NCBI RefSeq assembly: GCF_900155865.1
Contig: NZ_LT707006.1
Coordinates: forward strand, 2,830,577 to 2,894,576
Direction: 5' to 3'
Length of the DNA stretch: 64,000 nucleotides
Origin: Bacteroides bouchesdurhonensis
Lineage (GTDB): Bacteria > Bacteroidota > Bacteroidia > Bacteroidales > Bacteroidaceae
The translations under genes were made by a program, and so were the position numbers. Below, in pieces: positions 1 to 64,000 of the stretch. Under the pieces are notes generated by a model that worked only from the letters and a program-made list of their open reading frames with translations, searched no databases and was not told the DNA's origin. Positions within the stretch are counted from its first letter, which is position 1. Each line of letters opens with the position of its first letter.

Positions 1-198
1 AGTAGATTCTATAAGCAGATAGCTGTGGCATATGGCTTGGGACTTCGTTTAGATTTGGATTTCTTTATTCTCCGTTTTGATGGAGGTATGAAAGCTATAA
101 ATCCAGCTTATGAGACTAAAAAGGAACATTATCCGATCATTAATCCTAAGTTTAGTCGTGACTTTGCTTTCCATTTTGCGGTAGGATATCCTTTCTGA
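1..198 (+). CDS. Outer-membrane beta-barrel protein (BamA/TamA-like), C-terminal fragment
   Basis: The reading frame is open from the first base and ends with TGA at 196-198, giving 65 residues. The fragment alternates hydrophobic and polar residues (LGLRLDLDFFILRFDGGM, then FAFHFAVGYPF) and ends in phenylalanine, as transmembrane strands and the BAM-recognition end of outer-membrane barrels do. The pattern best resembles the last strands of Omp85-type (BamA/TamA) proteins of Bacteroidota. The N-terminal part lies outside the window, so POTRA domains cannot be checked. A strong terminator follows directly. Barrel class is fairly secure; the exact family is inferred. Confidence 0.65.
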   Translation, partial: SRFYKQIAVAYGLGLRLDLDFFILRFDGGMKAINPAYETKKEHYPIINPKFSRDFAFHFAVGYPF

Positions 199-202
199 TA
201 CA

Positions 203-240
203 AAAAAGAGATGAAACGTGAATGTTCATCTCTTTTTTTG
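203..240 (+). terminator. Intrinsic terminator after the barrel gene
   Basis: Inverted repeat AGAGATGAA (207-215) / TTCATCTCT (225-233) with a 9-nt loop, followed by seven T. It lies 5 bp after the stop codon. The A-run on the other side lets it also serve the convergent DUF3332 gene. Confidence 0.85.
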
Positions 241-258
241 TATTTGTGTTTTTAGTTC

Positions 259-813
259 TTAGCGAGCTGCAAAAAACATAGGATTACTTGTTGTAGCCTG
301 ACGAGCTGCAATCATACCTTGAGCATCAAGGGTTACATTCATTCTTTCGCCATTCGGCATGAACATATCAGCAGTACCGTCATTGTTCATTTTAACTAGA
401 GGAGCAGTTTCACCATTGGCAACTACATTCCAAGTGTTAGTTGCTTGATCATAGATCAAATCCATAGAAGCAGTTTCGCCTTCTTTACTAATGGAATAAC
501 CATTTTCGAGTGTTTTTACCATGTAGTTTCCATTTTCTCCTTTCACCTTTTTCACGTCTCCTACATTAGCCATCGGATTGGTACCACTCCAGAATTCGAT
601 AGAGTTGATTACTAAAGCATCGGCTAGATAAGCTACACCGTAAACAGGAATGATGTTGAATGCCAAAAATACAAGTTCATTTACAAATTTGGTTCCAACA
701 GATTGGTTCCAAGAAGTCAGACGATTAAATAAACCGAATGAACCTACACAGGAACTGAATAGTATACTTCCACTCAGTACAACTGCTACTAATGTTAGTC
801 TGTTTCTTTTCAT
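259..813 (-). CDS. DUF3332 family lipoprotein
   Basis: 184 residues. The N-terminus is a lipoprotein signal with lipobox LFSSC (Cys about residue 22), so the product is probably anchored in the envelope. A hydrophobic stretch around residues 45-70 (FLAFNIIPVYGVAYLADALV) and the SIEFWSGTNP motif are typical of DUF3332. The rest is short beta-rich sequence with repeated NG turns (GENGNY, TLENGY, VANGE). The function of the family is not known. It has its own promoter box (TATATTTG on the minus strand, 870-877) and appears to be a single-gene unit convergent with the barrel gene. Confidence 0.8.
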   Translation of the reverse strand: MKRNRLTLVAVVLSGSILFSSCVGSFGLFNRLTSWNQSVGTKFVNELVFLAFNIIPVYGVAYLADALVINSIEFWSGTNPMANVGDVKKVKGENGNYMVKTLENGYSISKEGETASMDLIYDQATNTWNVVANGETAPLVKMNNDGTADMFMPNGERMNVTLDAQGMIAARQATTSNPMFFAAR

Positions 814-869
814 AACTTAACAAATTCTGATTAATAAATAATGTTACTATTATATTTCTTAATTGAATG

Positions 870-877
870 CAAATATA
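870..877 (-). promoter_or_regulatory. -7 promoter box for the DUF3332 gene
   Basis: Minus strand reads TATATTTG, a match to the Bacteroides -7 consensus TAnnTTTG, 57 bp upstream of the ATG at 813. Confidence 0.6.
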
Positions 878-919
878 ATATTTTTTAATCAGCTTAAGTT
901 ATGAATTCTCTTTTTTGTT

Positions 920-1357
920 TTATTTCATTTTCCTTTTTATTAATTGATTTCCAATAAAATAATCAATAGAAAAATTACCAGGTCCTGCAATATACATGAG
1001 TATAAAGACTACTAAGTAAATGAATGCTAACTCTTTTACTACAAAGACATCATTGGCATGAATCACAAAGAAAGCGACGGACATTGTAAAGATCATTGGA
1101 ATCATAGCTAGTCTATATAAAAAACCAATGATGAACCCCATTGAACATACAAGTTCTCCAAAAATGGCTAATCCGAGAGATAAGGGACTTCCTATACCTA
1201 GAGGATCAGGAAAAGTCATCGAAAGTTCCTGAAAATTACTCCATTTCTGAATGCCATGATTCATTAGTAAAATTCCGAATATAATTCGGACTGCCAATAG
1301 GAACAAAGATACTTTAGTTGTATTTGGCTTAGTAGGGAATAAAAAATTGTAAACCAT
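920..1357 (-). CDS. DoxX family membrane protein
   Basis: 145 residues with four predicted hydrophobic helices (about 15-35, 55-80, 82-102, 105-125). The first helix ends in the NHGIQKW sequence that marks DoxX-like proteins (usual form GxxHGxxK). DoxX proteins are small inner-membrane proteins. Some act with thiosulfate or redox enzymes, but most, including this one, have no assigned substrate. It stands alone on the minus strand between two lipoprotein genes. Confidence 0.8.
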   Translation of the reverse strand: MVYNFLFPTKPNTTKVSLFLLAVRIIFGILLMNHGIQKWSNFQELSMTFPDPLGIGSPLSLGLAIFGELVCSMGFIIGFLYRLAMIPMIFTMSVAFFVIHANDVFVVKELAFIYLVVFILMYIAGPGNFSIDYFIGNQLIKRKMK

Positions 1358-1435
1358 AAGTTGTTCTATTTTAAGTTTATCTTTATAAACATAAAATATC
1401 TTGATTTTGTTCTTTATGGAAAGTAAATATTGAAA

Positions 1436-1485
1436 AATAAATAATGGGAATAAAGTAGTTGGTATACCTTAATTATTCCCACTAT
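1436..1485 (-). terminator. Terminator-like hairpin downstream of the NlpE-like gene
   Basis: TGGGAATAA (1445-1453) pairs perfectly with TTATTCCCA (1473-1481). The loop contains the palindrome GGTATACC. On the minus strand the stem is followed by a T-rich run, which suits termination of the NlpE-like gene. Confidence 0.65.
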
Positions 1486-1507
1486 TTAAATGACTATGAT
1501 TTGAAGA

Positions 1508-1942
1508 TTATTCTTTATTCAAAATATAATGTTCTGCAAGTTCACCGGTAACTTCTTTTTTATCTGCTGTCAGTTTGCACAGTTGGTTTTCGCCTACTTT
1601 ATAGTACGATTCTTCTCCACCTTCTTCTTTTAAAGTCAATATGTTATCTTTTAAGGTGTAGGTACCTTTTTCGTCAAAAGAACTATCCCGGTCGATATAA
1701 ACAGAATGGAGGGTAAATGTTTTGTCTTTATTTAATGTGAGAATTGTTTCGATGCCCGGGCAATCGGCTGCCGGAAAAACTCCTTTATAAGTACCTTCAT
1801 AATCGAGGGATGTTTCTGCACTGTGCGTATCGATTGCTTTGGTAGGAGTACTATCAATTCCAATGCCTTTATTTGCTTTTGAACTATTACCACATGATAC
1901 AAGGAGCATACATGAACACGCTAAAATAAGAATTTTTTTCAT
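1508..1942 (-). CDS. NlpE-like (copper resistance NlpE N-terminal domain) lipoprotein
   Basis: 144 residues from the ATG at 1942. The frame is open 31 codons further upstream, but the inner ATG opens a clean lipoprotein signal (MKKILILACSCMLLVSCG, lipobox LVSC), so I prefer it. After a Ser/Thr-rich linker, residues about 48-144 match the NlpE N-terminal domain: YxGxYxGxxPxADCPGIxTxLTL, then xGTYTLxxNxLTL. NlpE in enterobacteria is an outer-membrane lipoprotein that signals surface and envelope stress. Bacteroidota homologues are common but not characterised, and no Cpx system is adjacent. Confidence 0.8.
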   Translation of the reverse strand: MKKILILACSCMLLVSCGNSSKANKGIGIDSTPTKAIDTHSAETSLDYEGTYKGVFPAADCPGIETILTLNKDKTFTLHSVYIDRDSSFDEKGTYTLKDNILTLKEEGGEESYYKVGENQLCKLTADKKEVTGELAEHYILNKE

Positions 1943-2061
1943 GATTCTACGTTTTAAAAAATGATCTAATCTAGTTATTGAGGTGTAAAGATATGAAATA
2001 ATATTTAGTTTATCTGCCATGAAAATGAACTGCAACTTTATTTATGAATTGATAAACTTAT

Positions 2062-2069
2062 TATCTTTG
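2062..2069 (+). promoter_or_regulatory. -7 promoter box for the 2088 gene
   Basis: TATCTTTG, matching TAnnTTTG, 19 bp upstream of the ATG at 2088. This leaves a very short leader. Confidence 0.6.
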
Positions 2070-2087
2070 TGAAAAATTACAGTGAAT

Positions 2088-2339
2088 ATGGCACAACATA
2101 CTTATGACAATGAATCGGTTCAAGAATTGATAGACTGGGCGAGGAAGATGCTTGAGACTAAAAATTATCCAACGGAGAAATATCAAATTAATAAATGTAC
2201 GTCCATAATAAATGGAAAACTATATTTAGAATCGTTGATTGCAATGATCTCTAGAAACTGGGAGAATCCAACGTTTTATTCTACTATTGAACAACTGTGG
2301 GAATACAGAGAAAAGTGGGAGAGTAGAGAAGAAAAGTAA
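2088..2339 (+). CDS. Small conserved-type protein, DUF6965-like
   Basis: 83 residues from ATG 2088; a GTG two codons upstream is also in frame but lies too close to the -7 box. The protein is helical and charged, with no signal or membrane segment. The arrangement VQELIDWA..., then INKCTSIINGKLYLESLI, resembles short Bacteroidota proteins of the DUF6965 type (an NPCTxIxD-like strand in the middle). That assignment is from memory and tentative. No function is known. It converges on the HAD hydrolase gene, with a long hairpin between. Confidence 0.6.
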   Translation: MAQHTYDNESVQELIDWARKMLETKNYPTEKYQINKCTSIINGKLYLESLIAMISRNWENPTFYSTIEQLWEYREKWESREEK

Positions 2340-2378
2340 CTATAGAAGTAGAGATTAGAGAACTGTATTCTTTACTTA

Positions 2379-2437
2379 TTGATGATACAAAATAATAGGA
2401 AATAAAAAAAGAATTATTCCGTATTTTGCATCATCAA
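2379..2437. terminator. Long hairpin between convergent genes
   Basis: TTGATGATaCAAAATA (2379-2394) pairs with TATTTTGcATCATCAA (2422-2437), 15 of 16 positions. Weaker inner pairing is GGAA against TTCC. There is no clean T-run. It probably terminates both converging genes or protects 3' ends. Confidence 0.5.
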
Positions 2438-2457
2438 CTATTGTAATGGCACCATTC

Positions 2458-2877
2458 TTAAAATGGAAACCATTTACTTTTTTTCTTTGGAGTTGTAAAC
2501 CTTTTTATGTCTGAATTGTATATCTCAGCAAAAGTCTTATTTTCCTTGATCATTTCATAAATCAATCCCCAATCGGGAAGTCCGCCAAGATTTCGGTCAT
2601 CAATAAATAAGTCGGCTTTTAGTTTACGCGAAAAACTTTGGTGGTTTTTTTGTTCTTCAGGATAATCTTTATTGACTGCGTAAAACTCCAATCCTCTGTT
2701 TTTGCACCATTCTACTGCTTCATCTAACAGCTTGCCTTCCCGCACACTCCACAAGATTAAACGATGTTGCTCCTGCTGTAATAATTTTAGAGTTTCAATT
2801 GCAAAGGGAATTTCTTCTCCAATACGAGGATATCGATGCTTTACAATTGTTCCGTCAAAATCAACTGCTATGACCAT
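2458..2877 (-). CDS. HAD-superfamily hydrolase, small BT0820-like type
   Basis: 139 residues, cytoplasmic. Motif I is at the extreme N-terminus (AVDFDGTIV, nucleophile Asp about residue 6). Motif II is LILWSVREG, and the last motif is FIDDRNLGG around residue 92. There is no large cap domain, which suits a small phosphatase of the BT0820 type; the substrate is unknown. It is divergent from the POT-like transporter, and the two share the short promoter region 2906-2943. Confidence 0.8.
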   Translation of the reverse strand: MVIAVDFDGTIVKHRYPRIGEEIPFAIETLKLLQQEQHRLILWSVREGKLLDEAVEWCKNRGLEFYAVNKDYPEEQKNHQSFSRKLKADLFIDDRNLGGLPDWGLIYEMIKENKTFAEIYNSDIKRFTTPKKKSKWFPF

Positions 2878-2905
2878 AATTTATTTTAAAATACGTAATT
2901 TGTAA

Positions 2906-2943
2906 CAAAGGTACGAACTGTACACTAAAAAAATGTATCTTTG
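2906..2943. promoter_or_regulatory. Back-to-back -7 boxes for HAD hydrolase and transporter
   Basis: On the minus strand TACCTTTG (2913-2906) faces the HAD gene. On the plus strand TATCTTTG (2936-2943) faces the transporter. Both match TAnnTTTG. The plus-strand box is 35 bp from ATG 2979. Confidence 0.6.
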
Positions 2944-2978
2944 TGTCAAATTAACATTTTAATAAAATTATATTGTAC

Positions 2979-4367
2979 ATGAACAATTCTCCTCAGCGTG
3001 CTGCCCAAGATTTTACACGAGCTTTTTGGGTCAGCAACACAGTCGAACTGTTTGAACGTATGGCATATTATGCCGTATTTATCGTTCTCACTATTTATTT
3101 ATCCACTATTTTAGGTTTCAATGATTTCGAAGCAAGTCTAATTTCCGGTCTTTTCTCCGGTGGATTATATTTATTACCTATTTTCTCAGGGGCTTATGCT
3201 GATAAGATTGGTTTTCGGAAATCAATGATTTTAGCTTTTACTTTGTTGTCTATTGCTTATTTAGGGCTAGGTGCCTTGCCTACATTTCTCGAAGCGGCAG
3301 GATTGGTAAGTTATGGTGAAATAACTCAATTCAATGGTTTGCCGGATAGCTATGCTCGGTGGACGATTGTTCCTATTTTGTTTATTCTGATGATCGGTGG
3401 GTCCTTTATTAAATCCATTATTTCAGCGTCGGTAGCCAAAGAAACAACTGAAGCAACACGTGCTCGTGGATATTCCATCTTTTATATGATGGTGAATGTA
3501 GGTGCTTTCACTGGTAAAACAATTATAGATCCTCTGAGAAATATGATTGGTGAGCAAGCTTATATCTATATTAATTATTTCTCCGGGGCAATGACTATCA
3601 TTGCTTTACTTGCCGTAATTCTCTTTTATAAATCTACTCATACAGCCGGTGAAGGAAAGAGCTTACATGAAATAGGACAAGGCTTTATGAGAATTGTAAC
3701 GAATTGGCGTTTATTGGTTCTTATTCTGATAGTGACTGGTTTTTGGATGGTACAGCAGCAACTTTATGCAACAATGCCTAAGTATGTGATACGTATGGCT
3801 GGTGAAACAGCAAAACCAGGTTGGATTGCCAATGTAAATCCGTTTGTCGTGGTATGTTGTGTTAGTTTTATTACGCGCTTGATGGCAAAGCGTAGTGCAA
3901 TAACTTCTATGAATGTGGGAATGTTTCTTATCCCAGTCTCGGCTTTATTAATGGCTTGTGGTAACATTTTAGGAAACGATATTATTTCCGGTATGAGTAA
4001 TATTACTTTGATGATGGTGGCTGGTATTGTGGTGCAAGCACTTGCCGAATGTTTCATATCACCGCGTTATCTAGAGTATTTCTCATTACAGGCACCCAAA
4101 GGAGAGGAGGGTATGTATTTAGGATTTAGTCATTTACACTCTTTTCTTTCTTCTATTTTCGGTTTTGGATTGGCGGGAATCTTATTGACTAAGTATTGTC
4201 CGGATCCTGCGTTGTTTGAGACTCGAGGGGCATGGGAGGCAGCTAGCGCAAATGCTCATTATATATGGTATTATTTTGCAGCAATTGGATTGATTGCTGC
4301 CGTAGCTCTACTTTTATTCGCTAAAATTACCGAATCCATCGACAAAAAGAAGGAAACTTCTCAATAG
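2979..4367 (+). CDS. POT/PTR2-like MFS transporter
   Basis: 462 residues from ATG 2979; an in-frame TTG two codons earlier is less likely. Twelve or more hydrophobic helices cover almost the whole length. The first helix carries VELFERMAYYAVFIVL, the ExxERxxYY signature of proton-coupled oligopeptide transporters. The loop after helix 2 has GAYADKIGFRKSM, the MFS motif A (GxxxDRxGxR-like). The likely job is proton-driven uptake of peptides or a related solute at the inner membrane; the substrate cannot be read from sequence. It is followed by a strong hairpin. Confidence 0.8.
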   Translation: MNNSPQRAAQDFTRAFWVSNTVELFERMAYYAVFIVLTIYLSTILGFNDFEASLISGLFSGGLYLLPIFSGAYADKIGFRKSMILAFTLLSIAYLGLGALPTFLEAAGLVSYGEITQFNGLPDSYARWTIVPILFILMIGGSFIKSIISASVAKETTEATRARGYSIFYMMVNVGAFTGKTIIDPLRNMIGEQAYIYINYFSGAMTIIALLAVILFYKSTHTAGEGKSLHEIGQGFMRIVTNWRLLVLILIVTGFWMVQQQLYATMPKYVIRMAGETAKPGWIANVNPFVVVCCVSFITRLMAKRSAITSMNVGMFLIPVSALLMACGNILGNDIISGMSNITLMMVAGIVVQALAECFISPRYLEYFSLQAPKGEEGMYLGFSHLHSFLSSIFGFGLAGILLTKYCPDPALFETRGAWEAASANAHYIWYYFAAIGLIAAVALLLFAKITESIDKKKETSQ

Positions 4368-4384
4368 TTATCTTCTTTTTTGCG

Positions 4385-4431
4385 TATATTTGCCGTCACT
4401 TTACTGTAAAAGTGGCGGCATTTTGTTTTTT
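4385..4431 (+). terminator. Intrinsic terminator with an embedded -7 box
   Basis: TGCCGTCACTTT (4391-4402) pairs with AAAGTGGCGGCA (4409-4420), with one G-T wobble and a short loop. It is followed by TTTTGTTTTTT. The sequence immediately before the stem, 4385-4392, is TATATTTG, a -7 promoter match. The region therefore both ends the transporter transcript and could start the MBL gene, whose ATG is at 4450. Confidence 0.75.
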
Positions 4432-4449
4432 AATGAAGGAAGATAAAAC

Positions 4450-5253
4450 ATGAAAGTAAGATTTATAAGTCTGGCAAGTGGCAGTAGTGGGAACTGTTAT
4501 TATCTAGGCACCGAAACCTCTGGAATATTAATAGATGCAGGAATTGGCATTCGTACTATAAAAAAAACGCTGAAGGACTTCAACATTTTGATGGACAGCA
4601 TACGTGCTGTATTTGTCACGCATGATCATGCAGATCACATTAAAGCCGTAGGACATTTAGGAGAGAAACTAAATATTCCTGTATATACAACAAAACGTAT
4701 TCATGAAGGTATTAACCGTAGTTATTGCATGACGGAAAAACTTAGTACTTCGGTTCGTTATTTGGAGAAACAAGAGCCTATGAATCTGGATGATTTTCGT
4801 ATCGAATCTTTTGAAGTTCCTCATGACGGTACTGATAATGTCGGATATTGTATAGAAGTAGATGGAAAAGTATTCTCTTTTCTGACCGACCTTGGTGAAA
4901 TTACTCCTACAGCCGCTCATTATATTTGTAAAGCCAATTATTTGATACTGGAAGCTAATTATGATGAGGAAATGCTTAAGATGGGTCCTTACCCCCAATA
5001 TCTGAAAGAAAGAATCACAAGTAAAACTGGACATATGAGTAATTCTGATACAGCTGAGTTCTTAGCGGAAAATATCACTGAACGTTTGGAATATATTTGG
5101 CTGTGTCATCTAAGTAAGGACAATAATCATCCAGAGTTGGCATACAAAACTGTAGAATGGAAATTAAAGAACAAAGGAGTTATTGTTGGCAAGGATGTGC
5201 AACTACTTGCTTTAAAGCGAAATACGCCTTCTGAGCTTTATATATTCGAATAA
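4450..5253 (+). CDS. MBL-fold metallo-hydrolase, YycJ/WalJ-like
   Basis: 267 residues, cytoplasmic. The N-terminus LASGSSGNCYYL is diagnostic for the YycJ/WalJ branch. The metal-binding motif THDHADHI (residues about 57-64) is the HxHxDH signature. A second His sits in EVPHDGTDNVGY, an Asp in FLTDLGE, and the last His in CHLSKDNNHPE. YycJ-type enzymes are 5'-3' exonucleases that in Firmicutes work with the WalKR regulon. Here only the enzyme class is supported. The gene is followed by tRNA-Lys genes. Confidence 0.85.
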   Translation: MKVRFISLASGSSGNCYYLGTETSGILIDAGIGIRTIKKTLKDFNILMDSIRAVFVTHDHADHIKAVGHLGEKLNIPVYTTKRIHEGINRSYCMTEKLSTSVRYLEKQEPMNLDDFRIESFEVPHDGTDNVGYCIEVDGKVFSFLTDLGEITPTAAHYICKANYLILEANYDEEMLKMGPYPQYLKERITSKTGHMSNSDTAEFLAENITERLEYIWLCHLSKDNNHPELAYKTVEWKLKNKGVIVGKDVQLLALKRNTPSELYIFE

Positions 5254-5289
5254 CAACGAAAAAAAGACAGTAAAAAAGCTGCATTATTG

Positions 5290-5321
5290 TTTGGACAAAT
5301 GAAATAAAAGACCTACTTTTG
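5290..5321 (+). promoter_or_regulatory. Consensus Bacteroides promoter for the tRNA-Lys pair
   Basis: TTTG (5290-5293), a 20-bp spacer, then TACTTTTG (5314-5321). This is a full match to the -33/-7 consensus, 21 bp before the first tRNA-Lys. Confidence 0.8.
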
Positions 5322-5342
5322 CAACCGCAAACGAGGAAAAAA

Positions 5343-5415
5343 GCACTCTTAGCTCAGTTGGTAGAGCAACTGACTCTTAATCAGTGGGTCCAGGGTTCGA
5401 ATCCCTGAGGGTGTA
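5343..5415 (+). tRNA. tRNA-Lys (anticodon CTT)
   Basis: 73 nt fold fully into a cloverleaf. The acceptor arm is GCACTCT/AGGGTGT with two G-U pairs, the D arm GCTC/GAGC, the anticodon arm ACTGA/TCAGT with loop CTCTTAA, and the T arm CAGGG/CCCTG with loop TTCGAAT. CCA is not encoded. Confidence 0.95.
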
Positions 5416-5445
5416 CAAATATTTGTTGGCAATTATAATAATTTC

Positions 5446-5518
5446 GCACTCTTAGCTCAGTTGGTAGAGCAACTGACTCTTAATCAGTGGGTCCAGGGTT
5501 CGAATCCCTGAGGGTGTA
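5446..5518 (+). tRNA. tRNA-Lys (anticodon CTT), second copy
   Basis: Identical in sequence to the copy at 5343-5415, with a 30-bp spacer. It shares the promoter at 5290-5321. The duplication presumably raises the dose of this AAG-reading tRNA. Confidence 0.95.
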
Positions 5519-5530
5519 CGAAGATAATTA

Positions 5531-5575
5531 AGGAGAGCTTTTTTAAGTTCTCTTTTTCTTTTTTTATTACTTGTC
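5531..5575 (+). terminator. Terminator of the tRNA-Lys operon
   Basis: GAGAGCTT (5533-5540) / AAGTTCTC (5545-5552) with a TTTT loop and one mismatch, followed by a long T-rich run. It lies just before the ISL3 insertion. Confidence 0.75.
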
Positions 5576-5582
5576 ATTTTAC

Positions 5583-5600
5583 GGGTCAATCCGAAAACTG
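5583..5600 (+). repeat. Solitary diverged copy of an ISL3-type terminal repeat
   Basis: GGGTCAATCCGAAAACTG matches the first 15 bases of the adjacent element's inverted repeat (GGGTCAGTCCGAAAATCC) except for one position. Its last 8 bases are the target site duplicated by the present element. It may be the remnant of an earlier insertion. Confidence 0.55.
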
Positions 5601-5687
5601 GGGTCAGTCCGAAAATCCTGTGGGTATGTTATGTTAATACGCGAAAGTAATCTATCTTTGCGGTTAGATTTTAACAACAACAATCCA

Positions 5688-6050
5688 ATGAATTCTAGTC
5701 GCACCCTACATAAGTTACTACGAGTCATCTTCCCCGAAGTTTTAATGGAGTATTTTGAGATTTCCGGTTGGCATGACGACTCTGCCAAGATCGAAGTTTG
5801 GCTTGATGAAAAGAACTACCTGGAACGTTCCGATTACAAGAGTGGAACTGTGATTTCACATGGTTTTACAGATGAGAAAGTTATCCAGGACTTTCCTCTT
5901 CGTGGCAAACCGGTTTATCTCCACGTAAGACGTCGCCGCTGGTATGACAAGGCTAGCGGGGAAACGTTTTCCTATACCTACGATGATCTTACTGCCGAAG
6001 GGACGAAACTCACTCCTGAGTTCGTTGCTTTTTTAAAAGAAGAAGATTGA
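5688..6050 (+). CDS. ISL3 (ISAon1-like) transposase, N-terminal region protein
   Basis: 120 residues from ATG 5688. The frame is open further upstream, but that part is the inverted repeat. It contains LLRVIFPEVLMEYFEI and a basic VYLHVRRRRWYDKASGE segment, as expected for the DNA-binding region of ISAon1-like transposases. It stops at 6050, just where the catalytic ORF becomes open in another frame. The two parts are therefore probably joined by frameshifting at the run TTTTTTAAAAGAAGAAG (6030-6045). By itself it lacks catalytic residues. Confidence 0.8.
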   Translation: MNSSRTLHKLLRVIFPEVLMEYFEISGWHDDSAKIEVWLDEKNYLERSDYKSGTVISHGFTDEKVIQDFPLRGKPVYLHVRRRRWYDKASGETFSYTYDDLTAEGTKLTPEFVAFLKEED

Positions 6051-6159
6051 AACTACGGCGGCCAGTATAAGCTCCATAGCAGATGCTTATGGGGTAAACG
6101 GTAAACAGTTAACTTCACAGTACAAGGAGTTTATCAGTGCATACAGACAGTGGGACCAG

Positions 6160-7029
6160 TTGGATCATGCTTCAGACTATGTCCTGTTCAAGCAGAACCT
6201 GGGTCCCAGCCTTTGTATTGACGAGACTTCCTTGAGCTGCGGAGAATTATATACTGTTGTCACTAACCGTGCGGGGCGTGGTGGCAGAGGCACCCTTGTG
6301 GCCATGATACGTGGCACGAAGTCTGAAGACGTCATCAAGGTGCTTGAAATGATTCATGTCTCCAAGCGCAAGACGGTCAAAGAGGTCACTTTGGATCTTT
6401 CGCCGACCATGATGCGGATTGTCCGAACGGCTTTTCCCAACGCCACTATGACCAATGACCGGTTTCATGTACAGAAGCTCTTTTATGAGGCAATTGATGA
6501 ACTCAGGATTACTTATCGCTGGATGGCACGGGATCTGGAGAACGATGAAATTCAGCGGTGCAGGGAGCAGGGTATAGAGTATGTTCCGTTTCGATATGCC
6601 AATGGCGATACCCGTAAGCAGTTGCTGGCCAGGGCTAAACATCTACTTGTCAAGCATTTTAGCAAATGGACTGAATCCCAAAGAATACGTGCGGAAATCA
6701 TATTCGAACAGTATCCGGAATTGAAATCAGTTTACGACTTGGCTATAGAGTTGACCAATATATATAATAAGCACTATGACAAGAATGTGGCACGTGGAAA
6801 GCTTGCCTTGTGGTACAATAAGATAGAAAAGCTTGGATACGGATGTTTCAGAACCGTAACGAATACCATGCAGAACTATTATGAAACAATACTAAACTAT
6901 TTCGTTAACAGAGAAACGAATGCATTTGCAGAATCATTCAATGCAAAAATCAAAGCCTTCAGAGCACAGTTTAGGGGAGTCGGAGATATACCTTTCTTTA
7001 TTTTTAGATTATGCAAACTAACTGTGTAA
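6160..7029 (+). CDS. ISL3 (ISAon1-like) transposase, catalytic part
   Basis: 289 residues from ATG 6160. The same frame is open from 6037, and the upstream codons (TTAASISSIADAYGVNGKQ...) read as a helix-turn-helix, so the functional protein probably begins in the upstream ORF and shifts frame. The DDE catalytic triad of the DDE_Tnp_ISL3 fold is visible: Asp in LCIDETS, Asp in TLDLSPTMM (followed by TNDRFHVQKL), and Glu in NAFAESFNAKIKA near the C-terminus. It is on the plus strand within intact inverted repeats, with no internal stop. Confidence 0.88.
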   Translation: MDHASDYVLFKQNLGPSLCIDETSLSCGELYTVVTNRAGRGGRGTLVAMIRGTKSEDVIKVLEMIHVSKRKTVKEVTLDLSPTMMRIVRTAFPNATMTNDRFHVQKLFYEAIDELRITYRWMARDLENDEIQRCREQGIEYVPFRYANGDTRKQLLARAKHLLVKHFSKWTESQRIRAEIIFEQYPELKSVYDLAIELTNIYNKHYDKNVARGKLALWYNKIEKLGYGCFRTVTNTMQNYYETILNYFVNRETNAFAESFNAKIKAFRAQFRGVGDIPFFIFRLCKLTV

Positions 7030-7071
7030 ATTTAACATACCCACAGGATTTTCGGACTGACCCGAAAACTG

Positions 7072-7558
7072 CTGTACCAATCAACCAGATTCCTATCCAT
7101 GTTTTCAAGGCTCTTACAATCGGGTGTCTGAATGAAACCTAAAGTCATGCTGGTTATGGGTCGATGACTCCGATGCCCGTGATTTCCAATCCACGCTTAT
7201 ACTCCCTTACACAGCCTGCCCAGAAGTAACCAATCCAAGGTGTCTTATGGTCTGACTTGGGAATGTAGGAAGGATCAATGGCAATGGCTTTTCTTTTGCC
7301 TGTAAGATGTTCGCTGATGATTGAATCGTTGAATGCAAACCAGTCGAAAGTTGCGTTTTCAAAAAGGTTGCGGTAGGTCTGTTCCGAAAAACGTCCATAC
7401 TTGCCCAATTGAAGGAAATTGATGCGATCCGGTATAACCATGAATAATTTCATTGTATCCATGAAGGTCTTTTCAAAAGGTTTGTGTATATTTACGACTG
7501 ATTTGAGAGCCGACAGGCACTCAGATTGGTATTGCATAAGGAGTGTTTCTTTAGTCAT
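7072..7558 (-). pseudogene. Truncated, frameshifted IS4-like transposase
   Basis: The first 134 codons (7558-7154) read well: MTKETLLMQYQSECLSALK..., then KAIAIDPSYIPKS, KTPWIGYFWAG and KRGLEITGIGVID, the N-terminal half of a Bacteroides DDE transposase. They end in a premature TAA. Homologous-looking sequence continues in another frame at 7148-7072 (MTLGFIQTPDC, then NLVDWY), so there is an indel near 7154. It then ends at the solitary IS end and the ISL3 target site. The C-terminal catalytic part is missing. IS4-like is my best guess for the family; that the gene is broken is clear. Confidence 0.75.
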
Positions 7559-7872
7559 AATCAGAAGAGTTCAGAGACTTCTAATTTGCTAAAGAACAAC
7601 GAATTATGAATATATTTTCTCTTTATTATCAGCTGATTAGCTTCTTTCCCGATCACAATTCTTAATACTTAACCATTCGTTTTTGACAATATTTCAATGA
7701 TCTCGTTAATATTATCGAACTAGCTTTTGCTGGTTCTAATGTTTAATTTTAAAGTTTCGGTAAAATTTACCGAAGTATTATTCTGATTAATAAAAGAATT
7801 ATAACTAAAAAACGCTGTCCAAGCTAATAATAACTTTAGGACAGCGTTTTATAGTAAATGAATCTTTAACAG
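7559..7872. other. Spacer between transposase remnant and uxaC
   Basis: No gene. It holds a perfect 19-bp palindrome, TTCGGTAAA-A-TTTACCGAA (7756-7774), and the uxaC terminator at 7803-7850. The left part has no recognisable IS end for the old transposase. Confidence 0.5.
7803..7850 (-). terminator. uxaC terminator
   Basis: Perfect 12-bp stem AAAACGCTGTCC (7809-7820) / GGACAGCGTTTT (7839-7850). Read on the minus strand it is followed by T-rich sequence. Confidence 0.85.
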
Positions 7873-9279
7873 TTAAAACTTAAAAAAGTTCTTCGCATTA
7901 TTATAACTGATATCTTCAATCATCTGGTTCACTTGTTCCATTTCAGATGCAGGGATTTCTCCATTTTCTATGTCTCGTCCCACAAGATTACATAACGTAC
8001 GACGGAAATATTCATGGCGCGGATAAGAAAGGAAAGAGCGAGAGTCTGTGAGCATACCTACAAAACGACTTAAAAGGCCTAATACAGATAGTGCATTCAT
8101 TTGTTTTTCCATGCCATCTTTCTGATCAAGGAACCACCATCCGGAACCGAATTGAATTTTGCCAGGAATAGAGCCATCCTGGAAGTTACCAAGCATTGTT
8201 GCGATCATTTCATTGGCACAAGGATTCAAGTTATATAAAATAGTTTTTGTTAATTTACCGTTAGTATTTAAACGATCGAGGAATTTGGACATTGATTTAG
8301 CCGTTGTAAATTCACCGATAGAATCAAAGCCAGTATCAGGACCTATTAATTTGAACATTTTGGTATTATTATTCCGTATAGCACCGTAATGATATTGTTG
8401 TGTCCATCCTTTTTCCCAATCCATTTCTCCAAAGATAATCAGCATTGCTGATTTAAACTTCCGAATTTCTTCTTTTGATAACTCTGTACCACCATATACT
8501 TTATTAAAGATAGCTTTGATTTCTGCATCAGTGTAATCTTCAGCGTAGAATTCCTCAATTCCATGATCAGATAAACGGCAACCTTGTTCTGCAAAAAAGT
8601 CATGGCGTTTACGAAGAGCAACAATCATGTCATCAAAATTGGAGATGCTGGTATTGCTTACAGCTGAAAGCTTCTCTACATACAAACGAAAGTCGGCAGG
8701 AACTTCAATAGCCATTGCTTTATCAGGACGCCATGTAGGTAACATTTTGATTTCAAATCCACTTTCACGTGTTTTAATATGATATTCCAACGAATCTATC
8801 GGATCATCAGTAGTACATACTACTTCCACATGATACCGGCGCATCATTCCTCGAGCTGAGTATTCCGGTTGAGCTAATTTTTCATTACATTCATCGTAGA
8901 TTTCACGTGCAGTTTGGGAATTTAATATTTTGTTGATTCCAAAAGCTGTTTTTAATTCCAGATGAGTCCAGTGATATAAGGGATTACGAAATGTATAAGG
9001 AACTGTTTCAGCCCACTTCTCAAACTTCTCCCAATCTGTAGTATCCTTACCTGTACAATAGCGTTCGTCTATACCATTGGTACGCATAGCACGCCATTTA
9101 TAGTGGTCGCCACCTAACCATATTTCAGTAAGTGACTTAAATTGATAATCGTCAGCTACCATTTGAGGACTTAAGTGACAGTGATAGTCAATAATTGGCA
9201 TTTTAGCCGCGTGTTCGTGGTATAACTTCTGTGCAGTTTTTGTCTGCAACAAAAAGTTCTCGTCCATGAAGTTTTTCAT
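7873..9279 (-). CDS. uxaC: Glucuronate isomerase
   Basis: 468 residues, the usual length for UxaC. It converts D-glucuronate to D-fructuronate (and galacturonate to tagaturonate), the first step of hexuronate breakdown in the cytoplasm. The metal-site motif DYHCHLSP is at residues about 31-38, followed by KWRAMRTNGI, CTTDDPIDSL, and the late motif GSGWWFLDQKDGM, then LTDSRSFLSYPRHEYFRR. It belongs to the amidohydrolase-like fold. The gene stands alone with its own terminator. No uxaB, uxuA or transporter is adjacent, so the rest of the pathway must be elsewhere. Confidence 0.95.
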   Translation of the reverse strand: MKNFMDENFLLQTKTAQKLYHEHAAKMPIIDYHCHLSPQMVADDYQFKSLTEIWLGGDHYKWRAMRTNGIDERYCTGKDTTDWEKFEKWAETVPYTFRNPLYHWTHLELKTAFGINKILNSQTAREIYDECNEKLAQPEYSARGMMRRYHVEVVCTTDDPIDSLEYHIKTRESGFEIKMLPTWRPDKAMAIEVPADFRLYVEKLSAVSNTSISNFDDMIVALRKRHDFFAEQGCRLSDHGIEEFYAEDYTDAEIKAIFNKVYGGTELSKEEIRKFKSAMLIIFGEMDWEKGWTQQYHYGAIRNNNTKMFKLIGPDTGFDSIGEFTTAKSMSKFLDRLNTNGKLTKTILYNLNPCANEMIATMLGNFQDGSIPGKIQFGSGWWFLDQKDGMEKQMNALSVLGLLSRFVGMLTDSRSFLSYPRHEYFRRTLCNLVGRDIENGEIPASEMEQVNQMIEDISYNNAKNFFKF

Positions 9280-9398
9280 TTTACTGTGTTTTTAGTATAT
9301 ACAATTATTACTTTTTAAATTTATGCTTATATAGTATTGATAATAAATATGATATGAGTATAAAAAAGATTCAACTTTACCAACCGTTATCGAACACA

Positions 9399-9406
9399 AA
9401 AATAAA
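9399..9406 (-). promoter_or_regulatory. Candidate -7 box for uxaC
   Basis: Minus strand TATTTTTG fits TAnnTTTG, 120 bp upstream of the uxaC ATG, implying a long leader. Just inside it lies CCGTTATCGAAC, which could belong to an operator; this is weak. Confidence 0.4.
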
Positions 9407-9505
9407 ATATTTACTTATAGTAACAAAATAATTCATATATTTGCGATGATTATTTATAATATTTAAGTTTTAGGCTATGAAAGACTAAAGCTATAACATT
9501 AGGAT

Positions 9506-9616
9506 ATGTTTTCTATGTTTTCGCAGAGAAGGAGAGTATTAGATGAAAATTATTATCTACCTGATGTATTTGTTAAAAGTGAAAAGACAATACCATATTT
9601 TTTAAGCGATCAATGA
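9506..9616 (+). CDS. Micro-ORF, hypothetical
   Basis: 36 residues (MFSMFSQRRRVLDENYYL...), ending TGA at 9616. It lies about 60 bp behind a TATATTTG box. The composition looks protein-like, with charged, proline and aromatic residues, but no ribosome-binding site is obvious and I recognise no family. It could be a relic of a longer gene or chance. An overlapping 20-codon ORF (ATG 9543) has a better AGGAG-like site upstream. Confidence 0.2.
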   Translation: MFSMFSQRRRVLDENYYLPDVFVKSEKTIPYFLSDQ

Positions 9617-9770
9617 ATGCTTTTTAAAAGAAGAAAGTACAGTTTTACCGTAATATTTGATATTTATCTAGTTTGCTTGGCTGAATAGAGAATTATAATA
9701 TATTAATGCATTTTCTTTGTCGGATAGTCTATTTCTCTGGTGATATCAAATAACTATAGTTTAAAATCTA

Positions 9771-9858
9771 ATTGGTTTCTCGTACATGAGTTATTGGGTT
9801 CACGTACGTGATCCATTCGCTTCACGTATGGGAACCCAATAGACCTCGTACGAGAAGC
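9771..9858. repeat. 22-bp lattice array A
   Basis: Four units spaced exactly 22 bp apart, each centred on CGTACG or a variant (CGTACATG at 9781, CGTACG at 9803, CGTATG at 9825, CGTACG at 9847). The first three begin ATTGG, ATTGG, ATTCG. Units 2 and 4 contain perfect dyads (TCACGTACGTGA; CTCGTACGAG). The outer arms TTCTCGTAC/GTACGAGAA and the inner arms ATTGGGTTC/GAACCCAAT also pair, making one nested hairpin. The function is unknown. Confidence 0.8.
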
Positions 9859-9951
9859 GAAGTTATAAAACTCTCAAAATAGATTAATATGATTTTGTAT
9901 TAGACTAAATAATAGCAAGAAATACATAAGATTTCTTGCATAATTTACACT

Positions 9952-10479
9952 TTATTCTGCAGTATGTAGTATAAAGGTAGTAGCTCCAATAGTGACAATA
10001 GCTCCATCTTCAATACGAATCTGGTCCTTATCTCCTAATATTTCATTCATAAGAAAAGTGCCGGTGAGACTGGGAGCGTCTCTTAATGTGTAAATCAACT
10101 TTCCTTGTTTATTACGTTTTATATTAATAATACAATGACGCCGATCCATACTCATATCACCGCTTTCTATCGGAGTATTAATAACCGTACCTATGCAACG
10201 ACGACCAATAACATTGTCACCTTCTTGTAAGGGAAGGACCTGTTTATATCCAAATACATTTTCGATCACTGTGATATACCCAAATTCCTCTTTGAGAGCT
10301 TCTGCTTCTTCTTCCAGATTTTCTTCTTTACGAAGGGCTTTTACTTTACTCTTTCCAAGCCGGATACTAAATTGTTTACCGCAATGTTCACATTCGAATA
10401 CGAGTGATTGACCTTCACTGTATTTAGTTTCATCAAAATATAGATAATTCTCGCATTTGGGACAAAGAACTCTTTTCAT
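9952..10479 (-). CDS. Zinc-ribbon and FHA domain protein
   Basis: 175 residues, cytoplasmic. The N-terminus is a zinc ribbon (CPKCENY at residues 6-9, CEHCGKQ at about 30-33) of the zinc-ribbon_5/MJ0042 kind. Residues about 70-175 are an FHA domain: NVIGRR, then SMDRRHCIIN with the conserved Arg/His phosphopeptide-binding positions, then TGTFLMNE. FHA domains bind phosphothreonine, so the protein may read Ser/Thr kinase signalling; no kinase is adjacent. It is co-transcribed with the SPOR-domain gene upstream (18-bp gap). Confidence 0.85.
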   Translation of the reverse strand: MKRVLCPKCENYLYFDETKYSEGQSLVFECEHCGKQFSIRLGKSKVKALRKEENLEEEAEALKEEFGYITVIENVFGYKQVLPLQEGDNVIGRRCIGTVINTPIESGDMSMDRRHCIINIKRNKQGKLIYTLRDAPSLTGTFLMNEILGDKDQIRIEDGAIVTIGATTFILHTAE

Positions 10480-10497
10480 GTTTTTAAAAGGGGATTT

Positions 10498-11556
10498 TTA
10501 TTTTACCAACAACCAGGCACTTTTATAAGTTTCATTCTTTCTTATTTCCAATAATTGCTTAGTTGCTTCTTCGCGATTATTGAATGAGCGGATACTTACG
10601 CGTACTTTTCCGTCATTATTTAAAACCATAGCTTCGGCAAATCCTTTAGTTTGTAACTGGTTAGCAATTGTTTCTGCATCTTTCTGACTGATTCCTCCTG
10701 CAACAATTATATGGAAAGGATTATTGACCTGAGGATGAGATACTTTTACTATAGGAGCTTTCGGTTTGGCAACCTTTATTTCTTTTACTATAACCTGTTT
10801 TGTTAGTTGGCTTTTATCAGTTACAACCTTTTTAGATTGGGGTGTAGTCGTTTTTTGAGAATTCTGTTGAGCAGTTTTTGGTTGTACTTGAACAGGAGTC
10901 ATTGCTACTGATTGATTTTCAAAATGCTCAAATAATTCGGTAGGAAGAAGTTGAGCGTAATTATTCTTTTGAATATACGTATTCTCTACAGGAGTTGAGA
11001 AAGCAAAGAATAATACGATAGCAGCAATCATAGCAGCAGCATTACGTATAAAGGTACGATTAATGCTGATCTCATAGGTCTTCTTCTTTGGGGATAAATA
11101 AGCTGGCACCAACACTTTCTCTTTTTGTTGCAGTACAGAAAGCTCTTGCATCTCAAAAGTGTCGAGTCCGTAAAGAGAAGGAGTCGTAATCTTATAATCA
11201 TAAGGTACGAACTCAAAATTACCATAAATATTATAATGGATTTCGCCAATATTATCCAAATGTACCTTTCCTTCTTCATGAAGAAGTCCGATTAATTCAG
11301 CTACTTCCTTTTCTACTAATCGGGCAGCATCGGAGAAACTGGTATCATGCACTGACATATAGGATTGAACCAATACCCCGTCATTTAATCTCAATTGCGG
11401 ATTAAAACCGACGATACGGGTAGGAGGTAAAAAAAGATTTTCTTCTTTTATATATGAAGCGGGTGCATAGTGAGCTACGAAACCGCCCAAATTGGGAACG
11501 ATTACACAATCGTTTTCTAATAAGAGTGATTCTATATGTTGTGCTAATTCTATCAT
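10498..11556 (-). CDS. HU-CCDC81 and SPOR domain protein
   Basis: 352 residues. The N-terminal half (about 1-130) carries the two bacterial HU-CCDC81 modules (DCVIVPNLGGFVAHY; the second around GKVHLDNIGEIHYN). A single membrane helix follows at about 175-190 (NAAAMIAAIVLFFAF), then a Gln/Lys/Thr-rich linker. The C-terminal SPOR domain (about 280-352, NPFHIIVAGGIS...) in the periplasm should bind denuded peptidoglycan at the septum. The topology suggests a link between the inside of the cell and the septal wall. It is first gene of an operon with the FHA protein. Confidence 0.88.
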   Translation of the reverse strand: MIELAQHIESLLLENDCVIVPNLGGFVAHYAPASYIKEENLFLPPTRIVGFNPQLRLNDGVLVQSYMSVHDTSFSDAARLVEKEVAELIGLLHEEGKVHLDNIGEIHYNIYGNFEFVPYDYKITTPSLYGLDTFEMQELSVLQQKEKVLVPAYLSPKKKTYEISINRTFIRNAAAMIAAIVLFFAFSTPVENTYIQKNNYAQLLPTELFEHFENQSVAMTPVQVQPKTAQQNSQKTTTPQSKKVVTDKSQLTKQVIVKEIKVAKPKAPIVKVSHPQVNNPFHIIVAGGISQKDAETIANQLQTKGFAEAMVLNNDGKVRVSIRSFNNREEATKQLLEIRKNETYKSAWLLVK

Positions 11557-11612
11557 GTGTGCAAAATTAAGAGATAAATTGCATATATCCCAGAAAACTG
11601 CGAAAAATTCAC

Positions 11613-11620
11613 TACTTTTG
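11613..11620 (+). promoter_or_regulatory. -7 box for rfbC-ugd
   Basis: TACTTTTG, matching TAnnTTTG, 28 bp before ATG 11648. It rules out starts further upstream in the same open frame. Confidence 0.6.
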
Positions 11621-11647
11621 CATCGTTTTATTTATCACTTATTAGCA

Positions 11648-12196
11648 ATGAACTATATACAAACAGAAATAGGCGGAGTCTGGTTGATAGAGCCAAAGGT
11701 TTTCTCCGATGAAAGGGGATATTTTATGGAAGCATTCAAGCAAGATGAATTTGAAGCGAACATTGGTCCGGTAAATTTTATACAGGATAATGAATCAAGA
11801 TCTTCTTTCGGAGTATTGAGAGGGTTACATTATCAAAAAGGAGAATATAGCCAATCGAAATTAGTACGCGTTATCAAGGGAAAAGTATTGGATATTGCGG
11901 TTGATTTACGTCAATCATCGCCCACCTTTGGAAAGTATATCAGTGTATTGCTTAGTGAAGAAAATAAAAGGCAGTTTTTCATACCTCGTGGATTTGCACA
12001 CGGCTTTGCTGTGTTGAGTGAAGAAGCTATTTTCACGTATAAGGTAGATAATAAATATGCCCCTCAAGCGGAAGCGTCTATTATATATAATGATGAAACA
12101 TTAGGAATAGATTGGTTGTTGGCAGAGTCTCAAATGTTGTTGTCTCCAAAAGATAAGCAGGGAATAACATTTAAAGATGCTGTTTATTTTGAATAA
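11648..12196 (+). CDS. rfbC: dTDP-4-dehydrorhamnose 3,5-epimerase
   Basis: 182 residues from ATG 11648. It epimerises C3 and C5 of dTDP-4-keto-6-deoxyglucose on the way to dTDP-L-rhamnose. The cupin-fold motifs are present: RSSFGVLRGLHYQKG with the catalytic His, GKVLDIAVDLRQSSPTFGKY, and FIPRGFAHGF. The start is set by the promoter box at 11613 and by family length. It is followed 20 bp later by ugd, so this is a nucleotide-sugar operon. rfbA, rfbB and rfbD are not in the window. Confidence 0.93.
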   Translation: MNYIQTEIGGVWLIEPKVFSDERGYFMEAFKQDEFEANIGPVNFIQDNESRSSFGVLRGLHYQKGEYSQSKLVRVIKGKVLDIAVDLRQSSPTFGKYISVLLSEENKRQFFIPRGFAHGFAVLSEEAIFTYKVDNKYAPQAEASIIYNDETLGIDWLLAESQMLLSPKDKQGITFKDAVYFE

Positions 12197-12216
12197 AGTT
12201 CTAACAAATAATAGAT

Positions 12217-13530
12217 ATGAAAATAGCAATTGTAGGGACCGGATACGTTGGATTAGTAACAGGAACGTGTTTCGCTGAAATCGGTGTAAATGTAACTTGT
12301 GTAGATACCAACAATGATAAAATAGAATCTTTAAAGAAGGGAATTATTCCTATCTATGAAAATGGATTGGAAGAAATGGTGCTTCGAAATATGAAAGCGA
12401 AACGTCTGAAATTTACAACTTCCTTGGAAAGTTGTTTGAATGACGTAGAAGTTATATTTAGTGCTGTAGGAACTCCTCCGGATGAAGATGGTAGTGCTGA
12501 TCTCAGTTATGTATTGGAAGTGGCACGTACAATTGGACGAAATATGAACCAATATAAATTGGTGGTAACTAAAAGTACGGTTCCCGTAGGAACTGCCCGT
12601 AAAGTTCGTGACGTTATTCAGGAGGAGTTAGATAAAAGAGGCTTGGATATTGCATTTGATGTAGCTTCCAATCCGGAATTTCTGAAAGAGGGAAATGCTA
12701 TCAATGACTTTATGAGTCCGGATCGTGTAGTAGTTGGAGTGGAATCAGAGCGTGCCGAGAAACTGATGTCTAAGTTATATAAGCCGTTTTTGCTTAATAA
12801 TTTCAGAGTTATTTTTATGGATATTCCTTCCGCTGAGATGACTAAATATGCTGCGAACTCAATGTTGGCCACCCGTATTAGCTTTATGAACGATATAGCT
12901 AATCTTTGTGAATTGGTTGGGGCTGATGTCAATATGGTTCGGAGTGGTATTGGTTCTGATACCCGTATAGGACGTAAATTTTTGTATCCGGGTATTGGAT
13001 ATGGGGGATCTTGTTTTCCTAAAGATGTAAAAGCTTTAATTAAGACAGCTGAGCAAAATGGATATACAATGCGTGTGCTTAGTGCTGTGGAGGAAGTAAA
13101 TGAACTACAGAAAGGTGCTTTATTTGATAAGTTGATGAAGCAATTTCATGGTAATTTAGAAGGCAAAAACATTGCTTTATGGGGATTAGCATTTAAACCG
13201 GAGACAGATGATATGCGAGAAGCTCCGTCGTTAGTGCTGATTGATAAGTTATTGAAGGCTGGTTGTCAGGTTCGTGTATATGATCCTGCTTCAATGCAGG
13301 AATGTAAACGACGAATTGGAGATATTGTTTATTATGCTTGTGATATGTATGATGCCGTACTTGATGCCGATGCATTGATGTTGGTAACAGAATGGAAAGA
13401 ATTCCGTTTGCCTTCGTGGGCCGTTATCAAGAAAACAATGACCCAGCAGATTGTATTGGATGGTCGTAATATTTATGACAAAAAAGAAATGGAAGAACTT
13501 GGATTTATTTATTCATGTATTGGAAAATGA
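12217..13530 (+). CDS. ugd: UDP-glucose 6-dehydrogenase
   Basis: 437 residues. It oxidises UDP-glucose to UDP-glucuronate with NAD. The N-terminal Rossmann motif is IVGTGYVGLVTGTCFAE; the mid segment has STVPVGTARKV and ASNPEFLKEGNAI. The active-site Cys is in GYGGSCFPKDVKAL (about residue 263). The C-terminal domain opens with WGLAFKPETDDMREAPS. It acts in the cytoplasm and supplies UDP-glucuronate for capsule or other surface glycans. It is in an operon with rfbC. Confidence 0.95.
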   Translation: MKIAIVGTGYVGLVTGTCFAEIGVNVTCVDTNNDKIESLKKGIIPIYENGLEEMVLRNMKAKRLKFTTSLESCLNDVEVIFSAVGTPPDEDGSADLSYVLEVARTIGRNMNQYKLVVTKSTVPVGTARKVRDVIQEELDKRGLDIAFDVASNPEFLKEGNAINDFMSPDRVVVGVESERAEKLMSKLYKPFLLNNFRVIFMDIPSAEMTKYAANSMLATRISFMNDIANLCELVGADVNMVRSGIGSDTRIGRKFLYPGIGYGGSCFPKDVKALIKTAEQNGYTMRVLSAVEEVNELQKGALFDKLMKQFHGNLEGKNIALWGLAFKPETDDMREAPSLVLIDKLLKAGCQVRVYDPASMQECKRRIGDIVYYACDMYDAVLDADALMLVTEWKEFRLPSWAVIKKTMTQQIVLDGRNIYDKKEMEELGFIYSCIGK

Positions 13531-13566
13531 GATAAATAGAGTATTTTTCGCACAAATATTAGACAA

Positions 13567-14364
13567 ATGGCAAAGTATATAGCGATATCGTTTATAGCGA
13601 TTTTGCTTTCGGCATGTAGCAGCAGTAGCAAAAAGTCAGAATCTTCTCCACAAAAAGAAGATTTAAATGCCAAAGAATTACTGCAAGGTATCTGGGTAGA
13701 TGATGAATCAGAAGAACCGCTGATGTATGTAAAAGGAGATACAATTTATTACGCTGATGCGCAAAGTACTCCAATTACATTTAAAATTATCCTAGATACT
13801 CTTTATACGTATGGCAATGATACTACTTGTTATAAAATAGATAAGCAGGCAGAACATATTTTCTGGTTTCATTCTATGGTAGATAATACGATTAGACTAC
13901 ATAAATCTGAAGATGAGAATGATTCTTTATCTTTCGTCAATCGGGCAACAGTGATTCCTATTTATACAGAAGTAACGAAACGGGATAGTGTCGTGAATTA
14001 CGATGGTATTCGTTATCGTGCTTATGTTTATATTAATCCTTCCCAGATGAAAGTGAAGAAGACGACTTATTCAGTGGATGGATTGAGCATGGATAATGTG
14101 TATTATGATAATGTAATGCACATTTGTGTCTATGAAGGAAAGAAGAACCTATTTGCAAGTGATATAACCAAACAAATGTTTGATAAGGTGGTTTCTGCAG
14201 ATTATTTGAAACAATCAATTTTGTCTGATATGCATTTTATAAAAGTAGACCGGAATGGTTTCCATTATCAGGCTGCTTTGTCCATTCCGGAAAGTTTGAT
14301 TTATAATATGGTGAACTTAACTGTTAGTTTTGATGGTAAGTTGACTATATCTTCTGTTAAGTGA
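13567..14364 (+). CDS. DUF4738 lipoprotein
   Basis: 265 residues with a lipoprotein signal (lipobox LLSAC, Cys about 17) and a serine-rich linker. The mature part is beta-rich (GIWVDDESEEPLMYVKGDTIYYAD) and ends in a second segment with YNMVNLTVSFDGKL. This matches the Bacteroidota DUF4738 family, whose function is unknown. It is 36 bp after ugd on the same strand and may be co-transcribed. It converges on the helicase gene with only 11 bp between stops. Confidence 0.75.
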   Translation: MAKYIAISFIAILLSACSSSSKKSESSPQKEDLNAKELLQGIWVDDESEEPLMYVKGDTIYYADAQSTPITFKIILDTLYTYGNDTTCYKIDKQAEHIFWFHSMVDNTIRLHKSEDENDSLSFVNRATVIPIYTEVTKRDSVVNYDGIRYRAYVYINPSQMKVKKTTYSVDGLSMDNVYYDNVMHICVYEGKKNLFASDITKQMFDKVVSADYLKQSILSDMHFIKVDRNGFHYQAALSIPESLIYNMVNLTVSFDGKLTISSVK

Positions 14365-14375
14365 GTTTGAATGTT

Positions 14376-15632
14376 CTAGTTCTTTTGAGGAGAAGGGCGG
14401 AAATTTCCTTTTTTCGTGCTCGGTCTTTTCCCGCGAAAGTTTTTTCTTTTATAGTCGGATTCCCTTCTTTCAAATGAACGCGGTCTATACTCCGGAGCTT
14501 CGCCCAGTTCTATTGGAATAGGAATCTTATAAATATCTTTCTCGAGGAAGTTCTCAATATTTTTAAAATTTGTCTGTTCTTTCTCGCTAACAAAAGTAAT
14601 TGCCACTCCATCATTATTAGCACGTGCTGTACGTCCAATACGGTGTACATAATCTTCACTATCATGTGGCACATCGAAATTGATGACTAATCGTATGTCG
14701 TCAATATCAATACCACGTGCAACAATATCAGTCGCAACCAAAATATTGATTCTTCCCGCTTTAAATTCGTACATAACAACTTCCCGTTGAGCTTGTTCCA
14801 AATCCGAATGCATTTCTCCGACATTCAATTTCATCATTTTAAGTGCTTTAGTTACTTCTTTTACTTTAATTTTAGAAGAAGCAAAAATGATAACACGCTC
14901 TGGAACTTCATCAGAAAATAGACTCCGTATGATTCCTAGTTTTTGATTTTCATAACAGATATATGCTGCCTGGATAATTTTATCGGCTGGGCGTGAAACT
15001 GCAAGTTTAACTTCTACCGGATCATGCAGTATAGTCTTTGCTAATTGTTGTATCTTGGCAGGCATAGTAGCCGAAAACATAATTGTTTGACGTTCCTTCG
15101 GCAGATATTTCACGATTTGCATGATATCATCATAGAAACCCATATCAAGCATACGATCTGCTTCATCTAATATAAAATAAGAAACCTTGGAAAGATCTAC
15201 ATATCCAAGGCTTAAATGTGCAATTAGTCGTCCGGGAGTAGCGATAACTACATCAGCACCCAAAGTTAATCCCTTTTTTTGCTGCTCAAATAATACCCCA
15301 TCATTTCCACCATATACGGGAACACTTGATATAGGCATGAAATAAGAGAAGCCTTCCATTTGTTGATCTATTTGCTGAGCTAATTCCCGCGTAGGAGACA
15401 TTATGACACAATTAATAGCATCCTCCGGATGACCTCCTTCGGATAATCTATTAAGGACGGGGAGTAAGAATGCTGCGGTTTTACCAGTGCCGGTTTGTGC
15501 TACTGCTATCAAATCTTTACCTTCAAGTATTATTGGAATTGCTTGCTCTTGTATAGGCGTACACTCGTCAAATCGCATTGCATCAAGTGCCTCAAGCACA
15601 TTTACGTTCAGTTGTAGTTCGGAAAACTTCAT
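14376..15632 (-). CDS. DEAD-box ATP-dependent RNA helicase (RhlE-like)
   Basis: 418 residues. All core motifs are present: Q motif (CTPIQEQAIP), motif I AQTGTGKTA, Ia PTRELAQQ, DEAD in ILDEADRMLDMG, SAT, and VI HRIGRTAR. The C-terminus is a basic Arg/Lys-rich tail (about 385-418), typical of RhlE-type helicases. It acts in the cytoplasm in RNA remodelling (ribosome assembly, decay or cold growth). The exact RNA partner is not visible. It is a single gene with its own -7 box. Confidence 0.92.
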   Translation of the reverse strand: MKFSELQLNVNVLEALDAMRFDECTPIQEQAIPIILEGKDLIAVAQTGTGKTAAFLLPVLNRLSEGGHPEDAINCVIMSPTRELAQQIDQQMEGFSYFMPISSVPVYGGNDGVLFEQQKKGLTLGADVVIATPGRLIAHLSLGYVDLSKVSYFILDEADRMLDMGFYDDIMQIVKYLPKERQTIMFSATMPAKIQQLAKTILHDPVEVKLAVSRPADKIIQAAYICYENQKLGIIRSLFSDEVPERVIIFASSKIKVKEVTKALKMMKLNVGEMHSDLEQAQREVVMYEFKAGRINILVATDIVARGIDIDDIRLVINFDVPHDSEDYVHRIGRTARANNDGVAITFVSEKEQTNFKNIENFLEKDIYKIPIPIELGEAPEYRPRSFERRESDYKRKNFRGKRPSTKKGNFRPSPQKN

Positions 15633-15652
15633 TATCTCAAATTATTTGCCAA

Positions 15653-15660
15653 CAAAGATA
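15653..15660 (-). promoter_or_regulatory. -7 box for the DEAD-box helicase
   Basis: Minus strand TATCTTTG, 21 bp before the ATG at 15632. Confidence 0.6.
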
Positions 15661-15679
15661 GAATAATTTTTGCTCTCAA

Positions 15680-16909
15680 TTACATATTTAAATAAGAATC
15701 TTTGAATCCCAGAAAATAGAGTACTCCATCCAATCCAATAGTATTGATCGATTGTTTCGCATTCGCTACAACTTTCGGCTTTGCATGGAAAGCAATACCC
15801 AGTCCGGCAACTCCTAACATAGGAAGATCATTTGCTCCATCGCCAACAGCTATTGTTTGAGCTATATCCACTTTCTCCACTTGAGCTATTAGGCGAAGAA
15901 GTTCTGCTTTTCTTTTGCCATCAACGACGTCTCCTAAATAACGTCCAGTCAGCTTACCGTCTATTATTTCCAATTCATTCGCATATACATAGTCAATGCC
16001 GTATTTCTTTTGTAAATACTGTCCGAAATAAGTAAAACCTCCTGAAAGAATAGCAATTTTATACCCATATTTTTTCAAAACATACATCAATCGATCCACT
16101 CCTTCGGTGATCGGCAGACTTTCAGCGATCTCTTCCATTACAGACTCATCCAACCCTTTTAAAAGAGCTACACGACGTGTGAAACTTTCTGTGAAATCTA
16201 TTTCTCCACGCATGGCACTTTCAGTGATTGTTTTTACTTCTTCACCTACTCCTGCACGTATAGCCAATTCATCAATAACTTCTGTTTCGATCAATGTAGA
16301 ATCCATATCAAAACAAATCAGACGACGCATGCGACGATACATATTGTCTTGTTGGAAAGAAAAGTCCATTTCTAGCTCACTAGCAAGCTGCATCAATCGC
16401 TCTTGCATAGCAATCCGATCTTTCGGAGTTCCTCGTACTGAGAATTCTATGCAGGCGCGGGTAGGGGTATCAGTCTTACCTTCGTCCAAAGGGATACGTC
16501 CTGTTAAACGTTTGATCGCATCTATATTCAAACCTTGCTCTGCTAAGACACTAGTTGCAGCAGATATTTGTCGTGCAGATAGTTTACGTCCTAATACAGT
16601 CAGTATATATCGGTTTTTACCTTGCATTCCTACCCAATTCTCATACTGTTCTGTAGTGATAGGCTCAAATCGGATGCTTACTCCTAATGATGAAGCTTTG
16701 AACAATAATTCCTTCATAATGAATCCAGAATGTTGTTCTTCACTTTTGAAAAGGATTCCCAATGATAAGGTGTTATGAATATCTGCTTGACCGATGTCAA
16801 GGATTGTAGCGTCATATTTAGCCAGAATTTCGGTTACAGAAGCTGTCAGCCCGGGACGGTCTTCACCGGTAACCCTAATCAAAATTAATTCAGTATTTGA
16901 TGGTTGCAT
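15680..16909 (-). CDS. serB: Phosphoserine phosphatase
   Basis: 409 residues from ATG 16909. The frame is open eight codons further, but the minus-strand -7 box TACTTTTG (16938-16931) overlaps that earlier ATG, so the inner start is right. The N-terminal half has two ACT-like domains (RVTGEDRPGLTASV). The HAD phosphatase domain follows: CFDMDSTLIETEVID (nucleophile Asp in DxDST), AILSGGF, and VGDGANDLPML. It makes L-serine from phosphoserine. The ACT region may sense an amino acid. Confidence 0.93.
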   Translation of the reverse strand: MQPSNTELILIRVTGEDRPGLTASVTEILAKYDATILDIGQADIHNTLSLGILFKSEEQHSGFIMKELLFKASSLGVSIRFEPITTEQYENWVGMQGKNRYILTVLGRKLSARQISAATSVLAEQGLNIDAIKRLTGRIPLDEGKTDTPTRACIEFSVRGTPKDRIAMQERLMQLASELEMDFSFQQDNMYRRMRRLICFDMDSTLIETEVIDELAIRAGVGEEVKTITESAMRGEIDFTESFTRRVALLKGLDESVMEEIAESLPITEGVDRLMYVLKKYGYKIAILSGGFTYFGQYLQKKYGIDYVYANELEIIDGKLTGRYLGDVVDGKRKAELLRLIAQVEKVDIAQTIAVGDGANDLPMLGVAGLGIAFHAKPKVVANAKQSINTIGLDGVLYFLGFKDSYLNM

Positions 16910-16930
16910 AAGAAGTTGACTTTTATCGTG

Positions 16931-16938
16931 CAAAAGTA
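16931..16938 (-). promoter_or_regulatory. -7 box for serB
   Basis: Minus strand TACTTTTG, 22 bp upstream of ATG 16909. It overlaps the alternative ATG at 16933 and so decides the start. Confidence 0.65.
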
Positions 16939-17010
16939 GAGAAAAAAGTTTGTTTTTATGCTAAATAACATAAAAAGTTAGGTCTATAAAGCAAGAAATC
17001 AACTTGTTTT

Positions 17011-17043
17011 CTTGGAAGTTAATTTAATAATTACTTACCTTTG
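17011..17043 (+). promoter_or_regulatory. Promoter of the thioredoxin-fold gene and its leader
   Basis: CTTG (17011-17014), 21-bp spacer, TACCTTTG (17036-17043), a good -33/-7 pair. It implies a 5' leader of about 125 nt before ATG 17176. Confidence 0.65.
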
Positions 17044-17049
17044 CACCCG

Positions 17050-17160
17050 GTTTCAAAAATAAAGGCACTGATAATCAGCGGATTCCTCTTCGCCTGATGC
17101 CTGGAAAGATGATGTTTCGGGAAGAAACCACTGTTTGAGGACAGTCCCGGATAGTATTAA
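17050..17160 (+). ncRNA. Structured 5' leader of unknown class
   Basis: The leader can fold into consecutive helices. GGC and ATCAG (with a bulge) pair with CTGAT and GCC around 17064-17111. GTTTC/GAAAC closes a small loop near 17120. CTGT/ACAG and an outer GGGA/TCCC pairing lie near 17126-17155. It is markedly GC-richer than nearby spacers and follows a clear promoter. It does not match the consensus of SAM, TPP, cobalamin, FMN or other riboswitches I know, nor 6S, SRP or RNase P RNA. It could be a cis-regulatory leader or an independent small RNA. No terminator precedes the gene. Confidence 0.45.
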
Positions 17161-17175
17161 CCAAAACCGACTTAC

Positions 17176-17679
17176 ATGAGACATGTAAAATGGATTTTTG
17201 TTGTATTACTGATTTGTTCTTTGACTGCTTTCGTTGAGAAAGACAAACCTACCGGAGGTTTGAGTGCGGGTGACGTAGCCCCTGATTTTAAAATCGAATC
17301 TACGTCAGAAAAGCAACCTTTATTTAAGCTAGCTGATATGAAAGGTAGATATGTGTTGCTTAGTTTTTGGGCAAGTTATGATGCGCAATCCCGGATGCGG
17401 AACGTGAGTTTGAGCAATGTGCTTCGTTCTTCCCATAATGTGGAAATGGTTTCTGTTTCGTTTGACGAGTATAAGTCAATCTATGAGGAAACTATTCGTA
17501 AGGATCAAATAGTTACGCCCACTTGTTTTGTAGAAACAGAAGGCGAAGGTTCCGGATTATTTAAGAAGTACCGTTTGAATCGGGGATTCACTAACTATTT
17601 ATTGGATGGAAATGGTGTGATTATTGCCAAAAACATCTCTGCTGCAGATCTTTCTGCTTATGTAAAAAAGATTGGCTAA
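17176..17679 (+). CDS. TlpA/AhpC-like thioredoxin-fold protein lacking the CxxC motif
   Basis: 167 residues. An N-terminal signal or anchor (KWIFVVLLICSLTAF) directs it to the envelope. The thioredoxin-like domain is recognisable from GDVAPDFKIES (residues about 33-43) through YVLLSFWASYDAQSRMR to NRGFTNYLLDGNGVIIAK. At the redox position, where FWASWCGPCR is expected, it has FWASYDAQSR, so both active-site cysteines are gone. It cannot be a normal disulfide reductase. A binding or structural role is an inference. It follows the structured leader. Confidence 0.8.
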   Translation: MRHVKWIFVVLLICSLTAFVEKDKPTGGLSAGDVAPDFKIESTSEKQPLFKLADMKGRYVLLSFWASYDAQSRMRNVSLSNVLRSSHNVEMVSVSFDEYKSIYEETIRKDQIVTPTCFVETEGEGSGLFKKYRLNRGFTNYLLDGNGVIIAKNISAADLSAYVKKIG

Positions 17680-17773
17680 CAATCTTTTGATGTGAGGAGA
17701 AAGTAGAATTTTCCAGATCGTCTTTCGGCGAGATGATGGAGAATAGACAAAAGAGGAAATGAATACAACAAAA

Positions 17774-17817
17774 AAGTTCCGCCTGTTCTTGCTGACTGCA
17801 ATGAATAGGCGGAACTT
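17774..17817 (-). terminator. Terminator shared by the thioredoxin-fold and LptF/G genes
   Basis: Perfect 11-bp stem AAGTTCCGCCT (17774-17784) / AGGCGGAACTT (17807-17817), with T-rich sequence on both strands outside the stem. It ends the minus-strand lon-tgt-lptG operon and probably the plus-strand gene. A second hairpin without a T-run (about 17712-17749) precedes it. Confidence 0.8.
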
Positions 17818-17844
17818 CTATTTTAGATTTATACTTTTATTGTT

Positions 17845-18942
17845 CTATTTTGGAGCTTTCCTATACAAGAAAAATGCTATACCTGCATAAAGAATATTTG
17901 GAATCCATACAGCAATAAAAGGAGGTACATTTCCATTAACAGCAAAAGTTGAAGTTACTGTCTGAAATAAGATATAAGAGAAACTTAGTCCTAGCCCAAT
18001 ACCTAAATGAAGCCCCATACCGCCTTTGGTTTTTCGAGAAGAAAGAGAAACACCAATGATTGTTAGAATGAAAGATGCAAATGACATTGCAATTCGTTTA
18101 TGATACTCAATCTCAAACTCTTTTATATTGGCGAATCCTCTTCGTTTTTGTTTATCAATGTATTCACTCAATTGAGGGCTGGTAAGCATTTCTTGCTGGT
18201 TCTTCATGATCAAAAAATCAGAAGGATCCATGTTAATGATAGAGTCTATCCGATCTCCCTTAGTGATTGTTTCTTTCAATCCATCCAGCTCTCGAATCAT
18301 ATAATCGTGAATAGTCCATTTATTAACGGTCGTTGTATCATATGTGATACGTCGTGCTGTCAGATGTGAAACTAATTTTTTATCAACAAATTTATCCAGT
18401 GAAAAACGATTACCGGTTTTTAGAGCATCATTATAGCTATTGATATAGGCAATCACCCCATCAGCTACTTCCAGCTGCACATTTTGTGCAGTATTCTTTT
18501 TTTTAGGTTTAATATATCTATCCTCGAAATTCAAACGTGTTACACTTCCCCTGGGAATAATATATGAACTCAACGTAAAAGTTATCATTGCAATAATAGC
18601 CGCAGAAATCATATATGGACGCATCATTCGCTTGAAACTCATGCCAGTAGAGAACATGGCAATAATTTCGGAATTCTCAGCCAATTTAGAAGTAAAGAAA
18701 ATAACAGCAATGAATACAAATAGTGGACTGAATAAGTTTGAAAAATAGGGGATAAAGTTCATGTAATACTCGACAATGATTTTATTCCATGGAGCCTCAT
18801 GTTCCATCAACTTATCCATTTTCTCATTAAAGTCAAATACTACTGCAATGGAAATAATTAATGCAATGGCAAATACGTATGTCCCCAAGAATTTCTTGAT
18901 GATATACCAGTCCAGCCGTTTTAAGAATCGATTGCTTTTCAT
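17845..18942 (-). CDS. LptF/LptG family permease
   Basis: 365 residues. Membrane segments are at about 18-38, 58-80, 98-120 and three near the C-terminus (275-360), flanking a periplasmic beta-jellyroll region (about 125-265). This is the layout of YjgP/YjgQ proteins. In the Lpt complex these subunits, with LptB, pull lipopolysaccharide out of the inner membrane. Starts include DWYIIKKFLGTYVFAIALII, typical of the family. It begins 3 bp after tgt. LptF and LptG cannot be told apart by eye. Confidence 0.88.
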   Translation of the reverse strand: MKSNRFLKRLDWYIIKKFLGTYVFAIALIISIAVVFDFNEKMDKLMEHEAPWNKIIVEYYMNFIPYFSNLFSPLFVFIAVIFFTSKLAENSEIIAMFSTGMSFKRMMRPYMISAAIIAMITFTLSSYIIPRGSVTRLNFEDRYIKPKKKNTAQNVQLEVADGVIAYINSYNDALKTGNRFSLDKFVDKKLVSHLTARRITYDTTTVNKWTIHDYMIRELDGLKETITKGDRIDSIINMDPSDFLIMKNQQEMLTSPQLSEYIDKQKRRGFANIKEFEIEYHKRIAMSFASFILTIIGVSLSSRKTKGGMGLHLGIGLGLSFSYILFQTVTSTFAVNGNVPPFIAVWIPNILYAGIAFFLYRKAPK

Positions 18943-18945
18943 TTC

Positions 18946-20076
18946 TTATAATCTTGATGACACCTTTTTTACCATCATCGGTTTCCATGTAGAAAAATCT
19001 CCGGCAATGATATGCTTTCGTGCTTCTCCCACCAACCATAGATAGAATGCTAAATTGTGTATGGAAGCAATTTGCATTGCCAATAATTCTTGTGCATGGA
19101 ATAGATGACGCAAGTAGGCTTTGCTATATAATGTGTCTACAATGGAGGCTCCGTCAATCTCAATAGGAGAGAAGTCTGTTTCCCACTTCTTGTTTCGCAT
19201 ATTGATGATACCGTCTTTGGTAAATAACATACCGTTTCTTCCGTTTCGGGTAGGCATAACACAATCAAACATATCCACGCCACGTTCGATTCCTTCAAGT
19301 ATATTAACAGGGGTACCAACACCCATCAGATAACGAGGTTTGTCTTTAGGAAGAATCTCATTAACAATCTCGATCATTTCATACATCTTATCTACAGGTT
19401 CGCCAACCGCCAGCCCTCCAATAGCATTACCGTCGGCATTCTTAGAGGCAATGAATTCTGCAGATTGTTTACGCAAGTCCGGGTATACACATCCTTGTAC
19501 AATAGGAAAAAGTGATTGTTTATATCCGTATTTAGGTTCTGTCTCGTTAAAACGCTGGATACAACGGTCAAGCCATCTATGAGTTAATCCCAATGATTTC
19601 TTGGCATAATCATAATCGGAATCTCCCGGAGGACATTCGTCAAAAGCCATCATGATATCGGCACCAATCGTACGTTCAATATCCATTACTTTTTCAGGAG
19701 TGAAGATGTGCTTACTTCCATCGATATGTGAACGAAACTCTGCACCTTCTTCTCTAAGTTTGCGAATACCGGCTAAAGAAAATACTTGAAATCCACCACT
19801 ATCGGTCAGCATTGGACGATCAAAGCCATTAAAACGGTGTAATCCACCAGCTTTTTCAATAACGTCTAATCCCGGACGCAAATATAAATGATAGGTATTC
19901 CCTAAAATAATTTGTGCCTGAATATCTTCCTTTAATTCTGTCAGATGTACTCCTTTTACTGTGCCTAAAGTACCTACAGGCATAAAGATAGGCGTTTGTA
20001 TTTGCCCGTGGTCTGTTGTTATCAGACCGGTACGGGCATTACTTTTAGTGTCTGTATATTGTAACTCAAATGTCAT
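18946..20076 (-). CDS. tgt: Queuine tRNA-ribosyltransferase
   Basis: 376 residues. It exchanges guanine 34 of GUN-anticodon tRNAs for a queuosine precursor. TIM-barrel motifs are clear: MPVGTLGTVKGV, LTDSGGFQVFSL, AIGGLAVGEP, and FDCVMPTRNGRNGML with the nucleophile Asp. The C-terminal zinc site, normally CxCxxC, is replaced here: between TDFSPIE and YSKAYLRHL there is no cysteine, only DGASIVDTL. The His of SIHNLAFY remains. The gene overlaps lon by 4 bp, so it is translationally coupled. Confidence 0.92.
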   Translation of the reverse strand: MTFELQYTDTKSNARTGLITTDHGQIQTPIFMPVGTLGTVKGVHLTELKEDIQAQIILGNTYHLYLRPGLDVIEKAGGLHRFNGFDRPMLTDSGGFQVFSLAGIRKLREEGAEFRSHIDGSKHIFTPEKVMDIERTIGADIMMAFDECPPGDSDYDYAKKSLGLTHRWLDRCIQRFNETEPKYGYKQSLFPIVQGCVYPDLRKQSAEFIASKNADGNAIGGLAVGEPVDKMYEMIEIVNEILPKDKPRYLMGVGTPVNILEGIERGVDMFDCVMPTRNGRNGMLFTKDGIINMRNKKWETDFSPIEIDGASIVDTLYSKAYLRHLFHAQELLAMQIASIHNLAFYLWLVGEARKHIIAGDFSTWKPMMVKKVSSRL

Positions 20077-22541
20077 TCCTGGCTGGGTTTCTTTACAGAT
20101 AAATCAATAGCGTCAGAAACTTTCTCATCAGTTAATGCAATGGCAAAAACTTCTCTTATATCGTTTACATAGTGGAAAGTGAGTCCTTTCAAATAAATAT
20201 CCTGAATCTCGTCAATGTTCTTTTTATTTTCGGAACTCATGATAATCTCTTTAATTCCGGCACGTTTGGCTGCTAATATTTTTTCTTTGATACCTCCTAC
20301 AGGAAGCACTTTACCACGAAGAGTAATTTCTCCGGTCATAGCAATGTTGGCTTTCACTTTACGTTGTGTTAAAGCAGAAGCTAATGATGTAGCCATCGTT
20401 ATGCCGGCTGAAGGACCATCTTTAGGGATTGCTCCTTCGGGCACATGAATATGAATATTCCAATTCTCAAAAATATCTTCTTCTAAATTAAGTATAGAAG
20501 CATGAGCTTTGATGTATTCAAGTGCCAACATGGCAGATTCTTTCATCACATCTCCAAGGTTACCGGTTAATGTAAGACGTCCGCCTTTACCTCGGCTTAA
20601 GCTGGTTTCAACAAAGAGAATTTCACCGCCAACTGCTGTCCATGCCAATCCTGTGACAACACCTGCATAATCGTTTCCTTGATATTTATCACGTGTATAT
20701 TCCGGTGCACCCAAAAAATCATAAAGATCTGATGGCTTAATCTCTTTCTTGGCAAAGTAGCCATCCGTTGCATATTGGCGTGCTGATTTACGAAGGATCT
20801 TACCTATCTTTTTCTCTAATTCACGTACGCCGCTTTCACGAGTATAAGATTCGATGATAGCTTCCAACGTTTCTTTAGGGAATTTAATATCTGTCTTATT
20901 CAGCCCATTTGCTTCCAATTCCTTTGGGAGTAAATGTTTACGAGCAATCTCTATTTTCTCTTCTGTGATATATCCGCTGACTTCTATTAATTCCATGCGA
21001 TCGAGCAATGGACCAGGGATTGTATTTAGATTGTTAGCAGTGGCAATAAACAATACTTTGGATAAATCATAGTCTACATCCAAAAAATTATCATGGAAAG
21101 ACGTATTCTGTTCAGGATCGAGTACTTCCAATAATGCAGAAGACGGATCACCTTGACGATCAGCACTAACCTTATCAATTTCATCAAGAATAAATACAGG
21201 ATTAGATGCGCCTGCTTTGATCAAGCTTTTTATAATACGTCCAGGCATTGCACCTATATATGTTTTACGGTGACCACGTATTTCTGCTTCATCGTGTACA
21301 CCACCTAAAGACATACGTACATATTTTCGTTTCAATGCAGAAGCAATAGATTTACCCAGCGATGTTTTTCCAACTCCCGGAGGGCCATACAAACAAATAA
21401 TCGGTGATTTCATGTCACCTTTGAGTTTCAGTACTGCCAAATGTTCCAAAATGCGTTCTTTTACTTTCTCTAGTCCGTAATGATCCTTATTCAACGTCTT
21501 TTCTGCATTCTTCAGATTCAGATTATCAGTTGTATAAGTTCCCCATGGAAGGTTCAGCATTGTTTGCAGATAGTTCAGTTGTACACTAAAATCTGGTGAT
21601 TGTGGATGAGTGCGTTCCAATTTAGCCAACTCTTTCATGAAAGTTTCCCTGACCTCAGCATTCCAACGCATCCTTTCTGCTTTCTGACGCATTTCTTCAA
21701 TTTCCTGCTCTTGACCGCCACCACCTAATTCGTCTTGAATCGTCTTAATCTGTTGCTGTAAGAAATATTCTCTTTGCTGTTGATCGATGTCTTCACGAGC
21801 ACGCATCTGGATAGATGCTTTGATTTCTGCTAACTGAACTTCACGGTTCAGAATCTCCAAAAGATGATATGTACGTTCTCTTAAAGAATTGATAGCTAAT
21901 AAATCCATCTTCTCGTCCTTTTTAAAGGGGAGATTGGAACAGATGAAATTAACTAAAAACATCGAATTACTGATATTCTTAATGGCAAATGTAGAATCCT
22001 GATGCATTATATCCGATGATTTGATGTAACGCATTGTCAGGTCTTTACACGTTTCTACCAAAGCTTGGAACTCTTTATCATCTTTATTGGGTATTTCTTC
22101 ATTTAGAAGCTCTATTTCTCCCTTTAAATAAGGATGGATTTCTATGATGTCTTTCAGTTGCATACGTTTCATTCCTTGTAGAATGACGGTGGTCGTTTGA
22201 TCCGGCATCTCAAGTACACGTACAATTCGCCCTACAGTGCCAATAGTATGTAAATCTTCTAACTTAGGATCTTCTATCTGAGCAGATCTTTGGCATACAA
22301 CTGCAATATCTTTATTTTTCTTCTCGGCATCACGAACCAGTTTTAATGATGTTTTCCGTCCAACAGTTATCGGTAGAAATACTCCAGGAAACAACACCAT
22401 ATTACGAAGGGGGAGGACCGGAAGAATTTCACCTGATTTTACATTCACATCAAACGCATGTTCGTCGTTTCCATCATAGTCTGTGATAAGTGAGAAGTTG
22501 TTATCACTTACATCTTCCAATAAATATTTATCTTTCATCAT
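20073..22541 (-). CDS. lon: ATP-dependent protease La (Lon)
   Basis: 822 residues, full length. An N-terminal substrate-binding LON domain ([15 protein letters not shown]) and a coiled coil ([19 protein letters not shown]) precede an AAA+ module. That module has Walker [14 protein letters not shown] and Walker [10 protein letters not shown]. The protease domain follows, with Ser711 in PKDGPSAG and the partner Lys in GGIKEKIL. It degrades misfolded and regulatory proteins in the cytoplasm. It is first gene of the lon-tgt-lptF/G operon, behind its own promoter box. Confidence 0.97.
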
Positions 22542-22589
22542 TTCGTTTTAATTTAGTTTATGTCATAACTGATATGCATAAATCGTTTG

Positions 22590-22597
22590 CAAAGTTA
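22590..22597 (-). promoter_or_regulatory. -7 box for lon
   Basis: Minus strand TAACTTTG, matching TAnnTTTG, 49 bp upstream of the lon ATG. No heat-shock element such as CIRCE is visible. Confidence 0.55.
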
Positions 22598-22752
22598 ATT
22601 GATTCTCTCTAATAATAAAGCGCATGTAGGATAAAAACACAAAAACAATGCCAAAATTTCAAAGGGCAAAGGATATATTCCATAATAATTATTTATTTTT
22701 GGCGGTTTTCAGTAAAATATGAATAAGAAACAGGTTTAGAATAGAGAGAATT

Positions 22753-23466
22753 ATGTCGAATCCTTATTTTCAATTTAAACAGTTTGTCGTATGGCATGAC
22801 AAATGTGCCATGAAAGTTGGTACTGATGGAGTATTATTAGGTGCTTGGACCTCTATTCAAGGAGCTCATCGAATTTTAGATATTGGAACAGGTACGGGAT
22901 TGGTTGCATTGATGTTAGCTCAACGCAGTTTGTCAGACTCCTATATTGTTGCACTTGAGATTGATGTAGCTGCCGCTGAACAAGCAAAAGAAAACGTGTC
23001 TCGTTCTCCTTGGAAAAATCGAATAGAGGTTTTACAAACTGATTTTATATTTTATCATTCTGCTGAAAAATTTGATGTTATTGTTTCTAATCCTCCTTAT
23101 TTTGTCGATTCTTTAGCTTGCTCAGATCAACAACGAAATACAGCACGACATAATAACTCATTGACTTATGAAACATTATTTAAAGGGGTGTCAGAGCTAC
23201 TTGCAAAAGAAGGAAGGTTTACGATTGTTATTCCTTCAGATGTTGTGGACAGAGTGAAATTGATTGCCATTAATTATGGAATATATGCTTTCGAACAATT
23301 GAATGTGATAACAAAACCTGGGGGAACTCCTAAACGGACATTGATTTGTTTTTCATTCAAGAAACAAGTATGTTTGATTGAAGAGCTTTTGACGGAAGTG
23401 TCCAGGCATCAATATAGTGAAGAATATATTGCTTTGACGAGAGAGTATTATTTAAATATGAAATAA
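22753..23466 (+). CDS. trmN6: tRNA1(Val) (adenine-37-N6)-methyltransferase
   Basis: 237 residues. This is a Rossmann methyltransferase of the YfiC/TrmN6 type. The N-terminus FKQFVVWHDKCAMKVGTDGVLLGAW is family-specific. The SAM motif is LDIGTGTGLVALMLAQR (about residues 40-56), and the adenine-N6 catalytic motif is SNPPYF (about 114-119). It modifies A37 next to the anticodon of tRNA-Val. It is a single gene with a strong terminator that reaches into its stop codon. Confidence 0.9.
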   Translation: MSNPYFQFKQFVVWHDKCAMKVGTDGVLLGAWTSIQGAHRILDIGTGTGLVALMLAQRSLSDSYIVALEIDVAAAEQAKENVSRSPWKNRIEVLQTDFIFYHSAEKFDVIVSNPPYFVDSLACSDQQRNTARHNNSLTYETLFKGVSELLAKEGRFTIVIPSDVVDRVKLIAINYGIYAFEQLNVITKPGGTPKRTLICFSFKKQVCLIEELLTEVSRHQYSEEYIALTREYYLNMK

Positions 23467-23513
23467 AATAAGACCTTTATAATAGCTTAAAGCAAATATA
23501 AAGGTCTTATTTT
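23465..23513 (+). terminator. Long terminator after trmN6
   Basis: Perfect 17-bp stem AAAATAAGACCTTTATA (23465-23481) / TATAAAGGTCTTATTTT (23497-23513). The stem starts within the last bases of the stop codon. It also separates trmN6 from the convergent tRNA-Pro genes. Confidence 0.85.
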
Positions 23514-23517
23514 ATCG

Positions 23518-23592
23518 TCGGGGTAGCGGGATTCGAACCCACGACCCCCTGCTCCCAAAGCAGGTGCGCTAACCGGACTGCGCTACACCCCG
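23518..23592 (-). tRNA. tRNA-Pro (anticodon TGG)
   Basis: 75 nt. Acceptor CGGGGTG/TACCCCG, D arm GCGC/GCGC, anticodon arm CCTGC/GCAGG with loop TTTGGGA, and T arm GTGGG/CCCGC with loop TTCGAAT. CCA is not encoded. Confidence 0.95.
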
Positions 23593-23627
23593 AAAAACTT
23601 TTAATCGAACTTCCTCTTTCTTTATCG

Positions 23628-23702
23628 TCGGGGTAGCGGGATTCGAACCCACGACCCCCTGCTCCCAAAGCAGGTGCGCTAACCGGACTGCGCTACACCC
23701 CG
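23628..23702 (-). tRNA. tRNA-Pro (anticodon TGG), second copy
   Basis: Identical to the copy at 23518-23592, lying 35 bp upstream in the same transcript. A minus-strand TATCTTTG box (23745-23738) is 36 bp upstream. Confidence 0.95.
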
Positions 23703-23737
23703 ATACTTTTATAAGGTTGTTCTTTTCAAAAGCGGTG

Positions 23738-23745
23738 CAAAGATA
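23738..23745 (-). promoter_or_regulatory. -7 box for the tRNA-Pro pair
   Basis: Minus strand TATCTTTG. No clear -33 TTTG at the usual distance. Confidence 0.5.
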
Positions 23746-24099
23746 GGGAGGATTTTTTAATTAACAATAGCAGAATGAAAGTTTTTTCTTTATTAATTTT
23801 CAAAAAGCTGAAATTCACTAGTTTGCAAACTAACTTTTTTTTGGCAGAGATCATAAATATCATAAGACGCCGCAGTTACATCTTTCTTTTCTGGGATTGA
23901 GTTTAACTAGACTGTATAATTGGGGGCTCAACAGAGAATACAAAAGAACCTCTTATTGTTAGTCAGATGTTTATTAGCGGACAAATATCAATAAATGTAT
24001 GAGAATTATGCTAAATAGCAAAAAATATCTTAAGATTCAATGAACTATTTTTCTTTATTTTCTGTTAGCAGAATAGAAACTTAAAAACAGAAATGTCAT
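23746..24099. other. Spacer between tRNA-Pro and the small ORF
   Basis: AT-rich and without a gene. It contains a perfect 14-bp palindrome TAGTTTGCAAACTA (23819-23832). No other element was recognised. Confidence 0.5.
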
Positions 24100-24288
24100 A
24101 TGGAAACAAAAAAATTAGAAGAAACGAAAGAAACGCCATTGTTGGAACAAAAAGGATATGAGCGAATCGTAAATGAAATAGCACCAGTACAACAAACAGA
24201 AGCTTACCGCCAACCAACTCAAAAGGTGGTGAAAGAAGCTGTGAAAGAATTAAATCCTGATTTGAACAGTTTAGGTAGTAGAGGGTGA
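24100..24288 (+). CDS. Small hydrophilic protein, hypothetical
   Basis: 62 residues, METKKLEETKETPLLEQ..., very rich in Glu, Lys, Gln and Thr and without hydrophobic segments, so probably soluble and partly disordered. The predicted helix in the second half (PTQKVVKEAVKELNPDL) could be amphipathic. I recognise no family. It is convergent with the sensor kinase gene, 25 bp from its stop. Coding is supported by amino-acid composition and clean boundaries only. The overlapping minus-strand frame is rich in Phe/Leu and looks like a shadow. Confidence 0.5.
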   Translation: METKKLEETKETPLLEQKGYERIVNEIAPVQQTEAYRQPTQKVVKEAVKELNPDLNSLGSRG

Positions 24289-24313
24289 TAATCATCCTCT
24301 GCTATAATAATCG

Positions 24314-25594
24314 TTAAATTTTAGGAAAGGTCAGGTTGAAACTGCTTCCTTTTCCAGGTTCTGATTTTACAGAAATACTTCCTTTATGCAGAGTCATTAT
24401 TTGTTTGCATAGACTTAATCCAATGCCTGATCCTGATGTTTTTGTGGTAAAGAAAGGAACAAATATTTTATCCAATACGTTCGGTAATATTCCTTCTCCA
24501 TTATCAGATACAGTTAAGGTAATAGTATGAGTAGAATGAGAACTTATTTTAATTTCAATATTTTTATTTGTTTTCCGGCTACATGCTTCGTGTGCATTTT
24601 TTAATAAGTTAATAAGTACTTGTTCTATTTGTGTTCGATCTACATATAGGAATATGTCGGTTGAAGGAATTTCAATATGAAACTGTTCTTCAGGAAATAG
24701 CTTTTTTAAATCAATGAATAATTCAGTAATAGAAACGTTGCTGCATACGGGAGTAGGGATACGAGTTAAACGACGGTAATTTTCTACGAATTCCAATAAT
24801 CCTTTACTTCTTCTATGGATAGTTTGCATAGCTTGTAACATGATGGAATATTCTTTCTCGCTGTATTGGTCTGGAATACCTCTTTCGCTTAGTGTTTCTG
24901 AAAGAGATATGATTGGAGTAATTGAATTCATAATTTCATGTGTTAGTACCCGTATCAATTTCTGCCAAGCTTCCATTTCGTTCCGCTCCAATACTGAATG
25001 GATATTTTTTAAGCTGATAAGGTATTTCCTTTTTCCAGTCGAAATAAATATGGTACATGAAATAGTCATCTCTAAAATAGTTCCGTTTTGTTCCAGTCGA
25101 ACTACAGAAGTGTCTGGTGAAATTGCAGCCCTCTGTAAATTTTCCGGTAATTGTACTATTTGGCCTAAATGATTAATAGCAGTCTGGTTCATCCATTCTA
25201 TATAACCTGTTTTGTCTGTAACCAAAACAGCTGTATCTACTTTATTTAATAAATTTTCATAATATTGGTGTTTAACTTCTTCTGCTAACAACCTTTCCCG
25301 AAAATCTTTTAAAGCTTCTGAAAGTTCTTTAGACCATTCATTCATTATCTTATTTCTGAATGGAGGGTGAAAAGTTTGCATTAAGTCATTGTAACGTAGG
25401 CTATCTGTGAGTCGTCGTAACAAAGATATTTGTTTAAATTGCATACGGTAGAGATTCATACTAGTAAGTATTAGCAATAAAACACTAATAGAGGCACTGA
25501 ACCATAAATGTTTTTGAAATAGTAGATAACCACCAATAGATAATAATACAATCAGTATTATGTGTAGAATGACTCTAGCTGCAAATTGCTTCAT
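24314..25594 (-). CDS. NtrY-like sensor histidine kinase
   Basis: 426 residues. Two membrane helices lie at the N-terminus (about 8-28 and 32-48), with almost no periplasmic loop, so it probably senses an intramembrane or cytoplasmic signal. A PAS-like domain (NKVDTAVLVTDKTGYIEWMN) comes next. HisKA follows with the phospho-acceptor His in RVLTHEIMNSITPI. The ATPase has N box LINLLKNAHEAC, DNGEGI and GSGIGLSL. The start overlaps the end of the response-regulator gene by 4 bp (ATGA), so the two are coupled. It should control the regulator at 25591. Confidence 0.9.
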   Translation of the reverse strand: MKQFAARVILHIILIVLLSIGGYLLFQKHLWFSASISVLLLILTSMNLYRMQFKQISLLRRLTDSLRYNDLMQTFHPPFRNKIMNEWSKELSEALKDFRERLLAEEVKHQYYENLLNKVDTAVLVTDKTGYIEWMNQTAINHLGQIVQLPENLQRAAISPDTSVVRLEQNGTILEMTISCTIFISTGKRKYLISLKNIHSVLERNEMEAWQKLIRVLTHEIMNSITPIISLSETLSERGIPDQYSEKEYSIMLQAMQTIHRRSKGLLEFVENYRRLTRIPTPVCSNVSITELFIDLKKLFPEEQFHIEIPSTDIFLYVDRTQIEQVLINLLKNAHEACSRKTNKNIEIKISSHSTHTITLTVSDNGEGILPNVLDKIFVPFFTTKTSGSGIGLSLCKQIMTLHKGSISVKSEPGKGSSFNLTFPKI

Positions 25595-26958
25595 AAGCCT
25601 AATTTTTCTAGTTTACGATATAAAGCAAACCTTGTAATACCTAAATATTCTGCAGCTCGTGAAATGTTACCTTCACTGAGTCGCATAGCTTTTTCAATAG
25701 CTTGACGTTCCAGTACTTCCAGATTTAAGAATTCTTCTTCCTCTTTTTTCTGCTTGGAAGTATTATGAAAAAGAAAATTATCAGGTTTTAATAGTGAACC
25801 ATCTCCCAGAATAACCGCACGTTCCATGGTATGTTGCAATTCTCGTACATTTCCGGGCCAAGAATATTTTAAGAGTTTATTTTTTGCTTCTCTTGTCAAA
25901 CCGCGCATTTCTTTCTTATATTTCCTGGCATAACGGTCTAAAAAGTACTCGGCAAGCAGAATAATATCATTTCCTCTATCACGAAGTGGAGGTATATGGA
26001 TTTCAATAGTATTGATGCGATAAAGTAGATCCTGACGAAAATTTCCTTCTTCTACCATATGACGAATATCCGCATTGGTTGCACATATTAAACGGACGTC
26101 AATAGGTACAGTTTGTGTACTTCCCAAACGACTAATATATCGCTTTTCAATAGATGTAAGCAGTTTCGATTGCATTGGAAGAGAAAGATTCCCAATTTCA
26201 TCTAGAAAAAGTGTTCCATTCGTTGCCACTTCCATTCGTCCAGCTTTTGACTTCTTAGCATCAGTAAAAGCTCCTTTTTCAAATCCGAACAACTCGCTTT
26301 CGAATAATTGTTCAGGAATACTTCCTAAATCAATCGTCACAAAAGGTTTATTACAACGTGGAGAACAACAGTAAAGTAAATGTGCAATAACATCTTTTCC
26401 AGTACCGTTTTCGCCTAAAATAAGAATATTTGCATCTGTTTCACTTAGCTTTTGTATAGTAGAAAAGACTTCTTTCATCGCAGGAGACTCACCAATTATT
26501 TCATGATCAAAAGCATTCTGTTTACTTAAAACTTCTACTTGTTCTTTCAATCTATTAATTTCCTTTCTCGATTGTCGTAAGCGCATTCCTGAAGTTAGAG
26601 TCGCTAACAATTTTTCTTTTTCCCAAGGTTTAGGAATGAAATCGGTAGCTCCAGCTTTGATAGCACGTACTGCTTTATCTGTATCAGCATAGGCAGTCAT
26701 GAAAATAACAACAGCTTGAGAATCTATTTCTAAGATATGTTCAAGACTTTCAAATCCTTCTTGTCCACTGATTGCATCGCGACTGAAATTCATATCAAGT
26801 AAAATAATATCTGGTTGGAAAGTATTCATGAAATATTCGATACGATCAGGGGTAGTAGCAACTTTTATCTTTTCCGCATATGGTTCCAGCAATAAATTGA
26901 GGGCGAAAAGAACGTCTTCATTATCATCTACAATTAAAATTTTTCCTATTTTATCCAT
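25591..26958 (-). CDS. NtrC-family sigma-54-dependent response regulator
   Basis: 455 residues. The receiver domain has its phospho-acceptor Asp in IILLDMNFS (about residue 55). The AAA+ domain has Walker A LGENGTGKDV, the sigma-54 contact loop GAFTDA (a common variant of GAFTGA) and Walker B FLDEIGNLS. A C-terminal Fis-type helix-turn-helix (NISRAAEYLGITRFALYRKL) completes the protein. It activates transcription by RpoN holoenzyme. The divergent exporter operon, with a sigma-54-like promoter and paired palindromes, is the obvious target. Confidence 0.93.
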   Translation of the reverse strand: MDKIGKILIVDDNEDVLFALNLLLEPYAEKIKVATTPDRIEYFMNTFQPDIILLDMNFSRDAISGQEGFESLEHILEIDSQAVVIFMTAYADTDKAVRAIKAGATDFIPKPWEKEKLLATLTSGMRLRQSRKEINRLKEQVEVLSKQNAFDHEIIGESPAMKEVFSTIQKLSETDANILILGENGTGKDVIAHLLYCCSPRCNKPFVTIDLGSIPEQLFESELFGFEKGAFTDAKKSKAGRMEVATNGTLFLDEIGNLSLPMQSKLLTSIEKRYISRLGSTQTVPIDVRLICATNADIRHMVEEGNFRQDLLYRINTIEIHIPPLRDRGNDIILLAEYFLDRYARKYKKEMRGLTREAKNKLLKYSWPGNVRELQHTMERAVILGDGSLLKPDNFLFHNTSKQKKEEEEFLNLEVLERQAIEKAMRLSEGNISRAAEYLGITRFALYRKLEKLGL

Positions 26959-26996
26959 TTTAATATGATTTCTAACTTCTTCGCTACAAAAGTAGT

Positions 26997-27004
26997 TATA
27001 ATTT
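26997..27004 (-). promoter_or_regulatory. -7 box for the two-component operon
   Basis: Minus strand TACTTTTG, 39 bp from the regulator ATG. The sensor and regulator would thus be under the ordinary sigma factor. Confidence 0.55.
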
Positions 27005-27017
27005 AAATGTGTTGTAT

Positions 27018-27052
27018 GTGCGAATACGCACTATTTTTGTGCGGAATTGCAC
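27018..27052 (+). promoter_or_regulatory. Paired palindromes, probable enhancer for the NtrC-type regulator
   Basis: GTGCGAATACGCAC (27018-27031) and GTGCGGAATTGCAC (27039-27052) share the half-site GTGC-N6-GCAC. They are 21 bp apart, two helical turns, so they lie on one face of the DNA. They lie 60-90 bp upstream of the sigma-54-like promoter. Confidence 0.65.
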
Positions 27053-27107
27053 GATGTGTTGCTGCTTGTCATAATGTTATATGTTTAATATACAATTATT
27101 TATTTAT

Positions 27108-27124
27108 TTGGCATAGCTTTTGAA
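27108..27124 (+). promoter_or_regulatory. Sigma-54-type promoter of the exporter operon
   Basis: TTGGCATAGCTTTTGAA has GG (27110-27111), 10 bp, then GA (27122-27123), close to TGGCACG-N4-TTGCA of RpoN promoters with C changed to A in the -12 element. It is 22 bp upstream of the operon's first ATG at 27145. Confidence 0.6.
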
Positions 27125-27144
27125 TAATTCTATTAAAAGAAGAT

Positions 27145-28629
27145 ATGCTGGATATGAACCGACGAATATTACTTATAATAGTTATCCAATTAATACTAAC
27201 CGGACAAGTATTAAGTCAGAAACGTATCATGGAGATTTCGCTAGAACAAACGGTGGAATTAGCAAAGAATCAATCTCCTGATGCACAAAATGCTCAACAC
27301 AGCTTTCGTTCTGCATATTGGAATTATCGTTATTACCGTGCTAATTATTTGCCAGCGTTAAGTTTAAGCTCAAACCCTAATTTGGATCGAGCTATTAATA
27401 AAGTAACTTTATCTGATGGTTCTGTTAAGTTTGTAGAGCAAAATTTATTGAATACAGATTTAAGTTTCAATCTTTCTCAAAACATATCCTGGACGGGAGG
27501 TTCTTTATTTTTAGAGACTTCTGCTCAACGAATGGATATTATAAATGACCATCTATTTTCTTGGCAGACATCACCTGTTATGTTAGGATATAAACAATCA
27601 CTTTTTGGATATAACAGTTTGAAATGGGACCGTCGCATAGAACCTTTACGATATAAGGAAGCGAAAAAAAGATATGTAGAGACGTTAGAGTTGGTTGCCG
27701 CACGTGCGACGTCAAAATTCTTTTCCTTGGCTACAGCACAGAGCAATTATGAAATAGCTAATTTTAATTATGCCAATGCAGATACGCTTTATCGATATGC
27801 GCAAGGACGTTATAATATTGGTACCATAACTGAAAACGAAATGTTACAATTAGAGTTGAACCGATTGACTGAAGAAACTAACCGTATGGATGCACGTATA
27901 GAAATGGATAATTGTATGCAAGAGCTTTGTTCTTATTTGGGAATTAAAGAAGAAGTAGAAATTCGTGTGAATGTTAGTTCCAAAGTTCCTGATTTTAATG
28001 TGAATCTTGATGAAGCACTTGCATTAGCTTATGAGAATAGCCCGGATATAGATGCAATGAGTCGTAGGAAGTTGGAAAGTACAAGTGCGGTGGCTCAAGC
28101 CCGTGCTAATGCTGGTCTTAAAGCAGATATTTATCTACGTGTCGGTTTGACACAGACTGCAGATAAATTACCGGAAGCCTACCGCCATTTATTGGATCAA
28201 CAGCACGTTAGTGTCAACATTTCACTGCCTATTTTGGATTGGGGAAGAGGAAAGGGACAAGTCCGGGTAGCACGCTCTAATCGTGATTTAGTTTATAACC
28301 AAGTAGAACAGGAATTGACGGATTTCGAACTGAATGTACGTAAATTGGTGAAACAATTCAATTTACAGATACAAAGAGTGCGTATTGCAGCCAGAACAGA
28401 CGAGACGGCACAACGGAGAAATGAAGTTGCCCGTAAACTTTATTTGTTGGGGAAATCTTCAATTCTTGACTTGAATGCTTCCATTTCAGAGAAAGATAGT
28501 GCCCGGCGTAATTATGTATCAACTTTATATAACTATTGGAGCCTGTATTATACACTTCGTAGTATGACGTTATTTGATTTTGAACATAATACAAAACTAA
28601 CTGAGGATTATAATCTCCTGATTAAATAA
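27145..28629 (+). CDS. TolC-family outer-membrane channel
   Basis: 494 residues; signal peptide IVIQLILTGQVLSQ. The mature protein starts with ISLEQTVELAKNQSPD and shows the two long alpha-helical repeats of OEP/TolC proteins (about 40-240 and 260-470), with periodic Ala/Asn-rich heptads. It forms the trimeric exit duct of an export machine. It is first in the operon behind the sigma-54-like promoter; an in-frame ATG at 27154 is an alternative start. The adaptor follows 27 bp after the stop. Confidence 0.9.
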   Translation: MLDMNRRILLIIVIQLILTGQVLSQKRIMEISLEQTVELAKNQSPDAQNAQHSFRSAYWNYRYYRANYLPALSLSSNPNLDRAINKVTLSDGSVKFVEQNLLNTDLSFNLSQNISWTGGSLFLETSAQRMDIINDHLFSWQTSPVMLGYKQSLFGYNSLKWDRRIEPLRYKEAKKRYVETLELVAARATSKFFSLATAQSNYEIANFNYANADTLYRYAQGRYNIGTITENEMLQLELNRLTEETNRMDARIEMDNCMQELCSYLGIKEEVEIRVNVSSKVPDFNVNLDEALALAYENSPDIDAMSRRKLESTSAVAQARANAGLKADIYLRVGLTQTADKLPEAYRHLLDQQHVSVNISLPILDWGRGKGQVRVARSNRDLVYNQVEQELTDFELNVRKLVKQFNLQIQRVRIAARTDETAQRRNEVARKLYLLGKSSILDLNASISEKDSARRNYVSTLYNYWSLYYTLRSMTLFDFEHNTKLTEDYNLLIK

Positions 28630-28656
28630 AGTTAAACACAGAAATACTAATATATT

Positions 28657-29907
28657 ATGGATATAAAACTAGAAAAAAGACCTTGGTACATTCGTTATAA
28701 ATATTACTTAATAGCAGGTGTTTTATTTGTCATATTTCTGATTTATATAGTGACGCTCTCTTTAGGTCCTAAAAAGCTTCGTATTGATACTGATAATATT
28801 CAGATATCAGAAGTGAAAGAAGATAAATTTATGGAATATGTGGATGTAGAAGGGTTAGTCCAACCTATCCTTACTATAAAAGTCAATACTCGTGAAGCGG
28901 GCAGCGTGGAACGTATTGTAGGCGAGGAAGGAAGCATACTTCAGGTGGGAGATACAATTCTGGTTCTTTCTAATCCGGATTTATTACGTAGTATTGAAGA
29001 TCAGCATGATGAGTGGGCGAAACAAATGATCACTTATCAAGAACAGGAGATTGAAATGGAACAGAAAAGCCTTAATTTGAAACAACAAGCTTTGACAAAT
29101 AGCTACGAATTGGAACGTTTGAAAAAAAGCATAGCTCTTGATCGGGAAGAATATCAAATGGGAGTAAAGAGTAAGGCGCAACTACTAGTAGCAGAAGATG
29201 AATATAATTATAAACAGAAAAGTGCTGTATTGCAGCAGGAGAATTTACGCCATGATTCCGCCGTTACAATGATTCGCAAAGAGTTGATTCGGAACGATCG
29301 AGAACGGGAACAGAAAAAATATGAACGTACTCGTGAACGACTTAATAAATTGGTGGTGACTGCTCCTATTAAGGGGCAACTTAGTTTTGTAAAAGTAACT
29401 CCTGGGCAACAAGTTTCTTCTAGTGAAAGTATTGCAGAGATTAAAGTTTTGGACCAATATAAGATACATACTTCCCTTAGTGAATATTATATTGATAGAA
29501 TTATTACCGGTCTTCCGGCTACCATTAATTATCAGGGAAAAAAATACCCTTTAAAAATAGCCAAAGTAGTTCCTGAAGTGAAAGACCGTATGTTTGACGT
29601 AGATTTGGTTTTTACGAGTAATATGCCAGATAATGTAAGAGTTGGCAAAAGTTTTCGTGTTCAGATTGAATTAGGACAACCGGAACAAGCACTTGTCATT
29701 CCGCGAGGAAATTTCTACCAAGCTACAGGTGGGCAGTGGATATACAAAGTTAATGAATCCAAGACTAAAGCAATTCGCATGCCTTTATCTATTGGTCGCC
29801 AGAATCCTCATCAATATGAAATTACAGAAGGTTTACAGGCAGGAGATTGGGTAATTACAACAGGATATGATACCTTTGGCGATGCTGAAGAATTAATACT
29901 CAAATAA
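28657..29907 (+). CDS. HlyD-family periplasmic adaptor
   Basis: 416 residues. A single N-terminal membrane helix (about 14-37, YYLIAGVLFVIFLIYIVTL) is followed by a lipoyl half-motif (GSVERIVGEEGSILQVGDTILVL) and a long charged coiled coil (about 110-215). The second lipoyl half (TAPIKGQLSFVKVTPGQQVSS) and a beta-barrel/MP domain to the C-terminus (GLQAGDWVITTG) complete it. It links the inner-membrane ABC permeases with the TolC channel. Lack of a lipobox sets it apart from the RND adaptor at 54809. Confidence 0.9.
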   Translation: MDIKLEKRPWYIRYKYYLIAGVLFVIFLIYIVTLSLGPKKLRIDTDNIQISEVKEDKFMEYVDVEGLVQPILTIKVNTREAGSVERIVGEEGSILQVGDTILVLSNPDLLRSIEDQHDEWAKQMITYQEQEIEMEQKSLNLKQQALTNSYELERLKKSIALDREEYQMGVKSKAQLLVAEDEYNYKQKSAVLQQENLRHDSAVTMIRKELIRNDREREQKKYERTRERLNKLVVTAPIKGQLSFVKVTPGQQVSSSESIAEIKVLDQYKIHTSLSEYYIDRIITGLPATINYQGKKYPLKIAKVVPEVKDRMFDVDLVFTSNMPDNVRVGKSFRVQIELGQPEQALVIPRGNFYQATGGQWIYKVNESKTKAIRMPLSIGRQNPHQYEITEGLQAGDWVITTGYDTFGDAEELILK

Positions 29908-30029
29908 AGGTGTATTATTTTAGTATATTATAAAGAAATTGCCAAGTACATTTAGATGTTTGGAAGATTGTGCACCTTGATCCAGTAGTAGTAACAAAAA
30001 ACGAATAATAATATTAGAGCTTTACGATT

Positions 30030-30704
30030 ATGATCAAAACAGTTAATTTACAGAAGATTTTTAAGACAGAAGAAGTAGAAACTTGGGCTTTGAACAACGT
30101 AAGTATTGAAGTAAAGCAAGGTGAATTTGTAGCCATAATGGGACCATCCGGTTGTGGAAAATCAACTTTGCTCAATATTCTTGGACTGTTGGATAATCCG
30201 ACAGGAGGGGAGTATTATTTGAATGGTACAGAGGTTTCCAAGTTTACGGAATCACAACGTACGAATCTTCGTAAAGGAGTGATTGGGTTCGTTTTTCAAA
30301 GTTTTAATTTAATCGACGAGTTGAACGTTTATGAGAATATTGAGTTACCACTTCTTTATATGGGTGTTTCAGCCTCTGAACGCAAAAAGAGAGTGGAAAC
30401 GGCAATGGAACGAATGGCTATAACTCACCGTAGCAAACATTTCCCTCAACAACTTTCCGGAGGTCAGCAACAACGGGTTGCTATTGCACGTGCTGTAGTC
30501 GCTAATCCTAAATTGATTCTTGCTGATGAACCGACCGGTAATTTGGATTCAAAAAACGGAAAAGAGGTAATGGGGTTATTGAATGAATTGAATAAAGAAG
30601 GAACAACGATTGTTATGGTAACTCACTCACAGCATGATGCTGGCTATGCAGATCGAATTATTAATTTATTCGACGGTCAGGTAGTGGCAGAAGTTAGTAT
30701 GTAA
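30030..30704 (+). CDS. ABC transporter ATPase, MacB/LolD type
   Basis: 224 residues. Walker A is MGPSGCGKSTLLNILG, the Q-loop is VFQSFNLI, the signature is LSGGQQQRVAIARA, Walker B is LILADEPTGNLDSKNG, and the switch His is in VTHSQHD. Sequence and length fit the o228/MacB/LolD branch that pairs with FtsX-type permeases. A 122-bp gap separates it from the adaptor, but no terminator is evident, so it is probably in the same transcript. Confidence 0.93.
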   Translation: MIKTVNLQKIFKTEEVETWALNNVSIEVKQGEFVAIMGPSGCGKSTLLNILGLLDNPTGGEYYLNGTEVSKFTESQRTNLRKGVIGFVFQSFNLIDELNVYENIELPLLYMGVSASERKKRVETAMERMAITHRSKHFPQQLSGGQQQRVAIARAVVANPKLILADEPTGNLDSKNGKEVMGLLNELNKEGTTIVMVTHSQHDAGYADRIINLFDGQVVAEVSM

Positions 30705-30807
30705 TACTTATAAACTATTTATGATAAAATACAGTTATGGCAAATCCGTATAGCTAGCTGTACGATTCAATTCGGGAACTTTTATGAAAAACGAAAAGTA
30801 AGAAACT

Positions 30808-33132
30808 ATGATGATACGACACAATTTAAAAATTGCATTTCGCAACCTTTTGAAGTACAAAGTACAAATGGGGATCAGCATTATTGGTCTATCAGTAGGC
30901 TTTGTCTGCCTTTCCCTGTCTTTGCTGTGGATTCGTTATGAAACGTCTTATGATTCATTTCATAAAGGAGTAGATCGAATCTATCTTGCAGGTGGCCGCA
31001 ATGTTCTAGAATCAGATATGTTTCATTACCTTTCAGACTGTTTACTATATGACTACTTGGTGAAAAACTGTCCCGAAATTGAAACTGCTTGCCGTATTCG
31101 CCCTATACAATCGTCCAATGAAAAACTAAAATACAAGGATACTGAATTTCAACTGCCACAAATAGAAGTGGATTCCAGTTCTATCTCTATGTTTAATATT
31201 ACTGTGCTGGATGGAAATACACCTTTACATTTAAACGCAAATCAAATAGCTATTACAGAGCGAGCAGCCAGACAGATATTTGGTAAAGAATCTCCGATAG
31301 GCAAACAGCTAGTATTTCCCGAAAAACAGAATGAGGAAAAAACAATTGTTGCCGTAGTTCAATCATGGGAAGGCCCTTCCTTATTTCCTTTCGACATTTT
31401 GTTACCGTTTGACGAAGAATCTATTTATAAAGTGTATACACTCTTTCGAGTATATCCTAATAGTAATTTAAAAGCGTTAGAAAAGAAATTAGAAAACGTC
31501 AAAGTTCTAAGAAATGGAGTGGAATGGCCTTTATTTCCCTTGATTGTCAAATTGACAGAGCTAAGAGAGCTCCATCCGGACAAAAATGTGAATGTTAAAA
31601 TGAATCATATTCGTATGTTTGCTTCCATTGGTGCTTTGGTTATCATATGTGGGTTATGCAATTATCTAACTATGTTTATCACACGTATACGAATGCGTAA
31701 ACGAGAATTAGCTTTACGAAAAGTGAATGGGGCATCTAATAAAAGTTTGCTAACATTGATTCTTTCAGAACTGCTCTTATTACTTTGTATATCTTTGGGA
31801 ATAGGATGTATGTTGATAGAACTCATTTTGCCAACATTTAAAAAGCTATCACAAATTAATGAGAGTACTTCATTTTTTTATATTGAAATACTGACTTATA
31901 TGATAGTGCTAATTGGACTCACTACTATCATTGCAGTTATACTGATACATTATTTCAACAAGCGAACTTTATCTGACAGTATTAGTCATAAATCAGACAT
32001 TCACTTTTCCAGTTGGTTTTATAAAGCCTGTATATTATTTCAATTATTCATCGGCATCGGTTTTGTGTTTTGTACTTTAGTCATGATGAAACAATTGGAT
32101 TTTTTACTGAATACAAATGAGCTTGGACTAGACCGGCATAACGTAGGAGCAATATTGAAAATGCGTGATTGTGAGGATATTCCTTGGGAAACAATATTAG
32201 ATCAGAATCCTGATGTAATTAAACATTTGGAATATTTTCCGACTCCGATTCCTAAATCGTCTGTTATGAGTTCTGAAATCTCTGACTGGGATGGTAAGTC
32301 TATAGAAGAACAGCCCATTGAGGCGGAAAATATGTACATTAATCAAGAGTATGTTGATTTCTTTGGAATAAAATTAGTAGAGGGCAGCATGCCAGAGAAA
32401 GAAACAGACATTCTCATTAATGAAACCGCAGTAAAAGCATTGGGGTGGAAAGATCCTGTTAATAAGAAAATAATTAATGCTGGTACTTCAGCGACTGTAA
32501 AAGGAGTCATAAAAGACATTTATCTGCAATCTCCAATGTATCCGATACTTCCGACAATATATTCTATAGACCAACCCTACACGCGTTTTAAAATAAAATC
32601 AGATTACCTTTTTAAAGTGAAAGAAGGTACCTGGAATAAAGTATCGAAGCAGTTGTCGGAGGAGTTGAAGAAAGCTTGTCCGAATACAGAATTGAGATTA
32701 GTGAATCTGGATGAAGTTTATAAGAGTTATATGAAATCGGAGCAAAATTTGATAGTACTATTAAGTGTAGTATCTGTAATCTGTATCATAATTTCAGTAT
32801 TTGGTGTTTTCTCATTAGTGACTTTGTCATGTCAGCAGCGTCGTAAAGAAATTGCAATTCGGAAAATAAACGGAGCTAGTGTGGGAATTATTCTAAATAT
32901 GTTTTTCAAAGAGTACATACTATTACTCATCATCTCATCCTGTATTGCTTTCTCCATAGGATATGTTATTATGAAACATTGGCTCGAAGGATATGTGAAA
33001 CAAACATCCATCACTTGGTGGCTTTTGGGAGGAATATTTGTATTGATGGCACTTATCATTTTCCTCTGTATTATCTGGAGGATATGGAAGACTGCACGGC
33101 AGAATCCGGCAGAAGTAATAAAAAAGGAATAA
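30808..33132 (+). CDS. FtsX-like ABC permease, copy 1
   Basis: 774 residues. TM1 at about 17-40 (GISIIGLSVGFVCLSLSLL) is followed by a MacB-type periplasmic core domain, then three helices (about 270-395). A second TM/periplasmic/three-helix unit ends with NPAEVIKKE. The RKRELALRKVNGAS and RRKEIAIRKINGAS cytoplasmic loops are the conserved FtsX coupling motifs. It likely works with the ATPase at 30030 as a mechanotransmitter exporter of a small molecule or peptide. It has a close tandem paralogue downstream, 10 bp away. Confidence 0.9.
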   Translation: MMIRHNLKIAFRNLLKYKVQMGISIIGLSVGFVCLSLSLLWIRYETSYDSFHKGVDRIYLAGGRNVLESDMFHYLSDCLLYDYLVKNCPEIETACRIRPIQSSNEKLKYKDTEFQLPQIEVDSSSISMFNITVLDGNTPLHLNANQIAITERAARQIFGKESPIGKQLVFPEKQNEEKTIVAVVQSWEGPSLFPFDILLPFDEESIYKVYTLFRVYPNSNLKALEKKLENVKVLRNGVEWPLFPLIVKLTELRELHPDKNVNVKMNHIRMFASIGALVIICGLCNYLTMFITRIRMRKRELALRKVNGASNKSLLTLILSELLLLLCISLGIGCMLIELILPTFKKLSQINESTSFFYIEILTYMIVLIGLTTIIAVILIHYFNKRTLSDSISHKSDIHFSSWFYKACILFQLFIGIGFVFCTLVMMKQLDFLLNTNELGLDRHNVGAILKMRDCEDIPWETILDQNPDVIKHLEYFPTPIPKSSVMSSEISDWDGKSIEEQPIEAENMYINQEYVDFFGIKLVEGSMPEKETDILINETAVKALGWKDPVNKKIINAGTSATVKGVIKDIYLQSPMYPILPTIYSIDQPYTRFKIKSDYLFKVKEGTWNKVSKQLSEELKKACPNTELRLVNLDEVYKSYMKSEQNLIVLLSVVSVICIIISVFGVFSLVTLSCQQRRKEIAIRKINGASVGIILNMFFKEYILLLIISSCIAFSIGYVIMKHWLEGYVKQTSITWWLLGGIFVLMALIIFLCIIWRIWKTARQNPAEVIKKE

Positions 33133-33142
33133 TTAATAGATT

Positions 33143-35467
33143 ATGATGATAGAACATTATTTAAAAATAGCATTTCGGAACCTGCTGAAGTACAAAGTAC
33201 AGATGGGCATTAGTATTATCGGACTGTCGGCAGGTTTTGTATGTCTCTCCCTGTCTCTGTTGTGGATTCGTTATGAGATGTCTTATGACTCTTTTCATGA
33301 AGGAGCCGATCGTATTTATCTGGCAGGTAGTCGTGCTCAGTTAGAAAAGGACGGTTTTGATTATGAAACCAAGAATCAAATACGGAGCTATCTGATAAAG
33401 AATTGTCCGGAAGTAGAAATAGCGTGCAGCATTTGGCCTGCAAGAGCCGAATATTGTGGAGTAAGATACGAAAAAGGAGACGAGTTTTTACTGCCGGAAA
33501 TAGACGCTGATACTAGTTTTGTTTCCATGTTCGTTACGGTATTGGAGGGAAACACTCCTTTGCGCTTGGACAACACGCAAATAGCCATTACAGACAAAGC
33601 TGCCAAAAGGATCTTCGGTAAAGAATCTCCGTTAGGCAAAGAATTGGCATTTACCAAAAGAAAGGATAGAACAAAGACGATTGTTGCTGTTGTCAAGTCG
33701 TTTGAAGGACCGTCTTTATTCTCTTTTGATATTTTACATCCCTATTTCGAGGAAGAAAGTGCAGGGCTTGTATATACACTGTTTAGGGTTCATCCGAACA
33801 GTGATATAAAGAAACTGGAGGACAGATTGAAGGATGTCAAACTTCTGGATAATGGATATGAATGGCCCACACCGACTTCTATTGCTCCTTTGGCTAAGTT
33901 AAGAGTTCTCCATCCACGAGAAGACATGAATGTCAAGATGGAGTATGTTTGGTTGTTTGCATGTATTGGTGCGTTGGTGGTTATCTGCGGATTATGCAAT
34001 TATTTGGCTGTACTCGTCACTCGCATCAGGATGCGTAAGCGCGAGTTGGCTATCCGAAAGGTAAATGGAGCTTCTGACGGAAACTTATTGGCGTTGGTTC
34101 TGTCGGAGCTACTCCTGCTGCTTGTTTTATCCTTTAGTGTAGGAGCTATGGTGATTGAACTGATTCTGCCGGATTTCAAGCAATTGTCACAAATCAACGA
34201 AAGCACCTCCTTCTTTTATCGTGAGATTTTGATTTATATGCTGTCCTTGATCGGGATTAGTGTTGCCATCGCTACTGTCCTTGTTTATTATACCAACAAG
34301 CGGACACTTTCCGACAGAATAAGTCGGAGAGCGGATCTTCATTTCTCCGGTTGGTTTTATAAAGGTAGTCTGTTGTTTCAGTTATTTATCAGTATTGGTT
34401 TTGTATTCTGCACATCGGTGATGATGAAGCAACTGAATTATGTTTTGAATACCACCGAACTAGGTTTGGATCGTCACAATGTGGGTGTATTCACAGAAAT
34501 TTATCATTGTGAAGAGGTGCCTTGGAGCAATATTTTGAGTCAAATGCCGGATGTAATCGATCATTTGGATGATTCCAGCACTCCGATTCCCAGATCAAGC
34601 TTATTTATTAACGAGATTTCCGATTGGGAGGGGAAGCTTTCGGAAAGTCAGCCTATCGATGCCGAGCTTTTGTATATCAACCAAAAGTATGTTGATTTCT
34701 TTGGGATACAGATCCTGCAAGGAGAGATGTTCAATGAGAAGAACAGCGACGAGGTGCTCATTAATGAAACAGCTGCAAAAGCATTGGGATGGAAAGATCC
34801 TGTTGGGAAGAATATGACTTTTCATGGACAGAAGGTGATAGTAAAAGGTGTTATTAAAGATATTTATCATCGCTCTCCTATACATCCGGTAGAACCGGCT
34901 GTCTTTAAGCTGAATCCGAATAAAGAACATAATCGGAACTGTATTTTCAGAGTAAAGGAAGGGAGCTGGAACAAAGTTTGTAATGCGTTGATGGCAGAGG
35001 CAAAGAAAGCGGGTCCGGATGCCAGAGTAACGCTGAGGAATATGGACGAGGTTTACAACGGTTATATGAAATCGGAATTGAATCTGACGAAATTGCTGAG
35101 TGTGGTTTCTATTATCTGTATTGTGATTTCTGTGTTCGGCATCTTCTCTTTGGTCACTTTGTCCTGCCAGCAACGCCGTAAGGAGGTGGCGATCCGGAAA
35201 GTGAACGGTGCCAGTGTGGGAGTGATTCTGAATCTGTTTTTCAAAGAATATATGATATTGCTCGTCATTGCTTCTTGTATGGCTTTCTCGTTGGGTTATG
35301 TCATTATGAAACATTGGCTCGAGGTGTATATGAAGCAGACCTCTATCGATTGGTGGGTATATGCCGGTGTCTTTGCATTGATGGCGTTGATTATCTTCCT
35401 GAGTATTATTTGGAGAGTATGGAAAACTGCCCGGCAGAACCCCGCTGAAGTGATTAAAAGTGAATAA
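33143..35467 (+). CDS. FtsX-like ABC permease, copy 2
   Basis: 774 residues, the same length and domain order as the preceding gene and very similar throughout, for example in MGISIIGLSxGFVCLSLS, LSQINESTSFFY and GVIKDIY. The periplasmic regions differ most. The two could form a heterodimer with the shared ATPase. This copy is visibly richer in G and C at third positions than copy 1, so the duplication may be old or one copy may have been acquired from a relative. Confidence 0.9.
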   Translation: MMIEHYLKIAFRNLLKYKVQMGISIIGLSAGFVCLSLSLLWIRYEMSYDSFHEGADRIYLAGSRAQLEKDGFDYETKNQIRSYLIKNCPEVEIACSIWPARAEYCGVRYEKGDEFLLPEIDADTSFVSMFVTVLEGNTPLRLDNTQIAITDKAAKRIFGKESPLGKELAFTKRKDRTKTIVAVVKSFEGPSLFSFDILHPYFEEESAGLVYTLFRVHPNSDIKKLEDRLKDVKLLDNGYEWPTPTSIAPLAKLRVLHPREDMNVKMEYVWLFACIGALVVICGLCNYLAVLVTRIRMRKRELAIRKVNGASDGNLLALVLSELLLLLVLSFSVGAMVIELILPDFKQLSQINESTSFFYREILIYMLSLIGISVAIATVLVYYTNKRTLSDRISRRADLHFSGWFYKGSLLFQLFISIGFVFCTSVMMKQLNYVLNTTELGLDRHNVGVFTEIYHCEEVPWSNILSQMPDVIDHLDDSSTPIPRSSLFINEISDWEGKLSESQPIDAELLYINQKYVDFFGIQILQGEMFNEKNSDEVLINETAAKALGWKDPVGKNMTFHGQKVIVKGVIKDIYHRSPIHPVEPAVFKLNPNKEHNRNCIFRVKEGSWNKVCNALMAEAKKAGPDARVTLRNMDEVYNGYMKSELNLTKLLSVVSIICIVISVFGIFSLVTLSCQQRRKEVAIRKVNGASVGVILNLFFKEYMILLVIASCMAFSLGYVIMKHWLEVYMKQTSIDWWVYAGVFALMALIIFLSIIWRVWKTARQNPAEVIKSE

Positions 35468-35573
35468 AATAAGATTGTTTATTTGAATGAAACAGTTTCA
35501 ACAGTCCATAATCATTATTTTTTAGTGAGTATCTATAAGTGTTGTATGTTATCATTTTGTTCTGTTATTCTGG

Positions 35574-35634
35574 ACATTGCGAATAATCTACTCTTTTGGA
35601 GCTAATAAAGAGGAGATTCCTCGCAATGTTTTTT
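35574..35634 (+). terminator. Terminator of the exporter operon
   Basis: ACATTGCGA (35574-35582) / TCGCAATGT (35621-35629) encloses a second stem AATCTaCTCTT/AAGAGgAGATT. TTTTTTG follows. It is 106 bp after the last stop. Confidence 0.8.
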
Positions 35635-35722
35635 GAATGATAGAATGATATAGCTTACAGGCTTTGCAAGCAGTCTCTAAAATTGCTTATTGATAATTTA
35701 TTTCGTTTTTGAAATAGCTTCG

Positions 35723-36700
35723 TTATTCAAATGGATACTTAACTCCCCATTCTTCGCGCAAGGCATCCATCTGTTTCATTATGCGAATCGTTTCGGCATG
35801 TGGCATATAAGGCGATTCCACCCAGCCATTTTCTATGGCTTCGATAGCCGCTGAAATTTCATATTCAAAACCTGTAATTTGTTTAGGAGCCTGATATTCG
35901 GCAATAAGATGATAACTATTGTCTATAACCTTCACTGACTGAGGATTATTAATATTTTCTACGATGATGCAACCTCTATCACCTGAAATAATACCTAAAC
36001 GGTCGGTCTGGGCGTACATAGAACAAGATAGTATTGCCATACGATCAGCGGAATAAAACTGCGTGATGCTATCTTGTGCATCGACTCCTGATTCTGTTTT
36101 TATACAAGTTGTCGATGTGTTCTTGACTTCAGTACCGAAAATCATTGCCGCAAAGTTTAGTGTATATACACCTACATCCAAGAGTGCGCCTCCGGCAAGC
36201 TCTGGTTTTATCAATCTTTCCTTATCGCGAATAACATAACCGAGATTAGCAGTCAGAAAGAAAGGCTTTCCGATTATTTCACTTTGAACTAATTCCGTTA
36301 TTTTCCGGGATAAAGGCATATAGCGAGTCCAAATGGCTTCAGCAATAAATACCCGCTTTTCTTGTGCTAGCTTCAATAATTCTTCTGCTTGACGCGCATT
36401 GGCGGTAAAAGCTTTTTCACATAATACAGGTTTCCCTTTTAGAATGCACATCCTTGCTTGTTCGTAGTGCATGGCATGTGGAGTTGCAATGTAGATTAAA
36501 TCCACAGTCGGGTCGTCTGCCAATTCTTCATAAGATCCATAAGCATGCGAGAAACCCCATTCTTTGGCAAAATTTTCTGATTTCGCAATATCACGTGAAG
36601 CAATCGCATAACGTTCCACTCCTTCCATATTGGCTAACGTGTGTGCCATTTTTCGGGCAATGTGTCCGGCACCGATAATACCTATCTTATAAGTTTTCAT
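35723..36700 (-). CDS. Gfo/Idh/MocA-family NAD(P)-dependent oxidoreductase
   Basis: 325 residues from the ATG at 36700 (MKTYKIGIIGAGHIARKM). The frame is open 40 codons further, but that stretch is AT-rich and not conserved in type, so the inner start is preferred. The Rossmann motif GIIGAGHIA is at residues 7-15, then the EKAFTANARQAEELL helix with the EKP-like catalytic Lys (CEKAF). The C-terminal sheet domain carries GGALLDVGVYTLNFA. The substrate is probably a sugar or cyclitol; no sugar genes adjoin to narrow this. Confidence 0.88.
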   Translation of the reverse strand: MKTYKIGIIGAGHIARKMAHTLANMEGVERYAIASRDIAKSENFAKEWGFSHAYGSYEELADDPTVDLIYIATPHAMHYEQARMCILKGKPVLCEKAFTANARQAEELLKLAQEKRVFIAEAIWTRYMPLSRKITELVQSEIIGKPFFLTANLGYVIRDKERLIKPELAGGALLDVGVYTLNFAAMIFGTEVKNTSTTCIKTESGVDAQDSITQFYSADRMAILSCSMYAQTDRLGIISGDRGCIIVENINNPQSVKVIDNSYHLIAEYQAPKQITGFEYEISAAIEAIENGWVESPYMPHAETIRIMKQMDALREEWGVKYPFE

Positions 36701-37520
36701 ATCTATTACATTTATATTATATAAAGTTGGAGAATGAAGTAATATTATTCCTTTTTTCAAAAATACAAAAAAGGAATAAACGAACCAATTTTTTCTTTCA
36801 TTTAAGTGATGACGTGCCATTAATGAAATTCCTGCAAACGTGGAATATTAAAATGACAAAATGACATTTTGATATTCCTGATCTTCATGAATCGTTTTTT
36901 TTAATGTAGAGGGACTATGAATTGTTTTTTTCAATTATAGAGAGGGTAGGGCTTATCATAGTTTTATATATAGAGCTTCTGAATGAAATATATGTTTGTT
37001 CCTTCCAAAATTCTCTTTCTTTTTGTTGCAGCTTTTGCTCTTTACATCCGTTTTTTGATAGATTCAAAATGCTTGTGTATAACTCCAATCTAGGAGTAAA
37101 TTTGTTGAAAAAGTAAAGATCTCAAACATCATTTCAGGTTTGTCGTCATTATGCAATGCTTTTGATGACACAAAGCGGTGCTTTTAGTGACACTATCCGT
37201 ATATTTTGGTATAATCATCCCATTGTTTTTTCCAAAATATACGGTAGTTTATTCCAAAACATACGGTAGATTATGGCAGAATTACCGTATATTTTACGAT
37301 TTATTGCAATATCTTTATTTATTAGACATCAATATTTTAAAGAACGAGATAGCATATATCTCAGTTTTCTGTGTTAATGTCAGTATAATCAATCAAATGC
37401 TATCTTTATGTCATTTATTAATTTAACTTTTTTGATTGTGATTTTATGTTCTACTCTTTTTTAGATGTATCCAGGCGTAGCGTACTCCTTCATATAATTG
37501 TTTATTGAGTTCTAAACGAT
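36701..37520. other. Long intergenic region with hairpin and repeats
   Basis: No convincing gene. It contains a hairpin GGAATATTAAAATG (36842-36855) / CATTTTGATATTCC (36865-36878) with one wobble, a loose 30-bp direct repeat starting ATGAATCG (36887) and ATGAATTG (36917), and the 22-bp lattice array B (37138-37313). Confidence 0.6.
37138..37313. repeat. 22-bp lattice array B
   Basis: Eight consecutive 22-bp intervals; most start with TTT (37138, 37160, 37182, 37204, 37226, 37248, 37292). Intervals 2 and 3 share TTTT-nn-TGACAC (37160, 37182). Intervals 5 and 6 share CCAAAAyATACGGTAG (37232, 37254). The inverted core CCGTATATTTT occurs at 37197 and 37285, exactly 88 bp (4 x 22) apart. Opposite copies can pair into hairpins. 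No ORF crosses it and the function is unknown. Confidence 0.8.
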
Positions 37521-37715
37521 ATGTATTACCATGGGATTGGTATGCGTCGGAATATAAGTTCTTCACAAAGAGTTTTTAGAATTGGTTATTGTGAAGAAAT
37601 TCTCGATTATTATCATAGAGCACAAGAAATAGCTGTACAAGAGATACAAATAAAAGCTTTACCGGAAATAGAAATGTACAATAATAAAGAATATAATAAA
37701 ATTATCGATTTATAA
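37521..37715 (+). CDS. Short orphan ORF, Sel1-repeat-like fragment
   Basis: 64 residues. The start MYYHGIGMRRNISSSQRVFRI resembles the YYxGxGVxxN core of a Sel1/TPR-like repeat, and DYYHRAQEIAVQEI reads as a helix. One repeat alone would not make a stable domain, so this may be the end of a decayed gene. There is no signal peptide and no clear ribosome site. Coding status is uncertain. Confidence 0.3.
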   Translation: MYYHGIGMRRNISSSQRVFRIGYCEEILDYYHRAQEIAVQEIQIKALPEIEMYNNKEYNKIIDL

Positions 37716-37786
37716 ACTTGAAAATGTATTCCATAAAAAAAGAAATGATTTTTATTTTTTTATAGGAAAAGACAGATAGAAAAAAT

Positions 37787-37794
37787 TATCTTTG
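37787..37794 (+). promoter_or_regulatory. -7 box for the small lipoprotein gene
   Basis: TATCTTTG, 18 bp before ATG 37813. It excludes the ATG-like codons overlapping it. Confidence 0.55.
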
Positions 37795-37812
37795 TTCTTT
37801 AAATGTATGTTT

Positions 37813-38184
37813 ATGAATAAATCAATAGTTTCTCTGGCAGTTATAACTATAATTTATTTTAGTTCTTGCCAGCCAAAGAATGGGCAAACGACAAATAATG
37901 ATGATCAAGTTATTGATAGCATAACTGCTCATACTGAGGATGAAAAAGTACTTACTGGTGTTATAGAAGACGCTTCAATGAATAATTTCATGTTAATTAC
38001 AGAAAAAGAAGACACTATATTTATTAGTACAATGGATCAGGAACCAAGCGAAGTTAGTGGTTTCGAACTGGGAGATACAGTGAAAGTAAATTATATAGAA
38101 GAGGAAGAAGAGCCAGGATTAAGCACAATTATTACTGCTAAAAAAGTGGTTATAATAGGAAAAAGGAACAAATATACGGAATAA
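37813..38184 (+). CDS. Small putative lipoprotein, hypothetical
   Basis: 123 residues from ATG 37813, chosen because the promoter box at 37787 lies over the earlier in-frame start. Lipoprotein signal MNKSIVSLAVITIIYFSSCQ with lipobox YFSSC. The mature part is acidic and beta-like (VLTGVIEDASMNNFMLITEKEDTIFIST), perhaps a small OB-like barrel (DTVKVNYIEEEEEPGLSTIITAKKVV). No family recognised. It lies 32 bp before the lipocalin-like gene and is probably co-transcribed. Confidence 0.65.
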   Translation: MNKSIVSLAVITIIYFSSCQPKNGQTTNNDDQVIDSITAHTEDEKVLTGVIEDASMNNFMLITEKEDTIFISTMDQEPSEVSGFELGDTVKVNYIEEEEEPGLSTIITAKKVVIIGKRNKYTE

Positions 38185-38216
38185 TACATTTTTTATAACT
38201 TAATAAAATATATGGC

Positions 38217-38564
38217 ATGAAAAAGAAAATGTTAGGAGTAGTGATGCTTTTAGGTATATTAACTGCATGTGGAGGTAATTCAATGTCTGTAGTAGGAGCA
38301 TGGGTAGAACCGGTTCCAGGTATGGAAGGAAAAGTACAAGGTGTTAAAATAGAAGAGGGAGGAAATGCTTCTTCTATCAATATGGCTACATTAGTCTATG
38401 AAAGTTGGAAACAAAAAGGCGATCAGCTGATTTTGACAGGAAAAAGTATTGGAAACGGACAGACGATTGAATTTACCGATACATTGGAAATTATAAAGTT
38501 GAGTGCTGACTCTTTGATTTTGGATAATGGAGAAATAGAGTTCCACTACGCAAAACAAAAATAA
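38217..38564 (+). CDS. Lipocalin-like small lipoprotein
   Basis: 115 residues. Lipobox GILTACGG; the mature part starts with VVGAWVEPVPG, the GxW motif of lipocalin-like families, and continues as short beta strands ending ILDNGEIEFHYAK. Bacteroidota have many such outer-membrane-anchored lipocalin-like proteins with unknown ligands. It ends 25 bp before a strong terminator shared with the convergent palmitoyltransferase gene. Confidence 0.7.
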   Translation: MKKKMLGVVMLLGILTACGGNSMSVVGAWVEPVPGMEGKVQGVKIEEGGNASSINMATLVYESWKQKGDQLILTGKSIGNGQTIEFTDTLEIIKLSADSLILDNGEIEFHYAKQK

Positions 38565-38589
38565 GAATCAGAATTAGCTTAGATAGAAA

Positions 38590-38626
38590 AAAGCTACTCT
38601 CGAACCTTGAATAAGAGAGTAGCTTT
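38590..38626. terminator. Bidirectional terminator
   Basis: Perfect 12-bp stem AAAGCTACTCTC (38590-38601) / GAGAGTAGCTTT (38615-38626) between convergent genes, with A-rich sequence on the left and T-rich on the right. Confidence 0.85.
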
Positions 38627-38648
38627 ATTTATTTAAAGAAATGATAAG

Positions 38649-39833
38649 TTACAGAATATCCAATGCTTTAAAGGCTTTCGTTAGCTTTTCTACTGCACTG
38701 TCAATTTGTTCTTTAGTATGTGTTGCCATTAATGCCACGCGTACCAATGTGTCTTGCGGTGCACATGCCGGTGGAATCACCGGATTAATAAATACTCCTT
38801 CATCAAAAGCTAATTTAGTTACCATGAAAGTCTTGTCCGTATCACGTACATAAAGAGGAATAATCGGAGATTCAGTAGCACCGATCTCGAAACCTGCTTC
38901 ACGGAAACGCTTTAATGCATAGTTAGTTGCTTCCCACAGAGCTTCAAGTCTCTCTGGTTCATTCTGGATGATATGCAAAGCTTCTAAAGCTGCGGCAGTA
39001 GCAGCCGGAGTATTGGATGCACTGAAAATATAAGTACGTGCATTGTGACGTAGCCAATTAATAATAGATTCATCAGCAGCAATGAATCCGCCAATAGAAG
39101 CCAATGACTTGCTAAAAGTACCCATAATAAGGTCTATTTCGTCTGTCAAACCAAAATGATCACAAACACCACGGCCTTGCTTTCCGAACACTCCTAGACC
39201 ATGAGCTTCGTCCACCATGATTGTTGCGTTGTATTTATGCTTCAAGCGTACTATTTCGGGTAAATTTGCCAAATCACCTTCCATAGAGAACACGCCATCG
39301 ACTACAATCAGTTTAACAGAATCCGGATTGCACTTTTGAAGTTGCTTTTCCAAATCTGCCATATCATTATGTTTGTACTTTAATTGCTGTGAAAAAGAGA
39401 GGCGACGACCATCTACGATAGATGCATGGTCACGATCGTCACAAATAATGTAATCGTTACGATCCGTCAGACAAGAGATAACTCCGGAATTGACAGTGAA
39501 GCCTGTTGAAAAACAAAGAGCTTCATCTTTACCAACGAATGTTGCGAGTTCTTTCTCTAACTGAACATGAAGGTCGAGTGTGCCATTCAAGAAACGTGAA
39601 CCAGCACAACCGGAACCGTATTTACGCATGGCATTAATGCCTGCCTCAATTACTCTTTCATCTCCTGTAAGGCCAGTGTAAGCATTAGAACCGAACATTA
39701 AAACTTTATGTCCGCCCATTTCTACTTCTGTTCCCTGTTTTCCTTCGATCTCACGGAAATATGGGTAAACGCCTTTTGCCATAAATTGTTGCGGCAAATT
39801 GTACTTAGCTAACTTCTCTTGTAATAATCCCAT
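38649..39833 (-). CDS. Serine palmitoyltransferase-type alpha-oxoamine synthase
   Basis: 394 residues. PLP enzyme of the alpha-oxoamine synthase family. Visible are GSNAYTGLTGD, GSGCAGSRFLNGT, DDRDHASIVDG, DEAHGLGVFG, and the PLP lysine in MGTFSKSLASIGG. The length and the N-terminal LPQQFMAKGVYPYFREIE segment match the Bacteroides serine palmitoyltransferase that condenses serine with a fatty acyl-CoA to start sphingolipid synthesis. KBL (glycine C-acetyltransferase) and BioF are close relatives, but no threonine or biotin genes are nearby. It is divergent from a lipid kinase gene. Confidence 0.82.
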   Translation of the reverse strand: MGLLQEKLAKYNLPQQFMAKGVYPYFREIEGKQGTEVEMGGHKVLMFGSNAYTGLTGDERVIEAGINAMRKYGSGCAGSRFLNGTLDLHVQLEKELATFVGKDEALCFSTGFTVNSGVISCLTDRNDYIICDDRDHASIVDGRRLSFSQQLKYKHNDMADLEKQLQKCNPDSVKLIVVDGVFSMEGDLANLPEIVRLKHKYNATIMVDEAHGLGVFGKQGRGVCDHFGLTDEIDLIMGTFSKSLASIGGFIAADESIINWLRHNARTYIFSASNTPAATAAALEALHIIQNEPERLEALWEATNYALKRFREAGFEIGATESPIIPLYVRDTDKTFMVTKLAFDEGVFINPVIPPACAPQDTLVRVALMATHTKEQIDSAVEKLTKAFKALDIL

Positions 39834-39916
39834 GAATTAAATTTATTATGCCAATACTCAGACCATTCACGATGGTCTCACATCCTTTTTTCTTAACAAG
39901 TGTTTAAAACAGGGGG

Positions 39917-39924
39917 CAAAGATA
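39917..39924 (-). promoter_or_regulatory. -7 box for the palmitoyltransferase gene
   Basis: Minus strand TATCTTTG, 84 bp upstream of the ATG at 39833. The leader contains CCATTCACGATGGTC-type partial dyad sequence. Confidence 0.5.
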
Positions 39925-40007
39925 ACAAATTTTGTTTTTATCTGTTCTTTTTAAGAGAAAAAAGTTGCTCTTATGCGATTAGAAACCTCCAATAGATTAA
40001 AATTTAA

Positions 40008-40026
40008 TATATTTGTATTACTTTTG
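40008..40026 (+). promoter_or_regulatory. Overlapping -7 boxes for the lipid kinase gene
   Basis: TATATTTG (40008-40015) and TACTTTTG (40019-40026), either usable. They cover the upstream TTG start and so favour ATG 40052. Confidence 0.5.
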
Positions 40027-40051
40027 TCGTCTACAATCGACAAAAATTAGC

Positions 40052-41077
40052 ATGAACGAAAGAATGAAGAAAATTATATTCGTCGTTAATCCGATCTCAG
40101 GAACCCAGAGTAAAGAATTAATTCTTAGCTTATTGGATGAGAAAATAGACAAGACGAGATACACTTGGGAAGTAGTGTATACAAAAAGAGCCGGTCATGC
40201 AGTGCAAATAGCCGCTAAAGCCGCCGAAGATAAAGCCGATATAGTAGTAGCCATCGGAGGGGATGGAACAATTAATGAAATAGCTCGTTCATTAGTCCAT
40301 ACAGACACTGCTTTAGGAATTATTCCATGTGGTTCTGGTAATGGGTTGGCACGACATTTGCATATACCGTTAGAACCTAAGAAAGCATTAGATATACTTA
40401 ATGAAGGTTATCTGAATGTGATAGATTATGGCAAAATTAATAATACAGACTTTTTCTGTACTTGTGGAGTAGGGTTTGATGCTTTTGTAAGTCTGAAGTT
40501 TGCCCATGCAGGAAAACGCGGATTATTGACTTATTTAGAAAAGACGCTGCAGGAAAGTCTTAAATATCAGCCGGAAACATATGAATTAGAAACTGAAAAT
40601 GGAGTAGCTAAATATAAAGCTTTTCTGATAGCTTGTGGAAATGCCTCGCAATATGGGAATAATGCATATATTGCTCCGCAAGCTACATTAACAGACGGAT
40701 TGTTGGATGTGACAATTCTTGAACCTTTTACTGTATTGGATGTACCTTCACTTGCTTTCCAATTATTTAATAAAACAATTGACCAGAATAGTCGTATCAA
40801 GACTTTTCGCTGTAAAAAGCTCTGCATCCGTCGTGCAACTCCAGGAGTCGTACATTTTGATGGAGACCCGATGGAAACTGGTGCAGAGGTGAATATCGAA
40901 TTAATTCAGAGAGGTCTTCATGTCGTTGTTCCGTATCTTGAAGAAAAAGATCCGGCAAATGTCCTTCAGAAAGCACAAGAATACGTGAGTGGAATAAAGT
41001 TAATGAATGAAGCGATAGTAGACAATATAACAGATAAAAACAAGAAAATATTAAAAAAACTGACCAAGAAAGGGTGA
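40052..41077 (+). CDS. Diacylglycerol kinase-family lipid kinase
   Basis: 341 residues from ATG 40052. The catalytic domain (DAGKc) starts FVVNPISGTQSKE and has the nucleotide loop AIGGDGTINEIARSL at about 75-89. The substrate-site motif GIIPCGSGNGLARHL follows. The C-terminal beta domain runs to VHFDGDPMETG. It phosphorylates a lipid hydroxyl (diacylglycerol, or possibly a sphingoid base or ceramide) at the membrane. Its neighbour across the divergent promoter is the serine palmitoyltransferase-like gene, which makes a sphingolipid substrate plausible but unproven. Confidence 0.88.
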   Translation: MNERMKKIIFVVNPISGTQSKELILSLLDEKIDKTRYTWEVVYTKRAGHAVQIAAKAAEDKADIVVAIGGDGTINEIARSLVHTDTALGIIPCGSGNGLARHLHIPLEPKKALDILNEGYLNVIDYGKINNTDFFCTCGVGFDAFVSLKFAHAGKRGLLTYLEKTLQESLKYQPETYELETENGVAKYKAFLIACGNASQYGNNAYIAPQATLTDGLLDVTILEPFTVLDVPSLAFQLFNKTIDQNSRIKTFRCKKLCIRRATPGVVHFDGDPMETGAEVNIELIQRGLHVVVPYLEEKDPANVLQKAQEYVSGIKLMNEAIVDNITDKNKKILKKLTKKG

Positions 41078-41118
41078 GAATTTTATTAATTACTAACTAC
41101 TAATTACAAATTATTACG

Positions 41119-41126
41119 TACTTTTG
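41119..41126 (+). promoter_or_regulatory. -7 box for the aspS operon
   Basis: TACTTTTG, 60 bp before the aspS ATG at 41187. Confidence 0.6.
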
Positions 41127-41186
41127 CAGTGTTTTGGTCGATCCAGAATGTGAATAGGAATGATAATTGTTTAAATATTAAAATAT

Positions 41187-42953
41187 ATGTTCAGAACACA
41201 CACATGCGGAGAATTGAGAATCTCCGATGTAAATAAACAAATCACGCTGTCCGGATGGGTACAGCGTAGCCGTAAAATGGGAGGAATGACATTCGTTGAT
41301 TTACGTGACCGTTACGGCATCACCCAATTAGTATTTAATGAAGAAATTAATGCTGAGCTTTGTGATCGTGCCAATAAGCTGGGACGCGAATTTGTTATTC
41401 AGGTTACGGGAACGGTAAACGAACGTTTTAGCAAGAATGCAAATATTCCTACCGGAGACATTGAAATTATTGTCTCTGAGCTGAATGTACTGAACACAGC
41501 TTTAACTCCTCCATTTACTATCGAAGATAACACAGATGGAGGTGATGATATTCGTATGAAATACCGTTATCTGGATTTACGTCGTAATGCTGTTCGTTCT
41601 AACTTGGAATTACGTCATAAAATGACTATCGAGGTTCGTAAATATCTGGATAGTCTGGGATTTATTGAAGTAGAAACTCCTGTATTAATTGGATCTACTC
41701 CAGAAGGGGCACGCGATTTTGTAGTACCTTCACGTATGAATCCAGGACAGTTCTATGCACTTCCACAATCTCCTCAAACTTTGAAACAATTGTTGATGGT
41801 TTCCGGTTTCGACCGTTATTTTCAGATTGCAAAATGTTTCCGTGATGAAGACTTACGTGCGGATCGTCAGCCTGAGTTTACACAAATTGACTGTGAAATG
41901 AGTTTTGTAGAACAGGAAGATATAATTAACACTTTTGAAGGAATGGCAAAACATCTGTTCAAGACTCTACGTAATGTAGAATTTACAGAACCATTCCAAA
42001 GAATGTCTTGGTCTGACGCAATGAAATATTATGGTAGCGATAAACCTGACTTGCGTTTCGGTATGAAATTTGTCGAACTCATGGACATTATGAAGGGGCA
42101 TGGCTTTTCTGTATTTGACAATGCTGCTTATATTGGTGGAATTTGTGCAGAAGGTGCTGCAACTTATACTCGTAAACAATTAGATGCTTTGACTGAATTT
42201 GTAAAGAAGCCACAGATTGGTGCCAAGGGTTTAGTCTATGCACGTATAGAAGCAGACGGTACCGTAAAATCAAGCGTAGACAAGTTCTACACTCAAGCGG
42301 TTTTGCAGCAAATGAAAGAAGCATTCGGAGCTAAACCGGGTGATTTGATTCTAATTTTGTCAGGTGATGATATAATGAAGACGTGTAAACAATTGAATGA
42401 GCTTCGTTTGGAAATGGGTTCTCAATTAGGATTACGTGACAAGAACAAATTCACTTGTTTGTGGGTGGTTGATTTCCCAATGTTTGAATGGAGCGAAGAA
42501 GAAGGACGTTTGATGGCTATGCATCATCCATTTACTCATCCGAAAGAGGAAGATATTCCATTGTTGGATACAGATCCCGCTGCTGTACGTGCAGATGCTT
42601 ACGATATGGTAGTAAACGGTGTAGAAGTAGGTGGTGGTTCAATTCGTATACACGATGCAAAATTACAAGCAAAGATGTTTGAAATACTAGGCTTCACTCC
42701 TGAAAAGGCTGAAGCGCAGTTTGGTTTTCTGATGAATGCTTTCAAGTATGGTGCTCCTCCTCATGGTGGTTTGGCCTATGGACTTGATCGTTGGGTATCT
42801 CTTTTCGCTGGCTTAGATTCTATTCGCGACTGTATAGCCTTCCCAAAAAACAATTCAGGACGCGACGTTATGTTAGATGCTCCGTCTGCTATTGACCAGT
42901 CCCAACTTGACGAATTAAATCTGATTGTTGAAATCAAAGAAAACAATAAGTAA
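41187..42953 (+). CDS. aspS: Aspartyl-tRNA synthetase
   Basis: 588 residues, the bacterial AspRS length including the GAD insertion. The N-terminal OB fold reads [24 protein letters not shown]. Class II motif 2 is [23 protein letters not shown], and motif 3 is [15 protein letters not shown]. Charges tRNA-Asp in the cytoplasm. It is followed 3 bp later by the membrane phosphatase-fold gene, so the genes form one operon. Confidence 0.97.
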
Positions 42954-42956
42954 ACG

Positions 42957-44894
42957 ATGAGTAAATATCGTTATCTTTATAATACCACCCTGTCACTCAT
43001 AAGCAATCTGTTATTAGTGATGGGGTGCTTTATTCTCTGTCGTATTATATTTCTAGCAGAAAATTGGAGTGCTTTTTCCGATTTAACAGCACGAAGAATT
43101 TGGAGGATGTTCGAAGGTGGATTTCTTTTTGATACTTCTGCTATTTTGTATACTAATCTCCTGTATATTTTTCTAATGTTGATTCCTCTTCATTATAAGG
43201 AAAATATCATCTATCAGAAAATTACTAAAGGAATTTTTGTTGTAACAAACTTAATCGTAATCATCATGAACCTGATGGATACGGTTTATTTCCAATATAC
43301 ACATCGAAGAACAACAGCATCTGTATTCAGTGAGTTCAAAAATGAAGGAAATCTAGGAGGCATTTTTGGAACAGAGCTAATAAATCATTGGTATTTGACA
43401 TTGTTAGCTGTAGCTTTCGGTTATGTGTTATTTAAACTTTACTGCAAGCCTAGAGTAGTGAAAGTGAACCATCTGCCTGTATACTATACAGTTAATCTAA
43501 TAATTTTAGGAGTGGCTGTTTATTTATGTGTCGGTGGTATGCGTGGTGGCTTTACAGGTATGGTACGCCCCATTACAATCAGTAACGCCAATAAGTATGT
43601 AGACCGTCCCATAGAAACGGGAATTGTATTAAATACACCGTTTTCTGTATATCGTACTTTGGGTAAGAAGCCATTCATGGTGCCTCAATATTTTGATAAG
43701 GAAAAATTGGAAACAATCTATTCTCCAATACATCTCCCCAAGGATAGTACCCAATTTCGTCCACTCAATGTAGTAGTCTTTATATTGGAGAGTTTTGGTA
43801 AAGAAAACAGTGGTTTCTTAAATGAGGATTTAGACAATGGAACTTATAAAGGCTACATGCCTTTTCTGGATTCTATCATGTCTGAAGGTTTGACTTTTAA
43901 ATATTCATTCTCTAATGGAATGAAGAGTATTGACGGTATGCCTTCTGTATTATCAGGGATACCAATGTTTGTTGAACCGTTTTTCTTGACTCCGGCTTCC
44001 TTGAATACAGTATCCAGCATAGGAGGGGAGTTAAAAAAGAAAGGTTATCATACGGCCTTTTTCCACGGTGCAGATAATGGTTCGATGGGGTTTGAAGCTT
44101 TTGCGCGGACTGTTGGGTATACTCACTATTATGGACGTACTGAATATAATGAAGCAAATCCGGGGAACAAAGATTTTGATGGTCATTGGGGAATTTGGGA
44201 CGAAAAGTTTTTTCAATTCTTTGCCAATACCTTGTCTACTTTCCAACAACCTTTTGCTGCTGCTTTATTCAGTCTATCTTCTCATCACCCGTTTGCAGTG
44301 CCAACAGAGTACGAGGGTATTTTTCCAAAAGGGAATAAGGCAATTCGGCAATGTATAGGATATACAGACAATGCGTTGAAACTATTTTTTGAAAAAGTAT
44401 CTAAAGAGCCATGGTATAAAAATACATTATTTGTATTTACAGCCGATCACACCAACTCCCAAGAACGTCCTGAATATGAAACTGAAAGTGGTCTTTTCTC
44501 TGTTCCAATCGTCTTTTACCAACCGGGAACCGATTTGAAAGGATATCGGAAAGAAATGATTGCGCAACAGATTGATATTATGCCTACTGTATTGGGATAT
44601 TTAGGTTATGATAAACCATATATTTCGTTTGGATGTGATTTATTGAATACTCAACCGGAGGATACTTATGCTGTAAACTATATCAATGGTATTTATCAAT
44701 TTTTCAAAGGTGAGTATTTATTGCATTTTGATGGTCAGAAATCAATTGCCATGTATGCATTTAAAACAGATAAGTTATTAGAGCACAATTTATTGGGAGA
44801 AGTTGCCGGTCAGCAGCAAATGGAGGATGAGCTTAAAGCAATCATCCAACAATACATGACACGTATGAACAATGATGAATTGGTAATAAAATGA
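42957..44894 (+). CDS. LTA synthase-family (alkaline phosphatase fold) membrane protein
   Basis: 645 residues. Five N-terminal membrane helices (about 12-32, 58-75, 90-110, 140-160, 170-192) are followed by a large periplasmic sulfatase/alkaline-phosphatase-fold domain. VVVFILESFGKE has metal-ligand Glu278, KSIDGMPSVLSGIP has the probable nucleophile Ser324, and FTADHTNSQERPEYE carries the late Asp/His ligands. Gram-negative cells make no lipoteichoic acid, so the enzyme more likely transfers phosphoglycerol or phosphoethanolamine to a glycan or lipid. It overlaps the next gene by 4 bp. Confidence 0.87.
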   Translation: MSKYRYLYNTTLSLISNLLLVMGCFILCRIIFLAENWSAFSDLTARRIWRMFEGGFLFDTSAILYTNLLYIFLMLIPLHYKENIIYQKITKGIFVVTNLIVIIMNLMDTVYFQYTHRRTTASVFSEFKNEGNLGGIFGTELINHWYLTLLAVAFGYVLFKLYCKPRVVKVNHLPVYYTVNLIILGVAVYLCVGGMRGGFTGMVRPITISNANKYVDRPIETGIVLNTPFSVYRTLGKKPFMVPQYFDKEKLETIYSPIHLPKDSTQFRPLNVVVFILESFGKENSGFLNEDLDNGTYKGYMPFLDSIMSEGLTFKYSFSNGMKSIDGMPSVLSGIPMFVEPFFLTPASLNTVSSIGGELKKKGYHTAFFHGADNGSMGFEAFARTVGYTHYYGRTEYNEANPGNKDFDGHWGIWDEKFFQFFANTLSTFQQPFAAALFSLSSHHPFAVPTEYEGIFPKGNKAIRQCIGYTDNALKLFFEKVSKEPWYKNTLFVFTADHTNSQERPEYETESGLFSVPIVFYQPGTDLKGYRKEMIAQQIDIMPTVLGYLGYDKPYISFGCDLLNTQPEDTYAVNYINGIYQFFKGEYLLHFDGQKSIAMYAFKTDKLLEHNLLGEVAGQQQMEDELKAIIQQYMTRMNNDELVIK

Positions 44895-45280
44895 AAGAAT
44901 CAATACGTATATTTCGTTTCATAATAATCGGTACAATGAATGCTTTGATAATGGCATTAGTTGTATGGCTAATGATGGAAAGTCTATCATTCGAGGGGGA
45001 TTATCTGGTTGCGAATATAACTGCGTATGTGATAGCTCAGATTCATAATTTCATTTGGTGTAAATACTGGATCTTCCCAACAGAAAAAAGGAAGAACAAT
45101 ATTTGGAAACAAATACTGTTCTTCTGTTCTGCTTTCGGGATAGCGTACACTGCCCAGTTCCTTTTTCTCATTCTTTTAGTAGAAGGGTTGGATGTCAATG
45201 AATATCTAGCCCAATTTCTCGGTTTATTTATCTATGGAGGAGTAAATTTTGTGGTTAATAAGAAGATAACTTTCAAATAG
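44891..45280 (+). CDS. GtrA family membrane protein
   Basis: 129 residues with four membrane helices (about 7-29, 37-57, 68-90, 100-120) and the family sequence FIIIGTMNALIMALVVWLMM ... YVIAQIHNFIWCKYWIFP ... GGVNFVVNKKITFK. GtrA proteins help move or flip lipid-linked sugars for surface glycans. The ATGA overlap with the preceding phosphatase-fold gene suggests both act on the same envelope glycan or lipid. Confidence 0.88.
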   Translation: MKESIRIFRFIIIGTMNALIMALVVWLMMESLSFEGDYLVANITAYVIAQIHNFIWCKYWIFPTEKRKNNIWKQILFFCSAFGIAYTAQFLFLILLVEGLDVNEYLAQFLGLFIYGGVNFVVNKKITFK

Positions 45281-45289
45281 AAAGTATCT

Positions 45290-46174
45290 CTAGTCCAGAA
45301 AGCGTTTTGTAAGCCCCTCGAATTCATCAATTCGTCGATCACGTAGAAAAGGCCACCAACGACGGACATTTTCCGAACGTTCCATATCAATTTCAACAAC
45401 CATATTTTCAGCATGATCATTGCCCGCTTGTGCTAAAAATTCTCCTTGCGGTCCTGCTACAAAACTATTTCCCCAGAATAAAATACCATTGGTCTGACCT
45501 GAAGGATCAGGTTCATGTCCTACACGATTGACTGAGATAACAGGAAGACCATTTGCAACGGCATGGGCACGTTGGGAAATAATCCACGCATTAAGTTGGC
45601 GAGTCTTTTCATCATCAGTATCATTACTTTCCCAACCAATAGCAGTAGGATAAATCAAAAGCTCAGCACCGTTCAAAGCCATCAAACGAGCTGCTTCGGG
45701 ATACCATTGATCCCAACATACCAATACTCCAAGCTTTCCTAATGAAGTTTGAATAGGTTTGAAGCCTATATCCCCCGGAGTAAAATAGAACTTTTCGTAA
45801 TAGGCAGGATCATCCGGAATATGCATTTTACGATATTTTCCGGCGATACTACCATCGCGGTCAAATACTACAGCAGTGTTATGATATAATCCCGGTGCCC
45901 GTTTTTCGAAAAGAGAAGTGACAAGAACAACTTTGTTAGCAGCAGCCAGTTCTGAATAGAAACCTGTTGAAGGACCAGGGATAGGCTCAGCAAGGTCAAA
46001 TAAGTTTGGATTTTCAGTCTGGCAAAAATAAAGAGAGTTGTGTAGTTCCTGAAGTACAATCAATTGTGCACCATGAATAGCACAAGCTTCTATACTTTTT
46101 GCCAAATTCATTAAATTGGCTTTTATATCCGCAGTATTGGATTGTTGAATTAATCCTACTTTTATTTTTCTCAT
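45290..46174 (-). CDS. aguB: N-carbamoylputrescine amidase
   Basis: 294 residues from the ATG at 46174; the open frame extends 28 codons further but into the end of aguA. Nitrilase superfamily with the catalytic Glu in IVLQELHNSLYF, Lys in KYRKMHIPDDP, and Cys in VLVCWDQWYPEAARLMAL. It hydrolyses N-carbamoylputrescine to putrescine, CO2 and ammonia. It is 8 bp after aguA, so the two consecutive pathway enzymes are co-expressed. Confidence 0.93.
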   Translation of the reverse strand: MRKIKVGLIQQSNTADIKANLMNLAKSIEACAIHGAQLIVLQELHNSLYFCQTENPNLFDLAEPIPGPSTGFYSELAAANKVVLVTSLFEKRAPGLYHNTAVVFDRDGSIAGKYRKMHIPDDPAYYEKFYFTPGDIGFKPIQTSLGKLGVLVCWDQWYPEAARLMALNGAELLIYPTAIGWESNDTDDEKTRQLNAWIISQRAHAVANGLPVISVNRVGHEPDPSGQTNGILFWGNSFVAGPQGEFLAQAGNDHAENMVVEIDMERSENVRRWWPFLRDRRIDEFEGLTKRFLD

Positions 46175-46182
46175 ATACGATT

Positions 46183-47298
46183 TTATTTGATGACTCCTAA
46201 AGGATATTGCATAGTGACACAATGTAGAGATCCATGCTGTTTGATGAGGGCACGGCAATCTATTCCTATAATTTCGTGTTTGGGAAATGCCTGTTGTAAC
46301 ACTTCCCTCGCTTTATGATCATTTTCCGGCTGATCATAGGTAGGATAAAGAATAACTTCATTCATGATCAGAAAGTTTGCATAAGTAGCAGGCAGACGTT
46401 CGCCATCTTCCTCTATTTTATTCACCATCGGCAACGCCATCAACCTGTAAGGTTCACCGGCTAATGTACGAAAAGTTTTTAGTTGTTCCTCCATGTCATG
46501 AAGAGATTTATAATGCTCATCTTCGCTATTGTCACATTTTACGTATGCAATAGTATTGGGAGAACAAAAACGTGCCAATGTATCAATATGACTGTCCGTA
46601 TCGTCACCGGCAAGATAGCCATGATCTAACCATAAGATTCTTTGTAAATGAAAGGTTGATTTCAAATATTCTTCAATTTCTACTTGATTCAGTCGTTTAT
46701 TTCTGTTGGGAGACAGTAAGCATTCTGAGGTAGTCAATAATGTTCCCATTCCATCACTTTCAATGGATCCTCCTTCTAATACAAAATCGAGGTGATTAAC
46801 ATAGACTCCTTTTAATGCCCCAGCTTCTAGAGCATGCCGAGTAATTTGGTTATCTAACCCAGATGCATATTTCAATCCCCATCCGTTAAAAGCAAAGTCT
46901 AGCAAGGAAGGATTGCCCTCATCAATCATAGTGATCGCCCCATGATCTCGTGCCCATGTATCATTGGTTTCACATTTAAGAAAACGGACGTTGTCCATAT
47001 TGACTGTTGCCTCAATCTGACCTCTTACAGCCTCAGGTTCCGGAGTAACGATTAGTAAAATCTCACGTTTCGCGATCTCTTGAGCAATGTTTAAGAAACA
47101 TTCTTGTACTTCATTCAACATGTACGCCCAATCAGTACCAGCATGAGGCCATGTTAGTTGAATACCACTTTGCTGATGCCATTCAGCAGGCAGATGAGGT
47201 GCCCTTACCTCTACTTGTTCGGTAATAATCTTGCCAAAATTTAATTGTAAATCCTTCTCCGAACCACCGGAACGGGGGAGCCCAACAATGATTCCCAT
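46183..47298 (-). CDS. aguA: Agmatine deiminase
   Basis: 371 residues. Guanidine-group hydrolase of the peptidyl-arginine deiminase (PPAD/AguA) fold. Typical motifs are LPAEWHQQSGIQLTWPHAGTDW, ETNDTWARDHGAI, FVLEGGSIESDGMGTLLTTSECLL, GDDTDSHIDTLARF, and the catalytic Cys in GSLHCVTMQYP near the C-terminus. It makes N-carbamoylputrescine from agmatine. The N-terminal 35 residues before LPAEWH are longer than usual in the family, so the true start may be further in, though no good ATG is present there. Confidence 0.92.
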   Translation of the reverse strand: MGIIVGLPRSGGSEKDLQLNFGKIITEQVEVRAPHLPAEWHQQSGIQLTWPHAGTDWAYMLNEVQECFLNIAQEIAKREILLIVTPEPEAVRGQIEATVNMDNVRFLKCETNDTWARDHGAITMIDEGNPSLLDFAFNGWGLKYASGLDNQITRHALEAGALKGVYVNHLDFVLEGGSIESDGMGTLLTTSECLLSPNRNKRLNQVEIEEYLKSTFHLQRILWLDHGYLAGDDTDSHIDTLARFCSPNTIAYVKCDNSEDEHYKSLHDMEEQLKTFRTLAGEPYRLMALPMVNKIEEDGERLPATYANFLIMNEVILYPTYDQPENDHKAREVLQQAFPKHEIIGIDCRALIKQHGSLHCVTMQYPLGVIK

Positions 47299-47316
47299 TC
47301 GTATGTTGTTATTTTA

Positions 47317-47859
47317 TTATTTATTATCCTCTTGTTTAGGTTTCCGATCAAAGAACGGATTCTTGGACGATGCACTTACTGGAATTGCCATAACCGTTTT
47401 ACAGTTTTTCAACCAATTCAAACGTTGAGCAGCTAATCCTGCAGAAAACATGACACGGGTATCAACTCGCATATCAGCTGCTGTTGCACAAGCAGAACCT
47501 ATTGCAATTCCTACATCGATACTATTTATGGTACAAGGAACTCCCTCTGTACGGCTGGTACAAGTTGCAAATCCGCAATATCCGCAATTTAATCCTTGTG
47601 CTTGTTCACGTGTACCTATTAATATAACACATTCAGCGTTCAGGATGTTGTCAGCATCACGGAGAAAAAATTTCATTCCATGTTCTTCTACCATAGCTAT
47701 CATAGTGTCTGACAGTTGTTTAATTTCTTCGTCAGTAATTAAAGCTACTTCAATAATATCAATACCCTTTCCTTTTGGAGCCGTACGGGCAGCAGTCATC
47801 ATTTGGCGTGCAACCTGTAAAATATGCTCATGACGGGCATCTCTTTCGTTTAGTATCAT
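47317..47859 (-). CDS. DUF2148 ferredoxin-domain protein
   Basis: 180 residues. The Cys cluster CGYCGFATC ... GVPC (about residues 93-113) is the hallmark of the DUF2148 family, thought to bind an iron-sulfur cluster. Later conserved sequence is SIDVGIAIGSACATAADMRVDTRVMFSAG. The function is unknown. It is first gene of the operon with aguA and aguB (18-bp gap), with a -7 box at 47891-47884. Whether it takes part in polyamine metabolism is not shown. Confidence 0.85.
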   Translation of the reverse strand: MILNERDARHEHILQVARQMMTAARTAPKGKGIDIIEVALITDEEIKQLSDTMIAMVEEHGMKFFLRDADNILNAECVILIGTREQAQGLNCGYCGFATCTSRTEGVPCTINSIDVGIAIGSACATAADMRVDTRVMFSAGLAAQRLNWLKNCKTVMAIPVSASSKNPFFDRKPKQEDNK

Positions 47860-47883
47860 AACTTTATTGAATTAATTAGTGAG

Positions 47884-47919
47884 GCAAAGATAACGTTTTT
47901 CAAGAAAATACTACCTTTG
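47884..47919. promoter_or_regulatory. Divergent -7 boxes for the agu operon and the FetAB-like genes
   Basis: Minus strand TATCTTTG (47891-47884) serves DUF2148-aguA-aguB. Plus strand TACCTTTG (47912-47919) serves the ABC genes, 25 bp before ATG 47945. Confidence 0.6.
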
Positions 47920-47944
47920 CCGGAAAGAAAGAATTAAAAACGTC

Positions 47945-48565
47945 ATGTTACATATTAACAATGCTTGTGTTGCTTTTGGACCAGAAGTTCTTTTTTCCAG
48001 ATTTAATCTACATTTGGAAAAGGGAGAGACTGCCTGCATCGTTGGACAATCCGGCTGTGGAAAAACATCGATATTGAATGCAGTGATGGGATTTGTACCA
48101 TTAAAGGAGGGCACTATCAAAGTGGGGGAAACATTGTTAGGTAAATCAACGATTGACATCATCCGTCGGCAAATTGCATGGATTCCTCAAGAATTGGCAC
48201 TTCCATTTGAATGGGTGAAAGAAATGGTAGCTTTACCTTTTGATTTAAAAGTAAATCGTTCTATTCCTTTTTCGGAAAAACGATTGTTTGCTTGCTTTAA
48301 TGAGTTAGGATTGGAACATGAATTGTATTTTAAGAGAGTAAATGAAGTTTCGGGAGGACAACGGCAGCGAATAATGCTGGCTGTTGCTGCAATGCTTAAC
48401 AAGCCACTGATTATTATTGATGAACCTACTTCAGCGTTGGATGCTGACTCAACAGACAGAGTTTTAACCTTTTTTCGTCAGCAAGCGGAAAAAGGAGCCG
48501 CTGTACTAGCTGTATCACATGATAAAGATTTCGCATCAGGTTGTCATTATGTAATAGAATTATAA
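47945..48565 (+). CDS. ABC transporter ATPase, FetA-like
   Basis: 206 residues. Walker A is VGQSGCGKTSILNA, the Q-loop is WIPQELALP, the signature is VSGGQRQRIMLA, Walker B is LIIIDEPTSALDADS, and the His is in VSHDKDF. It is short, with no extra domain. The next gene, 12 bp on, encodes a FetB/UPF0014 permease, so this is most likely the FetA partner; E. coli FetAB exports iron. The substrate is inferred only by family. Confidence 0.88.
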   Translation: MLHINNACVAFGPEVLFSRFNLHLEKGETACIVGQSGCGKTSILNAVMGFVPLKEGTIKVGETLLGKSTIDIIRRQIAWIPQELALPFEWVKEMVALPFDLKVNRSIPFSEKRLFACFNELGLEHELYFKRVNEVSGGQRQRIMLAVAAMLNKPLIIIDEPTSALDADSTDRVLTFFRQQAEKGAAVLAVSHDKDFASGCHYVIEL

Positions 48566-48577
48566 AAAGAATTATTC

Positions 48578-49372
48578 GTGGGAACTATCGATATCACATA
48601 CTTTAATTTATTTATAGGTTTGCTTCTGCTTGCCATTCCTTTTTTTTATCTCTGGAAGTTCAAGACCGGACTACTAAAACCTGCAATGATTGGAACATTA
48701 CGAATGATTATTCAATTGTTCTTCATTGGTATGTATCTGAAATATCTTTTTTTATGGAACAATCCTTGGATTAATTCGCTTTGGGTGATTATTATGATCT
48801 TTGTAGCAGGGCAAACTGCGTTGGTACGTACTCAATTAAAAAGAAAAATCTTACTTATTCCTCTTTCTGTAGGTTTTCTCTGTAGTGTTATACTCGTAGG
48901 AATGTATTTTATAGGTATTGTACTCCAACTAAACAATGTTTTCAGTGCTCAATATTTTATTCCGATAGCTGGAATCTTGATGGGAAATATGTTATCTAGT
49001 AATGTAATTGCACTTAATACCTATTACAGTGGACTGAAGCGCGAACAACAACTATACCGTTATTTATTAGGAAATGGAGCAACACGACAAGAGGCCCAGG
49101 CACCGTTCATCCGCCAGGCTATTATTAAATCATTCAGTCCTTTAATAGCAAATATTGCAGTAATGGGATTGGTAGCTCTTCCTGGAACCATGATAGGGCA
49201 GATATTGGGGGGAAGTAGTCCTAATGTGGCTATTAAATATCAGATGATGATTATGGTGATTACGTTTACTGCATCCATGCTTTCATTAATGATTACCATA
49301 TCATTAGCATCACGTAGATCATTTGATGCATACGGAAAACTATTAGATGTAACAAAAGAACCAAGGAAATGA
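48578..49372 (+). CDS. FetB-like (UPF0014) ABC permease
   Basis: 264 residues starting with GTG (an ATG start is not available nearby). Seven hydrophobic helices; the segments MLSSNVIALNTYYSGLKRE and LGNGATRQEAQAPFIRQAI are signature stretches of the FetB/YbbM family. GLVALPGTMIGQILGGSSPNVAIKYQ follows in the last third. It forms the membrane part of a metal-related exporter with the ATPase upstream. The last 4 bp overlap the following small gene. Confidence 0.88.
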   Translation: MGTIDITYFNLFIGLLLLAIPFFYLWKFKTGLLKPAMIGTLRMIIQLFFIGMYLKYLFLWNNPWINSLWVIIMIFVAGQTALVRTQLKRKILLIPLSVGFLCSVILVGMYFIGIVLQLNNVFSAQYFIPIAGILMGNMLSSNVIALNTYYSGLKREQQLYRYLLGNGATRQEAQAPFIRQAIIKSFSPLIANIAVMGLVALPGTMIGQILGGSSPNVAIKYQMMIMVITFTASMLSLMITISLASRRSFDAYGKLLDVTKEPRK

Positions 49373-49641
49373 CAATTGTTGATCAGATTTTCCAAAAAGT
49401 AGCGGAAGTATCTATTCCAAAATTCTTCATTACAGTAGAATTTTCGACAGTGGGTAAAGATATGCCGAAACATTTGGATGCATTCTTATGGGAGAAATAT
49501 GAATTAATCCTTCATGGAGCAAATGGACGGAAATTTATATATAGAGAAGGAGATTGGCGGATGATTCTTACTTTTTTCCCTACAGATCGCGTTGTAGATG
49601 AACATTATGCTTTAAAAAATAAGGTGCAGATAAAAAAATAA
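49369..49641 (+). CDS. Small protein coupled to the FetAB-like transporter, hypothetical
   Basis: 90 residues, no signal or membrane segment. The sequence is compact and mixed alpha/beta (IPKFFITVEFSTVGKDMPKHLDAFLWEKYELILHG). The ATGA overlap with the permease gene means translational coupling. I recognise no domain. It could be an accessory or regulatory protein for the transporter, but this rests on position only. Confidence 0.65.
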   Translation: MTIVDQIFQKVAEVSIPKFFITVEFSTVGKDMPKHLDAFLWEKYELILHGANGRKFIYREGDWRMILTFFPTDRVVDEHYALKNKVQIKK

Positions 49642-49892
49642 GAAGAAATTCCTAGAACTCTTGAGCTCAGTCTGATACAAGCTCGTTAAACTTTTCATTA
49701 ACTCTTATGTCGCAATCGCAGTAAATGCAATTACCTCCCATATTCTTCAGCTTATTTCCGAGTCCGGTTTTCCGTATCCACATTTTCATTGTATTATAAG
49801 TGATGAACAGAAGTATTAATAGATTAGTTCTTCTCTTCCTATAACAAACTTTATTTTCTTTAATAGTAAAGTTGTTTTTTATCCTTTGCAAT

Positions 49893-49980
49893 CTATAAAC
49901 TGAACTTTCATTTGTATAAATGCAAGTTCAGTTTATGTAAACGCAAGTTCCGTTTATACAACTGCAACTTTTGTTTATAG
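49893..49980. repeat. 21-bp lattice array C
   Basis: Three direct units of exactly 21 bp (49918, 49939, 49960), each of the form AAnyGCAAsTTyyGTTTATrn. They are preceded by an inverted unit (49893-49913) that contains CTATAAACTGAACTT and pairs with the first direct unit. Units differ at a few positions. It is not coding. Confidence 0.8.
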
Positions 49981-50140
49981 TTTATTCCTAATAAAAAATA
50001 ATTTCTCTATCAGAAGAAAAGAAGTTAGGTATTAAAGGAGAGAAAGTTTGTTAATAATAGAATGGATGTTTACTATTAAGGAGTTTAAAAGTTATCTGTC
50101 GTCCATATAATAAAAGAGGATGATAGCAGGAACCGGCAAA

Positions 50141-50237
50141 GGTGATAGGTGATAGATGAGGTGATAGATAAAATAACAACCTATCACCACTCCAAAACAC
50201 GATATACAGCGAGTTTCCGAAGGTTGGTGATAGGTTG
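50141..50237. repeat. GGTGATAG repeat cluster with hairpin
   Basis: GGTGATAG occurs at 50141, 50148, 50160 and 50226, with CTATCACC at 50181. A perfect 12-bp stem CAACCTATCACC (50177-50188) / GGTGATAGGTTG (50226-50237) encloses 37 nt. No ORF. Confidence 0.7.
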
Positions 50238-50360
50238 ATAGAGAAATTGATGTTTTATCTTAGGAGGAAGAAATCAAATAATATTCGCATGAATTCTTCT
50301 GATAATTACTTTGCTGTAACGATTTTGACATACATCAATGTCATTTTTAGTTTCTTTCTT

Positions 50361-50368
50361 TATCTTTG
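50361..50368 (+). promoter_or_regulatory. -7 box for the VOC gene
   Basis: TATCTTTG, 29 bp before ATG 50398. Confidence 0.6.
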
Positions 50369-50397
50369 CAGAAAATAAATTGTAATATAATAAAGCT

Positions 50398-50778
50398 ATG
50401 AAAATTAATCATATTGCTCTATGGACCAATCAATTAGAAGAACTTCGTGAATTCTATACTAAATATTTCGATGGTCGTACAAACGAAAAATATATAAATC
50501 CCCAAAAAGGTTTTGAATCCTATTTTATGCGTTTCGAAGAAGGAGCTGCATTAGAAATAATGCGGAAAATAAATATTACCGAACCGGATAGCGTATTACA
50601 TATTGGATTGGCACATTTTTCTTTTTCTGTAGGTAGTAAAGAAGCTGTTATAGGATTTATAGAACGCTTCCGTAAAGATGGATATACCATTGCAAGCGAA
50701 CCCCGTACTACTGGAGATGGCTTTTTTGAGGGAAGTATTCTTGATCCGGACAATAACTTAGTGGAAATTACCATTTAG
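50398..50778 (+). CDS. VOC-superfamily (glyoxalase-like) protein
   Basis: 126 residues. Two beta-alpha-beta-beta-beta repeats: the first starts KINHIALWTNQLEELREFYTKYF with a metal-ligand His at residue 4. The second has HIGLAHFSFSVGSKEAVIGFIERFRKDGY and ends DGFFEGSILDPDNNLVEIT with the Glu ligand. The fold covers glyoxalase I, dioxygenases and fosfomycin-resistance proteins; the metal ligands support an enzyme, but the substrate is open. Stop is 4 bp from that of the convergent gene. Confidence 0.85.
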   Translation: MKINHIALWTNQLEELREFYTKYFDGRTNEKYINPQKGFESYFMRFEEGAALEIMRKINITEPDSVLHIGLAHFSFSVGSKEAVIGFIERFRKDGYTIASEPRTTGDGFFEGSILDPDNNLVEITI

Positions 50779-50782
50779 TATA

Positions 50783-51199
50783 TTACTGCATTATCTTTTT
50801 TTCTCTATCTCCCCATAGACAACGAAGTTGAACAATTTGCTCTCCAGGTTTTATATAACCACCTTCAAACATTATTGGGGGAACCATGAATTTGGCAAGA
50901 TAATGACGTATGTACTTATTTACACCTGGTGTTTGCTCTTTAACAAACTCCAGGAGATCGACTTTACCGTCTTCGTGAATAAACACTTTTGCTTTGATTG
51001 TGCGAAAAGCATATTCTTTGGCATATTTATATTTCGCTTTATCAATCCAAAATATAGCTGTCACTTTTATAGTATCGTCTATAGCAGTTTCTGCGTCGTT
51101 AGCATTTTTAATAATAGCCTCGTTAATACTTTCTTTTTGCTTTAACTGACAGGAAACAATCAAAAAGATTATGAGAAAGAAAGCCGGAATTGTTTTCAT
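50783..51199 (-). CDS. Putative lipoprotein, hypothetical
   Basis: 138 residues from the inner ATG at 51199 (an ATG three codons earlier is also possible). Lipoprotein signal MKTIPAFFLIIFLIVSCQ. The mature part KAKVFIHEDGKVDLLEFVKEQTPGVNKYIRHYLAKFMVPP resembles a TonB-C-like alpha/beta module of the kind seen in DUF4891-type Bacteroides lipoproteins; the DUF number is from memory and unsure. The function is unknown. It is divergent from the Nif3 gene. Confidence 0.6.
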   Translation of the reverse strand: MKTIPAFFLIIFLIVSCQLKQKESINEAIIKNANDAETAIDDTIKVTAIFWIDKAKYKYAKEYAFRTIKAKVFIHEDGKVDLLEFVKEQTPGVNKYIRHYLAKFMVPPIMFEGGYIKPGEQIVQLRCLWGDREKKIMQ

Positions 51200-51276
51200 T
51201 GCGTTCAATTATTAAAGATATGCGACGAATTTACTAAAAAAACGATAACAAAAAGCATTCTTTCTTCTTTTTTCGC

Positions 51277-51284
51277 TATATTTG
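51277..51284 (+). promoter_or_regulatory. -7 box for the Nif3 operon
   Basis: TATATTTG, 21 bp before ATG 51306. It overlaps the upstream in-frame start and so excludes it. Confidence 0.6.
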
Positions 51285-51305
51285 CATCCAAATTTTCTAC
51301 AAATA

Positions 51306-52400
51306 ATGAAAATTAAAGAAATAGTATGCGCCCTTGAACAATTCGCGCCTCTGCCATTGCAAGACGGATTCGATAATGCCGGCCTGCAAATCGGATTGAC
51401 AGATGCGGAAGCTGCAGGGGCTTTGTTGTGTCTTGACGTTACTGAAGCTGTGTTAGATGAAGCTATTGCGCTAGGATTCAATCTGGTGATTTCGCATCAT
51501 CCGCTTATTTTTAAAGGATATAAATCCATTACTGGAAAGGATTATGTTGAACGTTGTATTTTGAAAGCGATAAAAAACGATATCGTTATCTATTCGGCAC
51601 ACACTAATCTTGATAATGCCCAAGGCGGGGTAAACTTTAAAATAGCTGAGAAAATTGGTTTGAAGAACATACGTATTCTTGAGCCTAGAGAAAACTGTCT
51701 GATGAAGTTAGTAACCTTTGTGCCTTTTGCACAAGCTGATGCTGTCAGACAAGCATTGTTTTCCGTAGGTTGTGGAAACGTAGGTAACTATGATTCATGT
51801 AGTTACAATCTGAATGGAGAAGGAACATTTCGTGCAAAAGAAGGAACGCATCCTTTCTGTGGTACTATTGGAGAGTTGCATAGGGAAGGAGAAGTGCGAA
51901 TAGAAACAATCTTGCCTTCATTTAAGAAAGCAGAAGCAATAAAGGCATTATTGATGGCTCATCCATATGAGGAACCTGTTTTTGATTTGTATCCACTACA
52001 GAATGATTGGAAGCAAGCTGGGGCAGGAGTTGTAGGTGAGTTGGAAGAGTCTGAAACGGAACTTGATTTTTTAAGACGTATCAAGAGAACTTTTGAAGTA
52101 AGCTGCCTTCGTCATAATAAGCTGACAGGTAGAGAAGTACAGAAAGTTGCACTGTGTGGAGGAGCGGGAGCATTTTTGTTGCCTCAAGCTATTCAGGCAG
52201 GTGCAGATGTGTTTATTACAGGCGAAATTAAATATCATGATTATTTTGGTCACGAGGGGAATATTCTTATGGCAGAAATAGGTCATTATGAGAGCGAACA
52301 ATATACAAAAGAAATTTTTTATTCCATAATCCGGGATTTATTTCCTAATTTTGCACTCCAATTGAGTAAAGTAAATACGAATCCCATAAAATATTTATAG
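51306..52400 (+). CDS. Nif3-like dinuclear metal-center protein
   Basis: 364 residues from ATG 51306, the long form with a PII-like insert (about 130-230) within the Nif3 domain. Metal-ligand motifs: ALGFNLVISHHPLIFKG (residues about 57-73, double His), IVIYSAHTNLDNAQGGVN, and near the C-terminus ITGEIKYHDYF and EIGHYESEQYTKE. The family forms hexamers with two metal ions per subunit; the activity is debated (GTP cyclohydrolase I type 2 in some reports). It is 4 bp before the zinc-ribbon gene. Confidence 0.9.
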   Translation: MKIKEIVCALEQFAPLPLQDGFDNAGLQIGLTDAEAAGALLCLDVTEAVLDEAIALGFNLVISHHPLIFKGYKSITGKDYVERCILKAIKNDIVIYSAHTNLDNAQGGVNFKIAEKIGLKNIRILEPRENCLMKLVTFVPFAQADAVRQALFSVGCGNVGNYDSCSYNLNGEGTFRAKEGTHPFCGTIGELHREGEVRIETILPSFKKAEAIKALLMAHPYEEPVFDLYPLQNDWKQAGAGVVGELEESETELDFLRRIKRTFEVSCLRHNKLTGREVQKVALCGGAGAFLLPQAIQAGADVFITGEIKYHDYFGHEGNILMAEIGHYESEQYTKEIFYSIIRDLFPNFALQLSKVNTNPIKYL

Positions 52401-52404
52401 TAAA

Positions 52405-53238
52405 ATGGCTAGAGAAGCAAAAAAAGAACCAAGTGAATTGACAGTAGAGCAGAAACTTAAAACTCTGTTCCAACTTCAAACAATGTTATCTAAGATTGAT
52501 GAAATCAAAACTTTGAGAGGTGAGCTTCCGTTGGAAGTGCAAGACTTGGAAGATGAAATTGAAGGTTTGAGTACTCGTATTGAGAAAATCAAAGCGGAAG
52601 TAGATGAACTGAAAAGTGCAATTGCAGGCAAGAAAGTGGAGATTGAAGCAGCAAAAGCTTCAGTAGAAAAATATAAATCACAGCAAGACAATGTCCGTAA
52701 CAATCGCGAATATGACTTTCTAACAAAAGAAATAGAATTCCAGACTTTGGAAATTGAGCTCTGTGAGAAGAGAATCAAGGAATTCACAGCTGAAAGAGAA
52801 GAAAAGGAAGCAGAAGTTGTGAAAAACGAACATATTTTTGAAGAAAGACAAAAGGATCTGGAAGAGAAAAAAGGTGAACTTGATGAGATCATTTCTGAAA
52901 CAAAACAAGAAGAAGAAAAACTGAGAGACAAAGCTAAAGATTTGGAAACTAAGATCGAACCACGTCTATTACAGTCATTTAAGCGTATCCGTAAGAACTC
53001 TCGTAATGGATTAGGTATTGTATATGTACAGCGTGACGCTTGTGGAGGTTGCTTTAATAAGATTCCGCCTCAGAGACAGTTGGATATCCGTTCTCGCAAG
53101 AAAATAATTGTTTGTGAGTATTGTGGACGTATTATGATAGACCCGGAATTGGCAGGAGTACAAGCTGAGCATAAGGCAAATGAAGAAGCTCCGGTTACTA
53201 CAACCAAGAGAGCTATCAGAAGAAAGTCAGCTGAGTAA
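52405..53238 (+). CDS. Coiled-coil protein with C4-type zinc ribbon
   Basis: 277 residues. Residues about 15-195 are a long Glu/Lys-rich coiled coil. The C-terminal part has the zinc ribbon DACGGCFNKIPPQ ... IVCEYCGRIM (four Cys, about 215-250). This architecture is the CdsZ/zf-RING_7 family often found next to Nif3. The role is unknown; nucleic-acid or protein binding is likely. It is co-transcribed with the Nif3 gene and ended by a strong terminator. Confidence 0.88.
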   Translation: MAREAKKEPSELTVEQKLKTLFQLQTMLSKIDEIKTLRGELPLEVQDLEDEIEGLSTRIEKIKAEVDELKSAIAGKKVEIEAAKASVEKYKSQQDNVRNNREYDFLTKEIEFQTLEIELCEKRIKEFTAEREEKEAEVVKNEHIFEERQKDLEEKKGELDEIISETKQEEEKLRDKAKDLETKIEPRLLQSFKRIRKNSRNGLGIVYVQRDACGGCFNKIPPQRQLDIRSRKKIIVCEYCGRIMIDPELAGVQAEHKANEEAPVTTTKRAIRRKSAE

Positions 53239-53263
53239 AGTACTATAATTGATGATATTTTTC

Positions 53264-53292
53264 AAAGCCTCGCAATCTGCGAGGCTTTTTTT
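53264..53292 (+). terminator. Terminator of the Nif3 operon
   Basis: Perfect stem AAAGCCTCGCA (53264-53274) / TGCGAGGCTTT with an ATC loop and seven T. Confidence 0.92.
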
Positions 53293-53375
53293 GTATCCTT
53301 TCCTTAACATTTACGAAATAAACAAAGCAAACCGACAATTGTTATCATTTCATTTCATAAAAAACTGAACTGAAT

Positions 53376-54773
53376 ATGAATAAACGAGTGTGGAGCCTAT
53401 CACTCCTTTTGTTACTCTCAACTGTAGCAGCTTTTGCACAAACTGCAAACCGCTATTTGAATGTCCCGCTTCCCGACGAATGGGAAGAAAGTGGAGAGGT
53501 ATTTCAACAAATACTCCCTGTAGATGATCATTGGTGGAAGTCTTTTCAAGACACCAAACTTGATTCCCTTATTGCATTGGCGGTAGATCGTAATTATTCC
53601 GTAGCTATGGCAATGGATCGTATTGCTGCTGCACGTGCTAATCTTTGGATGGAACGTGGAAATTTCTTTCCTTCTATTGCCCTAAATGCCGGATGGACAA
53701 GGCAGGAAACTAGTGGAAACACCTCGACTTTGCCTCAATCGACAGATCGTTATTATGATGCTTCTCTTAGTATGAGCTGGGAAGTCGATGTTTTTGGCAG
53801 TATCCGTAAACGGGTAAAAGCGCAAAAAGAAAATTTTGCCGCTAGCAAGGAAGAGTATACAGGAGTTATGATTTCTTTAGCAGCCGAAGTCGCTTCTTCT
53901 TATATTAATTTGCGCGAATTGCAACAGGAACTTGAAGTAGTTAAAAAGAACAGTGCTTCCCAAGAAGAAGTTCTAAAAATAACGGAAGTTCGGTTTAATA
54001 CCGGACTGGTAGCAAAATTGGATGTAGCACAGGCAAAGTCTGTTTTGTATAGTACAAAAGCTTCAATTCCACAATTGGAAGCAGGAATTAATCAATATAT
54101 TACATCATTAGCAGTTTTACTGGGTATGTATCCTCAAGATGTCCGTCCAATCTTGGAACCTGTAGGCAAACTGCCAGACTATATGGAACCGATAGGAATA
54201 GGTATGCCTATAGATCTATTAATGCGGAGACCTGATGTAAGAAGTGCAGAGCGAACTGTAAATGCACAAGCAGCATTATTAGGAGCTTCCAAATCGGATT
54301 GGTTGCCAAAGGTCTTTTTAAAGGGCTCATTTGGCTATGCTGCACGTGATTTAAATGATTTGATGAAAAGTAAAAGCATGACTTACCAAATTGCTCCGGC
54401 ATTGAGCTGGACAATCTTTAGCGGAGGACAGTTGGTTAATGCTACGAGATTAGCAAAAGCACAATTGGATGAGTCAATTAACCAGTTCAACCAAACAGTA
54501 TTGACAGCGGTACAGGAGGCGGATAATGCCATGAATTCTTATAAAAACTCTATCAAACAGATTGTTGCATTACGAGAAGTTCGAAATCAAGGTATTGAAA
54601 CATTAAAATTATCATTAGATCTTTATAAACAAGGACTTTCTCCTTTTCAGAATGTGCTTGATGCACAACGTTCTTTATTATCATACGAGAATCAGTTGGT
54701 TCAAGCTCAGGGAAGTTCATTGCTACAATTGATAGCACTTTATAAAGCCTTGGGAGGTGGTTGGAGAGAATAA
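53376..54773 (+). CDS. RND efflux outer-membrane factor (NodT/CusC-like)
   Basis: 465 residues, signal peptide SLLLLLSTVAAFAQ, no lipobox. The mature start VPLPDEWEESGEVFQQILPVDDHWWKSFQDTKLDSLIALAVDRN is typical of efflux OMFs. Later come MERGNFFPSIALNAGWTRQ, MSWEVDVFGSIRKRVKAQ, and GMPIDLLMRRPDVRSAERTVNAQAALLGASKSDWLP, all diagnostic. It makes the TolC-like trimeric channel of the RND pump encoded downstream. No dedicated regulator is adjacent. Confidence 0.93.
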   Translation: MNKRVWSLSLLLLLSTVAAFAQTANRYLNVPLPDEWEESGEVFQQILPVDDHWWKSFQDTKLDSLIALAVDRNYSVAMAMDRIAAARANLWMERGNFFPSIALNAGWTRQETSGNTSTLPQSTDRYYDASLSMSWEVDVFGSIRKRVKAQKENFAASKEEYTGVMISLAAEVASSYINLRELQQELEVVKKNSASQEEVLKITEVRFNTGLVAKLDVAQAKSVLYSTKASIPQLEAGINQYITSLAVLLGMYPQDVRPILEPVGKLPDYMEPIGIGMPIDLLMRRPDVRSAERTVNAQAALLGASKSDWLPKVFLKGSFGYAARDLNDLMKSKSMTYQIAPALSWTIFSGGQLVNATRLAKAQLDESINQFNQTVLTAVQEADNAMNSYKNSIKQIVALREVRNQGIETLKLSLDLYKQGLSPFQNVLDAQRSLLSYENQLVQAQGSSLLQLIALYKALGGGWRE

Positions 54774-54808
54774 AAGAATCTTTATAAATAATATATAACC
54801 TAGCAGAT

Positions 54809-55942
54809 ATGAAAAAACGAATGTATATTTTTCTTATATTGCCGATATTGATCGGTTGTAAGGAGAAAAAGAGTGTAGGATCAATAGGAGGGATGCCAAC
54901 TCCGGCTGTCAGTGTAGCGAAACCAATCGTGAAGGATATTACTCTGACAAAAAATTATCCTGGTTATTTAACCACGGAAAAGACGGTAAATCTTGTGGCC
55001 AGAGTAAATGGTACATTACAATCTATTTCTTATTCTCCGGGAGGAAGGGTGAAACAAGGACAGTTGCTATTTGTCATAGAACCAACATTGTATAAAGATA
55101 AAGTGGCTCAGGCAGAAGCTGAACTTAATACAGCTCAGGCTCAATTGGAATATGCCCGTAATAATTATAGTCGTATGAAAGAAGCTGTCAAAAGTGATGC
55201 AGTGAGTCAAATACAAGTTCTTCAAGCAGAATCATCTGTTGCAGAGGGAATTGCAGCAGTAAATAATGCAGAAGCTGCCTTGAGCACTGCTCGTACAAAT
55301 TTAGGATATTGCTATGTTCATGCTCCGTTTAACGGAACAATTAGCAAAGCGAGCGTAGACGTAGGAAGCTACGTAGGAGGTGCATTGCAACCTGTCACTT
55401 TAGCTACTATCTATAAAGATAATCAGATGTACGCCTATTTTAATGTTGCCGATAATCAATGGTTGGATATGTCAATGAATAATCAGTCATCGGAGCGAAA
55501 TCTTCCTCAGAAAATAATGGTTCAGTTGGGGAAAGAAGGTACAGAATCTTATCCGGCTACTCTGGATTATTTATCTCCAAATGTAGATTTGAATACAGGA
55601 ACATTAATGGTTCGTGCCAATTTTGACAATCCTCAGGGAGTGCTGAAAAGTGGATTATATGTCAGTATAACTCTGCCTTATAAAGAAGCTAAGAATGCGA
55701 TTTTAGTAAATGAAGCTTCGATTGGTACCGATCAGTTAGGCAAGTTCTTATATGCTGTTAATGATTCGAATATTGTACATTATCGACATATTGAGGTTGG
55801 ACAATTAATTAATGATACACTACGGCAAGTTTTGGGAGGTTTCTCACCTCAGGAACGTTACGTTACGGAAGCTCTGATGAAGGTTAGGGATGGCATGAAG
55901 GTAAAGGCAATTTCCAATTCGCTTCCAGAAAAAGAGAAATAA
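54809..55942 (+). CDS. RND efflux periplasmic adaptor (AcrA/MexA-like)
   Basis: 377 residues; a lipoprotein signal with lipobox LIGC (about residue 17) anchors it to a membrane. Membrane-fusion domains are in order: beta (TKNYPGYLTTEKTVNLVARVNG), lipoyl (LQSISYSPGGRVKQGQLLFVIEP), alpha hairpin (about 95-165), second lipoyl half (YVHAPFNGTISKASVDVGSYVG), then barrel and proximal domain. It joins the RND pump to the outer-membrane factor. It is 35 bp after the OMF gene. Confidence 0.93.
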   Translation: MKKRMYIFLILPILIGCKEKKSVGSIGGMPTPAVSVAKPIVKDITLTKNYPGYLTTEKTVNLVARVNGTLQSISYSPGGRVKQGQLLFVIEPTLYKDKVAQAEAELNTAQAQLEYARNNYSRMKEAVKSDAVSQIQVLQAESSVAEGIAAVNNAEAALSTARTNLGYCYVHAPFNGTISKASVDVGSYVGGALQPVTLATIYKDNQMYAYFNVADNQWLDMSMNNQSSERNLPQKIMVQLGKEGTESYPATLDYLSPNVDLNTGTLMVRANFDNPQGVLKSGLYVSITLPYKEAKNAILVNEASIGTDQLGKFLYAVNDSNIVHYRHIEVGQLINDTLRQVLGGFSPQERYVTEALMKVRDGMKVKAISNSLPEKEK

Positions 55943-56068
55943 GGATAGCCTTGTTAATCATAATTGTTCCTTCAAGGGTTATTAATGAATTATATATTAA
56001 CAGAAGTGATTTAAACTTCCCCTTTTCATGAAAGGGCTGTAAAAAGGCTTCGTAAACTCATAAATAAT

Positions 56069-59000
56069 ATGTTCTCTAAATTTTTCATAAACCGACCGAT
56101 TTTTGCTACTGTACTTGCACTGCTCATTGTAGTAGCTGGTTTGGTTACTCTAAATATATTGCCTGTGGCACAGTTCCCAGACATTACACCGCCTACAGTA
56201 CAGGTATCTGCAGTTTATCCCGGAGCAAATGCTGAAACGGTAGCCCAAACGGTGGGGCTTCCGATAGAGCAACAGGTTAATGGAGTGGATGGAATGCTTT
56301 ATATGTCTTCCAATTCTTCTTCTTCGGGAGCTTACTCATTGACTATTACGTTTGCCGTTGGTACAGATATCGATATGGCAACCGTACAGGTACAGAACCG
56401 GGTAAGTGTGGCCCAATCATCTTTACCCGAACCTGTTGTTGTTCAAGGGGTAACCGTACAGAAGCAATCCTCAAATATCGTTATGTTTTTAACGATGACT
56501 TCTCAAGATTCTCTTTATAACAGTTTATATCTTACCAATTATGCGAAACTAAATTTGGTAGATCAATTATCTCGTGTTCCTGGTGTTGGAGCTGTCAATG
56601 TAATGGGAGCTGGGGATTATTCAATGCGTATATGGCTTGATCCTGAAGCCATGCGAATCCGGAACATCTCACCAGAACAAGTTTATCAAGCCATTCAATC
56701 TCAAAATGTGGAAGTATCTGCCGGCTACATTGGTCAGCCGATCGGAGAGGATAATAAGAATGCTTTTCAATATACACTGAATGTGCAAGGAAGACTTAGT
56801 TCTCCGGAACAATTCGGTAATATTATTATTCGTCGAGAAAAGGAGGGAGCAATGCTTCGATTGAAGGATATAGCTCGTATTGATTTAGGTTCTGCATCTT
56901 ACAGCGTAGTATCACAACTGAAAGGAAGACCTACAGCAGCTATTGCTATTTATCAACAACCGGGTTCCAATTCATTGGATGTATCCAAAGGAGTAAAAGC
57001 TAAAATGGGAGAATTGGCAGAGAATTTTCCAACAGGCGTATTTTACAATGTAACGTTGGACACGACAGATGTTATTCATGCTTCTATAGATGAAGTGATG
57101 GTTACATTTTTGGAAACAACTTTATTAGTAATACTTGTCATTTTCTTGTTTTTACAGAATTGGAGAGCAGTGATTATTCCATGTATTACAATTCCAGTTT
57201 CATTGATTGGCACACTTGCTGTCATGGCTGCATTTGGTTTCTCTATTAATACGCTAACTTTATTTGGGTTGATATTAGCAGTTGCCATTGTGGTAGATGA
57301 CGCCATTGTGGTAGTTGAAAACTCTTCGAGATTGTTAGAAACAGGACAATATTCACCACGTGAGGCTGTTACAAGAGCAATGGGAGAGATTACCGGACCT
57401 ATTGTCGGAGTAGTATTAGTGCTGCTTGCCGTATTTATTCCGACAATGTTGATTAGTGGTATCTCTGGCCAGTTATACAAACAATTTGCCTTAACAATTG
57501 CTGCTTCCACTGTATTAAGTGGTTTTAATTCACTGACATTAACTCCGGCACTCTGTGCCTTATTTCTCGAAAAGAGTAAACCTTCCAACTTCTTTATATA
57601 TAAAGGATTCAATAAAGCTTATGATAAAACACAGGGTGCATATGATAGAATCGTAAAATGGTTACTTGAACGACCGGGTATAGCTTTTTTATCATATGCT
57701 GTTCTGACTATTATAGCTGTTTTACTTTTCATGCGTTGGCCATCTACTTTTATTCCGGATGAAGATGACGGGTATTTTTTAGCTGTTGTACAACTTCCGC
57801 CAGCTGCAAGTCTGGAACGTACACAAGCTGTTGGGAATGAGATTAATGCAATATTAGATTCCTATCCGGAAGTGGAAAATTATATTGGTATTTCTGGTTT
57901 CTCAGTTATGGGAGGCGGAGAACAAAGTAATTCGGCTACATATTTCGTAATATTGAAGAATTGGAGTGAAAGAAAGGGAAAAGATCACACTGCAGCAGCG
58001 GTAGTCAATCGTTTCAATGGTGAAGCATATATGACGATACAAGCAGCAGAAGTGTTTGCCATGGTTCCTCCGGCTATTCCCGGATTAGGTGCATCCGGAG
58101 GTTTACAACTTCAATTAGAAGACCGGAAAAACCTGGGACCAACTGAAATGCAACAGGGTATTAATACCTTGCTGGCTTCTTACCATTCCAAACCAGCTTT
58201 AGCTTCAGTTTCGAGTCAGTATCAAGCAAATGTGCCACAATACTTTCTAAATATAGACCGTGATAAAGTACAATTCATGGGGATTGCCTTGAATGAGGTC
58301 TTTTCTACGTTGGGTTATTATATGGGAGCAGCTTATGTTAACGACTTTGTGGAATTCGGGCATATTTACCAAGTTAAAATAGAAGCTCGTGACCAAGCAC
58401 AGAGAGTTATTGATGATGTATTGAAATTAAGTGTACCCAACGCGACAGGAGAGATGGTACCATTTTCTTCTTTTACCAAAGTAGAAGAACAATTGGGACA
58501 AGATCAGATTAACCGGTATAATATGTATTCTACTGCTACTTTGACTTGTAATGTAGCTCCTGGAAGTAGTTCTGGACAAGCGATTCAAGAAATGGAGGCT
58601 CTATTTAAAGAACAGTTAGGGAATGAGTTCGGTTATGAATGGACTTCAGTTGCTTATCAGGAAACACAAGCAGGGAATACCACAACAATTGTCTTAGTAA
58701 TGGCATTAATTGTTGCATTTTTGGTTTTAGCTGCTCAATATGAGAGTTGGACGAGTCCAATAGCAGCTGTCATTGGATTACCTGTTGCCTTACTAGGTGC
58801 TATGATAGGTTGTTCGATTATGGGCACCCCAGTCAGCGTCTATACTCAAATTGGTATTATCTTGCTTGTAGCACTTTCGGCAAAAAATGGTATATTGATT
58901 GTTGAATTTGCCCGCGATTTTCGTGCCGAAGGTAACTCTATTCGTGAGGCTGCATATGAAGCTGGACATATTCGGTTGCGTCCAATATTAATGACTTCAT

Positions 59001-59191
59001 TTGCCTTTGTATTAGGAGTAATGCCATTGCTTTTCGCTACAGGAGCAGGTGCTCAAAGTCGCATTGCATTGGGGGCTGCTGTTGTATTCGGTATGGCTAT
59101 GAATACTTTACTCGCCACTATTTATATTCCTAGTTTCTACGAATTAATGCAGAAATTGCAGGAGAAATTCAACAAGAAAAAGGATAAATAA
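56069..59191 (+). CDS. RND multidrug efflux pump, HAE1 family (AcrB/MexB-like)
   Basis: 1040 residues. Twelve membrane helices with two large periplasmic loops. The N-terminus [25 protein letters not shown] is characteristic. The proton-relay aspartates are in TM4 ([13 protein letters not shown], about residues 405-416). The TM10 Lys lies in [16 protein letters not shown]. It pumps hydrophobic or amphipathic compounds, probably antibiotics or bile salts, using the proton gradient. A 126-bp gap to the adaptor has no terminator. The operon ends in the hairpin array at 59191. Confidence 0.95.
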
Positions 59192-59280
59192 TATACTGAC
59201 ACTATCCAGTCAGGATGGTGTCAGTATATAGTTGGGATGATGACACTATAAAAGCAGTATAGTGTCATCATCTTTTTTTT
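59191..59280 (+). terminator. Tandem-hairpin terminator; 22-bp lattice array D
   Basis: Hairpin 1: ATATACTGACACTATCC (59191-59207) / GGATGGTGTCAGTATAT (59213-59229). Hairpin 2: GATGATGACACTATA (59236-59250) / TATAGTGTCATCATC (59258-59272), followed by eight T. TGACACTAT recurs 44 bp apart (59197, 59241), and so does GTGTCA (59218, 59262), that is twice 22 bp. The four 22-bp intervals alternate in orientation. The second hairpin is a good intrinsic terminator for the RND operon. Confidence 0.85.
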
Positions 59281-59287
59281 AAGAATA

Positions 59288-59737
59288 TCATAGTAAATTA
59301 TAGTCAGGAATATCTCTGAGAAAGGTATAACTCTGTTGCTCGTAATCCATCTGACAACAATAATGTTGCATCCCGTTACTAACAATCAGGTAGTCTACTT
59401 TCAGTACCATATTATATCGTGTAATTTGATTAAATACAGCTTGTGTTATCTCAATGTGTGGAGCTTTGTATTCAACAATCATTCGGGCAGACAGATCTCT
59501 CCGAAACAACACTGTGTCGCAACGTTTGGTAGTACCGTTTAACTTGATTATTACTTCATTAGCCAAAAGTGCAGTCGGATATCCTTTATATGCAATAAGA
59601 AAATGAACGAAGTGCTGTCGTACCCATTCTTCCGGAGTAAGAGCGACATATCGTTTACGAATTACATCAAAAATTACATTTTTTCCGTTTCGTACATTTA
59701 TTTTAGTGTCGAATGCTGGTAGGTTTAACGATAACAT
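59288..59737 (-). CDS. Orphan HsdR N-terminal (PD-(D/E)xK) domain protein
   Basis: 149 residues, cytoplasmic. The sequence from VIRKRYVALTPEEWVRQHFVHFL to the nuclease core KRCDTVLFRRD...ARMIVEYKAP (Asp, then ExK about 18 residues on) matches the type I restriction HsdR_N_2 domain. QAVFNQITRYNMVLKVDYLIVSNG follows. There is no helicase part and no hsdM or hsdS nearby, so it is not a complete restriction enzyme. Such stand-alone proteins are widespread in Bacteroidota, and the role is unknown. It is divergent from amn. Confidence 0.85.
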   Translation of the reverse strand: MLSLNLPAFDTKINVRNGKNVIFDVIRKRYVALTPEEWVRQHFVHFLIAYKGYPTALLANEVIIKLNGTTKRCDTVLFRRDLSARMIVEYKAPHIEITQAVFNQITRYNMVLKVDYLIVSNGMQHYCCQMDYEQQSYTFLRDIPDYNLL

Positions 59738-59800
59738 TTATTATTTTTGTAAGTTAAATAATGGTTTCTATCATTGGAACCACAAATTTAATAGATAATT

Positions 59801-60577
59801 ATGAAAACAAAAGAAGAAATCGTAGCTAATTGGCTACCCCGTTACACAAAACGTAACCTGGAGGATTTTGAAGAGTATATTCTGCTAACTAATTTCAACA
59901 AGTATGTAGAAATTTTTGCAAACTTGTTTAATGTTCCCATTTTAGGCAGAGATGCTAATATGACTTCTGCCAGTGCTGAAGGTATCACAATGATCAATTT
60001 CGGAATGGGAAGCCCTAATGCTGCTATTATTATGGATTTATTAGGTGCTATTCATCCAAAAGCTTGTCTCTTTTTGGGGAAATGTGGAGGTATTGATAAA
60101 AAAAATCAGATTGGTGATTTAATTCTTCCTATTGCTGCTATTCGTGGCGAAGGAACTTCTAATGACTATTTTCCCCCTGAAGTGCCAGCTTTACCGGCAT
60201 TTATGTTACAACGTGCCGTTTCATCAGCTATCCGAGATTATGCCCGCGACTATTGGACAGGGACTGTATATACTACCAACCGACGTATCTGGGAGCATGA
60301 CGATACTTTCAAAGACTATTTGAAGAAAACTCGTGCAATGGCAGTCGATATGGAAACGGCTACATTATTTAGTTGTGGTTTTGCTAATCATATACCTACT
60401 GGTGCATTATTATTAGTGTCCGACCAACCAATGACTCCAGATGGAGTAAAAACAGATAAAAGTGATAACATAGTCACCAAAAATTATGTAGAAGAACACG
60501 TTGAGATTGGTATAGCTTCTCTTCGTATGATTATTGATGAAAAGAAAACTGTAAAACACTTGAAATATGACTGGTAA
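59801..60577 (+). CDS. amn: AMP nucleosidase (Bacteroidota type)
   Basis: 258 residues. Nucleoside-phosphorylase fold; TMINFGMGSPNAAIIMDLL and CLFLGKCGGIDKKNQIGDLILP form the phosphate/purine site. MAVDMETATLFSCGF contains the catalytic Met-Glu pair. It hydrolyses AMP to adenine and ribose 5-phosphate. It is shorter than the E. coli enzyme because the N-terminal regulatory domain is missing, which is usual in this phylum. holA follows 27 bp later. Confidence 0.88.
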   Translation: MKTKEEIVANWLPRYTKRNLEDFEEYILLTNFNKYVEIFANLFNVPILGRDANMTSASAEGITMINFGMGSPNAAIIMDLLGAIHPKACLFLGKCGGIDKKNQIGDLILPIAAIRGEGTSNDYFPPEVPALPAFMLQRAVSSAIRDYARDYWTGTVYTTNRRIWEHDDTFKDYLKKTRAMAVDMETATLFSCGFANHIPTGALLLVSDQPMTPDGVKTDKSDNIVTKNYVEEHVEIGIASLRMIIDEKKTVKHLKYDW

Positions 60578-60604
60578 GCAGCTTTTCTAAAGTGAATATA
60601 TTAT

Positions 60605-61624
60605 ATGGCAAAGCAAGAATTGACGTGTGATGACATTCTTAGGGAATTAAAAGCCCAACAATATCGTCCGATTTATTATTTAATGGGAGAAGAATCGTAT
60701 TATATCGACGTGATTGCCGATTATATTACGGATAACGTATTGAACGAAACGGAAAAGGAGTTTAACCTAACTGTTGTATATGGATCGGATGTAGATGTAG
60801 CTACTATAATTAATGCTGCAAAACGCTATCCGATGATGTCTGAGCATCAGGTAGTAGTGGTGAAAGAAGCACAAGCTGTCCGTAATATGGAAGAATTGTC
60901 ATACTATCTTCAGAAACCACTACATTCTACAATCCTAGTGATATGCCATAAACATGGCACATTAGATCGCAGAAAAAAACTGGCTGCAGAAATCGAAAAA
61001 GTAGGCATTTTGTTTGAATCTAAAAAGATTAAAGATGCACAGTTGCCTGTCTTTATCTCTTCGTATATGAAACGAAAAGGAGTAGACATGGAACCTAAAG
61101 CAACTGCCATGCTTGCTGATTTTGTGGGTTCAGATTTAAGCCGTTTGACAGGAGAATTAGACAAGTTAATAATAACATTGCCCATAGGACAAAAACGTGT
61201 AACTCCTGAGCAAATAGAAAAGAATATTGGTATCAGCAAAGACTATAATAATTTTGAATTGCGGAGTGCTCTTATAGAAAAAGATATTCTTAAAGCAAAT
61301 AAGATAATAAAATATTTTGAAGAAAATCCGAAAACTAATCCTATTCAAATGACTTTATCTTTGCTGTTTAGCTTCTTTTCCAATCTAATGTTAGCTTATT
61401 ATGCACCAGATAAATCAGAGCAGGGAATTGCAAATATGTTAGGTTTAAAAACTCCATGGCAAGCACGAGATTATATGGCTGCAATGCGGAAATATAGTGG
61501 AGTAAAAACCATGCAAGTAGTTGGTGAAATACGGTATGCGGATGCAAAATCAAAAGGAGTCCAAAATAGTTTAATGACAGACGGGGATATTCTTCGTGAA
61601 TTAGTGTTTAAGATTTTACACTAA
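60605..61624 (+). CDS. holA: DNA polymerase III subunit delta
   Basis: 339 residues. Clamp-loader wrench subunit. The N-terminal DNA_pol3_delta domain has PIYYLMGEESYYIDVIADYI and a degenerate nucleotide site. LKDAQLPVFI-like linker and C-terminal helical collar follow (NNFELRSALIEKD, FSNLMLAYYAP, MAAMRKYSGVKT). Opens the beta clamp during replication. It is in tandem with amn and followed by a terminator hairpin. Confidence 0.9.
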   Translation: MAKQELTCDDILRELKAQQYRPIYYLMGEESYYIDVIADYITDNVLNETEKEFNLTVVYGSDVDVATIINAAKRYPMMSEHQVVVVKEAQAVRNMEELSYYLQKPLHSTILVICHKHGTLDRRKKLAAEIEKVGILFESKKIKDAQLPVFISSYMKRKGVDMEPKATAMLADFVGSDLSRLTGELDKLIITLPIGQKRVTPEQIEKNIGISKDYNNFELRSALIEKDILKANKIIKYFEENPKTNPIQMTLSLLFSFFSNLMLAYYAPDKSEQGIANMLGLKTPWQARDYMAAMRKYSGVKTMQVVGEIRYADAKSKGVQNSLMTDGDILRELVFKILH

Positions 61625-61646
61625 AAAAATAATATTATTATTATAG

Positions 61647-61696
61647 AATAAGGCATATACTTTTACTCTAATTATAGAGAGTGTATACCTTATTTT
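61647..61696 (+). terminator. Terminator after holA
   Basis: AATAAGGcATATAC (61647-61660) pairs with GTGTATACCTTATT (61681-61694) with one bulge, followed by a T run. Confidence 0.65.
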
Positions 61697-62730
61697 TTAT
61701 ATCTTAAATTCTACTTTTTATTTTTGATGAAGTTTCTTCTTTTTCTAGATGAGAACTTTACAAAATAGTGATTATCAATTTATGATCTTCAATATAAATA
61801 TAACAAGGGTAGACTAGAATTTTTTATCCTTGTCAAAATCTCTTTTTGAGTATTTTAAAGTCTATTTTCTCTTCTATCCGAAATCATACTCTTTTAGAAA
61901 AATAAACAATCTACTTTATTTTATATATAGAGTACAGAGCTGATTGAAATACTTTCGATATGATTAAATAGTAGAAAAAACTCTTCTGATCTCTCTTTTG
62001 ATAGTTGTCATTTTGATAGTTTTACAGTATCAGGTTTTGATTCTGGTACTATTTCTCTAGTTTGATTAAATTAGAATAGATATAATATTGGAGTAAAATA
62101 TTGAATATAAGAATATTACATCAAAATTAGTGCCTCTAGAATTTAAAAATTATAAAGATTCGATGAAAGGGGTGGAAAAATTGCAAGGATTTACCTATTT
62201 CAGAGTGAATGTAATAGAAATATAACAGAAATTTCAAAATACATTAGTAAATATAGGATTCTTTCATTGAATTTTATTGCAATTGCAACTTTCTATATTT
62301 ACAGATGTATTCTTTGTTGATCGCTTATATATTATATACACATGTGAATTATACACAATAATATATTACTGAATGCATATACATTAATATATAATGGAAA
62401 TTACAAATGTTGTTTATAAGATAGAAGTGTAGTGGAAGAGGGGATTAACACTTTTATTTGGTGTGATTAATATGCTGTTTATTAATATATTACCGTGTTT
62501 GTGTGAATAATAAGTATAGAATGGGCTTTATGTTGTTTTGTATATTTGTGAATTAAACTTATTTACTAATGAATTTGATAATTATATAGCTAATAAACAA
62601 TATGTTATAGAATTTAATTAAACTAATGATAGGCATGGATTAATGATGATATAGCCTTATATACAAAAGTGTAGTTCACTATTGTATACGATTCGATATA
62701 AATGTAATATTGATATTTTTATATTTGTAA
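61697..62730. other. Long AT-rich intergenic region
   Basis: About 1 kb with no credible ORF on either strand and a very high A+T content. It holds several -7-like boxes on the plus strand, such as TATATTTG at 62541-62548 and 62720-62727. No RNA gene, IS end or clear repeat was recognised. Confidence 0.55.
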
Positions 62731-62762
62731 TTTGCTTTTGTGAAACTTATTTTTTACTTTTG
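62731..62762 (+). promoter_or_regulatory. Consensus promoter of the XRE regulator gene
   Basis: TTTG (62731-62734), 20 bp, TACTTTTG (62755-62762), a full Bacteroides -33/-7 pair, 75 bp before ATG 62837. Confidence 0.7.
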
Positions 62763-62836
62763 TATATTCATTATATTGATATATATTTTTGTGAAATCAC
62801 TATATAATACGTACAATTGTAACTAGAGTGAATAGT

Positions 62837-63307
62837 ATGGAGTTAAAAGATAGAATTAGATTAATAATGGAAAGAGAAAAAGTTCCTCCCAGAGTTTTTG
62901 CTGAAACAATTGGTGTGCAACAATCTACTCTTTCTCATATTTTGAATGATAGGAATAAACCTAGCCTGGAAGTCGTGATGAAAGTTCATCAAACTTATAA
63001 TTATGTAAGTTTGGAGTGGTTACTTTATGGTAAAGGTGAAATGGTAGCTATTTCAAATGATCAAGGATCAACTAATTCCAATGGTGATTATCAGCCTTCA
63101 TTATTTGACGAGAATCCATTAAATTCACCCCAAAGGACGATTGCTACGGAAAATCGCAAGGAAATGCCATTAGAAAATACAGAAATTATCCCTAAAGAGA
63201 TTGTAAAACAAGAGATTAGATATATAGAAAAGCCTACTAGAAAAATTACTGAAATAAGAATCTTCTTTGATGATAACACCTATGAAACGTTTAGGCCTGA
63301 AAAATAA
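62837..63307 (+). CDS. XRE-family helix-turn-helix regulator
   Basis: 156 residues from ATG 62837 (a GTG three codons earlier is possible). The N-terminal Cro/CI HTH (ELKDRIRLIMEREKVPPRVFAETIGVQQSTLSHILNDRNKPSLEVV) is about residues 2-50, followed by YVSLEWLLYGKGEM. The C-terminal part is a polar linker and a short beta segment (KITEIRIFFDDNTYETFRP). The HTH type is shared with phage and chromosomal regulators; targets are unknown, and autoregulation is likely. It is 76 bp before pyrK, with its own promoter box between. Confidence 0.85.
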   Translation: MELKDRIRLIMEREKVPPRVFAETIGVQQSTLSHILNDRNKPSLEVVMKVHQTYNYVSLEWLLYGKGEMVAISNDQGSTNSNGDYQPSLFDENPLNSPQRTIATENRKEMPLENTEIIPKEIVKQEIRYIEKPTRKITEIRIFFDDNTYETFRPEK

Positions 63308-63339
63308 GTGGTAAAAACGGAGGTTTGATCAAATTCCTG

Positions 63340-63347
63340 TATCTTTG
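63340..63347 (+). promoter_or_regulatory. -7 box for pyrK
   Basis: TATCTTTG, 36 bp before ATG 63384. No good -33 box at the right distance. Confidence 0.55.
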
Positions 63348-63383
63348 CAACGAAAATATGAATTTATACTTTTATATCCATAC

Positions 63384-64000
63384 ATGAAAAAATTTATTTT
63401 AGATCTGACGGTCACTGAGAATATCAGATTACATACTAATTATGTATTACTGAAATTGACTTCTCAGTCATTACTGCCCGAAATGCTACCGGGACAGTTT
63501 GCTGAACTTCGGGTGGACGGTTCACCTACTACATTTTTGCGTCGTCCCATTTCTATTAACTTTGTGGATAAACAACGTAATGAGATATGGTTCCTTATCC
63601 AATTGGTTGGAGATGGTACAAAGCGTTTAGCAGAAGTAAACAAGGATGATGTTATCAATGTTATACTTCCCTTAGGTAATGCTTATACAATGCCGCAAAC
63701 CCCATCAGATAAGTTGCTATTAGTAGGTGGAGGTGTCGGTACTGCTCCTATGCTATATTTAGGTGAACAATTAGCCCGAAATGGTCATAAACCTACTTTC
63801 CTTTTGGGAGCTCGTAGTGATAAGGACTTGTTGCAATTAGAAGAGTTTGCAAAATACGGTGATGTTTATACTACAACAGAGGATGGTAGCCATGGGGAAA
63901 AAGGATATGTTACCCAACATTCAATATTGAACAAAATACATTTTGAACAAATATATACTTGCGGTCCGAAGCCAATGATGGTAGCTGTTGCAAAATATGC
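63384..64000 (+). CDS. pyrK: Dihydroorotate dehydrogenase electron-transfer subunit, 5' part
   Basis: 205 residues up to the window end; the C-terminal [2Fe-2S] cysteines are not included. FAD-binding motif FLRRPISINF (residues about 51-60), then LLVGGGVGTAPMLYLGE for NAD, and IYTCGPKPMMVAVAKY. PyrK passes electrons from the PyrD flavin to NAD in class 1B dihydroorotate dehydrogenase, for pyrimidine synthesis. pyrD is expected just downstream. Start chosen at the ATG after the -7 box. Confidence 0.9.
   Translation, partial: MKKFILDLTVTENIRLHTNYVLLKLTSQSLLPEMLPGQFAELRVDGSPTTFLRRPISINFVDKQRNEIWFLIQLVGDGTKRLAEVNKDDVINVILPLGNAYTMPQTPSDKLLLVGGGVGTAPMLYLGEQLARNGHKPTFLLGARSDKDLLQLEEFAKYGDVYTTTEDGSHGEKGYVTQHSILNKIHFEQIYTCGPKPMMVAVAKY

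Follow-up and report, generated by a model that had tools for sequence, protein, structure and literature searches.

REP/BIME sequences are species-specific palindromic intergenic repeats that occur in clusters, and copies of the repeat also flank the gene of their partner, RAYT. In plasmid iterons and autoregulated operator arrays, repeats of about 22 bp, one per two helical turns, are located next to the gene that encodes the protein binding them. HU-HIG denotes Pfam family PF18291, in which an HU domain is fused to another module; the clade is said to have been named in a comparative study of the HU superfamily.

In Porphyromonas gingivalis, BrickBuilt is characterized in the relevant passages of PMC4596501 as a dispersed intergenic element (19 in ATCC 33277) of imperfect 23-nt tandem units in variable copy number, with a single repeat sequence, a leader and a tail, and inverted repeats at its ends that resemble those of ISPg1/ISPg9. 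The same passages mention 22-nt tandem repeats for strain W83. The HU protein PG0121 of P. gingivalis, with a size of about 10 kDa, is co-transcribed with a capsule operon headed by a 77-bp inverted repeat and binds this repeat in preference to an unrelated 77-mer, according to the corresponding sections of PMC3969353.

Here we describe an array of 22-bp units at positions 37138–37313 of a 64,000-nucleotide stretch of contig NZ_LT707006.1 of Bacteroides bouchesdurhonensis (the window), along with a larger set of such arrays, referred to as lattices. Like BrickBuilt in the passages cited, these are dispersed intergenic tandem units of about 22–23 nt in variable copy number; compared with that description, they differ by their many sequences, their palindromic units, the lack of visible terminal repeats, and their HU-HIG partners. 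As for PG0121 and its 77-bp repeat, as described, an HU-family protein and an inverted repeat would meet at the protein's own operon, although most HU-HIG proteins found here are much larger. Whereas the partner of REP/BIME is a transposase, the partner proposed here is an HU-HIG DNA-binding protein with its 22/23-bp lattice. With their position at the promoter of many HU-HIG genes, the products of which would bind them, the lattices may resemble autoregulated operator arrays; they differ from plasmid iterons and such arrays in being chromosomal and scattered through intergenic DNA, with head-to-head half-sites and many motifs per genome. Searches of the open-access literature on such repeats, HU-HIG, PF18291, PF08800, BT4734, and DUF4248 yielded nothing on this class and no paper on HU-HIG targets; within that literature, the statement of a previous sequence-only reading of the window that no named repeat family is of this kind therefore holds.

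Results

The array at 37138–37313

The array is located between divergent genes, a Gfo/Idh/MocA oxidoreductase gene on the left (35723–36700, minus strand) and an ORF of 130 aa without Pfam match on the right (37792–38184, plus strand). It comprises eight 22-bp intervals with a unit of approximately GATGACACnATCCGTATnTTTT and inverted copies in phase, and has no assigned strand. The sequence-only reading had proposed these eight intervals, which are indeed present, and had counted seven that begin with TTT, where the actual number is six. At lag 22, identity within the array was 0.578 compared to 0.282 ± 0.037 in dinucleotide shuffles; none of 1000 shuffles reached this value at lag 22, nor did the maximum of any shuffle over lags 3–59, and the predicted autocorrelation peak was thus obtained. 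Lags 44, 66, and 88 were also elevated (0.424, 0.409, and 0.477), and no other 176-bp stretch in the window surpassed the lag-22 score. Two units on the plus strand (37164–37207) both contain the core TGACAC, and the second also contains the core CCGTATATTTT. Two inverted units, CCAAAAyATACGGTAG (37225–37274, minus strand), are the only part of the spacer detected by Tandem Repeats Finder (2.3 copies). The first 87 bp of the array, which do not include this strong tandem pair, scored 0.585 at lag 22 (0 of 1000 shuffles). CCGTATATTTT occurs at 37197 and 37285 on the plus strand and at 37234 on the minus strand, with a one-mismatch copy at 37256 (minus strand), and the inverted cores fall on the same 22-bp lattice as the direct ones.

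Neither an HU-HIG gene nor a recognised iteron-like module adjoins the array. A coding role was rejected, as ORF 37178–37426 has no Pfam match, and a remnant of an HU-HIG or BT4734 gene in the spacer was likewise dismissed (best tblastn E value 0.19). Rfam at gathering thresholds gave no known structured RNA at the array and only tRNAs in the window.

Orthologous spacers were identified by means of relatives of the left-neighbour oxidoreductase, using the best 80 loci. The period is retained in B. faecalis (L008; best lag-22 window 0.565) and in Bacteroides sp. STD2_73 (L009; 0.610). In B. faecichinchillae (L007), the spacer is 837 bp shorter and the array is absent. The alignment with L009 contains gaps of -1, +22, and -11 within the array and six gaps of 1 nt each outside of it, with identities of 80.5% in the array and 72.4% in its surroundings; the corresponding identities for L008 are 88.6% and 88.1%. 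The earlier notion of a kept spacing holds for the period in L008 and L009; taken overall, arrays compared between sister species are not more conserved than their surroundings. Positions 37420–37715 of the window, between the lattice and the right-hand gene, have no counterpart in L008 or L009. The genome that contains the window also has a related array close to its polyphosphate kinase gene (L002), and another Bacteroides has one in the corresponding position (L004). A phosphate box, an idea raised by the ppk neighbour, was dropped because these two arrays are located on the 3' side of ppk/ppx.

22-bp lattices in Bacteroides genomes

The number of genomic hits for a 22-bp consensus (up to three mismatches), two, did not exceed that of the backwards control, which argues against a single dispersed repeat family. 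Lag scans were therefore needed and were performed on non-coding DNA in windows of 88 positions at an identity of at least 0.5, with ORFs of at least 110 aa masked. For the genome of B. bouchesdurhonensis, the window and 40 sampled stretches were scanned (864 kb, including 95.6 kb of non-coding DNA; one run of N was dropped). Lag 22 yielded 22 arrays, among which some AT-rich ones near the threshold may be due to chance, compared to at most 7 at all other lags from 12 to 47 except lag 44 (11). The search of other Bacteroides genomes that the sequence-only reading had suggested was also positive, with 13 arrays at lag 22 in 400 kb from five genomes. Lag 22 exceeded all other lags in two of these (G026 and G039) and tied with lag 24 in G059; the remaining two of the five, G021 and G043, displayed no lag-22 excess. 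Among the best 80 oxidoreductase-relative loci, lag-22 arrays numbered six in 20 loci labelled Bacteroides, two of the six being orthologues of the array at 37138–37313 itself, five in 10 Phocaeicola loci, and none in 27 Firmicutes loci, and 23 loci of other Bacteroidales gave three arrays at lag 22 and likewise three at lag 14.

The array at 37138–37313 thus has numerous counterparts with a wide variety of motifs, which the sequence-only reading had overlooked. Motifs within the genome are unrelated to each other (GAAAC..GTTTC, CGTACG, GCAAGTTC, CCAGGTAGAACGAAAC, and TGACAC/CCGTAT), and other genomes contain TTGTACAA, AACTAGTT, and others. The window itself harbors three further lattices, none with an assigned strand. 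The second, of the CGTACG flavour (9766–9875), matches an array upstream of the HU-HIG gene L268. The third (49811–50062) has a period of 21/22 bp, combines the flavours GCAAGTTC and TATTAATAG..AAGTT, and matches the upstream regions of the HU-HIG genes L282 and L281. In the fourth, which is short (59194–59282), TGACAC and GTGTCA alternate at 22-bp steps. The spacer of the array at 9769 is also occupied by a 22-bp lattice in G014 (L168/L151), with a wholly different motif (CGTACG here, GTTAAC in G014). Pieces of this locus from G001, G003, G004, G009, G012, G015, and G017 displayed no clear lattice; one reaches 0.5. Three AACTAGTT-type lattices of G059 (L143:6240-6360, L144:7456-7560, and L145:14427-14540) are accompanied by a similar flanking hairpin of the type CCCCTCT..AGAGGGG, suggesting a defined element with an end.

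Gene context was determined in a sample of 37 loci, 20 of which were taken for their resemblance to GAAAC or CGTACG arrays; L115 and L222 denote one place, as do L090 and L226. The 32 scorable loci were distributed as ++ 17, +- 7, -- 5, and -+ 3, showing no clear side, and a role as terminator or divergent promoter was rejected.

Anatomy of the GAAAC family and length changes of arrays

In the best-sampled family, GAAAC-N5-GTTTC half-sites recur every 22 or 23 bp. The distance from GAAAC to GTTTC is 10 in 116 cases, 9 in 4, and 11 in 3, and that from GTTTC to GAAAC is 12 in 112 cases and 13 in 40. Dyads at 11-bp intervals, as seen in the lag scans, are a consequence of a 22-bp period with one dyad and were not counted as independent support. 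Among the 262 distinct GAAAC units, the inner AAC/GTT bases are kept at about 95% and the outer two per side at about 80%, while loop and mid-spacer bases vary freely; these values and the distances come from a pool including resemblance-chosen loci and G072 and G073 orthologues, and a requirement for 7 of 10 matches per unit inflates conservation and disfavours double changes. Opposed-base double changes occurred 9, 5, 0, 0, and 1 times compared to an expected 12.3, 10.1, 0.7, 0.5, and 0.6, so that compensatory arm changes are not in excess among the 262 units; 7 of the 15 are complementary. For the outer loop pair, complementarity exceeds expectation (0.49 vs 0.34). Kept half-sites together with a variable loop and spacer and no paired-arm excess are what would be expected of dimer operators.

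Length changes between sister species were determined from 19 of 21 alignments, as two with length differences of more than 700 bp were dropped. Inside the arrays, 53 gaps were observed, nine of them exact multiples of 22 (six of -22 and one each of +22, +176, and +198) and 25 of 1–4 nt, the remainder being in between. Several intermediate gaps are whole units that the aligner splits within a locus, e.g. -49 and -17 in L224. Outside, all gaps but three were 1–3 nt. The replication slippage considered in the sequence-only reading is supported in part by the common gain or loss of whole 22-bp units between orthologous arrays, which also differ by many small gaps. Substitutions amounted to 250/2811 (8.9%) in arrays and 370/6734 (5.5%) outside, an excess that may in part reflect misalignment.

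Lattices at HU-HIG genes

The genes near some lattices pointed to HU-HIG. The genome of B. bouchesdurhonensis has 23 HU-HIG matches, and each Bacteroides genome searched has 11–23; the control search also gave matches in E. coli and others. A lattice was present within 400 bp upstream of 10 of the 23 matches compared to 11 of 181 control ORFs whose spacer measured 150 bp or more (Fisher p 7e-6), with a threshold that was set following an initial inspection. Two of the genes, L269 and L271, are close copies of each other and therefore not independent in this test. Among matches of at least 98 bits, the proportion was 8 of 10, and 13 of all 23 are without a lattice by the 400-bp test, including three of 31–38 bits that may be ordinary HU. 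Of 61 matches in four other genomes, 30 loci were examined, and 15 of these have a lattice of lag 21–23 within 600 bp; two of the 15, L312 and L316, resemble G-rich low complexity. A second test gave 21 of 53 HU-HIG loci from five genomes compared to 19 of 609 ORFs of the B. bouchesdurhonensis genome (p 7e-15).

The sequence TAnnTTTG, which we take to be the Bacteroides -7 box, occurs between 60 bp before and 12 bp into the lattice at 11 of these 21 HU-HIG loci; its frequency in 1974 randomly chosen non-coding windows is 7.8% (p 1e-7), and the reverse strand has it at 2 of the 21 loci. The relaxed form TAnnTTT[GA] was found in the same zone at 17 of 21 loci versus 15.6% of the 1974 windows (p 8e-11). 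In 13 of the 21, the box precedes the lattice by 17–25 bp, and the lattice would therefore start just after the start of transcription. At 24 dispersed lattices chosen from lists, such a promoter-like box was present at 4 of 48 edges, no more than background.

Lattice motifs differ between HU-HIG genes, as in GGGCCCGGG at L292 and AACATCCGGATGTT at L307. Common motifs were observed for the pairs L307/L309 (two species) and L281/L282 (paralogues); proteins scoring 0.51–0.62 share no lattice motif. The correlation between motif and protein similarity (Pearson 0.50, Mantel p 5e-4; Spearman 0.11) rests on three pairs.

Gene-less copies, iteron-like modules, and BT4734/VapE genes

Arrays were compared, with shuffles, to the sequences upstream of all 23 HU-HIG genes in the genome. 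The window array at 9769 picked L268 (z 16), that at 49869 picked L282 (z 44) followed by L281 (z 19), and that at 59194 picked none of the 23. Two GAAAC arrays picked different loci, L276 (z 8.0) and L281 (z 5.7), and the GAAAC family is therefore without a clear HU-HIG partner. The best match of the array at 37138 was L280 (z 4.5; score 36 compared to a maximum of 31 in 60 shuffles), in an alignment of about 83 columns that contains one-base gaps; since unlike arrays reach z 5.7, this likeness is no more than suggestive. For the related array L004, L280 was likewise the first pick, although below the shuffle maximum, and L096 picked L267 first. L280 is surrounded by a BT4734/VapE gene, a DUF4248 gene, and an amidase.

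Some dispersed arrays match an HU-HIG locus on both sides of its gene. Five CGTACG arrays were compared to locus L220: L218, L219, and L221 align on both sides of the gene and in order, and L110 and the window array at 9769 match the lattice side alone. L218 aligns to L220 over 392 bp at 80%, spanning the lattice plus 50 bases at the start of the gene, and then over 121 bp at 83% following the stop codon; as judged by this alignment, L218 is the HU-HIG locus L220 minus most of its gene. Similarly, 49814–50062 and 50141–50246 of the window align around the HU-HIG gene of L282, and the gene is missing. The second segment belongs to an iteron-like block, module a (GGTGATAG; 50141–50268, plus strand), and its counterpart in L282 starts at the final bases of the HU-HIG gene. 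The element at 49673–50268 aligned across lattice and module to seven further places in the genome, so that gene-less forms have spread. As in MITE-like elements, dispersed gene-less copies accompany a coding relative, in which an HU-HIG gene occupies the corresponding position. The element is missing from the orthologous spacers of G014, G012, and G074, which are too diverged or rearranged to show the junction. By eye, neither terminal inverted repeats nor target duplications, the marks of a DDE-type MITE, were seen in 13 aligned sequences of the element, which are of one flavour and in part orthologous.

Modules a and b (at least three motifs) were found beside lattices in 11/37 and 6/37 loci compared to 5/562 and 1/562 background windows. 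Three flavours of iteron-like modules, GTGATAG, GTGACAATA, and TGCAGAT/TGCAAGAT, occur in tandem and inverted copies beside many lattices, as at window positions 50141–50268 and in L208, L211, L218, and L222; by appearance, they look like small replication origins. In L207, L212, and L241, a further 22-bp flavour of the TATTAATAGCTATTATGTAGAG type lies near a GAAAC lattice and a TGCAGAT module in several elements.

The genome also contains eight BT4734/VapE genes. The best four (L320–L323) have a lattice on their 5' side, which adjoins as a GAAAC lattice in L321 and L323; L324–L327 have none. By coordinates, only L268 among the ten lattice-bearing HU-HIG genes has a BT4734 match within 5 kb. 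In the pertinent sections of PMC5862659, BT4734-like proteins are listed as archaeo-eukaryotic primases, and VirE/PF05272 domains as predicted mobile-element helicases.

Discussion

We propose, with a probability of roughly 0.6, that the array at 37138–37313 belongs to a class of palindromic operator lattices with a period of 22 bp, sometimes 23 bp, that are read by HU-HIG proteins. As lattices are often located just downstream of the promoters of these HU-like genes, their products are likely readers, and an HU-HIG protein is the most likely reader of the lattices in general. In the best-sampled family, two facing half-sites at a fixed distance recur about every two helical turns, and dimers would therefore be lined up next to one another along a single face of the double helix. 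Many HU-HIG genes possess a private lattice between promoter-like box and start codon, and the protein bound to this leader lattice would repress its own gene. Gene-less copies, consisting of a lattice and often an iteron-like module, are scattered in intergenic DNA and may be coated by the same protein; as secondary sites, they would organise or silence neighbouring promoters. We regard the array at 37138–37313 as an old copy without a gene; its similarity to one HU-HIG locus is weak. Of the two ideas in the sequence-only reading, an array bound by a repeating or oligomeric protein is the better supported in view of half-sites, 22/23-bp spacing, lack of a paired-arm excess, and placement at HU-HIG genes.

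The other idea, that the arrays are neutral minisatellites which arise by slippage duplication and then drift, with 22 bp as a by-product of copying and no protein as reader, appears rather unlikely. It would explain why gaps of whole units and of 1–4 nt are frequent, why substitutions are higher inside arrays than outside, and why the array was lost in L007, and arrays probably do often change their length by whole units via slippage. However, slippage accounts for length change and not for one spacing and one placement among unrelated sequences: 22/23 bp is common to unrelated motifs, half-sites are kept while loop and spacer vary in sequence at constant length, and arrays sit downstream of the promoter-like boxes of HU-HIG genes. 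Even less probable is an action of the palindromes as hairpins in transcripts, be it as terminators, stabilisers, or leader structures. By eye, extended stems can be drawn for some arrays (G059 L143; dyad score 0.92), lattices at HU-HIG genes would be transcribed, and almost half of the double changes between the arms of GAAAC units preserve complementarity; yet such changes are not in excess, loop length is fixed at 5, the dispersed arrays lack boxes above background, and contexts are not mainly convergent (7/32).

The remaining two explanations involve mobile or replicating elements. The lattice could be cargo or an end of a gene-less, MITE-like mobile element consisting of a lattice and module a, b, or c, for which a BT4734/VapE primase-helicase cassette might supply the enzyme. 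This is a serious though not the favoured possibility, and it is compatible with operator lattices read by HU-HIG proteins. The seven further copies of the 49673–50268 element, the orthologous spacers without it, the clustering of modules a and b beside lattices, and the lattices at the best four BT4734/VapE genes all point in this direction, whereas the lack of visible terminal repeats or target duplications, the element-free spacers in which no junction can be discerned, and the absence of a recognised module next to the array at 37138–37313 speak against it. Alternatively, the BT4734/VapE replication protein instead of HU-HIG might bind the arrays as origin-like iterons. The 5'-side lattices of L320–L323, including the GAAAC flavour, and the assignments to primases and mobile-element helicases in the sections of PMC5862659 mentioned above are in line with this idea, which we nevertheless regard as improbable: only eight such genes face 23 HU-HIG matches, L324–L327 are without a lattice, and L268 is the sole lattice-bearing HU-HIG gene with a BT4734 match nearby.

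Extending the operator lattices read by HU-HIG proteins to the Bacteroidales in general is more tentative. There, HU-HIG proteins paired with private 22/23-bp lattices may form a lineage-specific layer of nucleoid organisation or silencing, by self-control and by coating of gene-less copies, in which the lattice is conserved and its sequence changes fast. If each HU-HIG protein has its private lattice, its targets could be read from the genome and the DNA code of the family would become testable. If this is true, part of the unexplained intergenic repeats in gut Bacteroides would gain a candidate function.

Gene-content differences at GAAAC lattices

Two differences in gene content between genomes were observed at GAAAC lattices. 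At the last unit of one lattice, a 2.4-kb insert (L093:11212-13613, corresponding to C1:1611212-1613613 of the B. bouchesdurhonensis genome) carries genes for an AAA_21 ATPase and RloB and is absent from G072, G073, and G074; a function in phage defence is likely. Just past another lattice, G073 (L265:2330-2890, compared to L121 near 12070) contains an extra gene of 186 aa that is absent in B. bouchesdurhonensis.
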